DNA of 64,000 bases from Flammulina velutipes (taxonomy: Eukaryota > Basidiomycota > Agaricomycetes > Agaricales > Physalacriaceae): assembly GCA_011800155.1 (NCBI GenBank), contig CM022378.1, positions 1,302,001 through 1,366,000 of the forward strand. Direction: 5' to 3'. This document shows positions 1 to 64,000 of the stretch, piece by piece (the stretch's first letter is position 1; the number at the start of each line of letters is the position of its first letter). A program made the translations under genes and the position numbers. Below the pieces are notes generated by a model. It was not told the origin of the DNA, searched no databases, and saw only the letters and a program-made list of their open reading frames with translations.

Positions 1-754
1 TTTCCTTTAGCAAGTGGTAGGACGGTGGACGAGTTGTCGGACCTTGAAAACAGTGATGCGGCCCATGATTTCAATTATTGCGCCACGAGGCTGTCTTCCA
101 CCACTGATATCTGACTTTGTATATATTTCTTGTGCCGCGTGTTTCCTCGATCTCGAGCTCAGGCCTAGGAAACTCATAACTGACTGTGACGTCGTCCTGG
201 TATTCCGAATTTGGCACAAAGGAGATATCTAGAGCTTGGAAGTTTGGACCTACACTTGTCCACATCACAGATAAGGCAATGAACATCTCGAATATGTCCC
301 GAATTTGGGATCTGGTCCTACATACATAACAACATCTGTCCATTATTTAGGCTATATGTTCGCCGTTCGTCGAACTAGTTACTCCCACTTCTGTATCGTC
401 GAGGCTATGCTATGTATCCTAGCCACTGGCCACTGTCAAGGATAATTTTCCCATGTCAAAATACTCATCTGAGGTCGAAAGTTGCTTGGCTCGAACGTTG
501 TGGGGCGAAGTACGACGAGAATAGTAACACATGATCAATGCTTCCCACTCGACACTGGTAACGATAGGATTCAATACGAACATTTCTTGTCAACGAATTG
601 ATTCGTACTGTTTGCTTCTATCCATTTAGAGGATTAACTGCACACGATATTTGCGCCACATCCTGCTGACTCAGCTGACTTCCTTATCCGTCACCTTGCC
701 TGTTGCTGTCATCATCGTCGAGCTCGACGACAGCCTTTTTCTTGATATCCAGTC
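1..754. other. left-edge sequence, no gene assigned
   Basis: No protein family is recognised here. A 90-residue minus-strand reading frame (71-343) has reasonable composition and could be the 3' exon of a gene running off the left edge, but it has no motif and no convincing splice context. The last ~200 bases are the upstream region of the E2 gene that starts at 755. Confidence 0.3.
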
Positions 755-1476
755 ATGTCGTCGCTGCCTAAAGTTCGTAGTATTTTGCGTGTCGAGGGTA
801 ACACTAATTCACAATGCTCCTGCAGCGTATCATCAAGGTAGAGAGGGACTCATTGTCGTATGCAAAGGACGGTCCACTCATCAAAGCATTCAGGAAACCG
901 AACGTCTCGGGGCAGATCCAGCACCAGGAATAACCGCGTCGCCTCACGATGACAACCTACGATACTTCGATGTGACGATCCAAGGGCCAGAAGGCAGTCC
1001 CTTTGCTTGTGCGCCATTATCCTATTCACAGTCTCTACATGCTCATACCACCTCGACAGCCGGCGTATTCAGCTTAGAGCTCTTCCTACCAGAAGAATAC
1101 CCAATGGCACCGCCCAAGGTCCGCTTCCTAACCAAGATTTACCATCCCAATATCGGTAAGCTCCACGCTCCCTCCCGCGCTCTCATCTGAACCATCCAAT
1201 CGCCAAAAGATAAACTTGGCCGAATCTGCTTAGATATTCTGAAAGGTGCGTCTCATTGTGTCTTTCACCATGGTGGCGCTAATGCTGTGAACGCCAGACA
1301 AATGGTCTCCCGCGCTCCAAATCCGCACAGTGTTGTTATCGATACAAGCGCTACTTAGCTCTCCCAACCCCGACGACCCGCTCGCTACCGATGTTGCCAA
1401 GCATTACAAAGAGGACGAGAAGGATGCTCAACGCGTCAGTCAGGAGTGGACGCAACGGTACGCTTCTGGCCAGTAG
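755..1476 (+). CDS. ubc13: ubiquitin-conjugating enzyme E2, UBC13 type
   Basis: A 151-residue E2 assembled from six exons: 755-772, 826-837, 894-1008, 1060-1155, 1210-1245 and 1298-1476. It opens MSSLPKRIIKETERL, as in the Ubc13/UBE2N family. Visible landmarks are the HPN motif at residues 77-79, the active-site cysteine Cys87 in GRICLDIL, and the [14 protein letters not shown] helix from residue 96. Ubc13 works with a Uev/Mms2 partner to build Lys63-linked ubiquitin chains in DNA-damage tolerance; the partner is not in this window. The start is chosen because the ATG at 755 gives the family N-terminus. Exon 2 is a 12-base micro-exon encoding RIIK, and every junction is GT..AG. A longer unspliced reading frame starting at 651 is not the protein. 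Confidence 0.95.
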
Positions 1477-1764
1477 TAGAAGGAATGTGTAGACGGCTGT
1501 AAATGTAGTTTTGTTTTATTGTATCTCCGGGCCTGGAACCAAAATTAGCAGAGGCGTAAATCTAGCTGGCTAGCGACTGGCACATTATCACTATGCTTGT
1601 TCCATCAGGACAGAAGTGCGCCACACACGACCGTCTATCACGCCCCCTCAAGAAATCCCTTTGAATAAATGCTTGGTTGTCAATTAATCCTACTTATGGA
1701 GCAGCCACTGATCTACGTTATACAGAGAATATCTATCAGTCCCAATAAAAAGAATGCGTAAAGA
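1477..1764. other. convergent 3' intergenic region
   Basis: About 290 bases between the convergent 3' ends of the E2 gene (+) and the hydrolase gene (-). It is AT-rich with no open frame and is presumably both 3' UTRs. Confidence 0.5.
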
Positions 1765-3085
1765 CTATCCACGACGCCTCGCTTGCCCAGTCACTTTCGT
1801 CACAAACTTACTGACCGCGTCCCAATAATACTGATGGTTGGATGTATCATCTAAGAATCCGAGCATGAGTATGTCAAAAATCGGGTTAGAAGAACCAACG
1901 TACTGTGTCCGCCTCCTAAGAGCTCTGTAAACTCCGTTATACAGTCCTTGCCCCGTTGCTTAAACAAATCACGCAAGGCTTGCATGTGCGCTGGCGGTAC
2001 CAGTGTATCCGCGGTGCCGCTCAGAAGCATGACGGGCATCGAAGCCGGTATGAGAGAAACTTTGCTGGCCGAGTCCCACTTTTGGTGACAAAGGAAGGAG
2101 AAGCGCCCGAGAGCGGGTAGTACGTGCGGCACGAGATTAGGGAGGGAAGTGAAAGTGTTCTCCAAGATCATGGCGTGAATCTACGTACGTGATTTGAGAG
2201 AAAGCGGAAGACGGTATTGGTGTGGGGACAAACCTTGGTGGGGTTCCGGCTAGCTAGGTCGATTGCAACAGCACCGCCAATGGATTGGCCGAAGAGAATC
2301 TGGGGAGACGTCAGCATAGGGACGAGGATGGGTGGATAACCAGCTAACAATAGGCGTTTGGGAGAATCGGGGGTCGGTAGTCAAATAATCGAGCGCTGTC
2401 TGGGCGTCGATTTGGAACCCTGACCAGACATGAGCGGTGTGATAGAAAGACGACAGCACACCATACCTTTCTCTGAAGGCGAGCCCTCTGACTTTCCGTA
2501 TCCTCGATATGAGACCATAAGCACGTTGCACCTCATGGCCATCTGGAACACCATGCCGAGGGGTATGCGATGTCCGAGGTTGCCTCCATTGCCGTGGAAC
2601 ATCACAACGGTAGGGCGACGTGCAATGAACTATCCAACATGAGGGTTGACGCGACTTGAGCGAGACCTTCACCCACCTCGTCGTCGGACTCTGCATCGCT
2701 ATACTTGATTGGTGTTATGGGTATGGACCTGATTCTGTCGGAGAGAGGGATGACTTTGGCTTGAGGGAGTAGATAGCATCGTAGCAGGAGCCCGTCTGAG
2801 GTCTTGAGGTCTAGGTTTTCGTGAAGCAAGTTGAATTCGGAGGGGTCATGTACGACTGGGTGTTCCACGTCAGTCTGACGCGCGTCTGAACATGGAGGAG
2901 ACGCACCGTCTGCTTCTGGGCCAAGGCTGACATAGGCCGATGGGTAAATCAGGTAGTTTTGACCGTAATAGATGAGCCCAGCTCCTACGAAAGCGGGTAA
3001 GTTGTGTTCAATGACTGATTCAAGTAGACATACCGACTGTAGTTACTGTTGCTGCTGTGGCCAAAGCGCCCTTCAAAGCACGCAT
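1765..3085 (-). CDS. Bem46/ABHD13-type alpha/beta hydrolase
   Basis: Minus-strand multi-exon gene. The protein starts MRALKGALATAATVTTVG and continues GAGLIYYGQNYLIYPSAY, giving one N-terminal membrane segment, as in Bem46/ABHD13 serine hydrolases. Next come the oxyanion-loop sequence MMFHGNGGNLGHR (~2570-2605), the nucleophile elbow LFGQSIGGAVAI with the catalytic Ser (~2270-2300), the acid in SGTADTLVPPAHM (~2000) and the histidine in GGGHND, which is split by the last intron (~1905). The C-terminus is read through that intron and ends TGQARRRG at 1765. Family members are membrane-anchored hydrolases linked in fungi to cell polarity; the substrate is unknown. The start at 3085 is the first ATG before the hydrophobic helix, with an intron after codon 16. 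All catalytic residues are present and nothing looks broken. Confidence 0.9.
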
Positions 3086-4061
3086 TAGACCTTTCCTAGC
3101 CTTTTCCTAGCAAATAGAACGGCTGATTCTTACCTTTGCAAACGATTCGACGGATGGGAGGAACCCTGACATTTGGTCAACGCTTAAAAGACGGAGTTGC
3201 CTTTTCGGGCTTGATATTTTGTATTGGGTTTCAGCTTCGGGAATCAACAACGTCAGGCTCATCCCTATTCATCCTTGTCTTTCTCCTTCCCGATATACAC
3301 TTTCACTTGTACTATTCAGTTGAGCATCTGTACCCGCGAAAACTGCTGACACTCCAGAGGCAGGACAGCGCCGTGACCCGTTTCACGGAATTCCGCCACA
3401 CCGAAAGCCTGGCAATTTAAATTGCTTCCGGCACCCCAGTGTCATAATTTCCAACGAGAAGACGTCGTGGAAAGGATCGCCTTCTTGAAATAACTTCTTG
3501 CAATAACCCTGCCGGACTCGGAGGGCTTACAGATTTCCACGCATCTGAGGACTCTGGATGCTTGACCGTTGACTCGCACTCTTGTTGCGTGCGCAGCGCA
3601 CTCTAGAGCCTGTTTACTGGCTGGAAAACGGCTGTCAATTGACTAAATCGGTGTGAATAAGGCTGCTGAACGTTGAAGTCTTCTCCCTAGGGTCGTGCTT
3701 CTTATGTTCTTGACTTTCCTGTGTCTTATTTTCAACCCTTTCTTATGCTCCACTGATTCCTGAAGCAGGTTCGTGGGCTCATACTGCTACTTGGAGTGCT
3801 CAGTCTATCGTCTCTTACTGGCTGCTGGTCTTTTCTACGGCCATAACTTGTCAAACATAGCGGCTTCGGAATCACCGCTGTTATCTGATTCAACATGCGC
3901 TCGGAGACCGTCTACAGTACGTCGACGGGTCTGCACAGAAATCTCGGCTGTTTTATACCGTCATGATGCTCCATTTGTGTTTCGCTAGGGAAAATACAGG
4001 AAAACGCATTTTTGGTGCGTTTAATTCTTTCCGATGTCACCCGTGACGCGTACTGTCCTGG
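3086..4061. other. intergenic region, no gene seen
   Basis: Roughly 1 kb between the divergent hydrolase and secreted-protein genes. Short open frames (3136-3420, 3773-3988) have no recognisable motif, and the region probably holds the two promoters. Confidence 0.45.
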
Positions 4062-4068
4062 TATAAAG
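4062..4068 (+). promoter_or_regulatory. TATA box of the secreted hydrophobic protein gene
   Basis: TATAAAG lies 130 bases before the ATG at 4192, followed by a pyrimidine-rich leader (CCTTCATCTCCTCTCAC and similar) typical of strongly transcribed basidiomycete genes. Confidence 0.6.
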
Positions 4069-4191
4069 AGCAAGCGTCCAACGGCTAAGATTCCCTATCC
4101 TTCTGGACCTTCATCTCCTCTCACAACTCCCTCTACCTCGACTTTTAGTCACTCACATTCTCTTACCCCAACAATCTTTTATATCTCAACG

Positions 4192-4981
4192 ATGCCTTCC
4201 TTCACCTCCCTCTTCAGCTACGCTGCTCTCGGATTCGCCGCCTTTGCCTCTGTGCAGGCCGCTCCTCTTCTCTCCGTTGACGCCGCCGTCGGTGCCGTCG
4301 TGAAGACCCCCATCGTTGGTGCTGCCGTTGGAGCCGTCGCCGACATTGACGTCCGCGCTGACTGCAAGCCTCTGCCTGCAATCATCGTTGACCTCACCGT
4401 TGACTTGAGCGCTATCCTTGCTCCTCTTGGTATGTTCTCCACTTATCATATTGAGACCCATTACTTACAGCTGTCGCAGCCTTCGGTACCTCGGCCAATG
4501 TCACCGTTGAGGTTGTTGGTTCTATCATCGAGGAAGCCAAGAGCGTTGTTGCTGCAGCCATTGTGGACGTGAAGCTTTTGGTCGGACTCAACCTCGACGT
4601 CGTCCTGAGCACTGCTACCGGTGTCATCTCGGTCGTTGACCTTGCTGGTCTCCTTTGCGCATTGATCACTGTGAGTTATCTTTAGTTCCTACTGTTACAT
4701 TTCACTGACATCCCTCTTAGCTCATCTTCTCGGTCGTCAGTGTTGTCCTCTCCGTCGTCGTTTCCGTCGACTTGGAGATCATCGCACCCCTCCTCTGCGA
4801 CCTGTTGGTCCTCGTCGCCGAGCTCCTCCAGTTGGTCCTCAGCCTCGTTGCCGGCCTCCTCGCCGTCCTCCTCCCCTTGATCTTCAACATCATTGTGCCA
4901 GTCATCCTCAACTTGAACTTGGTCTCTGTGTTCGCCTTCTTGGGTGTGAGCATTGGTGAGGCCTCCACCGGTCTCTACTAA
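4192..4981 (+). CDS. small secreted, extremely hydrophobic protein
   Basis: 232 residues from exons 4192-4429, 4471-4670 and 4721-4981. The first ~23 residues (MPSFTSLFSYAALGFAAF then ASVQA) form a classic signal peptide. The mature part has three cysteines (ADCKPLP, GLLCALI, PLLCDLL), one N-glycosylation sequon (NVT), and a C-terminal half made almost entirely of Leu/Val/Ile runs. It is not a hydrophobin, because the eight-cysteine pattern is absent. Codon use is strongly biased to C-ending codons (GTC, CTC, GCC), which with the TATA box suggests high expression. I do not recognise a named family. It could be a cell-surface or cell-wall-associated protein, and a membrane protein is the alternative. 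It is the last single-copy gene before the tandem array, ~65 bases upstream of the array edge. Confidence 0.8.
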
Positions 4982-5329
4982 ATCAGTTCGGCGTAAGTCT
5001 CGTTAGTCCTTTGGGTTGCACACTTTTATTGACGACCTTTACGCAGTCGATGACTTGGATCACGTTCTATACATGTCTGCGCTTATGATTCTAGTCAAAC
5101 CACCTTACCTTAGTAGTCCTTACAGCATTTAATCCATCATACACTGCATTGGAATCATTAAATATCGTGTTCGTGTTCGGCTGCGCGGAACGTCATTTTG
5201 ATCATACGCGGCGCAGCGGTTTCACTTCGTAATGCGATCTGTCTGTTGTCCTTTCACCATCACCATGTCCTGACTGCGCTTGTACTATTTAATTGTCTGG
5301 ACGTCGCACAGCACCATCCTTTGCTTAAC

Positions 5330-6840
5330 ATGCACGATCCAGAAGACATGGAGAGTTCACCGTCGCTCAGCAAACGAAGTAGGACGTTAACGCGTCCACG
5401 CGCTTGCGATTTATGCAGACAGAAAAAGAGTGCGTCGTCGTCGTGCAGGACAGTGTTGCCGACCACTGATCATCTTCGCAGTCAGATGTACGCCTTCATG
5501 CAATCGTGGTGTTTAGCTCACGAAATTATTCCCAGGTGAAGGCAGCGAGACATCAGGTGAATGCGCGTACTGCCACAAGGCTGGAACAGAGTGCAAGTAC
5601 ACGAATGAAGTCGTTCGAGTGCGTCGCACCACCTCCGATCGATATCCGAGTTGTTGACGGAAGTCTAGAAACGCACACCGACCAAGAATTCAAAGGCTTA
5701 CATCGAATCGTTGGAAGAACGCCTAGCGAATATGGAGAAGATGTTGACACAGGTGCGTTTCTGCGACTCATCTAGCTCTCGTCCTCATCGTCTGCAGGTC
5801 AGGCGCGAGGCCAGGGGCAAGGCAGATATATACAATGACATGGATATGCCCAACTCGATGAGCTCTGATTCCGACCCCGATGATGCTTTCGCCTCCCCGA
5901 GGACAAACTCCCCCGTACCCTCCACCGTTTTGCCAGTCAGTCTTCCCAGCCCGACGACAAAGCCGACATAACATCCCAAGACGTCAAACATGACTTGACT
6001 ACAGTAGACTTAGCCGGGGGCATGAAGTACCTGGGAATGGGAAACGACGTGCGCTTCTATGGCAGAGCCAGCGCTCCAGCCTTGGTCCATCGAGCTTTCG
6101 ACTTTCGCCGTCGTATTCGTGGAGACAACCTCGAAACGTATGAATATCTACTATCCATAGCCGATGTGACAAGGAAATCGCTATGGCAGATGTTTCCTGT
6201 ATGTGATCTCTCTATCTCGTTGCCCTGACTCAAGCGCTATCTAGTGGGAAACAGCCGTCGATACTAGGCCCAAGAAAGACGCCACCGATTACTCTTTCCC
6301 GGAACCTGACCTCCTGGAGTGTCTCATTGATCTATACTTCAAGAACGTCAATCTATTTTTGCCTTTGCTCCATCGACCGACGTTCGAGAAATCAGTCTGG
6401 GAGGACCGGCTACATGAAAAGGATGACGACTTTGGTGGTATAGTTCTACTTGTATGTGCCATCGGCTCGCGGTTCTCGGACGACTCGAGGGTGACGATGG
6501 ATAGCGCAGGAAAGCATCCGTACTCTTCTGGATGGAGCTGGTTCATCCAGGTCAAACCTATCCAGATGACTATAATGATGCGGCCATTGCTTTATGATTT
6601 GCAAAAATGTACAGTGCGTATCTTTCACCTTGATTCTGATCACTAATAATGTCTTCCTAGTTGTCTGTCATCTATATGCAAGGTTGTTCGCCTCCCCGTG
6701 CGTCGTGGACGATGCTCGGTACCGGGATTCGCTCAAGACTACGAACGGTGTTCACCGCCGAGCGGAAGCACATGTTTATGAATCCGAGCAAGCTGAACAC
6801 GAGGCGAGTGTTCTGTTTCTCTCGTGCGTCCGATACTGAC
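5330..6840 (+). pseudogene. Zn2Cys6 regulator fragment, unit 1
   Basis: 5' half of a fungal Zn2Cys6 transcription factor gene. After removing short introns the zinc cluster reads ACDLCRQKKIRCEG then GECAYCHKAGTQCKY, i.e. CX2CX6CX8CX2CX6C. It is followed by a coiled-coil linker (AYIESLEERLANMEKMLTQ) and the start of the Fungal_trans domain (LYFKNVNLFLPLLHRPTFEK). One C is missing from a C run near 5950 compared with the other units, putting a stop shortly after (PTTKPT then stop). The copy decays and ends near 6840, where unit 5 continues into the rest of the domain. It has no full-length product, and two lesions (frameshift and truncation) make it a pseudogene. Confidence 0.8.
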
Positions 6841-7075
6841 TGCAACGAGGACGCCGTCGCCAAGTGCCGTCGATTCAGCTTGCGCGCTGTCGGTCGTGAA
6901 AAACGTCGAATTTCATTATTAGACCTCTGGATACAAAGTACATAGACTGTAGTAAACTACGCTAATGATAATTCCATGTTCCTTCTCAAAGCTGCGTCGT
7001 TGAGTCAAAGTCTATTGAATGGTTAGATTGAGTTTGCTGCGACGCATACGTACCCAAGAGCATGCACCAAGGCCA

Positions 7076-7109
7076 TCTCGCCATCGGCGAGAAGCCAGCC
7101 ACAGGCTGG
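7076..7109. other. paired short hairpins in unit 1
   Basis: Two adjacent perfect stems: TCTCGCC/GGCGAGA around ATC (7076-7092) and CCAGCC/GGCTGG around ACA (7095-7109). The same pair recurs at the equivalent place in units 2, 3 and 4. No function can be assigned. Confidence 0.45.
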
Positions 7110-7278
7110 TGTTGGTCTTGGCTGCGTGCGATCCTAAAAGTCGAAAGATGTACAAGACGAGCAACGCGTAGCTATTCACTAGCACGATTGGCGAGAAAAC
7201 AAGTCAAAAACCCGTACACTATGAGACGAGTATGAGCTTACCTTTGCATTGTCGAAGCCGTTCCGCACGCTTCGTCAC

Positions 7279-9847
7279 TCATCTATTCGTCTTCTGTTTC
7301 TGTAGCTCGACGAAGATGTCGCTAGCCATAACGATAATGTATTTGCATTCATCCACGCTTGGCGACGACAACGTTGGAGTGCGCGCGCGACGCAGAGGGC
7401 CAAGATGCGTCCGTAGCGAAATTGGGTTTACATGCGATAACGAGAGCCGCGGCAAGGTTCGTGGGGCTTGGTATGGGGTGCGTTGTGTCGTAGGTAGGTG
7501 CACGGGCGGTCGAGACGACTCTACGAGCTGTTTGAAAAATCACCTAAATCCCAAGTCAGTGGCGTCGACAAATGTAAAACGTCAACGCACGTAGATGTAG
7601 CCTATCCGGGGCACAGGTAGTACCCTTCAAGTACATTATACATTATTCCGCTACCCTTACGTGGCCTTGTACCGTATTTGCCGTCGTTCAATTCACATGA
7701 GTGAAAATATGTACAACTAGTGAAATGTTAGCAAGCGTTAGTCGAAGAGCTTTCGCGTACTCACAGTATCATACTAGTAGCGTAGCGCCTCAGCTTTGAT
7801 GGTCCGCATACGGCTATTGTAAGTTTCGACGAAAACTTGGTTTGGGTGCGTTGAGGACAGATCGGGGTCCCGTGTGATAACGACGGCTGCTGGGGACTCG
7901 AAACCACTTGATATGGGGGTCGTATAACTTGATACAGGAGCCTATATCGTCGCGGTGTCGTTCCAAACGGTTTGAAAAATCTGCCATTTTGCAGATTAGT
8001 GGCGTCCGAAAACGAAAAACGGCAACGCACCCATTCGGCGTCTTTCAAAGGGTACCCGGACACTCCTGTGGATATGATAGTTGATTTGCAAAGACCATTC
8101 GCCTTGTGTTGGCGATTCCTTTGGACACAGAACTATGGTCCGTTTGATACGTCGCCCGCCTAATAAAACAAGAGTTGGGTCAGTGATAGACAGCTCGAGC
8201 GTTATCGCGTACGTACCTGTGATAGCGAGCATCGTAGCTCAAAAGCCACGCGTGCGTGGCGACTCGTATAGACTTGGTGTATCAAGTTGAATGTGGGTGA
8301 AGTGCGTTGACGGTAGCCTATGGTTGTCCTGGCGGGGTCAAGGATGCGAGCATGGTATGGGTAGCGCATTGGGCCAATCCGAGGCTTAGCGAGTGTCCTT
8401 TCGCTAGCATCGTGCCCCCACGATTTCGTCTTCATGTCGGACTTGGAGTCATTCGACTCGTTTGCGTGCAAAACCAATAGAACTGGGTAAATGTGAGCAA
8501 GCGCTATTATAAAGGGTATCGCGCACTTACGGTGTAGTATCAAGAGTGTAACATTTCTACTTGTAACATCTTCTGACGGCCATTATGAGTTGTGACCAAA
8601 AATCCATAAGGGAGCGTCGGGGATGTATCGGGGGTTCGTTCGATAACGGCGGCCTAGAGGGACTCGAAAACGCGTGAGGTGGGCGACGTATGGTGTAATG
8701 CAGGCGCCTATAGTGTCGCGGGGTCGTTCCAAGTGGTTTGAAAATCTGCCATTTTGCAGGTTAGTGGCGTTCGAAAATGGAAAAACGCGAACGCACCTAT
8801 GTGGCACCTATCCAAGGGTTACGGAGCGTTCCTAATCGTACTCTAGACGATATTCAACCACCGCTTGAACGGTGGTATCGACACTCGTGAATGCGACGCT
8901 ATGGTCTACAGTTGATCTTGCCGGCCTAACAAAACGGAAGTTGCGTTAGCGATATAGAGCTGGGGTGTTGACGGTTGCGTACCCGTCTTGTTGAATCACA
9001 TATCCCATGGTCTAAGCTGCCCATTGCGGCTCATATCGAGCCTATGTCTTGAGATGTATACAGGTGCGCTGGAACGAAGTGCGTCGACACATGCCAATAA
9101 CCGTTGAGGTGAATCTTAAGGATACGTGGAATTGGTAGCGTAGGTCCATAGTAGTCGATAGCATGGCCGTATGAGGCATCCTAAGCCGTTTGAAAATACC
9201 TGAAATGGAGGTCAACGGGGTCGAAAAGTTGGGAAACGAGAACGCACCTGTATAGCGCCCAGGCGAGGGTCTGAAAGCATCCCTATACAAGCCCTAAGGT
9301 CGTTCGCCAACATCGTATCCGTCCCTCTTGGTAAATTCAAGGTATCCGTGTCCGATACTGTGGCGCTATACGACATTGGCTTGCCGTTCGACTCGAAAGG
9401 TTAGCGACGGGGTATTGGTCCATACGGTCGTTGTATTGGGTGTATGTGAGGGCTACGTTGAGAGGTTTGAAGACCTAGGTCAACGTTAAGGAAAACACGA
9501 AGATCGAGCCAGAACCAGGTTACTCACCGAATGTTTGTATAAGCCGTTGCGCGTCCCAATCCAGTTCATAGTCCGTATCAGCGGACTTCAGCGTTCGCCT
9601 GAGTTGAGCTCCATACAGCCCATAGATATCGAAATGTGTAGTCCGTTGGATGTTGAACGCGGTATCGGTTTGCTAAGTAGATAGATAGTTAGTAAGGATA
9701 CAGTAAATGGAGTTGGTAGGATTGAACATACCATACAAATGATTCACTGAAGGAATTTCCAAGGCCTTCAGTGCACGAGTAAGCTATAGCGATATCAACG
9801 ATGATGGTGAAAGCAGAAGATGAATGTCACACCTGTGACGAAATCAT
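7279..9847 (-). pseudogene. decayed multi-exon gene with serially duplicated exons, unit 1
   Basis: A TATA box (TATAAAG, minus strand, 9997-10003) and pyrimidine-rich leader precede ATG ATT TCG TCA CAG at 9847. A well-formed exon follows at 9672-9528, bounded by CTACTTAG and GTGAGTAA, encoding QTDTAFNIQRTTHFDIYGLY and ending DWDAQRLIQTFG. Downstream are five exon-like blocks that each open with a related start: VFKPLNVAL, IFKRLRMPH, IFKPLGTTPRHYR, FFKPFGTTPRRYR, FFKQLVESS. Four of them are preceded by near-copies of the same ~50-base intron (3' ends of its ~60-base core at 7531, 7971, 8737 and 9189). Stops and phase breaks prevent one continuous product. I do not recognise the family. It is best read as an old gene whose 3' exon was serially duplicated and has decayed. 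Confidence 0.5.
9745..9773. other. 9-bp inverted repeat in unit 1
   Basis: CACTGAAGG at 9745-9753 and CCTTCAGTG at 9765-9773 form a perfect inverted repeat with an 11-base spacer, inside the 5' part of the decayed minus-strand gene. It is present in units 2-4 as well. It may be chance or a folding intron end. Confidence 0.3.
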
Positions 9848-10020
9848 GCTCGCTGCGTCGGGATGGTGGTCGGGATGGCGAGCGGGTCTATGAGAGCGAC
9901 GACGAGGGGAAGAGAAGAGTAGTAGAGGTGAGAGGATGAGGATGTGAGGAGAAAGGCCCAGATGAGCTGATGCCTTTCTCCTCCAATCCTCACCCTCTTT
10001 ATATCGCAGAACTCTGCGCA

Positions 10021-12240
10021 CGGACGCGGCCTATTTAGCCGTTAAGGGAAAGAACAATGATGAAGGAGCGAAGATTACGCCAAGACTTACGCAAGTCGAG
10101 CGGAAACTCGCCCGGTCCAAATTACGGGTCCCAGGTCGTTAGGCGTATTCGACGCGATCCTGCCACTCTGGAAACTTTGAAAATGATTTTTCTAGGAGTA
10201 GTAAAGATACTTCAAGTGTCAGATAGGTCATCGAGACACGTAGTATTGTCCAACTCACCAGATGCAAGTAGCCCTCCTCCTCATCCTTTCGCTCATCCTT
10301 CCGTCTTTCGCTGGGCGACAGCGCAGGATCAACGTAATAGCCGATAGAACCTCCATCGGACCCTGAGCTCCGCCTCCCTTCCAACGGGCAACTCAGGAAA
10401 TGGAATTATCGGCCAAGTCCAGTTTTGCGCAATTTCGCAAGAACCATTGCGCGGGAGGGAAATACGACAGGCCAATCGATCCAGACTCGCTACCCTGAGA
10501 GACGCCTGATCCTTAGCACGGCCGCCCAGAGACGGGGACCTTGAAGTTGGGTAGTTTGCGCCAACGTAGTTTGTAGATGAATAGACATTCCCAGCAGATA
10601 TTGAGAACAAGCCGCGTTAGAGTATCGCCAAGGAGTCGTTTCAGGGATACCAAGTCGTCAGAGTTCAAGTCCGTCGCATAGACATGAGCGTCGAAAGCAG
10701 AGTTGGATCGAGCGTGTTCGCGATTATTGATTAGATTGACAAGTTTCGTCACAGGGCACTGATCGCTCGGATTGTCAGGGTCCGATCCTCCTCACGCAGC
10801 GTTCAGACGGTTTGCGTACTTTCGCAACGTCTAGAGGCTCCGGAAGTTGCCGGGAATAGCTTTGAAGGATGATATACGGTGTATTCAGCGCCACAGATGG
10901 TAAGGCAGTTGTGCATTAGCTTGCGTTTGCTCGTTCTCACTCTGGCAGGTATCTTTCGACTTTCGACGTGGGTTACGACCACAAACCCTTCAAATCAAGA
11001 TGGAATCATACGTTTCCTATCTCCGAGGTTCATTTCCGAGCCATTTCAGCCGACTCCGTTTGACGGAACGTATGACCTCCCGCCGCGCCCAAATATGGAT
11101 CCGGACAAGAATACCGTCCCAGTGGGACTCGTTTGAGAGCGTGATATTAACGCTTAGGGTCGTATATAGCTTCGAAGATATCTCTAAGGGTACGACGGAA
11201 ACCTCGAATGGCGGAACGCAGGCGTGATAGGTTGGTCACTTGGCATCTGGATTGTAATCAATGTTCGGGTTTAGCTCATTCTCGATACGGGCATGACTCA
11301 GTCAGTGTTTTGTATACTAGCACATTATGAATAGCAGAACATCAATGCAATAGTTGCAGAAAGGTGATTACCCCGTATCTTGATTCTTTGGGATTCCGTA
11401 GCAAAGACATTGCTACACACATTGAATGTATTAAAGGCGCAAACACCGTAACAAAATTAGGTATGTCATTAAGAAGCTATTTCTAACGATTCCGAGCTGG
11501 CAACGTTGATACCTTGGCTCATGCCCCGCTGCGCCACATAATGCCTGCTGTTCCGCGCGCTCCAGTGTGCATTTGGCGTAAAGCCAAGCATTGTATATGT
11601 CCAACAGATAATAGTGCGCGCCGTGCGTGTCACGTAATAGCGAATCTAATGCATATTCAGCGGCGAAATCTCGATGCAGACAGAGCAGTCTACTCACCAT
11701 GCAAATGTTGCCACGATTGAGGAGACGTTCTGACGTTTACTGTGTCGTATGACTCGCGCAAAGCGTCGGAAAGCAGCAGAATGTCCGGGAACGAGCAAAA
11801 CACGTCAGAGTTGAGTGTGGCGTCACTGGTGTTGGTGTTGGAATTGAGTACGTGGCATGAGTGAGCTGTGCGGAAATGCAAGGTTAGTGGTAAGGTATTG
11901 CGCAAGAGAGTGCTACGCACCAAACTGCCCAACCGTCAATGCAATTCACAACCGCCGCAGAGTCGGATATTGCGCGGCGGGTGTATTGTGTATCCTTTGA
12001 CCTCACGAGCTAAGGGTGTGGGTACATGTGACCAAGGGAGCTATTGGGAGCTCAGCTGCGTGATAAATGCTGCCACAACGCGCGGAATGTTGACTGGGAG
12101 AGTGCGAGTTCACCGGACCAGAGTTGGAAAGAACCAAAGAGCGAGTGATCACTCCGTCTCCGTCCTCCCTGCACGAACAATGGGAAAGACTCTCAACCCT
12201 AATTACGGGGCTCTTGCTCCGGGGGATAATGTATGGCGCC
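10021..12240. other. unit 1 middle, no intact gene
   Basis: Short frames on both strands (10057-10347 +, 10329-10752 -, 10879-11136 +) show no family motif. A minus-strand segment at 11431-11700 includes DTHGAHYYLLDIYNAWL, which faintly recalls the GDHLTLLNIYNAW signature after the ratchet domain of DEAH-box RNA helicases. Nothing else of a helicase is visible. A 206-residue plus-strand frame (11868-12488) has low-complexity Pro/Ser/Arg composition and looks accidental. Confidence 0.35.
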
Positions 12241-12246
12241 ACGATG

Positions 12247-12445
12247 GATTCTGGCCCGAGTCACGGCCAAGCCCACACTCTTCCGTCCTGCCACCACGTC
12301 GACCCCCCTACTATGCACTCCCGAGGGATCTTGTGAGTTTCGCCACCGTGGATTCTGGCTCAGTCAAGCTCTCTTCTGTCCTGCCACCATGTCGACCCCC
12401 ACACTATGCAAGTCAGTTGAGTTGTCCGATGGATCTTGTACTCGA
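12247..12445. repeat. two imperfect ~95-104 bp tandem copies, unit 1
   Basis: GATTCTGGCYCRGTCA-type sequence at 12247 and 12351, each followed by CCTGCCACCAYGTCGACCCC and CTATGCA (12287 and 12380). The two copies are about 80% alike with small indels and are present in every full unit. Confidence 0.55.
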
Positions 12446-12479
12446 GGTTTGCTTACCTTTGCCAGCTGCCCCCTCGTTT

Positions 12480-13500
12480 ATTGAATGATGCTATAGGTAA
12501 GTCTATCATACTTTCCTTTCGGTTTTCCTAATTCGTGATTAGTCGACGCATGGGAACTATTTAAGTTCTTTTTTGACCATGTTCCCACGGCCGACGTCGC
12601 GCAAGCTATACCTTGGTTTCGGTAAGTCAAGGGAACCATTTACGTTGACTCGTCCTGACCTTGGGTTTAGCTATAGTTTCGGTACTGACCTTTGATTTAG
12701 CTGTTCATCGACACCGCACGAGCTGTGCTATGCTTTCGGTGAGTAAATGCAATCATTTGTGTTGACTTTGTACTTACCTGAGTTATGTTTTGCAGACTTT
12801 GCTATTTCTGTGCCCGTCGACATGAACGGCATAAGGACTATCGGCGCACAATCCTCACCTACATGCTCCCAGTCTGCCTCGATTCGGAAACTCTACTAGC
12901 AAGATGCGACTCACATGATTTCGCGTCGACGCTATGATCGACGTCCCGTGAGCGAGTAAGTCCCGTTGTCGCCAATCTATACTTGTGCTAACCCTCTTGT
13001 CAGGAGGGGTTGCTCACGAGAGTATCATCCTGCAATCAGCATGAGTACTTTCCAACACTCTTGGTATCGCCACTGGCCTTTGAGTTAGGACGTCGGAGCA
13101 AGAATATGACAGCAAACGTCGGAGTAAGTGTCTACGCTTTGGTATGGTTTGGGAATTGATGTTTTGCATAGCATGACGAGCCGTTTTTGTGAGCTATAGC
13201 GGGCAACATTTGGTCAGTACAGATGTTGCTTCTTAGGTCGACGTTTGGTAAACAAGGTGTGTACGAACACCTTAGCTCAAGTTTGGGTTGCACTGACTTT
13301 GCATTCAGCTATCATCTTCCCGTCGCCAAGCTACATCAAGCTTTTGGTGAGTATTCAGCTGGCCTGCGTGATAGGAACCGTAGATTGACTTGTACTGATA
13401 ACATGATCCAGTCTATTCCGTTGACATCTCGTCGTGTTTTTTTTTTTTGGCACGTCGAGTGCGTAGTTTGAGTGCTGAGTTCTGCTCGTTCGCGTTGCTT
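12480..13500 (+). other. decayed exon-intron blocks, unit 1
   Basis: A run of splice-like junctions (TATAGGTAAGTC, TTCGGTAAGTCA, TTCGGTGAGTAA, TTTTGGTGAGTATT with matching TTTAG/TGCAG/CCAG acceptors) joins short GCTATRYYTTYGG-like segments. Blocks around 12590-12830 and 13237-13440 resemble each other, suggesting a degraded internally repetitive gene on the plus strand. No open product can be assembled. Confidence 0.35.
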
Positions 13501-14095
13501 ACGTAAGCTAGCGGCGCATATTTTATTGTACTTGTGAACATTAGACTTTTTATTTCAGGGTCAAGCATCCAGATATCCAATGAGACAGCGGCGATGGGAG
13601 GCAGGTAGATAAAATGTGCATCTAAGCGAGAGTGTCGAAAGAGGAAGGACCGCGCCCCCTTCTCACACTGCCCCTGACCAGGACACCACTCCCGCCCCAG
13701 GCCACGTCACCCACTCACGCCAGAGACCACTCCACACGCAAGCTCAGGCCACCGACCGCATCCACCGCAGACGATGACTTGGATCATGTCCGCTCATGAT
13801 TCTAGTCAAACCACCTTACCTTAGTAGTCCTACAGCATCGAATCCATCATACACTGCATTGGAAACATCAAGTATCGTTTCGTTGTCATGTTCGGCTGCG
13901 CGGAACGTCATTTTGATCATACGTGGCGCGCAGTGGTTTCAGTATTTCATTCTTGTCTTCTTACCACCATCATGTCCTGACTGCGCTTGCACTATTTAGT
14001 TCCCTGGACGTCGCACAGCACCATCCTTTGCTCAACATGCACGACCCAGAAGACATGGAGAGTTCACCGTCGCTCAGCAAACGAAGTAGGACGTT

Positions 14096-14103
14096 AACGC
14101 GTC
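14096..14103 (+). repeat. target-site duplication, left copy
   Basis: AACGCGTC immediately before the element. The identical octamer at 25645-25652 follows it. Units 3-5 have a single AACGCGTC at this place, so this is a true duplication of 8 bases. Confidence 0.92.
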
Positions 14104-14130
14104 TATGGGCGGTATAGTGTTGCATAATTC
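14104..14130 (+). repeat. left terminal inverted repeat
   Basis: Pairs with 25620-25644. The match is GGCGGTA, then a two-to-three base difference, then TGTTGCATAATTC, with a 2-base offset at the extreme tip. Confidence 0.85.
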
Positions 14131-14159
14131 TAGACGGCACTTTTTTTGTTGTTTTACAT

Positions 14160-14365
14160 GATTGTATTTCACTTTATTCAAATTGATATTCACTTGTGTG
14201 AATGTGGCGTCACTTTATCAAATCAAATTTCACTTTGACAATGTCGTGCTGGCTCACTCAAATTGGCTCTCAGTTTGACAATATCTGCTTCACTTTGGCA
14301 AAAGCAGTTTCACTTTTCAAAATTGGCAAATCCACTTGGGCAATATAGCTTTTACTTTCAACCAT
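14160..14365 (+). repeat. left subterminal TCACTTT motif array
   Basis: About nine spaced copies of TTTCACTTT or one-base variants (for example near 14166, 14189, 14210, 14228, 14290, 14308, 14332, 14352), often followed by -GACAAT or -CAAAT. Arrays like this are typical transposase-binding regions of large TIR elements. Confidence 0.75.
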
Positions 14366-14398
14366 CAAGGACAAGATGTTCAAGATAGAGTTTTACAT

Positions 14399-15983
14399 TT
14401 AGATTTGAGCATCTACATAAGCACCTAGAAGTAGAGCAGCTCGACAATACACATCAATTCCCCAATTCCCGTCATCCTCTGTGAAGTCAAAATCCCCGAG
14501 CGCCTCTCGGGCCTCCTGAATATCAGCATCATCATGTAGCGCTGAGTTAGGATCTGACGGATCTACTGGAGGCACAGCCAAACCCGCGTCTTCAACACCC
14601 TCAACTCCGTACCATCCATCAACCAATGAGATATTGTCCCCGACATCCCCAGTCCAAACTCCTTGGTTCATAAGTTGCTGCCGGCTGAGCTCGTACATAG
14701 CGACTGGGCTGCGATAATGTGCCGTTCGAATCTGATGGTGGTTCCATGCATGCTTGGCTCGATTGAGGGATTCCTGTATCCGGGGCTGAAATACAAGGTA
14801 AAGCGCCAGACTTTGGATGGGATTTTCCTTCGACCAGAGCTCGTTCCTTTCCAGGTAGAGAAAAACTTGACGAAATGCCTCTAGACTGTCCTTTTGAATG
14901 TCCACCCATAGACGCTCGATGCGCACATTATGTGTGGATCTAAAAAGAGATAAGTCTTGAACATAATATAAGAATATTGTACACACCTCCCCCGAAGATA
15001 TGCTCGATGAGCATCACCCCATTTAGCCAGCATAGCCTTTTCTATCCCATTATTCTCAGTTCCAAAGTCTCCCCGTACACGACTAGGCCAACCCAGTTCC
15101 TTTGCGCCTGCCAGAAAGCACTGTAGAACAGTGTCAGATCTCTTGTTGGAACGACATTCCATGTAGACGATGAGGCGTGAGTGCCCATCAACGCATCCGT
15201 GAACCCAGAATCCCCAGTGTTTGAGCTTCTCATGACCGTCTTGATGCCATAGAGCATTGGCGCCGCGAACTTTGTAAACACGTCTCTTAGTGACATTGCG
15301 CCATCTGGAGAAAGTTTAGTATATATTGACACGTAGAAAATGTGTGCAGCGCACCTTGTCAGGACCCCAAGGATATCCACCCGTCGCAGACTATCTTGAA
15401 CTCTTTTCCGCGGTATATGAACTCCCATGGCCTCCAGATGACCCATCATAATTGCTGAGCCAATGAAAGGATGCTCCAACGATTTTTTGGCCACAATTTC
15501 GTCGAGGTCCGTGTCCGATATTTGACTGAATTCCTTCCTCTCAGGTGAGATGCCAGCGCGCTGAAGGTGTCGATAGAGGGTAGTTCTATTCACCCCGTAG
15601 GCCTCTGCTATGCTCTCCCATGAGTTTCCCAGATCATGTAAGAGACAGAGACGCTGAACATCTATGTTGAATGAGGGACGCCCAGGACGGCCTGTATATA
15701 TTCGGTGGAGGTAGGATGCAATAGGTGCTGGGGGCGTCTCTAGAAAGCGGTCTAGTTCCACGATGTGCAGGTCAACATAGTCCAGCATATGTTCCACGTC
15801 CAAATGAGCTAGATGAGGGTCGTCGAGAGAATGGAGAATGGTTCGAATGGCGTACAGTTGGTGGACAATACGTTCGACAGTAGGGACCTCAGCATTGGGA
15901 AAGGATGATATGGCGAAACGGGCTTCGTTGACAATATTATGGCTATGCGAAAGGAAGACCTGAATAGGATCGCGCGTAGTCAT
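14399..15983 (-). CDS. integrase-core (rve-like) DDE transposase
   Basis: 495 residues in three exons (15983-15355, 15304-14987, 14939-14399). Residues ~121-145 form a helix-turn-helix (ESIAEAYGVNRTTLYRHLQR) after a GRPGRP hook-like stretch. The RNase-H-like core has ANALWHQDGHEKLKHWGFW with Asp232, VRGDFGTENNGIE with Asp289 and STHNVRIERLWVDI with Glu324, a D,D34E triad. The splice joining exons 2 and 3 places RIERLW correctly after the intron. The family is the eukaryotic integrase-core group seen in basidiomycetes and some animals (IS3EU/Ginger-like by memory, not verified). All catalytic residues are present, so it may be active. The stop is ~295 bases from the left end of the element. 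It most likely cuts and joins the element's ends. Confidence 0.85.
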
Positions 15984-16260
15984 GTTGGTAGGTTGGAAAG
16001 ATTAACGGAGCTCGGGCCGTGCAGTTGACGCTCAGCGCCTACAAAAAAAAATATAAATATATGTATCAAAAAACTACAAGAACAGCTACAAGAACAGCTA
16101 CAATAACTAGCTAAACAAGAAATAAGCTAAGACAATAGGTATAATACTCTAAAAAGGCTTGAGTCGATTGACGACTAATGTCAGAATTGTACAGATATCA
16201 ATCCAAACTTTAGGCTGCGTTGCATTTCGATCTGGGTGGTAGGTCTAGATAGAGAGAATA
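15984..16260. other. spacer with short direct repeats
   Basis: 277 bases between the integrase start and the end of the next minus-strand gene. It includes three near-tandem AGCTACAAGAAC-like copies (~16072-16105) in an A-rich stretch and probably holds the integrase promoter. Confidence 0.4.
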
Positions 16261-19200
16261 TCAGCTCCCACGTTGCAAACATAGTTGGTATGATAGTACC
16301 TTCTGCGCGGCCATCCAAGCAGCCTTGTTGGTGGCTCCGTCTGTCGAGGTTTTGAATGTATCCCGTGTGTCGCGATTAGGGTGGGGGAAATCGCGTTGAA
16401 GGCGCCGGATAAGTTCTGACCATCCCAGGCCTTTGCTTTGCTCCAACTTGTGCGCCTTGGCAATACGGGGATCCTGGCGGACAGTTGATGTTGAGGGTGT
16501 TGAAGTAGGCATGGTATATGTATCGGTGTTGTCTGTGTTCCTCGGAAACATGTAACGGAAGTATGTTGCTGGAACGATATCAGTATGGGCTAAGTGATTG
16601 AGGGATGGAACACGTACCGGGAATAATAAGCTCCAGATACCACTCGGTATCGATGCCGTACGGCATTGGTTTGATATCTATGTCAGAGTCAATAAAAGAA
16701 GATGAGTAGACGAACGAAAAAACTAACTTGTGTCAGTAGGAATATCCCCGTTCACAGGCTCATAGTTCCCGGTCCTAGAGTTTAGAATAATTAGAGAGAG
16801 AGTAAGGATGGATGAAAGGGAAAGACGTACGTTGGATTGAACTTGGCGTCTTTTTCCTCAATGTCATTAGGACGGGCTTGATTGTAGAGGTTTGGATGCT
16901 AAGAGAATGATAATGAGAATAGACTAAAGAGAAACACAAAAGACATACCTGCAGGACATGACGTATCTTCCAGCCAACGCACAGAAGAAAGTCGCCGACG
17001 ACCTTCAAGATACCCTCGTACTCCCGGTTCACGGGGCGCTCTCTCACCAAGTATCTGCTGCTTGCTAGCAGCAGATCCAATCCGAACTCGCCGGTACTGA
17101 GAACATCGATCTTGAGATCTTGGGCCCGAGTGGAGGTTCCTGCAAAGGCCTGGATATGATCTTGAATACTGTCCGCTCCGATAGCGAAGGACCCCCGAAT
17201 ATCCTGCCAAATGTCTGGTACGCGTGCGGATAAAAATGGGTATGTTTTCAAAACAGGTCTGAGGCAAATGCGGATAAAAATGGGGTGAATTTTGAAAGTG
17301 GTATGGTACCAGGTGCGGATAAATTTTGGCGGCTGGGGAGGTCAGAGGCGCCGTGCGGATAAAAAAAAATTCGCACTAGCAAGCTCGGACACCGCACGGA
17401 CTCGCTAATGCCGCGTTTGATTTCGACTAATGGCACTTCGGCCGCTGTTAACTTTAGTCATCGCAGGGATGGCGCGGAGATGCCGAATTTCGGCACCTCG
17501 CCCCGTGCGCCACACTGGGGCCTGATACGGCATGCGGATAAAAATCACGGCTTCGAGAGGTATGGTACCATATGCGGATACACCTTCCTTTTTGGGATGC
17601 GGATAAGAACCTCCAACCTCGGTATCAGACATTTGGTGGGATATTCGGGGGTCCTGATAGCGACATCGCGAATCATGCGATCGAGCTTGACGAAACCAAT
17701 GTGAACGGGAGTATGGGGCGCGGCGGATCTCTGTGTTATAAGAATCAGCAGTATTCAGATATTGAATAAAAGATACTTACAATGTGATCTTCAAGAAGAC
17801 CTTGATTAACTACCACCATCGCCTCCAACTGACGGAAGCCGGACTTGGGGAACCAATGACATGGTTTGACGTTGTCGAAGAAGAAGTTGAGCAGGCAAAT
17901 GATGTCGTGGCCATAGTCAGAGAGGCGATCGTGGACCTCGACCAGGAGTGTGTAGTCGGCGTCCGACAGGTCAGCCAGTTTGGCTACTTGTTCGATCAGT
18001 GTCGACCAGGCAGTGAGAGCCTCCACAGCAGAAGTGATACCCAAATTTCCTAGACGCATGCGACGGGAATACTCTGGAATAGTGTTGGGTGTACTGCCGA
18101 GAGGGGCGCTGCTTATTGTATGAGCTAGTCTTGATAAAGGGGCCATTGCCTCAACGTAGTGGCCGGCGGAAGAAACCATTTCAGTAGCCAAGTGGGGATG
18201 TTCGCGAAGTGAACCCTTGAGGATAGTATCGAGAATGCCTTGAGCATGTCCGGTGACTGGAGGAAAGTTGGAATATGGCAGGATAGAAGAGTGTGCGTGC
18301 TAGGATGATTTAGGAAACAGTATCATTCAAGCAGAACATGACTTACCCATTTCCCACTAGCCCCGTAAGAGCTGCTGCCCCCAATGATTTTGAGAGTGTC
18401 TGGAGGTGCGTGGGTATTGACCACAAGACGCTGAGCGTCTGTGATTGATTTGGGTATTGTCAAAACCTATTAATGTTCAGCAGAATCCACAAACGCAGAA
18501 TGATACTTACACGGCGTGAAGTACTGGAGCCAACGTCTGGTGCCGTCGCTGTCTCTCTGGGCTCGGTAAGGTTGGCGGTCGGTTTGGTTTCCTCCGGGGA
18601 CTCAATGTTGATGTGGTTGCCATCGTTAGTCTTGCGACGCTTGTAGGTCCGTTTGGGAGCTGGTGAGGATGACCGCTGGAAAGATTGTTAGATGCGTATA
18701 TGACAGAGAGATATAACGCACCTTTTTTGATGTATGGCCCTCCGGTCCTTCCATATCTTGATAGTTTGACGCTAGGCATACGTAGAGACAATACTTGACA
18801 TCCGACGGCTTGACCTTCGACGGCTGGGACTTGGAGAATTGCCTGAATAAACAAGGTTTAGTATCTGGGAGTCGAGAAAACAATGCACTCACTGGCTCAG
18901 CAACTTAAAGTCCAAGGCGTCCTTTTGCAACCAATCTGTCGGCTCCAAAGCGCTGGCTGTCCCTTGTCCGCGCCTAACCAACTTCATAACATGGAAGATG
19001 GGGGTGGTGGTTGCGTCCTCCGGAGCTTCTTCCTCCTCGTCGACAATCCCGTTACCGATGATGTCTGACGAGACGTCCGCAATTGCCTTAATGATGTCCT
19101 TGCAGGTTGCAGTAGTGTTGACCTGAATTTTTCGAACCAGATTGTACTCTGGCTGGCGAAGCTCATTAAACCTAAGGCATATTCTATTAGTTATAATATG

Positions 19201-20050
19201 CAAGAATGTAGTGTAGAATACGCACATTTCCTCTGAAGGACGTCGAAGTTCTCCTTTGTGTGCTGCTGTAGTCCATGGCTGCCAGCACACAGTAACCTCC
19301 TCGACTGGAACTGAAACCTCCGCCTGCATGCTCTTCTTCTTTGCCTTTCCTTTGGGGGCGCGTCCGGTCCTGTTCTGCAGGCGCTCACTAACGATCTGAC
19401 AAGTGGTTAGGTAACAATGAAAACATGAATATAAGGTAAATCTACCTCTTTGGCCGGATCGAAGGCTCCCGTACTAGACTTGGCTTCATTGGTGCGCTCT
19501 TGGGTCCTGGCCTTGGAGGCGTCAACGAAGGCGGTTGTGCTGGCTTCCTTTTCCTTGGACTCCTTGTCCTTGTGGGCATGAGAGCCCGCCACAAAAGGTG
19601 AGGACTTAAAGTCCTTCCAGGATGTGGCCTTGTGCAAGGTGTCGGAAGTCGTGCGCGCGTTTTTGATAGTATCTGACGTGGCCCCACCAAAAGCAGCCGC
19701 GTCCACCTTGTTGGTATTTGCTGAGGCCTAATTGAGAATAGGTCAGACAGTGTATAGGGAATGAGCGTGAGGTCAAGACATACGGGGGATCTTGAAGCTA
19801 ATGATGGCTCGGGTTGAACGGAGTCCGGAACCGGCGGCTTCTGATAATCAAAAGTGAGAAATCTAAAATAGACCCAATATAGGCATGAACGCACCCTTGG
19901 GATGTGAGACGCCAGATAGCAATGGCAAATGGAGCACTTGTCAAAGGGCGTCCACTCGGACATATCCTTGCCTTCAACGTAGGCGCAACCACACTGCTGA
20001 GGGCAGTCATGTTTTTGGCAGGCGTCGAGGGTTTTGGGATCAAAAGGCAT
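16261..20050 (-). pseudogene. large cysteine-motif accessory protein of the transposon, broken by a MITE
   Basis: Minus-strand gene of about a dozen exons, roughly 800-900 residues. The N-terminus MPFDPKTLDACQKHDC has Cys/His at 11, 16, 20, 22, 39, 42, 44 and 49 in a zinc-knuckle-like layout (CX4CX3CXC..CX2CXCX4H). Next come a charged Lys/Ser-rich stretch, a folded-looking segment (FNELRQPEYNLVRKIQV), a nuclear-localisation-like PKRTYKRRK, and a helical C-terminal half ending in SKGLGWSELIRRLQRDF. I do not know the family or function; a DNA-binding partner of the integrase or dioxygenase is possible. A 468-base insertion (17188-17655) with an 8-base duplication sits inside an exon. Joining the flanks restores one frame (RMIRDV on to AIGADSIQDH), while the insertion introduces stops. 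It is therefore broken unless the insert is spliced out. Confidence 0.65.
17188..17655. mobile_element. 468-bp MITE-like element nested in an exon
   Basis: Target duplication GATAGCGA at 17180-17187 and 17656-17663. Terminal inverted repeats of ~34 bases begin AGGACCCCCGAATATCC at each end and continue with a few mismatches to GTCTGGTAC/GTCTGATAC. The interior holds seven same-strand copies of TGCGGATA (17225, 17269, 17314, 17354, 17533, 17573, 17599), several followed by AAAAAT and spaced ~40-45 bases, and two GGTATGGTACCA palindromes. There is no coding capacity, so it is non-autonomous. Its ends do not match the large element, so a different transposase moved it. Confidence 0.88.
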
Positions 20051-21864
20051 TTTGGTAGCTGGATTTTTCTGGTGGGAGTGTAAGGAAGGATGGGCAAACA
20101 GAAACGTTCTCTGGGTACACGGCTTTTATACTATCAGTACAGCGACGGGGCCAAATAGAGAGACCAAACAACTGTGGCGCGTACTCAATTATTCCAACAC
20201 CCAAATTCCTGCCCAAGATGGAATTTTTATTGTACTTTCAGCCGCTCTCATTGTTCTTCCAGTGACTTACATTATTTGTACAGTACGGTTGCTAGGTCAC
20301 ACAGCTGGCAACGGTAGACGGACGATCCTCTTAATTAAAAAAAAACTACCACAAATTGTTCTACTATTCGGGTCCCGTTGTTCTCCTATAGATCCAGAGT
20401 TAAGAAGGTTATCCTGGGGAAAGGGGTTAACGACAGGCTCCAGAAAGGAGAGAGAAAATGCTCACTTGGGAGTGCATAATTGTCCAAGTCGGTATACCGA
20501 CTAGCCGACCGCCAGGGCGGCGTTGGCCAATTTGCACGCTCTGCCGAACATGAGTTGGGGAAGAGCGTTGCCAACGAGCCGAGGTGCAGAGGCAATCTAC
20601 AAAGTCCGCGGCCCTGCCGTTAACACCCTGGCAATGTGTGTGTAAGAACTAAGACAGGTCAGTATCAGACTCTCCCAGTATACGTCAATGACTTACAGTA
20701 TTCTAAAGCGCGCGAGCCCCATCACTGAAAGAAGGACGTTGGAGGGGTGTCCATTCACTCTTACAAGTTACATCTCCCAGCTGAACGTTCCAGTCAGCAC
20801 CTAGCCGGCCGTCGGGCTCTTCGCCTATGAGCGCCGCCGTCAACCACGAACCACGCGGACACGTCATAGTAGTGCGATAGAGGTCGTTACGACCTTCAAT
20901 TCCAGAACACAGCGGCGAAGGGAGAGGTATCAGGTGGTACCGTTGTCGCATCGCGAGAGATGTGAGACATTGGATAGAGTCGGTGGTGGTCGTGCGGACG
21001 GAGCGGCCAGGACCTGATTGTCCTGTACAGACTTCAGAGTGCTGAAAAGGGCATGTATGTGGACAGACATACCTTGGTGAATTTGACGTCGAGATGTCTT
21101 GCGAGTGGCAAACACCAGTGGAAGCGATGGTGGGCCCCAATGGCAGCGTGAACTACAATTGAGAACGACAGAGACGACGCTGGTGGTGACGCTTAGAGGC
21201 GGGGGAGAAATTCTAAGCCTGAACTCTCGTCGGACGAAGGCAAGAGGGCCAAGTGAGTGACGTGTTCTCGTGGTATTTGCAAGTGGCGGCGCGACGCTGG
21301 TTGATATTGTTGTCGCGTTGAACGAGACATGTGCGTCTGAAGACGGGGTCAGGACGCGACGCTGTCGGCTGCCTGGCGAAGTCAAGTCGCGGTTCTAGAG
21401 GTGATGGGAAAGCTCCAAAAGTCCAGGCCCTTGACCACAGTCACGGGACGATACGCGCTCTGTTGATAGAGCCCGCCGAAGACCTTCGAGGCTGCGAACG
21501 CACTGCCGTAGGGCAACAGGCCGGGATGGATGGTGCGAGGAGGTACCATGACGGTGTCGCATGGTGTCGGACGCGTCGGACGTCGGTGGCGGTGATGATC
21601 AGTCCAGACGGAGAGGACCAGACAGGACACGCTCATTGAGTGGTAGAACCGGTGCGACGCGACGTTGGCAGAGAGTCAGATGGTGGAACTGGTGGAGGGG
21701 GTTGGTTAGAGCACTGAAGGGGAAGGCTGAGATATGCGGGCAGACATACGCGGATAGGTTCGTCGACACGACTACGCGACTATACGCGACTACACGATTA
21801 CGCGGCGGGCGATGTCATTGAAGGCAGCGGCGACTTCGACGGCAGATATGAGGACGGCGAAGAT

Positions 21865-21912
21865 GAGGGCGACGGTGAGGGCGGAGACGAGGGCAACGGT
21901 GAGGGCGGAGAC
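21865..21912 (+). repeat. 24-bp direct repeat, two copies
   Basis: GAGGGCGACGGTGAGGGCGG followed by AGAC at 21865, repeated at 21889 with one base changed (GCAACG). Confidence 0.6.
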
Positions 21913-21977
21913 GAGCCCATGAGGCCAGCGAAGGGACGTGAGGAGTCTGAGTGCTATAAGGGGGTTGTTGGAAGGGG

Positions 21978-22012
21978 TGTGGGAATTTCTGGAGGCTCTA
22001 GAAATTCCCACA
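21978..22012. promoter_or_regulatory. 13-bp perfect inverted repeat upstream of the dioxygenase gene
   Basis: TGTGGGAATTTCT (21978-21990), a 9-base spacer, then AGAAATTCCCACA (22000-22012). It lies 208 bases before the dioxygenase ATG and could be a regulator-binding site or a stem. There is no direct proof of function. Confidence 0.45.
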
Positions 22013-22219
22013 GTCGTTCAAGGAGCGTTGGACGGTGTGGGCAGCGATGAGCTGGGGCCAGCGTACTGAACACATGGAGGTCGACAAGAGAGAGTGTGCC
22101 GGCAAAGTCCGAATTCGGACTTGGCCTACCGATTCCGTGTTGGCTCCGCGACTGCTGGCCTCTGTTTCATCAGACTCATTACAACCTGCCTACTCATCTA
22201 GCCAGTCAACATTTCAACG

Positions 22220-25200
22220 ATGATTGACTTGGACACCTTGGATGCCGAATCTCTTGCGCAGCTCAGGACGATGCTGGACCAACACAGCAACCATTTAACA
22301 CCCGTTTGGCGAGCAGTGCATGTTGAGTTGTCCTTAAGGCAACAAGGTGCGTGATTTTGAGGTTTGGCTTTTATCAACACTAATGTCTACTTTCAATGAA
22401 GGGTTCTTACCCACTCCCAATGTAACGCCTCAAAGACCGCAACATTATCGTTCTGCTTCCGGTAAGTCCGTCCAGATTTATAAATAGAATGTTTTTGAAC
22501 CGAAAGACTTGTAGACTTCGACTACGCGATAGATGTTCCGCCGCGTCCCAGTTTTCAGACCACGGACTCCAACCAGACCTCTACCAGCCTAGCTAGCGCC
22601 ATGGCCTCCGACCCTTATGTTGAAAGCTTCTTCACGGAGTCAGCTACTACTTGTGCCAGCGCCACCATCTTCGATGATGCTGTTGAATCCTTCTTCGCGG
22701 GATCAGCCCTTTCGGACGACGACGACGATATCGACCGCGGACGCGCTGCAGACCGTCAGCCCCAAGAGAGACGAAGTAGCAGCTGTAACCGTGGCGGTGT
22801 CGTTCCTCCACCTGGAATGATACATTCGGACCACGTGCAGCAGCGTCAGCAGCAAGCACGAGAACATGACCAGGCGACGCAAGGTGGTGATGAGGCGCGC
22901 ACCTCTACCAGCCAAGCATCCAACTCACCTGCAACCCAAAATTCAACAACCACAATGACGACTGTTCCTCAATCCCATGTATTCTCCTTCACGTCTCCTA
23001 TCCAGCCCTCCCCCTACGCCAACTACAACGACCCATACTTCAGGCCCATAGACAAGACACTGATAGCTGCGGTCGCGCGCCTCTGTGGCAAGGCTAGCCG
23101 TCTTCTGTACGATGAAGCCTACACCCAGGCCTGGGATACTGATATTCAACACCTCTTTGGGACCAGTTCGTCATCATCGGGAGCAGGAGTATCTGAAGAT
23201 ATCACATCGACACTAGCCGGACTTGGGAATGCGTGTCTCGAAGCTCACCGGGATGAGGATCACGCCAAATTTGTCGGAGTCCTAGCGTCGCTTTCCTTAG
23301 CAGCCAAGGTACAGGCTTTGATGGAAAAGTAAGTGAATTCCTACTTACCCATTTCAAGTACTGACTTGTGCCAGAGACAACGTTACTTCTTTGCAGAGAG
23401 TATGGGAAGTATATGTGCTTCCCCTCAACCCAGGCTACAGTTTCAGCAAATGGGAGAGGTGGTTTGTGAAAGGCAAACGATGGGCTCTGGTTGGACAGGC
23501 TGGGGGGATTTATCTGGTTCTTCTCATAATCTTCGCGCGGGAGACCTCAACGTTTGAAAACGTTAACGTGTCTCACATGGTGAATATGGGCTATCACATT
23601 CGGGCTCCCCGTCCAGGTATGTTTCGTTTACCTCTCGCTCGTCTCTTACCTGATTCGCAATATCCAGGCCTCTCATTAACAAGACTCTTTGCTTCAACCT
23701 TGGCGCCCTCCATCAAGCTCCTTCAAGACACCTTCCCTGTGGATTCGTGCCGCCTCTTCGACAACGAGACTCTCAGGGTGATGAAAGTTGGTTCAAATGT
23801 TCGGCTGGAGGATTGGGTATCATCTGATACCTTCTTCAAAGCTTTCAAAACCAAGTACGTTCCATTTGTCTAATCTATATTTATCTGATTGACCTATAGC
23901 ACATTTCATCTTCCTTCGCGCGACTTGACATTCTGGGCACGCGGCACCATCGTCAGCCCAGTATATACTTCTCTTTCCCTGGGCTCCCTTCTTCCCTCAC
24001 ACGATAATGTTGATAATGCTGATTCAACATTGTCGCAGGAGCTTGAGGACCCGACAATTGAAGCAACGAGTCAGACATATTGGACGGATGTTCTTGATGC
24101 GCTGGCAAAGGTTAAGGGCAAGGAGCACTTGAAGGTCAAGACAGGCTTCAAACCGGATCACCCGCGAAACAAGTTCAAGCTTCGGGCCCCGACTCGGAAG
24201 AAGACTTTGGAGTTCACGAAGGCTGAGCGTGCTCTTGCCGAATGCGCTTACGTTCCCAAGGATTTCAAGGATTTTTCGAATCGCGTAAGTCATCTGTATC
24301 GTTATTTTTATTGCTGGTGATCACGTCTCCAGTTGGCGTCACAATTGGCTCCGGGATATCGAGAGGAGCCATCTCACTATGTTCTCTTGGATCGCACTGT
24401 CATCATGGCCAAGTAAGGACCTGTCGTCTCTCCGGAACACCATGATCTAACCTCCTTGGAGTGACCCAAACAAGTTCGCACATATTGGGGGCCATGATGG
24501 ATTGCCTTTTGCGATCTCTCTGCCCCCGGCACCTAAGGAGTATGCTGATATTATTATTCCCATAGTTGAGGAGATTTTCCCCTCCATTCTCCGAACGCGT
24601 GACTCCGACGACGGTCATCGCTTCTTTGTACTACATCATACGTTCTATAACCGGTCTGCAACCAGAGTAAGTCTTCTTGTTTGTTTCAAATACAGTGTGC
24701 GGACTTCTCAACTGGACCAGGGCACAGATGCACCTTCATCTGGTGATCCCTGGAAGCACGGGAAAAATGGAAAAAAACGAATCGATCCCTCTCAATGTCT
24801 CCCTCGACTATCTACTGAAGGTCAAGATGAGCGCTTGGAGACTCTGAAGAAAGCGCTCCAAGGACTCATGGATTGGCTGACAGCTCAGGTATGCTTAGCG
24901 TTGTTTTATTGACTCTCTTCTCATCATCTCTCTAGCTACTCGTTCTATTAAAGGAACACTACACTGTCCTCGATGCATACATCACTGTTCTCCCCGGACC
25001 TTCGGCGCCCGCCGTCTACCCTTTCGGAGGCATGGTCCTCAACTTCAACGTCTCTACTTTAGCTCACCGGGATCACGGCGACAAACGCATCTGTCTCGTC
25101 CTCGCCGCTCAAGATGGGGAGGGAGGAGACATCGTTCTGTATGAGCCTGGGCTAGTTGTGCGTATGTATACAGGACATTCCCTGGTTTTCCGCTCGTGTG

Positions 25201-25328
25201 ATATTACACACTTCAACTTGCCGTACAAGGGCAAGCGCATCTCATTTGTTTTTCATAGCGACCATGACGGAACAGCGTGGGTAGACAACCGCAATGGCTG
25301 GAAGACTAAAGAATACTTTTCCGGTTAA
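22220..25328 (+). CDS. TET/JBP-like 2-oxoglutarate/Fe(II) dioxygenase on the transposon
   Basis: About ten exons encoding roughly 890 residues, starting MIDLDTLDAESLAQLR. The N-terminal ~300 residues are low-complexity and acidic/Gln-rich (two PYVESFF/AVESFFAGSA-like motifs, SDDDDDIDRG). The middle part is folded (VWEVYVLPLNPGYSFSKW). The C-terminal double-stranded beta-helix keeps the full metal and cosubstrate set: HRD (His 25065, Asp 25071), the distal His in DITHFN (25209) and the Arg of GKRISFVFHSD (25236), with the GGDIVLYEPG strand between. This pattern is that of the fungal TET/JBP family, which oxidises 5-methylcytosine in DNA. The gene ends ~316 bases from the right end of the element, facing outward. 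Exon joins (for example 23330/23374 and 23617/23669) keep frame. Another 2OG oxygenase subfamily is the main alternative. Confidence 0.78.
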
Positions 25329-25384
25329 TTGTAATTAAATATCATTGTGGCGCTAGTGGCGCAAATATCTCTAGTGACGGATTT

Positions 25385-25605
25385 GTGAACTCAGTATCAA
25401 ATTACTGAAGTAAAACCTTAGATTGAATAGTGAAAGTCAAACTGGAAAAGTGAATCCTTGAAACCTCAAAGTGAATTGTAATTTCCGGAAGTGAATCCGG
25501 ATTTCTGTGGAGTACAAGTGTGTTTTCAAAGCTAAATCTGATTTGAGTAAGTGAGAAGAGGCGGAGACAAAGTGAAATAGCATTTGAGAAAGTGCGCAAA
25601 ACACT
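25385..25605 (-). repeat. right subterminal TCACTTT motif array
   Basis: About nine AAAGTGAA/AAGTGA motifs (for example 25421, 25446, 25471, 25489, 25549, 25570, 25588). They are the reverse complement of the left-end motifs, so the two ends are mirror images. Confidence 0.75.
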
Positions 25606-25619
25606 CAGAACGAAGTGCT

Positions 25620-25644
25620 GAATTATGCAACAGTATTACCGCCA
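25620..25644 (-). repeat. right terminal inverted repeat
   Basis: GAATTATGCAACAG then TATTACCGCCA, the inverted partner of 14104-14130. Confidence 0.85.
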
Positions 25645-25652
25645 AACGCGTC
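25645..25652 (+). repeat. target-site duplication, right copy
   Basis: AACGCGTC, identical to 14096-14103. It is followed directly by the continuation of the zinc-cluster exon (CACGCGCTTGCGATTTATGC). Confidence 0.92.
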
Positions 25653-27535
25653 CACGCGCTTGCGATTTATGCAGACAGAAAAAGAGTGCGTCGTCGTCGT
25701 GCAGGACAGTGTTGCCGACCACTGATCATCATCGCAGTCAGATGTACGCTTTCATGCAATCGTGGTGTTCAGCTCACGAAATTACTTCCAGGTGAAGGCA
25801 GCGAGACATCAGGCGAATGCGCGTACTGCCACAAGGCTGGTACACAGTGCAAATACACTAATGAAGTCGTCCGAGTGCGTTGCACCACCTCCGATCGATA
25901 TCCGAGTTGTTGACGGAAATCTAGAAACGCACACCGACCAAGAATTCAAAGGCTTACATCGAATCGTTGGAAGAACGCCTGGCGAATATGGAGAAGATGT
26001 TGACACAGGTGCGTTTCTGCGACTCATCTAGCTCTCGTCCTCATCGTCTGCAGGTCAGGCGCGAGGCCAGGGGCAAGGCAGATATATACAATGACATGGA
26101 TATGCCCAACTCGATGAGCTCTGATTCCGACCCCGATGATGCTTTCGCCTCCCCGAGGACAAACTCCCCCGTACCCTCCACCGTTTTGCCAGTCAGTCTT
26201 CCCAGCCCCGACGACAAAGCCGACATAACATCCCAAGACGTCAAACATGACTTGACTACAGTAGACTTGGCCGGGGGCATGAAGTACCTGGGAATGGGAA
26301 ACGACGTGCGCTTCTATGGCAGAGCCAGCGCTCCAGCCTTGGTCCATCGAGCTTTCGACTTTCGCCGTCGTATTCGTGGAGACAACCTCGAAACGTATGA
26401 ATATCTACTATCTATAGCCGATGTGACAAGGAAATCGCTATGGCAGATGTTTCCTGTATGTGATCTCTCTATCTCGTTGCCCTGACTCAAGCGCTATCTA
26501 GTGGGAAACAGCCGTCGATACTAGGCCCAAGAAAGACGCCACCGATTACTCTTTCCCGGAACCTGACCTCCTGGAGTGTCTCATTGATCTATACTTCAAG
26601 AACGTCAATCTATTTTTGCCTTTGCTCCATCGACCGACGTTCGAGAAATCAGTCTGGGAGGACCGGCTACATGAAAAGGATGACGACTTTGGTGGTATAG
26701 TTCTACTTGTATGTGCCATCGGCTCGCGGTTCTCGGACGACTCGAGGGTGACGATGGATAGCGCAGGAAAGCATCCGTACTCTTCTGGATGGAGCTGGTT
26801 CATCCAGGTCAAACCTATCCAGATGACTATAATGATGCGGCCATTGCTTTATGATTTGCAAAAATGTACAGTGCGTATCTTTCACCTTGATTCTGATCAC
26901 TAATAATGTCTTCCTAGTTGTCTGTCATCTATATGCAAGGTTGTTCGCCTCCCCGTGCGTCGTGGACGATGCTCGGTACCGGGATTCGCTCAAGACTACG
27001 AACGGTGTTCACCGCCGAGCGGAAGCACATGTTTATGAATCCGAGCAAGCTGAACACGAGGCGAGTGTTCTGTTTCTCTCGTGCGTCCGATACTGACTGC
27101 AACGAGGACGCCGTCGCCAAGTGCCGTCGATTCAGCTTGCGCGCTGTCGGTCGTGAAAAACGTCGAATTTCATTATTAGACCTCTGGATACAAAGTACAT
27201 AGACTGTAGTAAACTACGCTAATGATAATTCCATGTTCCTTCTCAAAGCTGCGTCGTTGAGTCAAAGTCTATTGAATGGTTAGATTGAGTTTGCTGCGAC
27301 GCATACGTACCCAAGAGCATGCACCAAGGCCATCTCGCCATCGGCGAGAAGCCAGCCACAGGCTGGTGTTGGTCTTGGCTGCGTGCGATCCTAAAAGTCG
27401 AAAGATGTACAAGACGAGCAACGCGTAGCTATTCACTAGCACGATTGGCGAGAAAACAAGTCAAAAACCCGTACACTATGAGACGAGTATGAGCTTACCT
27501 TTGCATTGTCGAAGCCGTTCCGCACGCTTCGTCAC

Positions 27536-30104
27536 TCATCTATTCGTCTTCTGTTTCTGTAGCTCGACGAAGATGTCGCTAGCCATAACGATAATGTATT
27601 TGCATTCATCCACGCTTGGCGACGACAACGTTGGAGTGCGCGCGCGACGCAGAGGGCCAAGATGCGTCCGTAGCGAAATTGGGTTTACATGCGATAACGA
27701 GAGCCGCGGCAAGGTTCGTGGGGCTTGGTATGGGGTGCGTTGTGTCGTAGGTAGGTGCACGGGCGGTCGAGACGACTCTACGAGCTGTTTGAAAAATCAC
27801 CTAAATCCCAAGTCAGTGGCGTCGACAAATGTAAAACGTCAACGCACGTAGATGTAGCCTATCCGGGGCACAGGTAGTACCCTTCAAGTACATTATACAT
27901 TATTCCGCTACCCTTACGTGGCCTTGTACCGTATTTGCCGTCGTTCAATTCACATGAGTGAAAATATGTACAACTAGTGAAATGTTAGCAAGCGTTAGTC
28001 GAAGAGCTTTCGCGTACTCACAGTATCATACTAGTAGCGTAGCGCCTCAGCTTTGATGGTCCGCATACGGCTATTGTAAGTTTCGACGAAAACTTGGTTT
28101 GGGTGCGTTGAGGACAGATCGGGGTCCCGTGTGATAACGACGGCTGCTGGGGACTCGAAACCACTTGATATGGGGGTCGTATAACTTGATACAGGAGCCT
28201 ATATCGTCGCGGTGTCGTTCCAAACGGTTTGAAAAATCTGCCATTTTGCAGATTAGTGGCGTCCGAAAACGAAAAACGGCAACGCACCCATTCGGCGTCT
28301 TTCAAAGGGTACCCGGACACTCCTGTGGATATGATAGTTGATTTGCAAAGACCATTCGCCTTGTGTTGGCGATTCCTTTGGACACAGAACTATGGTCCGT
28401 TTGATACGTCGCCCGCCTAATAAAACAAGAGTTGGGTCAGTGATAGACAGCTCGAGCGTTATCGCGTACGTACCTGTGATAGCGAGCATCGTAGCTCAAA
28501 AGCCACGCGTGCGTGGCGACTCGTATAGACTTGGTGTATCAAGTTGAATGTGGGTGAAGTGCGTTGACGGTAGCCTATGGTTGTCCTGGCGGGGTCAAGG
28601 ATGCGAGCATGGTATGGGTAGCGCATTGGGCCAATCCGAGGCTTAGCGAGTGTCCTTTCGCTAGCATCGTGCCCCCACGATTTCGTCTTCATGTCGGACT
28701 TGGAGTCATTCGACTCGTTTGCGTGCAAAACCAATAGAACTGGGTAAATGTGAGCAAGCGCTATTATAAAGGGTATCGCGCACTTACGGTGTAGTATCAA
28801 GAGTGTAACATTTCTACTTGTAACATCTTCTGACGGCCATTATGAGTTGTGACCAAAAATCCATAAGGGAGCGTCGGGGATGTATCGGGGGTTCGTTCGA
28901 TAACGGCGGCCTAGAGGGACTCGAAAACGCGTGAGGTGGGCGACGTATGGTGTAATGCAGGCGCCTATAGTGTCGCGGGGTCGTTCCAAGTGGTTTGAAA
29001 ATCTGCCATTTTGCAGGTTAGTGGCGTTCGAAAATGGAAAAACGCGAACGCACCTATGTGGCACCTATCCAAGGGTTACGGAGCGTTCCTAATCGTACTC
29101 TAGACGATATTCAACCACCGCTTGAACGGTGGTATCGACACTCGTGAATGCGACGCTATGGTCTACAGTTGATCTTGCCGGCCTAACAAAACGGAAGTTG
29201 CGTTAGCGATATAGAGCTGGGGTGTTGACGGTTGCGTACCCGTCTTGTTGAATCACATATCCCATGGTCTAAGCTGCCCATTGCGGCTCATATCGAGCCT
29301 ATGTCTTGAGATGTATACAGGTGCGCTGGAACGAAGTGCGTCGACACATGCCAATAACCGTTGAGGTGAATCTTAAGGATACGTGGAATTGGTAGCGTAG
29401 GTCCATAGTAGTCGATAGCATGGCCGTATGAGGCATCCTAAGCCGTTTGAAAATACCTGAAATGGAGGTCAACGGGGTCGAAAAGTTGGGAAACGAGAAC
29501 GCACCTGTATAGCGCCCAGGCGAGGGTCTGAAAGCATCCCTATACAAGCCCTAAGGTCGTTCGCCAACATCGTATCCGTCCCTCTTGGTAAATTCAAGGT
29601 ATCCGTGTCCGATACTGTGGCGCTATACGACATTGGCTTGCCGTTCGACTCGAAAGGTTAGCGACGGGGTATTGGTCCATACGGTCGTTGTATTGGGTGT
29701 ATGTGAGGGCTACGTTGAGAGGTTTGAAGACCTAGGTCAACGTTAAGGAAAACACGAAGATCGAGCCAGAACCAGGTTACTCACCGAATGTTTGTATAAG
29801 CCGTTGCGCGTCCCAATCCAGTTCATAGTCCGTATCAGCGGACTTCAGCGTTCGCCTGAGTTGAGCTCCATACAGCCCATAGATATCGAAATGTGTAGTC
29901 CGTTGGATGTTGAACGCGGTATCGGTTTGCTAAGTAGATAGATAGTTAGTAAGGATACAGTAAATGGAGTTGGTAGGATTGAACATACCATACAAATGAT
30001 TCACTGAAGGAATTTCCAAGGCCTTCAGTGCACGAGTAAGCTATAGCGATATCAACGATGATGGTGAAAGCAGAAGATGAATGTCACACCTGTGACGAAA
30101 TCAT
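27536..30104 (-). pseudogene. decayed serial-exon gene, unit 2
   Basis: Same sequence and same lesions as the unit 1 copy at 7279-9847, offset by 20,257 bases. Its TATA box is at 30254-30260. Identical translations across the copies mean the decay happened before the array was amplified. Confidence 0.5.
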
Positions 30105-33100
30105 GCTCGCTGCGTCGGGATGGTGGTCGGGATGGCGAGCGGGTCTATGAGAGCGACGACGAGGGGAAGAGAAGAGTAGTAGAGGTGAGAGGATGAGGAT
30201 GTGAGGAGAAAGGCCCAGATGAGCTGATGCCTTTCTCCTCCAATCCTCACCCTCTTTATATCGCAGAACTCTGCGCACGGACGCGGCCTATTTAGCCGTT
30301 AAGGGAAAGAACAATGATGAAGGAGCGAAGATTACGCCAAGACTTACGCAAGTCGAGCGGAAACTCGCCCGGTCCAAATTACGGGTCCCAGGTCGTTAGG
30401 CGTATTCGACGCGATCCTGCCACTCTGGAAACTTTGAAAATGATTTTTCTAGGAGTAGTAAAGATACTTCAAGTGTCAGATAGGTCATCGAGACACGTAG
30501 TATTGTCCAACTCACCAGATGCAAGTAGCCCTCCTCCTCATCCTTTCGCTCATCCTTCCGTCTTTCGCTGGGCGACAGCGCAGGATCAACGTAATAGCCG
30601 ATAGAACCTCCATCGGACCCTGAGCTCCGCCTCCCTTCCAACGGGCAACTCAGGAAATGGAATTATCGGCCAAGTCCAGTTTTGCGCAATTTCGCAAGAA
30701 CCATTGCGCGGGAGGGAAATACGACAGGCCAATCGATCCAGACTCGCTACCCTGAGAGACGCCTGATCCTTAGCACGGCCGCCCAGAGACGGGGACCTTG
30801 AAGTTGGGTAGTTTGCGCCAACGTAGTTTGTAGATGAATAGACATTCCCAGCAGATATTGAGAACAAGCCGCGTTAGAGTATCGCCAAGGAGTCGTTTCA
30901 GGGATACCAAGTCGTCAGAGTTCAAGTCCGTCGCATAGACATGAGCGTCGAAAGCAGAGTTGGATCGAGCGTGTTCGCGATTATTGATTAGATTGACAAG
31001 TTTCGTCACAGGGCACTGATCGCTCGGATTGTCAGGGTCCGATCCTCCTCACGCAGCGTTCAGACGGTTTGCGTACTTTCGCAACGTCTAGAGGCTCCGG
31101 AAGTTGCCGGGAATAGCTTTGAAGGATGATATACGGTGTATTCAGCGCCACAGATGGTAAGGCAGTTGTGCATTAGCTTGCGTTTGCTCGTTCTCACTCT
31201 GGCAGGTATCTTTCGACTTTCGACGTGGGTTACGACCACAAACCCTTCAAATCAAGATGGAATCATACGTTTCCTATCTCCGAGGTTCATTTCCGAGCCA
31301 TTTCAGCCGACTCCGTTTGACGGAACGTATGACCTCCCGCCGCGCCCAAATATGGATCCGGACAAGAATACCGTCCCAGTGGGACTCGTTTGAGAGCGTG
31401 ATATTAACGCTTAGGGTCGTATATAGCTTCGAAGATATCTCTAAGGGTACGACGGAAACCTCGAATGGCGGAACGCAGGCGTGATAGGTTGGTCACTTGG
31501 CATCTGGATTGTAATCAATGTTCGGGTTTAGCTCATTCTCGATACGGGCATGACTCAGTCAGTGTTTTGTATACTAGCACATTATGAATAGCAGAACATC
31601 AATGCAATAGTTGCAGAAAGGTGATTACCCCGTATCTTGATTCTTTGGGATTCCGTAGCAAAGACATTGCTACACACATTGAATGTATTAAAGGCGCAAA
31701 CACCGTAACAAAATTAGGTATGTCATTAAGAAGCTATTTCTAACGATTCCGAGCTGGCAACGTTGATACCTTGGCTCATGCCCCGCTGCGCCACATAATG
31801 CCTGCTGTTCCGCGCGCTCCAGTGTGCATTTGGCGTAAAGCCAAGCATTGTATATGTCCAACAGATAATAGTGCGCGCCGTGCGTGTCACGTAATAGCGA
31901 ATCTAATGCATATTCAGCGGCGAAATCTCGATGCAGACAGAGCAGTCTACTCACCATGCAAATGTTGCCACGATTGAGGAGACGTTCTGACGTTTACTGT
32001 GTCGTATGACTCGCGCAAAGCGTCGGAAAGCAGCAGAATGTCCGGGAACGAGCAAAACACGTCAGAGTTGAGTGTGGCGTCACTGGTGTTGGTGTTGGAA
32101 TTGAGTACGTGGCATGAGTGAGCTGTGCGGAAATGCAAGGTTAGTGGTAAGGTATTGCGCAAGAGAGTGCTACGCACCAAACTGCCCAACCGTCAATGCA
32201 ATTCACAACCGCCGCAGAGTCGGATATTGCGCGGCGGGTGTATTGTGTATCCTTTGACCTCACGAGCTAAGGGTGTGGGTACATGTGACCAAGGGAGCTA
32301 TTGGGAGCTCAGCTGCGTGATAAATGCTGCCACAACGCGCGGAATGTTGACTGGGAGAGTGCGAGTTCACCGGACCAGAGTTGGAAAGAACCAAAGAGCG
32401 AGTGATCACTCCGTCTCCGTCCTCCCTGCACGAACAATGGGAAAGACTCTCAACCCTAATTACGGGGCTCTTGCTCCGGGGGATAATGTATGGCGCCACG
32501 ATGGATTCTGGCCCGAGTCACGGCCAAGCCCACACTCTTCCGTCCTGCCACCACGTCGACCCCCCTACTATGCACTCCCGAGGGATCTTGTGAGTTTCGC
32601 CACCGTGGATTCTGGCTCAGTCAAGCTCTCTTCTGTCCTGCCACCATGTCGACCCCCACACTATGCAAGTCAGTTGAGTTGTCCGATGGATCTTGTACTC
32701 GAGGTTTGCTTACCTTTGCCAGCTGCCCCCTCGTTTATTGAATGATGCTATAGGTAAGTCTATCATACTTTCCTTTCGGTTTTCCTAATTCGTGATTAGT
32801 CGACGCATGGGAACTATTTAAGTTCTTTTTTGACCATGTTCCCACGGCCGACGTCGCGCAAGCTATACCTTGGTTTCGGTAAGTCAAGGGAACCATTTAC
32901 GTTGACTCGTCCTGACCTTGGGTTTAGCTATAGTTTCGGTACTGACCTTTGATTTAGCTGTTCATCGACACCGCACGAGCTGTGCTATGCTTTCGGTGAG
33001 TAAATGCAATCATTTGTGTTGACTTTGTACTTACCTGAGTTATGTTTTGCAGACTTTGCTATTTCTGTGCCCGTCGACATGAACGGCATAAGGACTATCG

Positions 33101-34293
33101 GCGCACAATCCTCACCTACATGCTCCCAGTCTGCCTCGATTCGGAAACTCTACTAGCAAGATGCGACTCACATGATTTCGCGTCGACGCTATGATCGACG
33201 TCCCGTGAGCGAGTAAGTCCCGTTGTCGCCAATCTATACTTGTGCTAACCCTCTTGTCAGGAGGGGTTGCTCACGAGAGTATCATCCTGCAATCAGCATG
33301 AGTACTTTCCAACACTCTTGGTATCGCCACTGGCCTTTGAGTTAGGACGTCGGAGCAAGAATATGACAGCAAACGTCGGAGTAAGTGTCTACGCTTTGGT
33401 ATGGTTTGGGAATTGATGTTTTGCATAGCATGACGAGCCGTTTTTGTGAGCTATAGCGGGCAACATTTGGTCAGTACAGATGTTGCTTCTTAGGTCGACG
33501 TTTGGTAAACAAGGTGTGTACGAACACCTTAGCTCAAGTTTGGGTTGCACTGACTTTGCATTCAGCTATCATCTTCCCGTCGCCAAGCTACATCAAGCTT
33601 TTGGTGAGTATTCAGCTGGCCTGCGTGATAGGAACCGTAGATTGACTTGTACTGATAACATGATCCAGTCTATTCCGTTGACATCTCGTCGTGTTTTTTT
33701 TTTTTGGCACGTCGAGTGCGTAGTTTGAGTGCTGAGTTCTGCTCGTTCGCGTTGCTTACGTAAGCTAGCGGCGCATATTTTATTGTACTTGTGAACATTA
33801 GACTTTTTATTTCAGGGTCAAGCATCCAGATATCCAATGAGACAGCGGCGATGGGAGGCAGGTAGATAAAATGTGCATCTAAGCGAGAGTGTCGAAAGAG
33901 GAAGGACCGCGCCCCCTTCTCACACTGCCCCTGACCAGGACACCACTCCCGCCCCAGGCCACGTCACCCACTCACGCCAGAGACCACTCCACACGCAAGC
34001 TCAGGCCACCGACCGCATCCACCGCAGACGATGACTTGGATCATGTCCGCTCATGATTCTAGTCAAACCACCTTACCTTAGTAGTCCTACAGCATCGAAT
34101 CCATCATACACTGCATTGGAAACATCAAGTATCGTTTCGTTGTCATGTTCGGCTGCGCGGAACGTCATTTTGATCATACGTGGCGCGCAGTGGTTTCAGT
34201 ATTTCATTCTTGTCTTCTTACCACCATCATGTCCTGACTGCGCTTGCACTATTTAGTTCCCTGGACGTCGCACAGCACCATCCTTTGCTCAAC

Positions 34294-35805
34294 ATGCACG
34301 ACCCAGAAGACATGGAGAGTTCACCGTCGCTCAGCAAACGAAGTAGGACGTTAACGCGTCCACGCGCTTGCGATTTATGCAGACAGAAAAAGAGTGCGTC
34401 GTCGTCGTGCAGGACAGTGTTGCCGACCACTGATCATCATCGCAGTCAGATGTACGCTTTCATGCAATCGTGGTGTTCAGCTCACGAAATTACTTCCAGG
34501 TGAAGGCAGCGAGACATCAGGCGAATGCGCGTACTGCCACAAGGCTGGTACACAGTGCAAATACACTAATGAAGTCGTCCGAGTGCGTTGCACCACCTCC
34601 GATCGATATCCGAGTTGTTGACGGAAATCTAGAAACGCACACCGACCAAGAATTCAAAGGCTTACATCGAATCGTTGGAAGAACGCCTGGCGAATATGGA
34701 GAAGATGTTGACACAGGTGCGTTTCTGCGACTCATCTAGCTCTCGTCCTCATCGTCTGCAGGTCAGGCGCGAGGCCAGGGGCAAGGCAGATATATACAAT
34801 GACATGGATATGCCCAACTCGATGAGCTCTGATTCCGACCCCGATGATGCTTTCGCCTCCCCGAGGACAAACTCCCCCGTACCCTCCACCGTTTTGCCAG
34901 TCAGTCTTCCCAGCCCCGACGACAAAGCCGACATAACATCCCAAGACGTCAAACATGACTTGACTACAGTAGACTTGGCCGGGGGCATGAAGTACCTGGG
35001 AATGGGAAACGACGTGCGCTTCTATGGCAGAGCCAGCGCTCCAGCCTTGGTCCATCGAGCTTTCGACTTTCGCCGTCGTATTCGTGGAGACAACCTCGAA
35101 ACGTATGAATATCTACTATCTATAGCCGATGTGACAAGGAAATCGCTATGGCAGATGTTTCCTGTATGTGATCTCTCTATCTCGTTGCCCTGACTCAAGC
35201 GCTATCTAGTGGGAAACAGCCGTCGATACTAGGCCCAAGAAAGACGCCACCGATTACTCTTTCCCGGAACCTGACCTCCTGGAGTGTCTCATTGATCTAT
35301 ACTTCAAGAACGTCAATCTATTTTTGCCTTTGCTCCATCGACCGACGTTCGAGAAATCAGTCTGGGAGGACCGGCTACATGAAAAGGATGACGACTTTGG
35401 TGGTATAGTTCTACTTGTATGTGCCATCGGCTCGCGGTTCTCGGACGACTCGAGGGTGACGATGGATAGCGCAGGAAAGCATCCGTACTCTTCTGGATGG
35501 AGCTGGTTCATCCAGGTCAAACCTATCCAGATGACTATAATGATGCGGCCATTGCTTTATGATTTGCAAAAATGTACAGTGCGTATCTTTCACCTTGATT
35601 CTGATCACTAATAATGTCTTCCTAGTTGTCTGTCATCTATATGCAAGGTTGTTCGCCTCCCCGTGCGTCGTGGACGATGCTCGGTACCGGGATTCGCTCA
35701 AGACTACGAACGGTGTTCACCGCCGAGCGGAAGCACATGTTTATGAATCCGAGCAAGCTGAACACGAGGCGAGTGTTCTGTTTCTCTCGTGCGTCCGATA
35801 CTGAC
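34294..35805 (+). pseudogene. Zn2Cys6 regulator fragment, unit 3
   Basis: ATG at 34294. The zinc cluster, linker and first part of the Fungal_trans domain (to IGSRFSDDSRVTMDSAG) stay open across their introns, without the frameshifts of units 1 and 5. The sequence then decays and ends near 35805. If transcribed it could give a DNA-binding fragment without the C-terminal half. Confidence 0.75.
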
Positions 35806-36243
35806 TGCAACGAGGACGCCGTCGCCAAGTGCCGTCGATTCAGCTTGCGCGCTGTCGGTCGTGAAAAACGTCGAATTTCATTATTAGACCTCTGGATACA
35901 AAGTACATAGACTGTAGTAAACTACGCTAATGATAATTCCATGTTCCTTCTCAAAGCTGCGTCGTTGAGTCAAAGTCTATTGAATGGTTAGATTGAGTTT
36001 GCTGCGACGCATACGTACCCAAGAGCATGCACCAAGGCCATCTCGCCATCGGCGAGAAGCCAGCCACAGGCTGGTGTTGGTCTTGGCTGCGTGCGATCCT
36101 AAAAGTCGAAAGATGTACAAGACGAGCAACGCGTAGCTATTCACTAGCACGATTGGCGAGAAAACAAGTCAAAAACCCGTACACTATGAGACGAGTATGA
36201 GCTTACCTTTGCATTGTCGAAGCCGTTCCGCACGCTTCGTCAC

Positions 36244-38812
36244 TCATCTATTCGTCTTCTGTTTCTGTAGCTCGACGAAGATGTCGCTAGCCATAACGAT
36301 AATGTATTTGCATTCATCCACGCTTGGCGACGACAACGTTGGAGTGCGCGCGCGACGCAGAGGGCCAAGATGCGTCCGTAGCGAAATTGGGTTTACATGC
36401 GATAACGAGAGCCGCGGCAAGGTTCGTGGGGCTTGGTATGGGGTGCGTTGTGTCGTAGGTAGGTGCACGGGCGGTCGAGACGACTCTACGAGCTGTTTGA
36501 AAAATCACCTAAATCCCAAGTCAGTGGCGTCGACAAATGTAAAACGTCAACGCACGTAGATGTAGCCTATCCGGGGCACAGGTAGTACCCTTCAAGTACA
36601 TTATACATTATTCCGCTACCCTTACGTGGCCTTGTACCGTATTTGCCGTCGTTCAATTCACATGAGTGAAAATATGTACAACTAGTGAAATGTTAGCAAG
36701 CGTTAGTCGAAGAGCTTTCGCGTACTCACAGTATCATACTAGTAGCGTAGCGCCTCAGCTTTGATGGTCCGCATACGGCTATTGTAAGTTTCGACGAAAA
36801 CTTGGTTTGGGTGCGTTGAGGACAGATCGGGGTCCCGTGTGATAACGACGGCTGCTGGGGACTCGAAACCACTTGATATGGGGGTCGTATAACTTGATAC
36901 AGGAGCCTATATCGTCGCGGTGTCGTTCCAAACGGTTTGAAAAATCTGCCATTTTGCAGATTAGTGGCGTCCGAAAACGAAAAACGGCAACGCACCCATT
37001 CGGCGTCTTTCAAAGGGTACCCGGACACTCCTGTGGATATGATAGTTGATTTGCAAAGACCATTCGCCTTGTGTTGGCGATTCCTTTGGACACAGAACTA
37101 TGGTCCGTTTGATACGTCGCCCGCCTAATAAAACAAGAGTTGGGTCAGTGATAGACAGCTCGAGCGTTATCGCGTACGTACCTGTGATAGCGAGCATCGT
37201 AGCTCAAAAGCCACGCGTGCGTGGCGACTCGTATAGACTTGGTGTATCAAGTTGAATGTGGGTGAAGTGCGTTGACGGTAGCCTATGGTTGTCCTGGCGG
37301 GGTCAAGGATGCGAGCATGGTATGGGTAGCGCATTGGGCCAATCCGAGGCTTAGCGAGTGTCCTTTCGCTAGCATCGTGCCCCCACGATTTCGTCTTCAT
37401 GTCGGACTTGGAGTCATTCGACTCGTTTGCGTGCAAAACCAATAGAACTGGGTAAATGTGAGCAAGCGCTATTATAAAGGGTATCGCGCACTTACGGTGT
37501 AGTATCAAGAGTGTAACATTTCTACTTGTAACATCTTCTGACGGCCATTATGAGTTGTGACCAAAAATCCATAAGGGAGCGTCGGGGATGTATCGGGGGT
37601 TCGTTCGATAACGGCGGCCTAGAGGGACTCGAAAACGCGTGAGGTGGGCGACGTATGGTGTAATGCAGGCGCCTATAGTGTCGCGGGGTCGTTCCAAGTG
37701 GTTTGAAAATCTGCCATTTTGCAGGTTAGTGGCGTTCGAAAATGGAAAAACGCGAACGCACCTATGTGGCACCTATCCAAGGGTTACGGAGCGTTCCTAA
37801 TCGTACTCTAGACGATATTCAACCACCGCTTGAACGGTGGTATCGACACTCGTGAATGCGACGCTATGGTCTACAGTTGATCTTGCCGGCCTAACAAAAC
37901 GGAAGTTGCGTTAGCGATATAGAGCTGGGGTGTTGACGGTTGCGTACCCGTCTTGTTGAATCACATATCCCATGGTCTAAGCTGCCCATTGCGGCTCATA
38001 TCGAGCCTATGTCTTGAGATGTATACAGGTGCGCTGGAACGAAGTGCGTCGACACATGCCAATAACCGTTGAGGTGAATCTTAAGGATACGTGGAATTGG
38101 TAGCGTAGGTCCATAGTAGTCGATAGCATGGCCGTATGAGGCATCCTAAGCCGTTTGAAAATACCTGAAATGGAGGTCAACGGGGTCGAAAAGTTGGGAA
38201 ACGAGAACGCACCTGTATAGCGCCCAGGCGAGGGTCTGAAAGCATCCCTATACAAGCCCTAAGGTCGTTCGCCAACATCGTATCCGTCCCTCTTGGTAAA
38301 TTCAAGGTATCCGTGTCCGATACTGTGGCGCTATACGACATTGGCTTGCCGTTCGACTCGAAAGGTTAGCGACGGGGTATTGGTCCATACGGTCGTTGTA
38401 TTGGGTGTATGTGAGGGCTACGTTGAGAGGTTTGAAGACCTAGGTCAACGTTAAGGAAAACACGAAGATCGAGCCAGAACCAGGTTACTCACCGAATGTT
38501 TGTATAAGCCGTTGCGCGTCCCAATCCAGTTCATAGTCCGTATCAGCGGACTTCAGCGTTCGCCTGAGTTGAGCTCCATACAGCCCATAGATATCGAAAT
38601 GTGTAGTCCGTTGGATGTTGAACGCGGTATCGGTTTGCTAAGTAGATAGATAGTTAGTAAGGATACAGTAAATGGAGTTGGTAGGATTGAACATACCATA
38701 CAAATGATTCACTGAAGGAATTTCCAAGGCCTTCAGTGCACGAGTAAGCTATAGCGATATCAACGATGATGGTGAAAGCAGAAGATGAATGTCACACCTG
38801 TGACGAAATCAT
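36244..38812 (-). pseudogene. decayed serial-exon gene, unit 3
   Basis: Copy of the unit 1 pseudogene, offset 28,965 bases, with the same exon starts (VFKPLNVAL, IFKPLGTTPRHYR, FFKPFGTTPRRYR). TATA box at 38962-38968. Confidence 0.5.
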
Positions 38813-41800
38813 GCTCGCTGCGTCGGGATGGTGGTCGGGATGGCGAGCGGGTCTATGAGAGCGACGACGAGGGGAAGAGAAGAGTAGTAGAGGTGAGAGG
38901 ATGAGGATGTGAGGAGAAAGGCCCAGATGAGCTGATGCCTTTCTCCTCCAATCCTCACCCTCTTTATATCGCAGAACTCTGCGCACGGACGCGGCCTATT
39001 TAGCCGTTAAGGGAAAGAACAATGATGAAGGAGCGAAGATTACGCCAAGACTTACGCAAGTCGAGCGGAAACTCGCCCGGTCCAAATTACGGGTCCCAGG
39101 TCGTTAGGCGTATTCGACGCGATCCTGCCACTCTGGAAACTTTGAAAATGATTTTTCTAGGAGTAGTAAAGATACTTCAAGTGTCAGATAGGTCATCGAG
39201 ACACGTAGTATTGTCCAACTCACCAGATGCAAGTAGCCCTCCTCCTCATCCTTTCGCTCATCCTTCCGTCTTTCGCTGGGCGACAGCGCAGGATCAACGT
39301 AATAGCCGATAGAACCTCCATCGGACCCTGAGCTCCGCCTCCCTTCCAACGGGCAACTCAGGAAATGGAATTATCGGCCAAGTCCAGTTTTGCGCAATTT
39401 CGCAAGAACCATTGCGCGGGAGGGAAATACGACAGGCCAATCGATCCAGACTCGCTACCCTGAGAGACGCCTGATCCTTAGCACGGCCGCCCAGAGACGG
39501 GGACCTTGAAGTTGGGTAGTTTGCGCCAACGTAGTTTGTAGATGAATAGACATTCCCAGCAGATATTGAGAACAAGCCGCGTTAGAGTATCGCCAAGGAG
39601 TCGTTTCAGGGATACCAAGTCGTCAGAGTTCAAGTCCGTCGCATAGACATGAGCGTCGAAAGCAGAGTTGGATCGAGCGTGTTCGCGATTATTGATTAGA
39701 TTGACAAGTTTCGTCACAGGGCACTGATCGCTCGGATTGTCAGGGTCCGATCCTCCTCACGCAGCGTTCAGACGGTTTGCGTACTTTCGCAACGTCTAGA
39801 GGCTCCGGAAGTTGCCGGGAATAGCTTTGAAGGATGATATACGGTGTATTCAGCGCCACAGATGGTAAGGCAGTTGTGCATTAGCTTGCGTTTGCTCGTT
39901 CTCACTCTGGCAGGTATCTTTCGACTTTCGACGTGGGTTACGACCACAAACCCTTCAAATCAAGATGGAATCATACGTTTCCTATCTCCGAGGTTCATTT
40001 CCGAGCCATTTCAGCCGACTCCGTTTGACGGAACGTATGACCTCCCGCCGCGCCCAAATATGGATCCGGACAAGAATACCGTCCCAGTGGGACTCGTTTG
40101 AGAGCGTGATATTAACGCTTAGGGTCGTATATAGCTTCGAAGATATCTCTAAGGGTACGACGGAAACCTCGAATGGCGGAACGCAGGCGTGATAGGTTGG
40201 TCACTTGGCATCTGGATTGTAATCAATGTTCGGGTTTAGCTCATTCTCGATACGGGCATGACTCAGTCAGTGTTTTGTATACTAGCACATTATGAATAGC
40301 AGAACATCAATGCAATAGTTGCAGAAAGGTGATTACCCCGTATCTTGATTCTTTGGGATTCCGTAGCAAAGACATTGCTACACACATTGAATGTATTAAA
40401 GGCGCAAACACCGTAACAAAATTAGGTATGTCATTAAGAAGCTATTTCTAACGATTCCGAGCTGGCAACGTTGATACCTTGGCTCATGCCCCGCTGCGCC
40501 ACATAATGCCTGCTGTTCCGCGCGCTCCAGTGTGCATTTGGCGTAAAGCCAAGCATTGTATATGTCCAACAGATAATAGTGCGCGCCGTGCGTGTCACGT
40601 AATAGCGAATCTAATGCATATTCAGCGGCGAAATCTCGATGCAGACAGAGCAGTCTACTCACCATGCAAATGTTGCCACGATTGAGGAGACGTTCTGACG
40701 TTTACTGTGTCGTATGACTCGCGCAAAGCGTCGGAAAGCAGCAGAATGTCCGGGAACGAGCAAAACACGTCAGAGTTGAGTGTGGCGTCACTGGTGTTGG
40801 TGTTGGAATTGAGTACGTGGCATGAGTGAGCTGTGCGGAAATGCAAGGTTAGTGGTAAGGTATTGCGCAAGAGAGTGCTACGCACCAAACTGCCCAACCG
40901 TCAATGCAATTCACAACCGCCGCAGAGTCGGATATTGCGCGGCGGGTGTATTGTGTATCCTTTGACCTCACGAGCTAAGGGTGTGGGTACATGTGACCAA
41001 GGGAGCTATTGGGAGCTCAGCTGCGTGATAAATGCTGCCACAACGCGCGGAATGTTGACTGGGAGAGTGCGAGTTCACCGGACCAGAGTTGGAAAGAACC
41101 AAAGAGCGAGTGATCACTCCGTCTCCGTCCTCCCTGCACGAACAATGGGAAAGACTCTCAACCCTAATTACGGGGCTCTTGCTCCGGGGGATAATGTATG
41201 GCGCCACGATGGATTCTGGCCCGAGTCACGGCCAAGCCCACACTCTTCCGTCCTGCCACCACGTCGACCCCCCTACTATGCACTCCCGAGGGATCTTGTG
41301 AGTTTCGCCACCGTGGATTCTGGCTCAGTCAAGCTCTCTTCTGTCCTGCCACCATGTCGACCCCCACACTATGCAAGTCAGTTGAGTTGTCCGATGGATC
41401 TTGTACTCGAGGTTTGCTTACCTTTGCCAGCTGCCCCCTCGTTTATTGAATGATGCTATAGGTAAGTCTATCATACTTTCCTTTCGGTTTTCCTAATTCG
41501 TGATTAGTCGACGCATGGGAACTATTTAAGTTCTTTTTTGACCATGTTCCCACGGCCGACGTCGCGCAAGCTATACCTTGGTTTCGGTAAGTCAAGGGAA
41601 CCATTTACGTTGACTCGTCCTGACCTTGGGTTTAGCTATAGTTTCGGTACTGACCTTTGATTTAGCTGTTCATCGACACCGCACGAGCTGTGCTATGCTT
41701 TCGGTGAGTAAATGCAATCATTTGTGTTGACTTTGTACTTACCTGAGTTATGTTTTGCAGACTTTGCTATTTCTGTGCCCGTCGACATGAACGGCATAAG

Positions 41801-43001
41801 GACTATCGGCGCACAATCCTCACCTACATGCTCCCAGTCTGCCTCGATTCGGAAACTCTACTAGCAAGATGCGACTCACATGATTTCGCGTCGACGCTAT
41901 GATCGACGTCCCGTGAGCGAGTAAGTCCCGTTGTCGCCAATCTATACTTGTGCTAACCCTCTTGTCAGGAGGGGTTGCTCACGAGAGTATCATCCTGCAA
42001 TCAGCATGAGTACTTTCCAACACTCTTGGTATCGCCACTGGCCTTTGAGTTAGGACGTCGGAGCAAGAATATGACAGCAAACGTCGGAGTAAGTGTCTAC
42101 GCTTTGGTATGGTTTGGGAATTGATGTTTTGCATAGCATGACGAGCCGTTTTTGTGAGCTATAGCGGGCAACATTTGGTCAGTACAGATGTTGCTTCTTA
42201 GGTCGACGTTTGGTAAACAAGGTGTGTACGAACACCTTAGCTCAAGTTTGGGTTGCACTGACTTTGCATTCAGCTATCATCTTCCCGTCGCCAAGCTACA
42301 TCAAGCTTTTGGTGAGTATTCAGCTGGCCTGCGTGATAGGAACCGTAGATTGACTTGTACTGATAACATGATCCAGTCTATTCCGTTGACATCTCGTCGT
42401 GTTTTTTTTTTTTGGCACGTCGAGTGCGTAGTTTGAGTGCTGAGTTCTGCTCGTTCGCGTTGCTTACGTAAGCTAGCGGCGCATATTTTATTGTACTTGT
42501 GAACATTAGACTTTTTATTTCAGGGTCAAGCATCCAGATATCCAATGAGACAGCGGCGATGGGAGGCAGGTAGATAAAATGTGCATCTAAGCGAGAGTGT
42601 CGAAAGAGGAAGGACCGCGCCCCCTTCTCACACTGCCCCTGACCAGGACACCACTCCCGCCCCAGGCCACGTCACCCACTCACGCCAGAGACCACTCCAC
42701 ACGCAAGCTCAGGCCACCGACCGCATCCACCGCAGACGATGACTTGGATCATGTCCGCTCATGATTCTAGTCAAACCACCTTACCTTAGTAGTCCTACAG
42801 CATCGAATCCATCATACACTGCATTGGAAACATCAAGTATCGTTTCGTTGTCATGTTCGGCTGCGCGGAACGTCATTTTGATCATACGTGGCGCGCAGTG
42901 GTTTCAGTATTTCATTCTTGTCTTCTTACCACCATCATGTCCTGACTGCGCTTGCACTATTTAGTTCCCTGGACGTCGCACAGCACCATCCTTTGCTCAA
43001 C

Positions 43002-44513
43002 ATGCACGACCCAGAAGACATGGAGAGTTCACCGTCGCTCAGCAAACGAAGTAGGACGTTAACGCGTCCACGCGCTTGCGATTTATGCAGACAGAAAAAG
43101 AGTGCGTCGTCGTCGTGCAGGACAGTGTTGCCGACCACTGATCATCATCGCAGTCAGATGTACGCTTTCATGCAATCGTGGTGTTCAGCTCACGAAATTA
43201 CTTCCAGGTGAAGGCAGCGAGACATCAGGCGAATGCGCGTACTGCCACAAGGCTGGTACACAGTGCAAATACACTAATGAAGTCGTCCGAGTGCGTTGCA
43301 CCACCTCCGATCGATATCCGAGTTGTTGACGGAAATCTAGAAACGCACACCGACCAAGAATTCAAAGGCTTACATCGAATCGTTGGAAGAACGCCTGGCG
43401 AATATGGAGAAGATGTTGACACAGGTGCGTTTCTGCGACTCATCTAGCTCTCGTCCTCATCGTCTGCAGGTCAGGCGCGAGGCCAGGGGCAAGGCAGATA
43501 TATACAATGACATGGATATGCCCAACTCGATGAGCTCTGATTCCGACCCCGATGATGCTTTCGCCTCCCCGAGGACAAACTCCCCCGTACCCTCCACCGT
43601 TTTGCCAGTCAGTCTTCCCAGCCCCGACGACAAAGCCGACATAACATCCCAAGACGTCAAACATGACTTGACTACAGTAGACTTGGCCGGGGGCATGAAG
43701 TACCTGGGAATGGGAAACGACGTGCGCTTCTATGGCAGAGCCAGCGCTCCAGCCTTGGTCCATCGAGCTTTCGACTTTCGCCGTCGTATTCGTGGAGACA
43801 ACCTCGAAACGTATGAATATCTACTATCTATAGCCGATGTGACAAGGAAATCGCTATGGCAGATGTTTCCTGTATGTGATCTCTCTATCTCGTTGCCCTG
43901 ACTCAAGCGCTATCTAGTGGGAAACAGCCGTCGATACTAGGCCCAAGAAAGACGCCACCGATTACTCTTTCCCGGAACCTGACCTCCTGGAGTGTCTCAT
44001 TGATCTATACTTCAAGAACGTCAATCTATTTTTGCCTTTGCTCCATCGACCGACGTTCGAGAAATCAGTCTGGGAGGACCGGCTACATGAAAAGGATGAC
44101 GACTTTGGTGGTATAGTTCTACTTGTATGTGCCATCGGCTCGCGGTTCTCGGACGACTCGAGGGTGACGATGGATAGCGCAGGAAAGCATCCGTACTCTT
44201 CTGGATGGAGCTGGTTCATCCAGGTCAAACCTATCCAGATGACTATAATGATGCGGCCATTGCTTTATGATTTGCAAAAATGTACAGTGCGTATCTTTCA
44301 CCTTGATTCTGATCACTAATAATGTCTTCCTAGTTGTCTGTCATCTATATGCAAGGTTGTTCGCCTCCCCGTGCGTCGTGGACGATGCTCGGTACCGGGA
44401 TTCGCTCAAGACTACGAACGGTGTTCACCGCCGAGCGGAAGCACATGTTTATGAATCCGAGCAAGCTGAACACGAGGCGAGTGTTCTGTTTCTCTCGTGC
44501 GTCCGATACTGAC
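43002..44513 (+). pseudogene. Zn2Cys6 regulator fragment, unit 4
   Basis: Same as the unit 3 fragment, with its ATG at 43002. The G run in DLAGGMKYLG has five Gs here, keeping frame, in contrast to unit 5. Confidence 0.75.
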
Positions 44514-44951
44514 TGCAACGAGGACGCCGTCGCCAAGTGCCGTCGATTCAGCTTGCGCGCTGTCGGTCGTGAAAAACGTCGAATTTCATTATTAGACCTC
44601 TGGATACAAAGTACATAGACTGTAGTAAACTACGCTAATGATAATTCCATGTTCCTTCTCAAAGCTGCGTCGTTGAGTCAAAGTCTATTGAATGGTTAGA
44701 TTGAGTTTGCTGCGACGCATACGTACCCAAGAGCATGCACCAAGGCCATCTCGCCATCGGCGAGAAGCCAGCCACAGGCTGGTGTTGGTCTTGGCTGCGT
44801 GCGATCCTAAAAGTCGAAAGATGTACAAGACGAGCAACGCGTAGCTATTCACTAGCACGATTGGCGAGAAAACAAGTCAAAAACCCGTACACTATGAGAC
44901 GAGTATGAGCTTACCTTTGCATTGTCGAAGCCGTTCCGCACGCTTCGTCAC

Positions 44952-47520
44952 TCATCTATTCGTCTTCTGTTTCTGTAGCTCGACGAAGATGTCGCTAGCC
45001 ATAACGATAATGTATTTGCATTCATCCACGCTTGGCGACGACAACGTTGGAGTGCGCGCGCGACGCAGAGGGCCAAGATGCGTCCGTAGCGAAATTGGGT
45101 TTACATGCGATAACGAGAGCCGCGGCAAGGTTCGTGGGGCTTGGTATGGGGTGCGTTGTGTCGTAGGTAGGTGCACGGGCGGTCGAGACGACTCTACGAG
45201 CTGTTTGAAAAATCACCTAAATCCCAAGTCAGTGGCGTCGACAAATGTAAAACGTCAACGCACGTAGATGTAGCCTATCCGGGGCACAGGTAGTACCCTT
45301 CAAGTACATTATACATTATTCCGCTACCCTTACGTGGCCTTGTACCGTATTTGCCGTCGTTCAATTCACATGAGTGAAAATATGTACAACTAGTGAAATG
45401 TTAGCAAGCGTTAGTCGAAGAGCTTTCGCGTACTCACAGTATCATACTAGTAGCGTAGCGCCTCAGCTTTGATGGTCCGCATACGGCTATTGTAAGTTTC
45501 GACGAAAACTTGGTTTGGGTGCGTTGAGGACAGATCGGGGTCCCGTGTGATAACGACGGCTGCTGGGGACTCGAAACCACTTGATATGGGGGTCGTATAA
45601 CTTGATACAGGAGCCTATATCGTCGCGGTGTCGTTCCAAACGGTTTGAAAAATCTGCCATTTTGCAGATTAGTGGCGTCCGAAAACGAAAAACGGCAACG
45701 CACCCATTCGGCGTCTTTCAAAGGGTACCCGGACACTCCTGTGGATATGATAGTTGATTTGCAAAGACCATTCGCCTTGTGTTGGCGATTCCTTTGGACA
45801 CAGAACTATGGTCCGTTTGATACGTCGCCCGCCTAATAAAACAAGAGTTGGGTCAGTGATAGACAGCTCGAGCGTTATCGCGTACGTACCTGTGATAGCG
45901 AGCATCGTAGCTCAAAAGCCACGCGTGCGTGGCGACTCGTATAGACTTGGTGTATCAAGTTGAATGTGGGTGAAGTGCGTTGACGGTAGCCTATGGTTGT
46001 CCTGGCGGGGTCAAGGATGCGAGCATGGTATGGGTAGCGCATTGGGCCAATCCGAGGCTTAGCGAGTGTCCTTTCGCTAGCATCGTGCCCCCACGATTTC
46101 GTCTTCATGTCGGACTTGGAGTCATTCGACTCGTTTGCGTGCAAAACCAATAGAACTGGGTAAATGTGAGCAAGCGCTATTATAAAGGGTATCGCGCACT
46201 TACGGTGTAGTATCAAGAGTGTAACATTTCTACTTGTAACATCTTCTGACGGCCATTATGAGTTGTGACCAAAAATCCATAAGGGAGCGTCGGGGATGTA
46301 TCGGGGGTTCGTTCGATAACGGCGGCCTAGAGGGACTCGAAAACGCGTGAGGTGGGCGACGTATGGTGTAATGCAGGCGCCTATAGTGTCGCGGGGTCGT
46401 TCCAAGTGGTTTGAAAATCTGCCATTTTGCAGGTTAGTGGCGTTCGAAAATGGAAAAACGCGAACGCACCTATGTGGCACCTATCCAAGGGTTACGGAGC
46501 GTTCCTAATCGTACTCTAGACGATATTCAACCACCGCTTGAACGGTGGTATCGACACTCGTGAATGCGACGCTATGGTCTACAGTTGATCTTGCCGGCCT
46601 AACAAAACGGAAGTTGCGTTAGCGATATAGAGCTGGGGTGTTGACGGTTGCGTACCCGTCTTGTTGAATCACATATCCCATGGTCTAAGCTGCCCATTGC
46701 GGCTCATATCGAGCCTATGTCTTGAGATGTATACAGGTGCGCTGGAACGAAGTGCGTCGACACATGCCAATAACCGTTGAGGTGAATCTTAAGGATACGT
46801 GGAATTGGTAGCGTAGGTCCATAGTAGTCGATAGCATGGCCGTATGAGGCATCCTAAGCCGTTTGAAAATACCTGAAATGGAGGTCAACGGGGTCGAAAA
46901 GTTGGGAAACGAGAACGCACCTGTATAGCGCCCAGGCGAGGGTCTGAAAGCATCCCTATACAAGCCCTAAGGTCGTTCGCCAACATCGTATCCGTCCCTC
47001 TTGGTAAATTCAAGGTATCCGTGTCCGATACTGTGGCGCTATACGACATTGGCTTGCCGTTCGACTCGAAAGGTTAGCGACGGGGTATTGGTCCATACGG
47101 TCGTTGTATTGGGTGTATGTGAGGGCTACGTTGAGAGGTTTGAAGACCTAGGTCAACGTTAAGGAAAACACGAAGATCGAGCCAGAACCAGGTTACTCAC
47201 CGAATGTTTGTATAAGCCGTTGCGCGTCCCAATCCAGTTCATAGTCCGTATCAGCGGACTTCAGCGTTCGCCTGAGTTGAGCTCCATACAGCCCATAGAT
47301 ATCGAAATGTGTAGTCCGTTGGATGTTGAACGCGGTATCGGTTTGCTAAGTAGATAGATAGTTAGTAAGGATACAGTAAATGGAGTTGGTAGGATTGAAC
47401 ATACCATACAAATGATTCACTGAAGGAATTTCCAAGGCCTTCAGTGCACGAGTAAGCTATAGCGATATCAACGATGATGGTGAAAGCAGAAGATGAATGT
47501 CACACCTGTGACGAAATCAT
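44952..47520 (-). pseudogene. decayed serial-exon gene, unit 4
   Basis: Copy of the unit 1 pseudogene, offset 37,673 bases, with unchanged lesions. TATA box at 47670-47676. Confidence 0.5.
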
Positions 47521-50500
47521 GCTCGCTGCGTCGGGATGGTGGTCGGGATGGCGAGCGGGTCTATGAGAGCGACGACGAGGGGAAGAGAAGAGTAGTAGAG
47601 GTGAGAGGATGAGGATGTGAGGAGAAAGGCCCAGATGAGCTGATGCCTTTCTCCTCCAATCCTCACCCTCTTTATATCGCAGAACTCTGCGCACGGACGC
47701 GGCCTATTTAGCCGTTAAGGGAAAGAACAATGATGAAGGAGCGAAGATTACGCCAAGACTTACGCAAGTCGAGCGGAAACTCGCCCGGTCCAAATTACGG
47801 GTCCCAGGTCGTTAGGCGTATTCGACGCGATCCTGCCACTCTGGAAACTTTGAAAATGATTTTTCTAGGAGTAGTAAAGATACTTCAAGTGTCAGATAGG
47901 TCATCGAGACACGTAGTATTGTCCAACTCACCAGATGCAAGTAGCCCTCCTCCTCATCCTTTCGCTCATCCTTCCGTCTTTCGCTGGGCGACAGCGCAGG
48001 ATCAACGTAATAGCCGATAGAACCTCCATCGGACCCTGAGCTCCGCCTCCCTTCCAACGGGCAACTCAGGAAATGGAATTATCGGCCAAGTCCAGTTTTG
48101 CGCAATTTCGCAAGAACCATTGCGCGGGAGGGAAATACGACAGGCCAATCGATCCAGACTCGCTACCCTGAGAGACGCCTGATCCTTAGCACGGCCGCCC
48201 AGAGACGGGGACCTTGAAGTTGGGTAGTTTGCGCCAACGTAGTTTGTAGATGAATAGACATTCCCAGCAGATATTGAGAACAAGCCGCGTTAGAGTATCG
48301 CCAAGGAGTCGTTTCAGGGATACCAAGTCGTCAGAGTTCAAGTCCGTCGCATAGACATGAGCGTCGAAAGCAGAGTTGGATCGAGCGTGTTCGCGATTAT
48401 TGATTAGATTGACAAGTTTCGTCACAGGGCACTGATCGCTCGGATTGTCAGGGTCCGATCCTCCTCACGCAGCGTTCAGACGGTTTGCGTACTTTCGCAA
48501 CGTCTAGAGGCTCCGGAAGTTGCCGGGAATAGCTTTGAAGGATGATATACGGTGTATTCAGCGCCACAGATGGTAAGGCAGTTGTGCATTAGCTTGCGTT
48601 TGCTCGTTCTCACTCTGGCAGGTATCTTTCGACTTTCGACGTGGGTTACGACCACAAACCCTTCAAATCAAGATGGAATCATACGTTTCCTATCTCCGAG
48701 GTTCATTTCCGAGCCATTTCAGCCGACTCCGTTTGACGGAACGTATGACCTCCCGCCGCGCCCAAATATGGATCCGGACAAGAATACCGTCCCAGTGGGA
48801 CTCGTTTGAGAGCGTGATATTAACGCTTAGGGTCGTATATAGCTTCGAAGATATCTCTAAGGGTACGACGGAAACCTCGAATGGCGGAACGCAGGCGTGA
48901 TAGGTTGGTCACTTGGCATCTGGATTGTAATCAATGTTCGGGTTTAGCTCATTCTCGATACGGGCATGACTCAGTCAGTGTTTTGTATACTAGCACATTA
49001 TGAATAGCAGAACATCAATGCAATAGTTGCAGAAAGGTGATTACCCCGTATCTTGATTCTTTGGGATTCCGTAGCAAAGACATTGCTACACACATTGAAT
49101 GTATTAAAGGCGCAAACACCGTAACAAAATTAGGTATGTCATTAAGAAGCTATTTCTAACGATTCCGAGCTGGCAACGTTGATACCTTGGCTCATGCCCC
49201 GCTGCGCCACATAATGCCTGCTGTTCCGCGCGCTCCAGTGTGCATTTGGCGTAAAGCCAAGCATTGTATATGTCCAACAGATAATAGTGCGCGCCGTGCG
49301 TGTCACGTAATAGCGAATCTAATGCATATTCAGCGGCGAAATCTCGATGCAGACAGAGCAGTCTACTCACCATGCAAATGTTGCCACGATTGAGGAGACG
49401 TTCTGACGTTTACTGTGTCGTATGACTCGCGCAAAGCGTCGGAAAGCAGCAGAATGTCCGGGAACGAGCAAAACACGTCAGAGTTGAGTGTGGCGTCACT
49501 GGTGTTGGTGTTGGAATTGAGTACGTGGCATGAGTGAGCTGTGCGGAAATGCAAGGTTAGTGGTAAGGTATTGCGCAAGAGAGTGCTACGCACCAAACTG
49601 CCCAACCGTCAATGCAATTCACAACCGCCGCAGAGTCGGATATTGCGCGGCGGGTGTATTGTGTATCCTTTGACCTCACGAGCTAAGGGTGTGGGTACAT
49701 GTGACCAAGGGAGCTATTGGGAGCTCAGCTGCGTGATAAATGCTGCCACAACGCGCGGAATGTTGACTGGGAGAGTGCGAGTTCACCGGACCAGAGTTGG
49801 AAAGAACCAAAGAGCGAGTGATCACTCCGTCTCCGTCCTCCCTGCACGAACAATGGGAAAGACTCTCAACCCTAATTACGGGGCTCTTGCTCCGGGGGAT
49901 AATGTATGGCGCCACGATGGATTCTGGCCCGAGTCACGGCCAAGCCCACACTCTTCCGTCCTGCCACCACGTCGACCCCCCTACTATGCACTCCCGAGGG
50001 ATCTTGTGAGTTTCGCCACCGTGGATTCTGGCTCAGTCAAGCTCTCTTCTGTCCTGCCACCATGTCGACCCCCACACTATGCAAGTCAGTTGAGTTGTCC
50101 GATGGATCTTGTACTCGAGGTTTGCTTACCTTTGCCAGCTGCCCCCTCGTTTATTGAATGATGCTATAGGTAAGTCTATCATACTTTCCTTTCGGTTTTC
50201 CTAATTCGTGATTAGTCGACGCATGGGAACTATTTAAGTTCTTTTTTGACCATGTTCCCACGGCCGACGTCGCGCAAGCTATACCTTGGTTTCGGTAAGT
50301 CAAGGGAACCATTTACGTTGACTCGTCCTGACCTTGGGTTTAGCTATAGTTTCGGTACTGACCTTTGATTTAGCTGTTCATCGACACCGCACGAGCTGTG
50401 CTATGCTTTCGGTGAGTAAATGCAATCATTTGTGTTGACTTTGTACTTACCTGAGTTATGTTTTGCAGACTTTGCTATTTCTGTGCCCGTCGACATGAAC

Positions 50501-51443
50501 GGCATAAGGACTATCGGCGCACAATCCTCACCTACATGCTCCCAGTCTGCCTCGATTCGGAAACTCTACTAGCAAGATGCGACTCACATGATTTCGCGTC
50601 GACGCTATGATCGACGTCCCGTGAGCGAGTAAGTCCCGTTGTCGCCAATCTATACTTGTGCTAACCCTCTTGTCAGGAGGGGTTGCTCACGAGAGTATCA
50701 TCCTGCAATCAGCATGAGTACTTTCCAACACTCTTGGTATCGCCACTGGCCTTTGAGTTAGGACGTCGGAGCAAGAATATGACAGCAAACGTCGGAGTAA
50801 GTGTCTACGCTTTGGTATGGTTTGGGAATTGATGTTTTGCATAGCATGACGAGCCGTTTTTGTGAGCTATAGCGGGCAACATTTGGTCAGTACAGATGTT
50901 GCTTCTTAGGTCGACGTTTGGTAAACAAGGTGTGTACGAACACCTTAGCTCAAGTTTGGGTTGCACTGACTTTGCATTCAGCTATCATCTTCCCGTCGCC
51001 AAGCTACATCAAGCTTTTGGTGAGTATTCAGCTGGCCTGCGTGATAGGAACCGTAGATTGACTTGTACTGATAACATGATCCAGTCTATTCCGTTGACAT
51101 CTCGTCGTGTTTTTTTTTTTTGGCACGTCGAGTGCGTAGTTTGAGTGCTGAGTTCTGCTCGTTCGCGTTGCTTACGTAAGCTAGCGGCGCATATTTTATT
51201 GTACTTGTGAACATTAGACTTTTTATTTCAGGGTCAAGCATCCAGATATCCAATGAGACAGCGGCGATGGGAGGCAGGTAGATAAAATGTGCATCTAAGC
51301 GAGAGTGTCGAAAGAGGAAGGACCGCGCCCCCTTCTCACACTGCCCCTGACCAGGACACCACTCCCGCCCCAGGCCACGTCACCCACTCACGCCAGAGAC
51401 CACTCCACACGCAAGCTCAGGCCACCGACCGCATCCACCGCAG

Positions 51444-53160
51444 ACGATGACTTGGATCATGTCCGCTCATGATTCTAGTCAAACCACCTTACCTTAGTAG
51501 TCCTACAGCATCGAATCCATCATACACTGCATTGGAAACATCAAGTATCGTTTCGTTGTCATGTTCGGCTGCGCGGAACGTCATTTTGATCATACGTGGC
51601 GCGCAGTGGTTTCAGTATTTCATTCTTGTCTTCTTACCACCATCATGTCCTGACTGCGCTTGCACTATTTAGTTCCCTGGACGTCGCACAGCACCATCCT
51701 TTGCTCAACATGCACGACCCAGAAGACATGGAGAGTTCACCGTCGCTCAGCAAACGAAGTAGGACGTTAACGCGTCCACGCGCTTGCGATTTATGCAGAC
51801 AGAAAAAGAGTGCGTCGTCGTCGTGCAGGACAGTGTTGCCGACCACTGATCATCATCGCAGTCAGATGTACGCTTTCATGCAATCGTGGTGTTCAGCTCA
51901 CGAAATTACTTCCAGGTGAAGGCAGCGAGACATCAGGCGAATGCGCGTACTGCCACAAGGCTGGTACACAGTGCAAATACACTAATGAAGTCGTCCGAGT
52001 GCGTTGCACCACCTCCGATCGATATCCGAGTTGTTGACGGAAATCTAGAAACGCACACCGACCAAGAATTCAAAGGCTTACATCGAATCGTTGGAAGAAC
52101 GCCTGGCGAATATGGAGAAGATGTTGACACAGGTGCGTTTCTGCGACTCATCTAGCTCTCGTCCTCATCGTCTGCAGGTCAGGCGCGAGGCCAGGGGCAA
52201 GGCAGATATATACAATGACATGGATATGCCCAACTCGATGAGCTCTGATTCCGACCCCGATGATGCTTTCGCCTCCCCGAGGACAAACTCCCCCGTACCC
52301 TCCACCGTTTTGCCAGTCAGTCTTCCCAGCCCCGACGACAAAGCCGACATAACATCCCAAGACGTCAAACATGACTTGACTACAGTAGACTTGGCCGGGG
52401 CATGAAGTACCTGGGAATGGGAAACGACGTGCGCTTCTATGGCAGAGCCAGCGCTCCAGCCTTGGTCCATCGAGCTTTCGACTTTCGCCGTCGTATTCGT
52501 GGAGACAACCTCGAAACGTATGAATATCTACTATCTATAGCCGATGTGACAAGGAAATCGCTATGGCAGATGTTTCCTGTATGTGATCTCTCTATCTCGT
52601 TGCCCTGACTCAAGCGCTATCTAGTGGGAAACAGCCGTCGATACTAGGCCCAAGAAAGACGCCACCGATTACTCTTTCCCGGAACCTGACCTCCTGGAGT
52701 GTCTCATTGATCTATACTTCAAGAACGTCAATCTATTTTTGCCTTTGCTCCATCGACCGACGTTCGAGAAATCAGTCTGGGAGGACCGGCTCCATGAAAA
52801 CGACGACGACTTTGGCGGTATAGTTCTACTTGTATGTGCCATCGGCTCGCGGTTCTCGGACGACTCGAGGGTGACGATGGATAGCGCAGGAAAGCATCCG
52901 TACTCTTCTGGATGGAGCTGGTTCATCCAGGTCAAACCTATCCAGATGACTATAATGATGCGGCCATTGCTTTATGATTTGCAAAAATGTACAGTGCGTC
53001 GCTCCATATGATTCGTATCGCTAGGTCAAGAGTAACGTCTACCTAGTTGTCTGTCATCTATATGCAAGGTTGTTCGCCTCCCCGTGCGTCGTGGACGATG
53101 CTCGGTACCGGGATTCGATTCGCTCAAGACTACGGTGTTCACCGGAAGCACATGTTTATG
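51444..53160. repeat. tandem array unit 5, partial
   Basis: The array ends here. Similarity to the other units is essentially complete to ~52,780, then substitutions appear (GGCTCCATGAAAACGACGAC versus GGCTACATGAAAAGGATGAC). The intron after LQKCT is unrelated in sequence, and similarity fades by ~53,160, where unit 5 carries the intact continuation of the regulator gene. Confidence 0.9.
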
Positions 53161-54822
53161 AGTCCTGATATGGGTAAAGCTGAACATGAACTTTGGAAGC
53201 GAGCTTTCTGGTAAGACACCTGTTCTTTCTCTCTTGTAAAGTAATGACCATCTTGTCAGGTGTTTGGTATGCCTGGATCGGATTTTCTCCCTTGCGCTTG
53301 GGCGTACAGTTGCCATTCAAGATGAAGAGTATGGTCACATTTTGTTTTTGCACTTAACCAGTCTGACCATCTACGAAGCATCGAGGCTGATTTTCCCATC
53401 GTCTGCGATGATGAATACTGGTTTGACGAAAACGGGGAGGAGTTGTTCAAACAGCCCCCAGATAAACCATCCACCATGGCGTACTTCGTCTCGTATCTGG
53501 AGCTCTTCCAGATACTGGCTTTTTCCTTACGGACAGTCGTACGTGGCGTGTGCATCTCTGCTTTCCTTGCGGCTCTTTGACGCTGTCAGACAGTATTCTT
53601 TTGACAAATCAAGAATTCGGATGGGTCTGGTTGGTAAAGAATGGCAAAACAAGGTCGTGAACGAACTTGATTCATCTCTCAACAGATGGCTAGATTCAGT
53701 TCCTGAACATCGTTCGTCCTCCTTCTTTCTTTTCATCTCCGAGTCTGATGTGAGTATGACAGTACGATGGGACCCATACCGCGAGAACGAGACGTTCTTC
53801 GAACAGTCCATTGTGCTCAATTGCAACTACTACAACGTGCAAATTTTGATACATCGGTCATTTATACCTTCTCCGACGGAACCGAAGGAGTTCCAGTTCC
53901 CTTCTGTGGCGATATGTGCGAATGCTGCAAGGAGTTTGATCCACATCGCGGAAAGGCAGCTCCAACGGGGCGCCGTTGGGGGGCTGCACCATGTCATGGT
54001 TCGTATTTTCGGTTTGGATGTTTGTGCTATCTTGTAACACATCGGCTTTTTATAGATGCAAGTCTTCACGAGTTCCATCGTTCTCCTTATGGGTGTTTGG
54101 AGTACTAGATTGGCTGGCCGGACTACCAATGCGCAGAATGTTATGGTTGATATAGAGAAGGCTTTACAGGTCTTGCAGCGTATGGAGCGTCGGTGGGCAC
54201 CATTTTCAAAATGTATCAGAATTGATCTTGACTCCTCGTTTTCTCAGATGGCCTGTCGCTGGTCGCTCATGGTATGGAAAGTTGTTCGTTTGGGCAAATT
54301 GAGATCTCATGACATCCGTAGGGATATACTTCGGGAGCTGGCATCGACTGCAGATGTGCCACATATGAACTCCCAGCCCAATAAACGACCAAGGGAACCT
54401 AATGCTTCGGACCATGAAGTTCGTTTTGTCTTCGATCCGTCCACCGAGGACACACGCGTAATCGTCGACGATAAACGTGTGGAACCACCTTATTCTGCCC
54501 CAGCGCCACCTGCCCCAGGTCCATCCTCGACTCAAGGCTTCAGCGACACCTTCGCGACACCGTTAGACGCCGGGTATGGAGGGTTATCTGATTTTGGGAC
54601 GACAACAAATTTGAGCGACGAACCCATGCTGGGACAAGTGGATCCCTTGGTGGGTGGGGAAGGATTCTGGAATATGGATGGCATGCCATTGTGGCCGACT
54701 GGATTAGAGTAAGTCTTCCCTCTTGAACGTGTGGATGTCGTTCGTTGACTGTATCTTCTAGAATAGAGGACTGGGGTCGGTATTTATCAAGTGTTAACGA
54801 CTGGACGCAAGGCACAGGGTGA
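51710..54822 (+). pseudogene. Zn2Cys6 / Fungal_trans transcription factor, the only copy with a 3' half, frameshifted
   Basis: The regulator gene from which the array fragments derive: ATG at 51710, more than ten short introns, about 830 residues if in frame. Order: zinc cluster CX2CX6CX8CX2CX6C; coiled-coil linker (KAYIESLEERLANMEKMLTQ); Fungal_trans domain with the family landmarks LFLPLLHRPTFEK, SVIYMQGCSPPRASWTML, GIRFAQDYGVHRK and FWCLVCLDRIFSLALGR; a long regulatory region; Pro-rich tail. The last intron (GTAAGTC..TTCTAG, ~54708-54762) leads to EIEDWGRYLSSVNDWTQ, a usual C-terminus of this family, ending at 54822. At 52397 a GGGGG run is GGGG, turning DLAGGMKYLG into DLAG-A-stop. Either the gene is dead or this is an assembly error. 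It is a nuclear DNA-binding regulator; its targets are unknown. Confidence 0.85.
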
Positions 54823-55150
54823 TTATATGTATGCGGAACCGTGTACCAGTATTCGACGATCTAATTCCACTCTACTCATTGACCAGTCGATTTCATGCGT
54901 GTTTTGCCTTTTTCGTCGACCGGCCAATCGTCATGCCGAACGGATTTGGATTGACGCTGGATGGGTGACCTTCGTGCCGCAACCAACACTGCTTGTGTCT
55001 GTGCCGAGCGTGCGCCGCAGGGAATTGAAAGTCGTTCCGAAATCATCTCCCATCGTTGATGCAACAGGGCGATAGAGCGTAAACCCGCAGGACGGCAGCC
55101 TGGTGCGGCGCACGGTACAAAGTTGTTTAACTTCCGGCATGCGTCCACGG
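54823..55150. other. intergenic, no gene seen
   Basis: About 330 bases between the regulator stop and the TATA box of the PLAC8 gene. Overlapping short frames show no motif. Confidence 0.4.
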
Positions 55151-55158
55151 TATATATA
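55151..55158 (+). promoter_or_regulatory. TATA box of the PLAC8 gene
   Basis: TATATATAAG lies ~45 bases upstream of the ATG at 55200. Confidence 0.6.
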
Positions 55159-55199
55159 AGAGATGGGCGTTTGTTTCGAGGGATCCTTTACTCTGCATC

Positions 55200-56001
55200 A
55201 TGTCCTCCCCCTACTCAAGCTCCTCGTCTCCCTACATACATTCCGCTCGTGGCCAGAGTTCTCGGGTGTCTCTTGATGATGACGCATCGGTGAGTATTCA
55301 TGTTACCTTCCGGGTTGGCTTTGAGACTTACAAGCACCTAGATAGTAAATCATGACGAGACGCCTTCATCACCAAGAGACTCAATGGTGACTCTCGTAGA
55401 CGAAAAACAAGTGAGTGGATCATTTTCAGTCCTCGGCGCTTCGATACTGACCGCAACTAGTTCTACGTCTCCCAACAACCTTCTTCGATCAACGGCATGT
55501 CAACGACAGCGTCAGGCTCCGGTTCCTCCTCACGCCAGGGAGAGTGGGCACAAGAGGAATGCATCTGCGTCGATCCCTCAAGTCGAACATGTACGTTTTC
55601 GGCATATGGATCCACTCTAGGTCTCCGAAGTTGACGATCCACCAGGTCTAGCTGCATGCTTCTGTCCGTGTATCATCTTTGGGAGCAACGCTCAACGTCT
55701 AGACCGGCTTGGGAGTGGAAAGCCCTACCAACATACTGGCTGTCGTTCTGATCCATGTATGGACTTTATACCTTGTTTCGGTGCACGGAGGTTACTCGTA
55801 TGTTATCTTTTTGGATATCTGATGCACCGTTTACTGACGGTGATTCAGGACGAGCAAAGGGAGCAAATACGAAAACGACATGGGATCACGGCAAAGGAGA
55901 AGTGGTACCATGGGATTGTGGCGTCTGTGTGTTGTGCGTTCCCGCTGACGCAGCATAGTGAACAGATCGCGTTGGAGGAGGGGAGGGGTGCCATCGCGTG
56001 A
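55200..56001 (+). CDS. PLAC8 family protein
   Basis: Starts MSSPYSSSSSPYIHSARG in exon 1 (55200-55289), then exons joined over short introns. The Ser-rich N-terminus leads into the PLAC8 (DUF614) domain: PGLAACFCPCIIFGSNAQRL with the Cys-Phe-Cys-Pro-Cys core, then TGCRSDPCMDFIPCFGARR and DEQREQIRKRHGI, and a second Cys stretch ASVCCAFPLTQHSEQI. PLAC8 proteins are small Cys-rich membrane-associated proteins; in fungi and plants they include FCR/PCR-type metal-tolerance and cell-size proteins. Two joins are uncertain. The intron before FDDPPGL needs the acceptor CCGAAG (~55637) to hold frame. The 51-base segment 55798-55848 has GT..AG ends, is a multiple of three, and may be intron or a membrane helix (VCYLFGYLMHRLL). 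Confidence 0.8.
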
Positions 56002-57392
56002 TTGGGAGGATACTACGTTTGGAGGGATTAATACGCATAGGAATCATTTATACCAAGCATGTAGTTACAGTGTTGGAACTTTTAGTTAATTTAATTTACC
56101 CATTATACGCGATATATAAAGCACTGCATACCCTACACACTACAGGCACCGTGTGGAGAGGCCAGCGGGGTACCATGCACTCGTACAAGAATAACTGCGC
56201 CACATGTATTGATCGGTAAGAAATGACTGGCGGGTTGTCTATTTAGGGCTAAGTGTGAGTTGAGAATGTACAATTTGAATGCTATTAGTATAGATGATAG
56301 ATAAGTAGGTGCGCATGCTTAATCCATCTTTGGCCACACTGGGCCACTGGCCTGGATTGCGAGTCAGCGCCCTGGCTCAGTTCGCGCAGTGTTTTATTCC
56401 CTGGTGGAACAAGTACAACCGTCCGTTGGTTGAAGGGACTGGCGGGTACTCGTTGGCAGTCGGAATTCGATAGAAATTCGGGGAATATCAGTTGACAGGG
56501 GTCTGTCTCCAGCACCATCTAAACATTATTGACAGTCGAACCAATTAACGCCGCTAGCATGCCAATCTCGGGCAATTCAGTTAAAGGCGGCAGGCCGAAA
56601 AAAAGCATGGCATCCCCCAGCAAGGTGTACATTCCATTTCCTGTAAATGGTCACTATTTGTATCCAGGAAGAGCGCGTATCAACATACCTGGATAGTAGT
56701 ACTTCATCAAGTCCCATGGATACGACAGAGCAAGCAAGAAACAGTGCTAGCGGGAATAAGGTTATGTCTGGGCCTTCGTGACCGCGTCTGCCCCTCAACA
56801 GGAAGCGATAAAAGACGATGATGAAGCTGAATGTAGATTCCTTGGAATATCAGAGTTCGGTCGCTGCCAGAGACAGTTGCGAACATAGCATAACTGAATT
56901 GGAGAAGTGCGTGTTCAAAAAGTGAAGTAAGAGCGTCAGGGCGATTCCTAGTTGTAGTCCGAGTTCATGGCGGTAAAACAACAAGAAAGGTATCTGGGAT
57001 AGAGTTGGTTTATAGTCTTCGCGAGAGGGTATAGTCCGAAGAATATGAACACAGATTGAGATGATGGTAGGACGCAGGGTCTTTCTTTCACTATCACTTA
57101 GTATCACGTCTTGCCGCCCCGGCCATCCTCATTTCCAAGGCATGCATCCTACTAAGTACTGGCAAAGGTTATCTGGCTCTGTGGGTTGAATGATATGTAT
57201 ATCAGCTGTACTGCATGTGTTGTATGTATCTTCTGCTTCCAATTTTTTTCCACGAAGCTTACATGCCTTTTGGGAACGTTTGTAGGCTGCAATCGGAAGG
57301 CTATACCGACATATTGCCGTGTCCCCACAAACAACTGATGCATCGCCTTTCCTATCTTTCTATCATCCCACGGACAGCGGTTGTTAGGAACG
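56002..57392. other. 1.4-kb intergenic region with a gene-fragment repeat
   Basis: No full gene. At 56559 the plus strand reads MPISGNSVKGGRPKKSMAS, similar to a fragment at 61205 (MPISGNPSNGGKPRRR), so these look like two remnants of one exon. Small minus-strand frames (56577-57107) have no motif. Confidence 0.45.
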
Positions 57393-60300
57393 ATGTCGTC
57401 CCTCAGACGTTCACGTTCTGTGGGAGCCTTGCGCGGCTCATTTCGTCGTTCTTCTCAAGAAGCACCCACTACAGAGGTCGACGACGACGAAGGATATGTA
57501 CGTCGTGCTGGACAGCCCTTCCCCTACCCGACTACTCGCCGAAGATCACCGAGCCCCATTCATACTATTGCACCGCCTAGGAAACGTTTCGGATTGACGG
57601 TCCCAACTGTTGAACACAGATATATAGGTAATCGCTTCCCTCATCCAGGTTATCGATACTAACAATATCTTGACGAACAGGCAAATTCGACTTTGAAGTA
57701 AAATATCCCGAGGATCCCATTTACGAGGAATTAGGACCAAACGCTCGTGTCTGGCGAGCGAATATCGACGAATGCGAAGTCTACGACAACGATATGGTCA
57801 CAGAGGCTCGTGATGGTCTGGATCTGCTCTTGGTTTTCGTACGTATCATTCTTAAGTTAGGTTTGCCACTGTCTGCATGCCAATATGATTTGCATTAGGC
57901 TGGTCTCTTTTCCGCGGTCCTCACCACCTTCGTGGCCCAAACGTCACAGGCACTTTCAAATAACTTCCCCGCCGTTTCTACTTCGCTTCTACTCGAGATG
58001 GTCACGCTTCAACGGGCGTTAATCAACGGTACATCCATCGACAATATATCCTCCACCGAAATGACCTCTGGGCCTTCTGGATTTGACGTTTGGGTCAACG
58101 CCCTATGGTTCACCAGCCTGACACTCAGCCTCGGCACGGCGTTGATGGCGGTCCTCGTCAAGCAATGGCTTCACCAATACATGTCTGCAACATCTGGTAC
58201 ATCTCGGGACCGCAGCGTCATCCGTCAATACCGGTTTGAAGGCCTACGCAAATGGCGTGTCCTCACCATCATCGGTGTCCTCCCCGTTATCCTCCACGTC
58301 GCATTGGGTGTGTTTCTGGCTGGACTGGTCGTCCTTCTTATCCCTCTCAACGTTCCGCTAGCATGTGTCATCGGCTCCATTACGCTAGTCATCTACATAG
58401 CGTACGCCGTATCGAACGTCCTTCCCATCCTGTACACGCAATGTCCCTACCGCACGCCCTTCTCCGACACACTCAATTCTCTGATGCGCCCTGTGTTATG
58501 CTTCGTTTCATTAGCACGCGCATCGAGGATCATCAACCGCCCCATCCAACTCTTCTTTTTTTCAATGGCAGCAGCTTCCTCCTCCAAAATAATGCTCGCC
58601 ATCAGCGTCTTTTTGACGTCAGCCGTTGCCTTCGCCATGGGACACATTCGGAAAGCTTTTTCCGCGCCAACAACGGAAACTCCTTTCCCACCACAGGATA
58701 TCTTCAGGACATTGAAGGAGGCAGAACGTATCGCAGCGACGGGTGATGGCGTTGCGGAACAGGTTGCATGTGATGCTCTCGTGTGGCTTTATCAAGTTAC
58801 CTCTAATCCTCCAACCAAGAGTGTCATACTCCAGTCCATTGGAGGTTTTTCTGACAACGTCTCGGGTAGCTTGGGTGTAGTCAAACTGGATTTGGAGGCG
58901 ATGGCGAGAAAAACAATCCACTATGTAACGACTCCCTTGGGCCACTTTGCAGTCCTACCGGGGCAAGAGACACGCGCTGAGAGGCTTCTGCGTGGCGTTG
59001 GAAACCTCGCCGAGCCTCCAGCTGCTGATATTTCACAGCCACAGTGGGTAGTGGACGGAGATGCAATCAAACCACCTTTTCGACTGCTCATATCTGTTCT
59101 GTTGCATACACGGCATGTCCCAGTTGTCTGGTATATTCGTCCCATAGGACCCTTTGGCAAGGGCCTGAGCGAATGGACACCTGAAGTATTACTGTTGGAG
59201 ATCCTATACCAATATGAGGACGACAATCCTATTCTTTTTCCTTCCGCAGTCTGGCAACGGCTCTTCGACAGTTTTCGTATTCCACCTCGGGAAGAGTCCA
59301 CAGACATAATCTCTCTCTGTCGCTTTGCCCTTCAAAACTTTGTCAATGGCGTACAAACAGTCATGCCATTTGCCGATGGAGTGTTCATTACCCATGGTTC
59401 AGTTCCACTTTTCAAGTTTGTGACCACATTACTTTCTCGGCAGTCGGACGTCGATTCTGAGTCACTGCGGGGACTGCTCGTGATGAGCGAGTCCATTTTC
59501 GCAACACTGGTGCCCCGCTGGTATGATGAACATTATGTCTCAACCCGGGCCCTCCCAACTTTGGGAAAAGTCTGGCAACAAATTGGCAAACTGTCAGGTC
59601 TTTCCACGCGGGATATCCTTGCTCTTTGTTGTTCAGCGGAAAAAATTCTCCTGCACCAGGATTCCTTCAATGCTCGCTTTTACGAGGAGGGTAAGGATAT
59701 TTATGTCACTATCCTCGAAGTCGCATACCGCAAAACCGACAGTTGCATTACCACACCTAGTCTTGAGGCCTTCAAGAAGCTGTTTTGGGACATGTACCAA
59801 ACAGGTTGCTTTGGATCTAATGCCGGCCATATTTCGCGCGCCTTGTGTCTTGTCTTCGACCAGAGTGTGGATGTGCCATGCTATTACAACGTATTCTGTG
59901 CATTACCTCTCTTCTCCACACAGGTCGTCGCCTCCCTTCAAGACATTTACGACTACATCCTTCCCATTGTGGCCGCGTTTGTGGACGGCCTCGCTCGAGG
60001 AACACTCCCTCCAGATGTTCCTCTCCGATGCATGGTATACCTGTGCGCTGAGCCGGATCGCCTATTTACAGTTTGTCGGATTCTGGCAATGGGTGTCCTT
60101 CACCACGATTCTCCTGATTCAAAGCGGACCCTCCTGGCTTTTGCGCGCCTCATCCCCAGCCATGTCGTCTGGAAGTCGCGAGCCCACTACATGCTTTCAG
60201 AGCCTCAAGACTGGCCATATATCCGTCCATCAGATACAGAATATCGTGACTATCAGGCGCGCGGGCGCATTCAATTAGAGGACATGCTACGTGGTGGCCT

Positions 60301-60764
60301 CAGAGTTCTAGACGAATTCTTTGCTTCATTTCATGTGCGTCTGAGTCGTTATCACTGTTTCTTGAGTATGGGTTTCCTAACAAGTCATTCAGAACCCTCC
60401 TCTTCCAGTAACATGCTATCTACCAGGAAATAGTGGTGCATACATACCCTTCTTGCAGGCCTCTCCACCAACTACTTCCGCATTTCAACCATCTTCGTTT
60501 GCGCTCGTCGACCCTGCGACGATGGAACCGAACATTTATCCTCTTCATCACATCTATTCCGACCAAATCCATACCCAGTCGATAGTAGTTCCTATTCCCG
60601 CACAATGGGAGACTTGGCTCCCCATTAGGCCCATAGCTACTACCCCTCCTCAACAACTACACCACACCCCACTGGTAGACGAAGTACTAGAACTCGAGGA
60701 TGGAAGCTCTATCCACTCCCGTGGACATGGAACATCCGATACCCCAAACCCGATGGTCGCATAA
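57393..60764 (+). CDS. DUF6535 membrane protein
   Basis: 1066 residues from exons 57393-57627, 57681-57838, 57899-60334 and 60393-60764. An Arg/Ser-rich N-terminus (MSSLRRSRSVGALRGSFRR) precedes the DUF6535 domain: RVWRANIDECEVYDNDMV, then LDLLLVF-AGLFSAVLTTF (split by an intron), FDVWVNALWFTSLTLSLGTA, KQWLHQYM, and two more helices (VILHVALGVFLAGLVVLLI and LACVIGSITLVIYIAYAVSN), giving about four transmembrane segments in the first ~300 residues. The rest is a long, mostly helical cytosolic or lumenal region with no recognised motif and a Pro-rich tail. DUF6535 is greatly expanded in Agaricomycetes and its function is not known. The start is the ATG at 57393 rather than upstream non-ATG codons. 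Frame is kept over all three introns. Confidence 0.9.
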
Positions 60765-61421
60765 ATCTTTGAAGGTGATCGTTCAAGTGTATACGCCACA
60801 GTCATGCCTCTCGTAGATGCCGAAGGAGTCGGCTCAATGGGCTGGAACGTCTCATGCTGTCTTCCAAACCATTCTATCATTATGTTTAGTATGTCCTGGA
60901 ACACTGTATGATATCTACCGGCGATACTGCATGATGACTGAACAATGTATATTGAACGTCGAGGGATTGCATGCCTGTAAGCACTCAGACCAGTTCACAT
61001 GAGGCAAGGTTCGCACTCCTCACTGGCAATTACTTGAGGCGCTTCGTAGAAAATAATACGGGATAGTACAAAGTACAACAACAGTCAATTGAAGGAGGAC
61101 TATCGGGATGACTAAAATAAGTCAGTGCCATGCGATGTCAGGAGGTTAAAAGACACTACCTGTCTAAACTTTATCGGAGACAAGGCTGGGATTTGCACGC
61201 TACCATGCCAATCTCAGGCAATCCAAGTAACGGCGGCAAGCCCAGAAGGAGGACAACATCATCCAACAATCCGGTTATGACAGTACTAGTATTTCACTAC
61301 ACGCATTCATAAAAAGGCGGCGAACGGTGAACTCTCTATGAAAAAACAGAATGATTACGACCTATCGAATACAATGAGTGGAGTGTACTAAGGATACAGA
61401 TTATTGACAACAAAACTAAAC
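60765..61421. other. intergenic with MPISGN fragment
   Basis: About 650 bases after the DUF6535 stop. The only recognisable item is the short MPISGNPSNGGKPRRR frame at 61205, shared with 56559. Confidence 0.45.
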
Positions 61422-62335
61422 TTAAATTACAGCCGCCACACTGCCCTTGTCTGCGACACCCTTCTTAACGTGTTCCGCATAATCCACATTATACAGTCCC
61501 GCATCCCCTCCGAATGCGGCCTTCTCACCAAAGAAGTACGTCGAGTTACCCTTGCTTTCAGCAATAGCTCTGAGCTGCTCGAGGCGCCTCAGCTCCACCA
61601 GTGCTTGTAACGCGCTGCGCCTATCCTCGACTCGCACTTCCTTGCCATCCACCGCCAGACTCTTGGCAACCTCCGTAATCTGTGCCGCGAGCGCCTCGGC
61701 TTCAAGTAACGATTGCTGCCTGCGTGCTTCGGCACCACGAACGAGGGTGGTAAACGCCGCCTCAGCCTCGTTAGCCTTTGCTCGCAAGTGACCCTCGCTC
61801 TCTAGGATAACGCGCTGCTTGTGGCCTTCGGCGATGTTAATCTGGGCCTCCGTGTCGAGCAGCTGCTTTCGTCTGTTGCGCTCAGCCTCCATTTGCAGCT
61901 CTAGTTGTCGCTATATAGAGGGTGAATAAGGTGTACAATTCTTTTTGTGAGATGAATAATTACCTCGACGTTTTGGTTAGCGGGTTGGAACGACTGGATC
62001 TCGAACCGCGTGCCCTCGACGCCCCAGTTCTGGATGGAGTTGCCGATGACAGCGTTGAGGGTGTTGTTGAGGCCGTTACGGTCTCCAATGACCTGGTCGT
62101 AGTTGAACGTTCCCAGTACAGCGCGCATTGCGGATGTCCCGGCGTTTTTTATGTTATTCTGGAGGTCAGTAACCTTGTAGCAGGCCTTGTAGCCGTCGAC
62201 GATGCGGAAGAAGAGGGAGCCTGAACATGATACCGGTACCTGTCGATGTTTAGGACTCGACAGACAGGTCTTACTAGTGGCTTACATTACAGACGTTCCC
62301 AAAAGGGATGTCGGAAGACGAAAAAGATCACTTCC
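61422..62335 (-). pseudogene. SPFH/Band-7 (stomatin-like) gene lacking its 5' exons
   Basis: Minus strand. The preserved exons read DIPFGNVCN then VPVSCSGSLFFRIVDGYKA, continue CYKVTDLQNNIKNAGTSAM.. and NWGVEGTRFEIQSFQPANQ, and after an intron RQLELQMEAERNRRKQLLD with the long Ala/Glu/Arg coiled coil (AEAAFTTLVRGAEARRQQSL), ending GSVAAVI at 61422. This is the C-terminal half of the SPFH fold plus the coiled-coil tail of stomatin/STOML2-like membrane scaffold proteins. The expected N-terminal membrane anchor and first SPFH strands are missing. Reading upstream, an in-frame stop appears near 62333, exactly where the AT-rich flank of the Tc1/mariner element begins. Beyond the transposon no SPFH sequence is found, so the 5' end was lost, probably with that insertion. 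Confidence 0.75.
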
Positions 62336-63650
62336 GTAAATAGAAAATACCAAAAATGCCAAAAAATCTTTTAATTCTCTAACGCTCTCGCTACACTCGC
62401 TACACTCTCTCACGGCTACCCGTTGATAGTGTGGATCTTATGGTCTACAAGAAGCACACCTCGGAAGTGAAATGGCTCGTTCTCAGAGCATTGGATGCCG
62501 GAAAACCGATGAAAGACATTATCAGGGACTTTGACGTCTCAGAGAGGAGTGTACAACGATGGCAAGCGAAACTGGATCAGGAAGGGACATTTGCATACCC
62601 TACTAGCGTTGTGGGTAGGCCACGTATCCTGTCGGAGATCCTTCTGGCTGAACTGGCAGCGCTCATGGATGAATCACCCAGTCAGTTCATCGCGGAGATC
62701 CAGGATTATCTCTGCATCATGAACGACCAACCTATATCAACCTCCACTCTAGCTCGAAACCTCAAGGATATTGGCTACGAGCGCAAGGTTCTGCGCAAAG
62801 TGGCCACCCAGCAAGACCCCGTTCTTCGTGGTGCTTGGATGGAGCACATGCTCTCCCACTTTGGAGCAGATCAGCTAGTCTTCACAGACGAGTCAAGCAA
62901 GGATGGCCGAACACTTGCCAGAAGGTATGGAAGAGCTCCGAAGGGCCGGACACCTGTCGAGACGGTCACGTTTGACCGTGGTCAACGTTGGAGCATCTTG
63001 CCAGCTCTTACACTCGATGGGTATATTGCGCTGCGCGTCGTAGAGGGATCTGTCGATGGCGAGGAATTTTTTGACTTCATTGTCAATGATGTCGTAAGTC
63101 TACATCCCTCACGCACCTACAGTTGGAGCTGATCATCGTACAGCTTCCTAAAATGAACGCCTTTCCCGCCTCGTCTAGTGTCCTCGTCATGGACAATTGC
63201 AACATCCATAAAAGCCGGGCTGTACGAGATGCCTGTGAGGACCACGGTATGTTTGTTACCTCTCGTTATTGTCGCTAAACTATTTATGGCGCTGTCTAGG
63301 TGTAATTCTTGTGTTCTTGCCACCGTACTCACCTGATTTCAATCCCATTGAAGAGAGCTTTAGTTGTGGTGCGTCTCTTTCCATATGGATTATGCTTCTG
63401 TGCTTATCCTTTCCGTAGTCAAGATGTACCTACGCCGCCATTGGCGGCATTTCGAGTACAGTGACTTTCCGGACGTAGATCTGTACGAAGCATGCTTCTC
63501 AGCTGTATCATCACTCAATGCTCCCGGTTGGTTTCGCCATAGTGGCTATAAATGAGTAGTATAACATTCGGAAGACACTGAATAGGATAGACAAAGAGTA
63601 ACGACAGTAGGTAAAGAATAAATACATATTTTTCAATTTTCTGGTATGAG
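62336..63650. mobile_element. Tc1/mariner-type transposon
   Basis: Surrounds the transposase gene. The left flank TAAATAGAAAATACCAAAAA (62337) and right flank near CATATTTTTCAATTTTCT (63626) look like imperfect inverted ends, and TA dinucleotides are available as target duplication, but the boundaries are approximate. Confidence 0.5.
62440..63555 (+). CDS. Tc1/mariner DDE transposase (DDE_3)
   Basis: 320 residues in four exons (62440-63093, 63144-63246, 63300-63368, 63419-63555). The N-terminal helix-turn-helix (MKDIIRDFDVSERSVQRWQA) is followed by a GRPRIL hook and second HTH (STSTLARNLKDIGYERKVLR). The catalytic core has LVFTDES (Asp150), VLVMDNCNIHKSRAV (Asp235) and PPYSPDFNPIEESF (Glu270), giving DD34E, all intact. 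All three introns are GT..AG and keep frame, so the protein could be active. It cuts and pastes its element at TA sites. It lies head-on against the truncated SPFH gene. Confidence 0.9.
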
Positions 63651-63766
63651 TAGGGATGAATAGAGATGATTAGAACAGACGATGGATAAATCAGAGTAAC
63701 AGGAAGCCGGTTCTAATTGAATTACTGTAAAGACGGTGATGGCCAGTGGTGCGGAGAGATACCTAT
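63556..63766. other. short intergenic region
   Basis: The transposon's right flank and the probable 3' UTR of the minus-strand gene at the edge; no frame of note. Confidence 0.4.
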
Positions 63767-64000
63767 TCACATGGGATATCCAAACAGGTTGTGTGTCGGA
63801 GGAGCTGACCCGGAGGATGGAGATGGAGGAGGAGATGGATTAACGAGAGGATCTTGACCCGTGTGAGAACCCTGGTGGTGCCGGGAGAATAGTGCGCCAC
63901 CTGAACCATGATTGTTGTTGCTACCATCGGGTGAATGCTGTAAGCCTGCCATGCCATGGTACATCGTGGGATAATGCTGCGATGACTGAGGAGTTGAACG
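63767..64000 (-). CDS. C-terminal end of an unknown gene running off the right edge
   Basis: Open from the window edge to a stop at 63767. The residues STPQSSQHYPTMYHGMAGLQ and then HSPDGSNNNHGSGGAL, ending PPTHNLFGYPM, are low-complexity (His, Gly, Ser, Pro, Asn), as in the tails of fungal transcription factors or RNA-binding proteins. The frame has no stop upstream within the window, so it is a true 3' exon. The family cannot be told. Confidence 0.5.
   Translation of the reverse strand, partial: RSTPQSSQHYPTMYHGMAGLQHSPDGSNNNHGSGGALFSRHHQGSHTGQDPLVNPSPPPSPSSGSAPPTHNLFGYPM

Follow-up and report, generated by a model that had tools for sequence, protein, structure and literature searches.

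A three-gene transposon of Flammulina velutipes with an integrase-core transposase and a TET/JBP-like dioxygenase

Why should a DNA transposon carry a gene that resembles those of the DNA-methyl oxidases, and is that gene part of the element or a passenger within it? The question is raised by an element of the mushroom Flammulina velutipes, found in a window of 64,000 nucleotides (the whole stretch of DNA that was analysed). Enzymes of this kind, when borne by transposons, are described as still functionally uncharacterised in the available text of a 2026 review (PMC13297926). The best overall explanation, which we regard as likely, is a cut-and-paste transposon of the IS3EU/GingerRoot kind, moving as a three-gene unit (Table 1).

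Table 1. Features of the element, in window coordinates
Feature	Position	Strand	Remarks
Left target-site duplication	14098..14103	.	CGCGTC, 6 bp
Whole TIR transposon	14104..25646	.	Family A copy on contig C13; 11,543 bp; borders from comparison of nine elements
Left terminal inverted repeat	14104..14130	+	TATGGGCGGTA...TTGCATAATTC
Left subterminal region	14104..14423	+	7 ACTTT units
Transposase	14399..15983	-	495 aa; rva_4 integrase core, weak HTH upstream
Transposase exons (three)	15983-15355, 15304-14987, 14939-14402	-	Stop TAA
Gene 2	16261..20050	-	Cys-rich N terminus; interrupted in the window copy by the nested MITE
Nested MITE with 8-bp duplication	17180..17663	.	GATAGCGA; absent from copies C5 and C8
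Nested MITE proper	17188-17655		468 bp; 34-bp TIRs
Region between the two divergent genes	20051..22219	.	Fastest-diverging part of the element
TET/JBP-like 2OG-Fe(II) dioxygenase	22220..25328	+	886 aa, 10 exons; H800, D802, H848, R857
Right subterminal region	25327..25646	-	5 AAAGT units, mirroring the left
Right terminal inverted repeat	25620..25646	-	GAATTATGCAACAGTATTACCGCCAAA
Right target-site duplication	25647..25652	.	CGCGTC, 6 bp

The limits of the element come from the comparison of nine elements in the 38-Mb genome, a lone right end (C8:158258-158391) being excluded. All nine, in two families, have the termini TATGG..CCAAA; exact 6-bp target duplications flank eight of them, including all five short elements, and copy C5 has none. 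A sequence-only reading of the window had drawn a single bounded element of 11,541 bp with an 8-bp target duplication. Its boundedness stands; the size does not, as the right border is 25646 rather than 25644, and the duplication shrinks to 6 bp, the two extra A belonging to the element itself in nine cases of nine. A 30-mer from the right end finds nine genome sites at three mismatches or fewer, and its reversed control finds none. The inverted ends, put earlier at about 25 bp, are indeed imperfect: there is a 17-bp core at 94%, the TIR as a whole is a 27-bp imperfect core, and gapped local matches extend to 51-60 columns at 70-79%. The mirrored subterminal arrays also hold up, seven ACTTT in the left 320 bp and five AAAGT in the right comparing with 0.26 and 0.38 per 320 bp inside the element.

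The mobilising enzyme is, as had been proposed, an integrase-core transposase of a DDE family other than KDZ. In Pfam, the spliced protein matches PF24764 (rva_4) at E 4e-60, with further matches to rve, to weak HTH models and to Int_N (E 0.1); no KDZ model appears up to E 1. The catalytic triad is D232, D289 and E324, with 34 residues separating the last two, the D,D34E spacing.

Four of the nine elements are full length: the window copy, C5 and C8 make up family A, and a single element, whose transposase has 73% amino acid identity to that of A, makes up family B. Transposase, gene 2 and dioxygenase occur in the same order and orientation in all four, so that integrase and dioxygenase share the same ends throughout; the five shorter elements have similar outer ends and 6-bp duplications, without the three genes. 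In spliced models, none of the four transposases or four dioxygenases contains a stop; the C13 and C5 models begin with ATG, in C8 and B an ATG lies at most two codons further upstream, and TAA is terminal in all four. The dN/dS ratio is 0.04-0.10 for the transposase, 0.13 (one pair) for gene 2 and 0.14-0.22 for the dioxygenase, with 0.03-0.07 in the last, catalytic third of the latter. Genome matches to rva_4 number 30 rows at 17 loci; 12 of these loci lack a nearby match to the dioxygenase type of homologue P0003, and all five matches of that type have an rva_4 row no more than about 10 kb away. Named homologues come from Hymenopellis, Cylindrobasidium, Gymnopilus, Mycena and Marasmius, which points to an agaricomycete; the Coprinopsis cinerea protein P0014 reaches at most 64% in any genome row. 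A further locus (C21), where a transposase (33% identity) and a dioxygenase (42%) are separated by about 9 kb, was not counted as a third family; no matching ends or duplication were found there. On the preferred reading, the rva_4 transposase would mobilise the element by cut-and-paste from within its duplication-flanked ends, presumably binding the TIRs and the mirrored ACTTT arrays; the short elements would use it in trans.

Is such a transposon new? The class is already described, because non-KDZ TET-bearing transposons, including IS3EU, were published in 2025: Kojima (2025) lists TET-bearing DNA transposons in 11 lineages, some with non-KDZ DDE enzymes (PMC12730594). The suggestion of an undescribed TET-bearing lineage therefore fails for the class and survives for the present lineage (rva_4, gene 2, TA..AA ends), of which no description was found in the literature searched, which covered part of the matching papers; the version with gene 2 and TA..AA ends appears to be new. 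The best fit, against published descriptions, is IS3EU/GingerRoot. Those descriptions give IS3EU a 6-bp duplication, TA..TA termini, TIRs longer than 30 bp and an IS3-like DDE transposase without an HHCC domain (PMC12730594; available text of PMC10045372), and TET-bearing IS3EU of rusts and of the truffle Tuber indicum combine 6-bp duplications with termini TAYGG..CCRTA (PMC12730594). The Flammulina element has in common with these the 6-bp duplication, the TATGG left end, a DDE transposase, a TET/JBP-like gene and a third gene, all within one TIR element. It differs at the right end, which is AA in all nine elements where IS3EU, in the available text of PMC10045372, always has TA..TA; in gene 2, which matches no Pfam family up to E 5 and hence no alpha-kinase, the gene that TET-bearing IS3EU carries; in gene order, as the middle gene of the three is gene 2, whereas that of IS3EU is the TET gene, flanked by transposase and alpha-kinase; and in its host, an agaricomycete, a group absent from the IS3EU hosts given by Kojima (PMC12730594). 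TA..AA ends throughout two families, a gene 2 in place of the alpha-kinase and the altered order leave a minority chance, worth keeping in view, that this is a separate, unnamed superfamily near IS3EU/GingerRoot; but the 6-bp duplication and the TATGG start are common to both, and a single terminal base is a minor difference.

The element also stands apart from two other groups. Its dioxygenase is HxD and therefore not of the PE type of Pezizomycetes and Agaricales, which is HxE. Like the TET-bearing KDZ transposons (Kyakuja, Dileera, Zisupton), it is a DNA transposon that carries a TET/JBP-like gene in a basidiomycete, but its transposase is an rva_4 integrase-core enzyme with HTH, and its duplication is 6 bp, against 7 in Kyakuja and 8 in Dileera and Zisupton. 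To the few transposons that carry a methyl-oxidising enzyme it adds an apparent new host lineage and gene arrangement, with open-reading copies present in one genome.

The identity of the dioxygenase is the next point at issue. Nine introns interrupt the gene in each family-A copy, and H800, D802, H848 and R857 are invariant across five aligned proteins; the first three we take to be the HxD..H iron triad and R857 the 2OG-binding arginine, which the C21 relative lacks. These are the residue roles of TET/JBP enzymes (PMC12730594). Pfam scores fall below the Tet_JBP gathering cut-off of 34.9 bits: the best of the group is homologue P0003 (E 1.1e-5, 25.1 bits), followed by the family B protein (E 0.0079) and the last exon of the window gene (E 0.048, 13.3 bits). 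The full-length spliced window protein matches no Pfam family up to E 5, nor does homologue P0001 match any; P0002 matches PH_alsin alone (0.16). NCBIfam and PHROGs gave nothing useful. Of the residues assigned earlier, then, the set is confirmed, while the family score stays under the threshold, and membership in TET/JBP is plausible.

A rather unlikely alternative is that the TET-like core belongs to a 2OG-Fe(II) oxygenase which acts on something else (RNA, protein, 6mA or thymine) and was captured for reasons that have nothing to do with 5mC. It draws on the weak Pfam scores, and on a Tet_JBP search of the genome that returned three rows, the best at 28.3 bits and below the cut-off, none of them inside these elements; on a weak match of one aligned member to 2OG-FeII_Oxy_3 (E 0.0084); on the action of CcTET on 6mA as well (PMC12730594); and on structure predictions too poor to confirm the fold, the AlphaFold models being unusable at pLDDT 35 (P0003, full length) and 42 (last exon of the window gene). 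Against it, Tet_JBP is the commonest family among the aligned members, matching five of eight ahead of every other, and in a profile comparison the motifs align with the three host Tet_JBP matches (probability 65%, P 6e-5). PDB sequence and profile searches found no TET structure, whether begun from the dioxygenase or from the host Tet_JBP matches, and Foldseek with the last-exon model gave no match at E 0.001; cupredoxin-like chains at E 0.05 or worse, from the same low-confidence model, were disregarded. An equivalent of CcTET Asp337 was dropped, as the ungapped offset gives Val.

What would the enzyme do for the element? Relative to other C/G, C-to-T changes at CpG are 3.1 times as frequent in the element; the ratio is 1.4 for the short elements and 0.27 for the nested MITE. 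The raised CpG transitions suggest that the element undergoes methylation; it is therefore not fully shielded. Host C5-methyltransferase domains give five rows over the cut-off, and such enzymes would place 5-methylcytosine on the element. The TET/JBP-like dioxygenase may then oxidise it, helping to keep the transposon expressible, a step held with moderate confidence; escape from silencing by means of the carried oxidase is thus a putative function. A proposed anti-silencing gene of their own is likewise carried by plant Vandal (MuDR) elements, whose product is a sequence-specific anti-silencing protein, but these have a different transposase class and no methyl oxidation (as cited in PMC12730594); the functional parallel is one that we infer.

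A second perspective makes the enzyme a marker: oxidised methylcytosine keeps the copies quiet and limits self-damage, a form of autoregulation. In Laccaria bicolor, most genes rich in 5hmC/5fC are silenced; the authors suggest oxidation as a further means of suppression, and also that transposon-associated TET genes may regulate themselves. In Coprinopsis, genes that combine higher 5hmC with low 5mC are the more active ones (both from the available text of PMC8889193). The raised CpG transitions suit marking, but purifying selection as strong as that on the catalytic third is hard to expect of a self-silencing gene unless self-limitation pays, and we judge marking unlikely. With complete copies, a second, diverged family and short dependent elements all in one genome, whether transposon-borne TET enzymes rescue or silence their carriers could be tested in a single fungus.

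It is highly improbable that the dioxygenase block arrived in the transposon as an insertion of its own, because the same three genes stand in the same order in C5, C8 and family B too: divergence between copies is indeed much greater in the centre and over the dioxygenase N terminus than near the transposase, but position and orientation are identical in all four full elements of both families, no inverted-repeat pair bounds the block among the 25 longest of the 69 listed, and different copies pair up in different stretches of the element, as inter-copy recombination would produce. The enzyme belongs to the element, as first proposed.

In four 500-bp bins from 20104, the window copy has 55-82% identity to C5 and C8. 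A bolder form of the preferred reading, offered as a tentative possibility, would see a distinct IS3EU-like mushroom lineage with TA..AA ends and a fixed anti-silencing pair, the TET-like oxidase and the unrelated gene 2 protein, in which recombination among the copies keeps exchanging a targeting N terminus and a shared promoter, as would be expected of a pair engaged in an arms race with methylation by the host.

Gene 2, a third gene absent from the earlier account of the window, is a concrete new candidate partner of transposon-borne TET enzymes. On the strength of its Cys-rich N terminus, and of its strict linkage to these elements, we guess that its product is probably an accessory factor that binds DNA or chromatin. 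No homologue was found at E 0.001 among 7993 candidates scored. In the uninterrupted C5 and C8 copies it encodes 890 aa in 14 modelled exons, and its genome matches are confined to the four full elements (39 of 39 rows).

The most probable account of the element is a three-gene transposon of the IS3EU/GingerRoot kind, equipped with a TET/JBP-like dioxygenase that would act on 5-methylcytosine. The sequence-only reading had described a TET-like dioxygenase within a DDE transposon outside the KDZ group (Kyakuja, Dileera, Zisupton), and in outline this stands; the class it thought might be undescribed is already in the literature (PMC12730594).

That the element is real and bounded follows from comparison with its relatives in the genome (38.1 Mb, 23 contigs; the window is C13:1302001-1366000). 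Nine elements were compared: the window copy, two further full family-A copies on contigs C5 and C8, the diverged family B, and five short elements with similar outer ends. All nine have the left end TATGG and the right end CCAAA; eight, the window copy among them, have an exact 6-bp target duplication, which is absent from the C5 copy alone. These duplications and common ends move the borders to 14104-25646. A target duplication is thus present as claimed, not of 8 bp but of 6 (CGCGTC); by the nine-element comparison, the two extra bases are the element's own. The terminal inverted repeats are imperfect (17-bp core, 94%). The short elements have 132-137 bp in common at the left end (76-80% identity) and 76-199 bp at the right (70-84%), and none contains a stop-free run above 162 aa. 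The mirrored subterminal arrays are borne out: the window copy has seven ACTTT units in its left 320 bp and five AAAGT in its right, against 0.26 and 0.38 per 320 bp in its interior; the left/right counts are 6/6 in C5, 6/7 in C8 and 12/9 in family B. Left units read TTACTTT in 8 of 12 cases in family B, and TCACTTT in 5 of 7 in the window copy and only 2 of 6 in each of C5 and C8.

Coordinates of the element, its genes and its full-length relatives
Feature	Position	Strand	Remarks
Transposase	14399-15983	minus	three exons, 495 aa
Gene 2	16261-20050	minus	overlooked in the sequence-only reading
Nested MITE with duplications	17180-17663		34-bp TIRs
Dioxygenase	22220-25328	plus	10 exons, 886 aa
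Full family-A copy	C5:1094360-1105313	minus	
Full family-A copy	C8:1185951-1197206	plus	
Family B element	C13:1247276-1258586	minus	diverged

A 30-mer from the right end occurs at nine genome sites with up to three mismatches (reversed control: none), and eight of these are family-A elements. The ninth, C8:158362, with one mismatch, is a lone right end (C8:158258-158391) near which a left-end search found no partner; it was excluded from the nine-element set. At the insertion site, when the flanks 13974-14103 and 25653-25772 are joined around one duplication, one frame reads MHDPEDMESSPSLSKRSRTLTRPRACDLCRQKK; we take this, by motif, to be the start of an apparent Zn2Cys6 transcription-factor gene, which the insertion would have split.

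The transposase matches the Pfam family rva_4 (E 4e-60); weak helix-turn-helix matches upstream all fall below their own cut-offs. It has 105 homologues at E 0.001; agaricomycetes predominate among those with names, beside a small number of other basidiomycetes and of animals. When 50 of these were aligned with families A and B, D232, the presumed first Asp of the triad, was conserved in 49 of 51 sequences, D289 in 51 of 52 and E324 in 42 of 44. Family B carries transposase, gene 2 and dioxygenase in identical order and orientation. All five genome matches to the Gymnopilus type of dioxygenase (three in family A, one in B, one on C21) have an rva_4 match no more than about 10 kb away; the rva_4 matches, at least 30, fall by our grouping into 17 loci, 12 of them without such a dioxygenase, all counts being lower bounds because both searches score the best candidates only. 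The C21 pair (C21:41392-51616) joins a distant rva_4 transposase (33%) to a distant TET-like exon (42%) about 9 kb away on the same strand; the exon lacks the 2OG-binding Arg and matches no Pfam family, and element ends were looked for and not found.

In C5 and C8, where nothing interrupts it, gene 2 reads open for 890 aa across 13 modelled introns; its family B counterpart is 36% identical, with one stop in the spliced model. Neither Pfam (up to E 5) nor the 7993 database candidates scored (at E 0.001) provide a match to it, and all 39 of its genome matches lie inside the four full elements. Past its dioxygenase part, the Cylindrobasidium homologue has a tail that matches gene 2 in family B (E 9.5e-7) and in family A (2.3e-4); the gene-2 profile scores 21.7 bits on this tail, above all of 1000 shuffles (at most 13.1), so that the two genes seem linked there too. 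The window copy's gene 2 is disrupted by a nested 468-bp MITE with the 8-bp duplication GATAGCGA, presumably hAT-like from the length of that duplication; it is missing from C5 and C8, and six further near-full copies occur genome-wide (93-96% identity).

Spliced models that penalise stops and permit only short GT-AG introns contain no stop in four transposases and four dioxygenases. The start ATG is in place in C13 and C5, and at most two codons upstream in C8 and B; TAA terminates all four dioxygenases. Among family-A copies dN/dS is 0.04-0.10 for the transposase, 0.13 for gene 2 (C5 against C8 only) and 0.14-0.22 for the dioxygenase, whose part from residue 600 onward has 0.03-0.07. The dS is 0.03-0.10 in the transposase and climbs to 0.53-0.79 over dioxygenase residues 1-330, and the closest pair of copies changes along the element in 1-kb bins: C5 with C8 from 14.1 kb (29 sites against 0 and 3), C13 with C5 from 22.1 kb (191 against 52 and 55), C13 with C8 from 23.1 kb (88 against 32 and 27). 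We read this switching as probable recombination between copies. At about 20464-20538 lies a stretch of 50-75 bp that many genome sites match at 84-90%, including five on C7 at about 11.6 kb spacing; it may be an additional repeat of the middle region.

The dioxygenase is probably a TET/JBP member. Its residues 480-886 have three homologues among 7038 candidates (Hymenopellis 49%, Cylindrobasidium 42%, Gymnopilus 33%), and H800, D802, H848 and R857 are invariant across five proteins. Pfam Tet_JBP matches the Gymnopilus protein at E 1.1e-5, the family B catalytic part at 0.0079 and the window's last exon at 0.048, and five of the eight proteins in one aligned set; all dioxygenases of this group stay below the 34.9-bit cut-off. 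For the window protein, spliced and at full length, Pfam offers no family up to E 5; for the Hymenopellis homologue it offers none, and for the Cylindrobasidium homologue only PH_alsin (0.16). Profile comparison with the three host Tet_JBP matches aligns HxD and the distal H (probability 65%, P 6e-5), and two of these matches reach 15.2 and 8.0 bits with the family profile (2000 shuffles: at most 3.7). Those host matches (C1, C8, C6) are themselves all below the Pfam cut-off and lie away from rva_4 matches. The HxD, in place of HxE, argues against Kojima's PE type. Five PDB searches with the dioxygenase yielded no TET structure, and the two predicted structures were unusable.

A second perspective supposes a 2OG-Fe(II) oxygenase with a TET-like core and a substrate other than 5-methylcytosine. 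The whole-genome Tet_JBP search gave three matches, none within these elements, which slightly raises this alternative and slightly lowers the first; with the conserved residues and profile scores on the other side, it seems unlikely.

TET genes are reported from 11 transposon lineages (Kojima 2025, PMC12730594). TET-bearing IS3EU elements are described there from seven Pucciniales (6-bp duplications, TAYGG..CCRTA ends), with one family in Tuber indicum; the Agaricomycotina lineages named are Kyakuja, Zisupton, EnSpm, Plavaka and Helitron2. In complete IS3EU families the termini are without exception TA..TA and the duplications usually 6 bp long, and the HHCC motif is missing from both IS3EU and GingerRoot (PMC10045372); IS3EU is annotated in Ganoderma (PMC8955403). 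Within the literature searched, only PMC12730594 joins IS3EU to a dioxygenase, and nothing nearer appeared among the matches listed. As far as that search goes, a TET-bearing IS3EU-like element in a putative agaricomycete is new, as are its mosaic middle and its departures from the described TET-bearing IS3EU: TA..AA ends (IS3EU TA..TA), gene 2 where those have the alpha-kinase, and a changed gene order.

Escape from silencing is the mechanism we tentatively favour for a transposon with a putative methylcytosine oxidase. Five host C5-methyltransferase domain matches above cut-off show a potential for methylation, not methylation itself. Elsewhere, silencing accompanies high 5hmC/5fC in Laccaria, and in Coprinopsis the combination of higher 5hmC and low 5mC goes with greater gene activity (PMC8889193). 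The four full elements have a CpG observed/expected of 0.91-0.93, the remainder of the window 1.09. Over the leftmost 5.8 kb, compared among the three full family-A copies, C-to-T change per site is 3.1 times as frequent at CpG (45 changes at 538 sites) as at other C or G (55 at 2027); the corresponding figures are 1.4 for the five short elements and 0.27 for seven nested-MITE copies (1 change at 66 sites against 10 at 176), these being small numbers from sets of unequal divergence, with direction assigned by majority only. At face value the element would have been methylated at times, which would provide the enzyme with a substrate, yet speaks against full escape.
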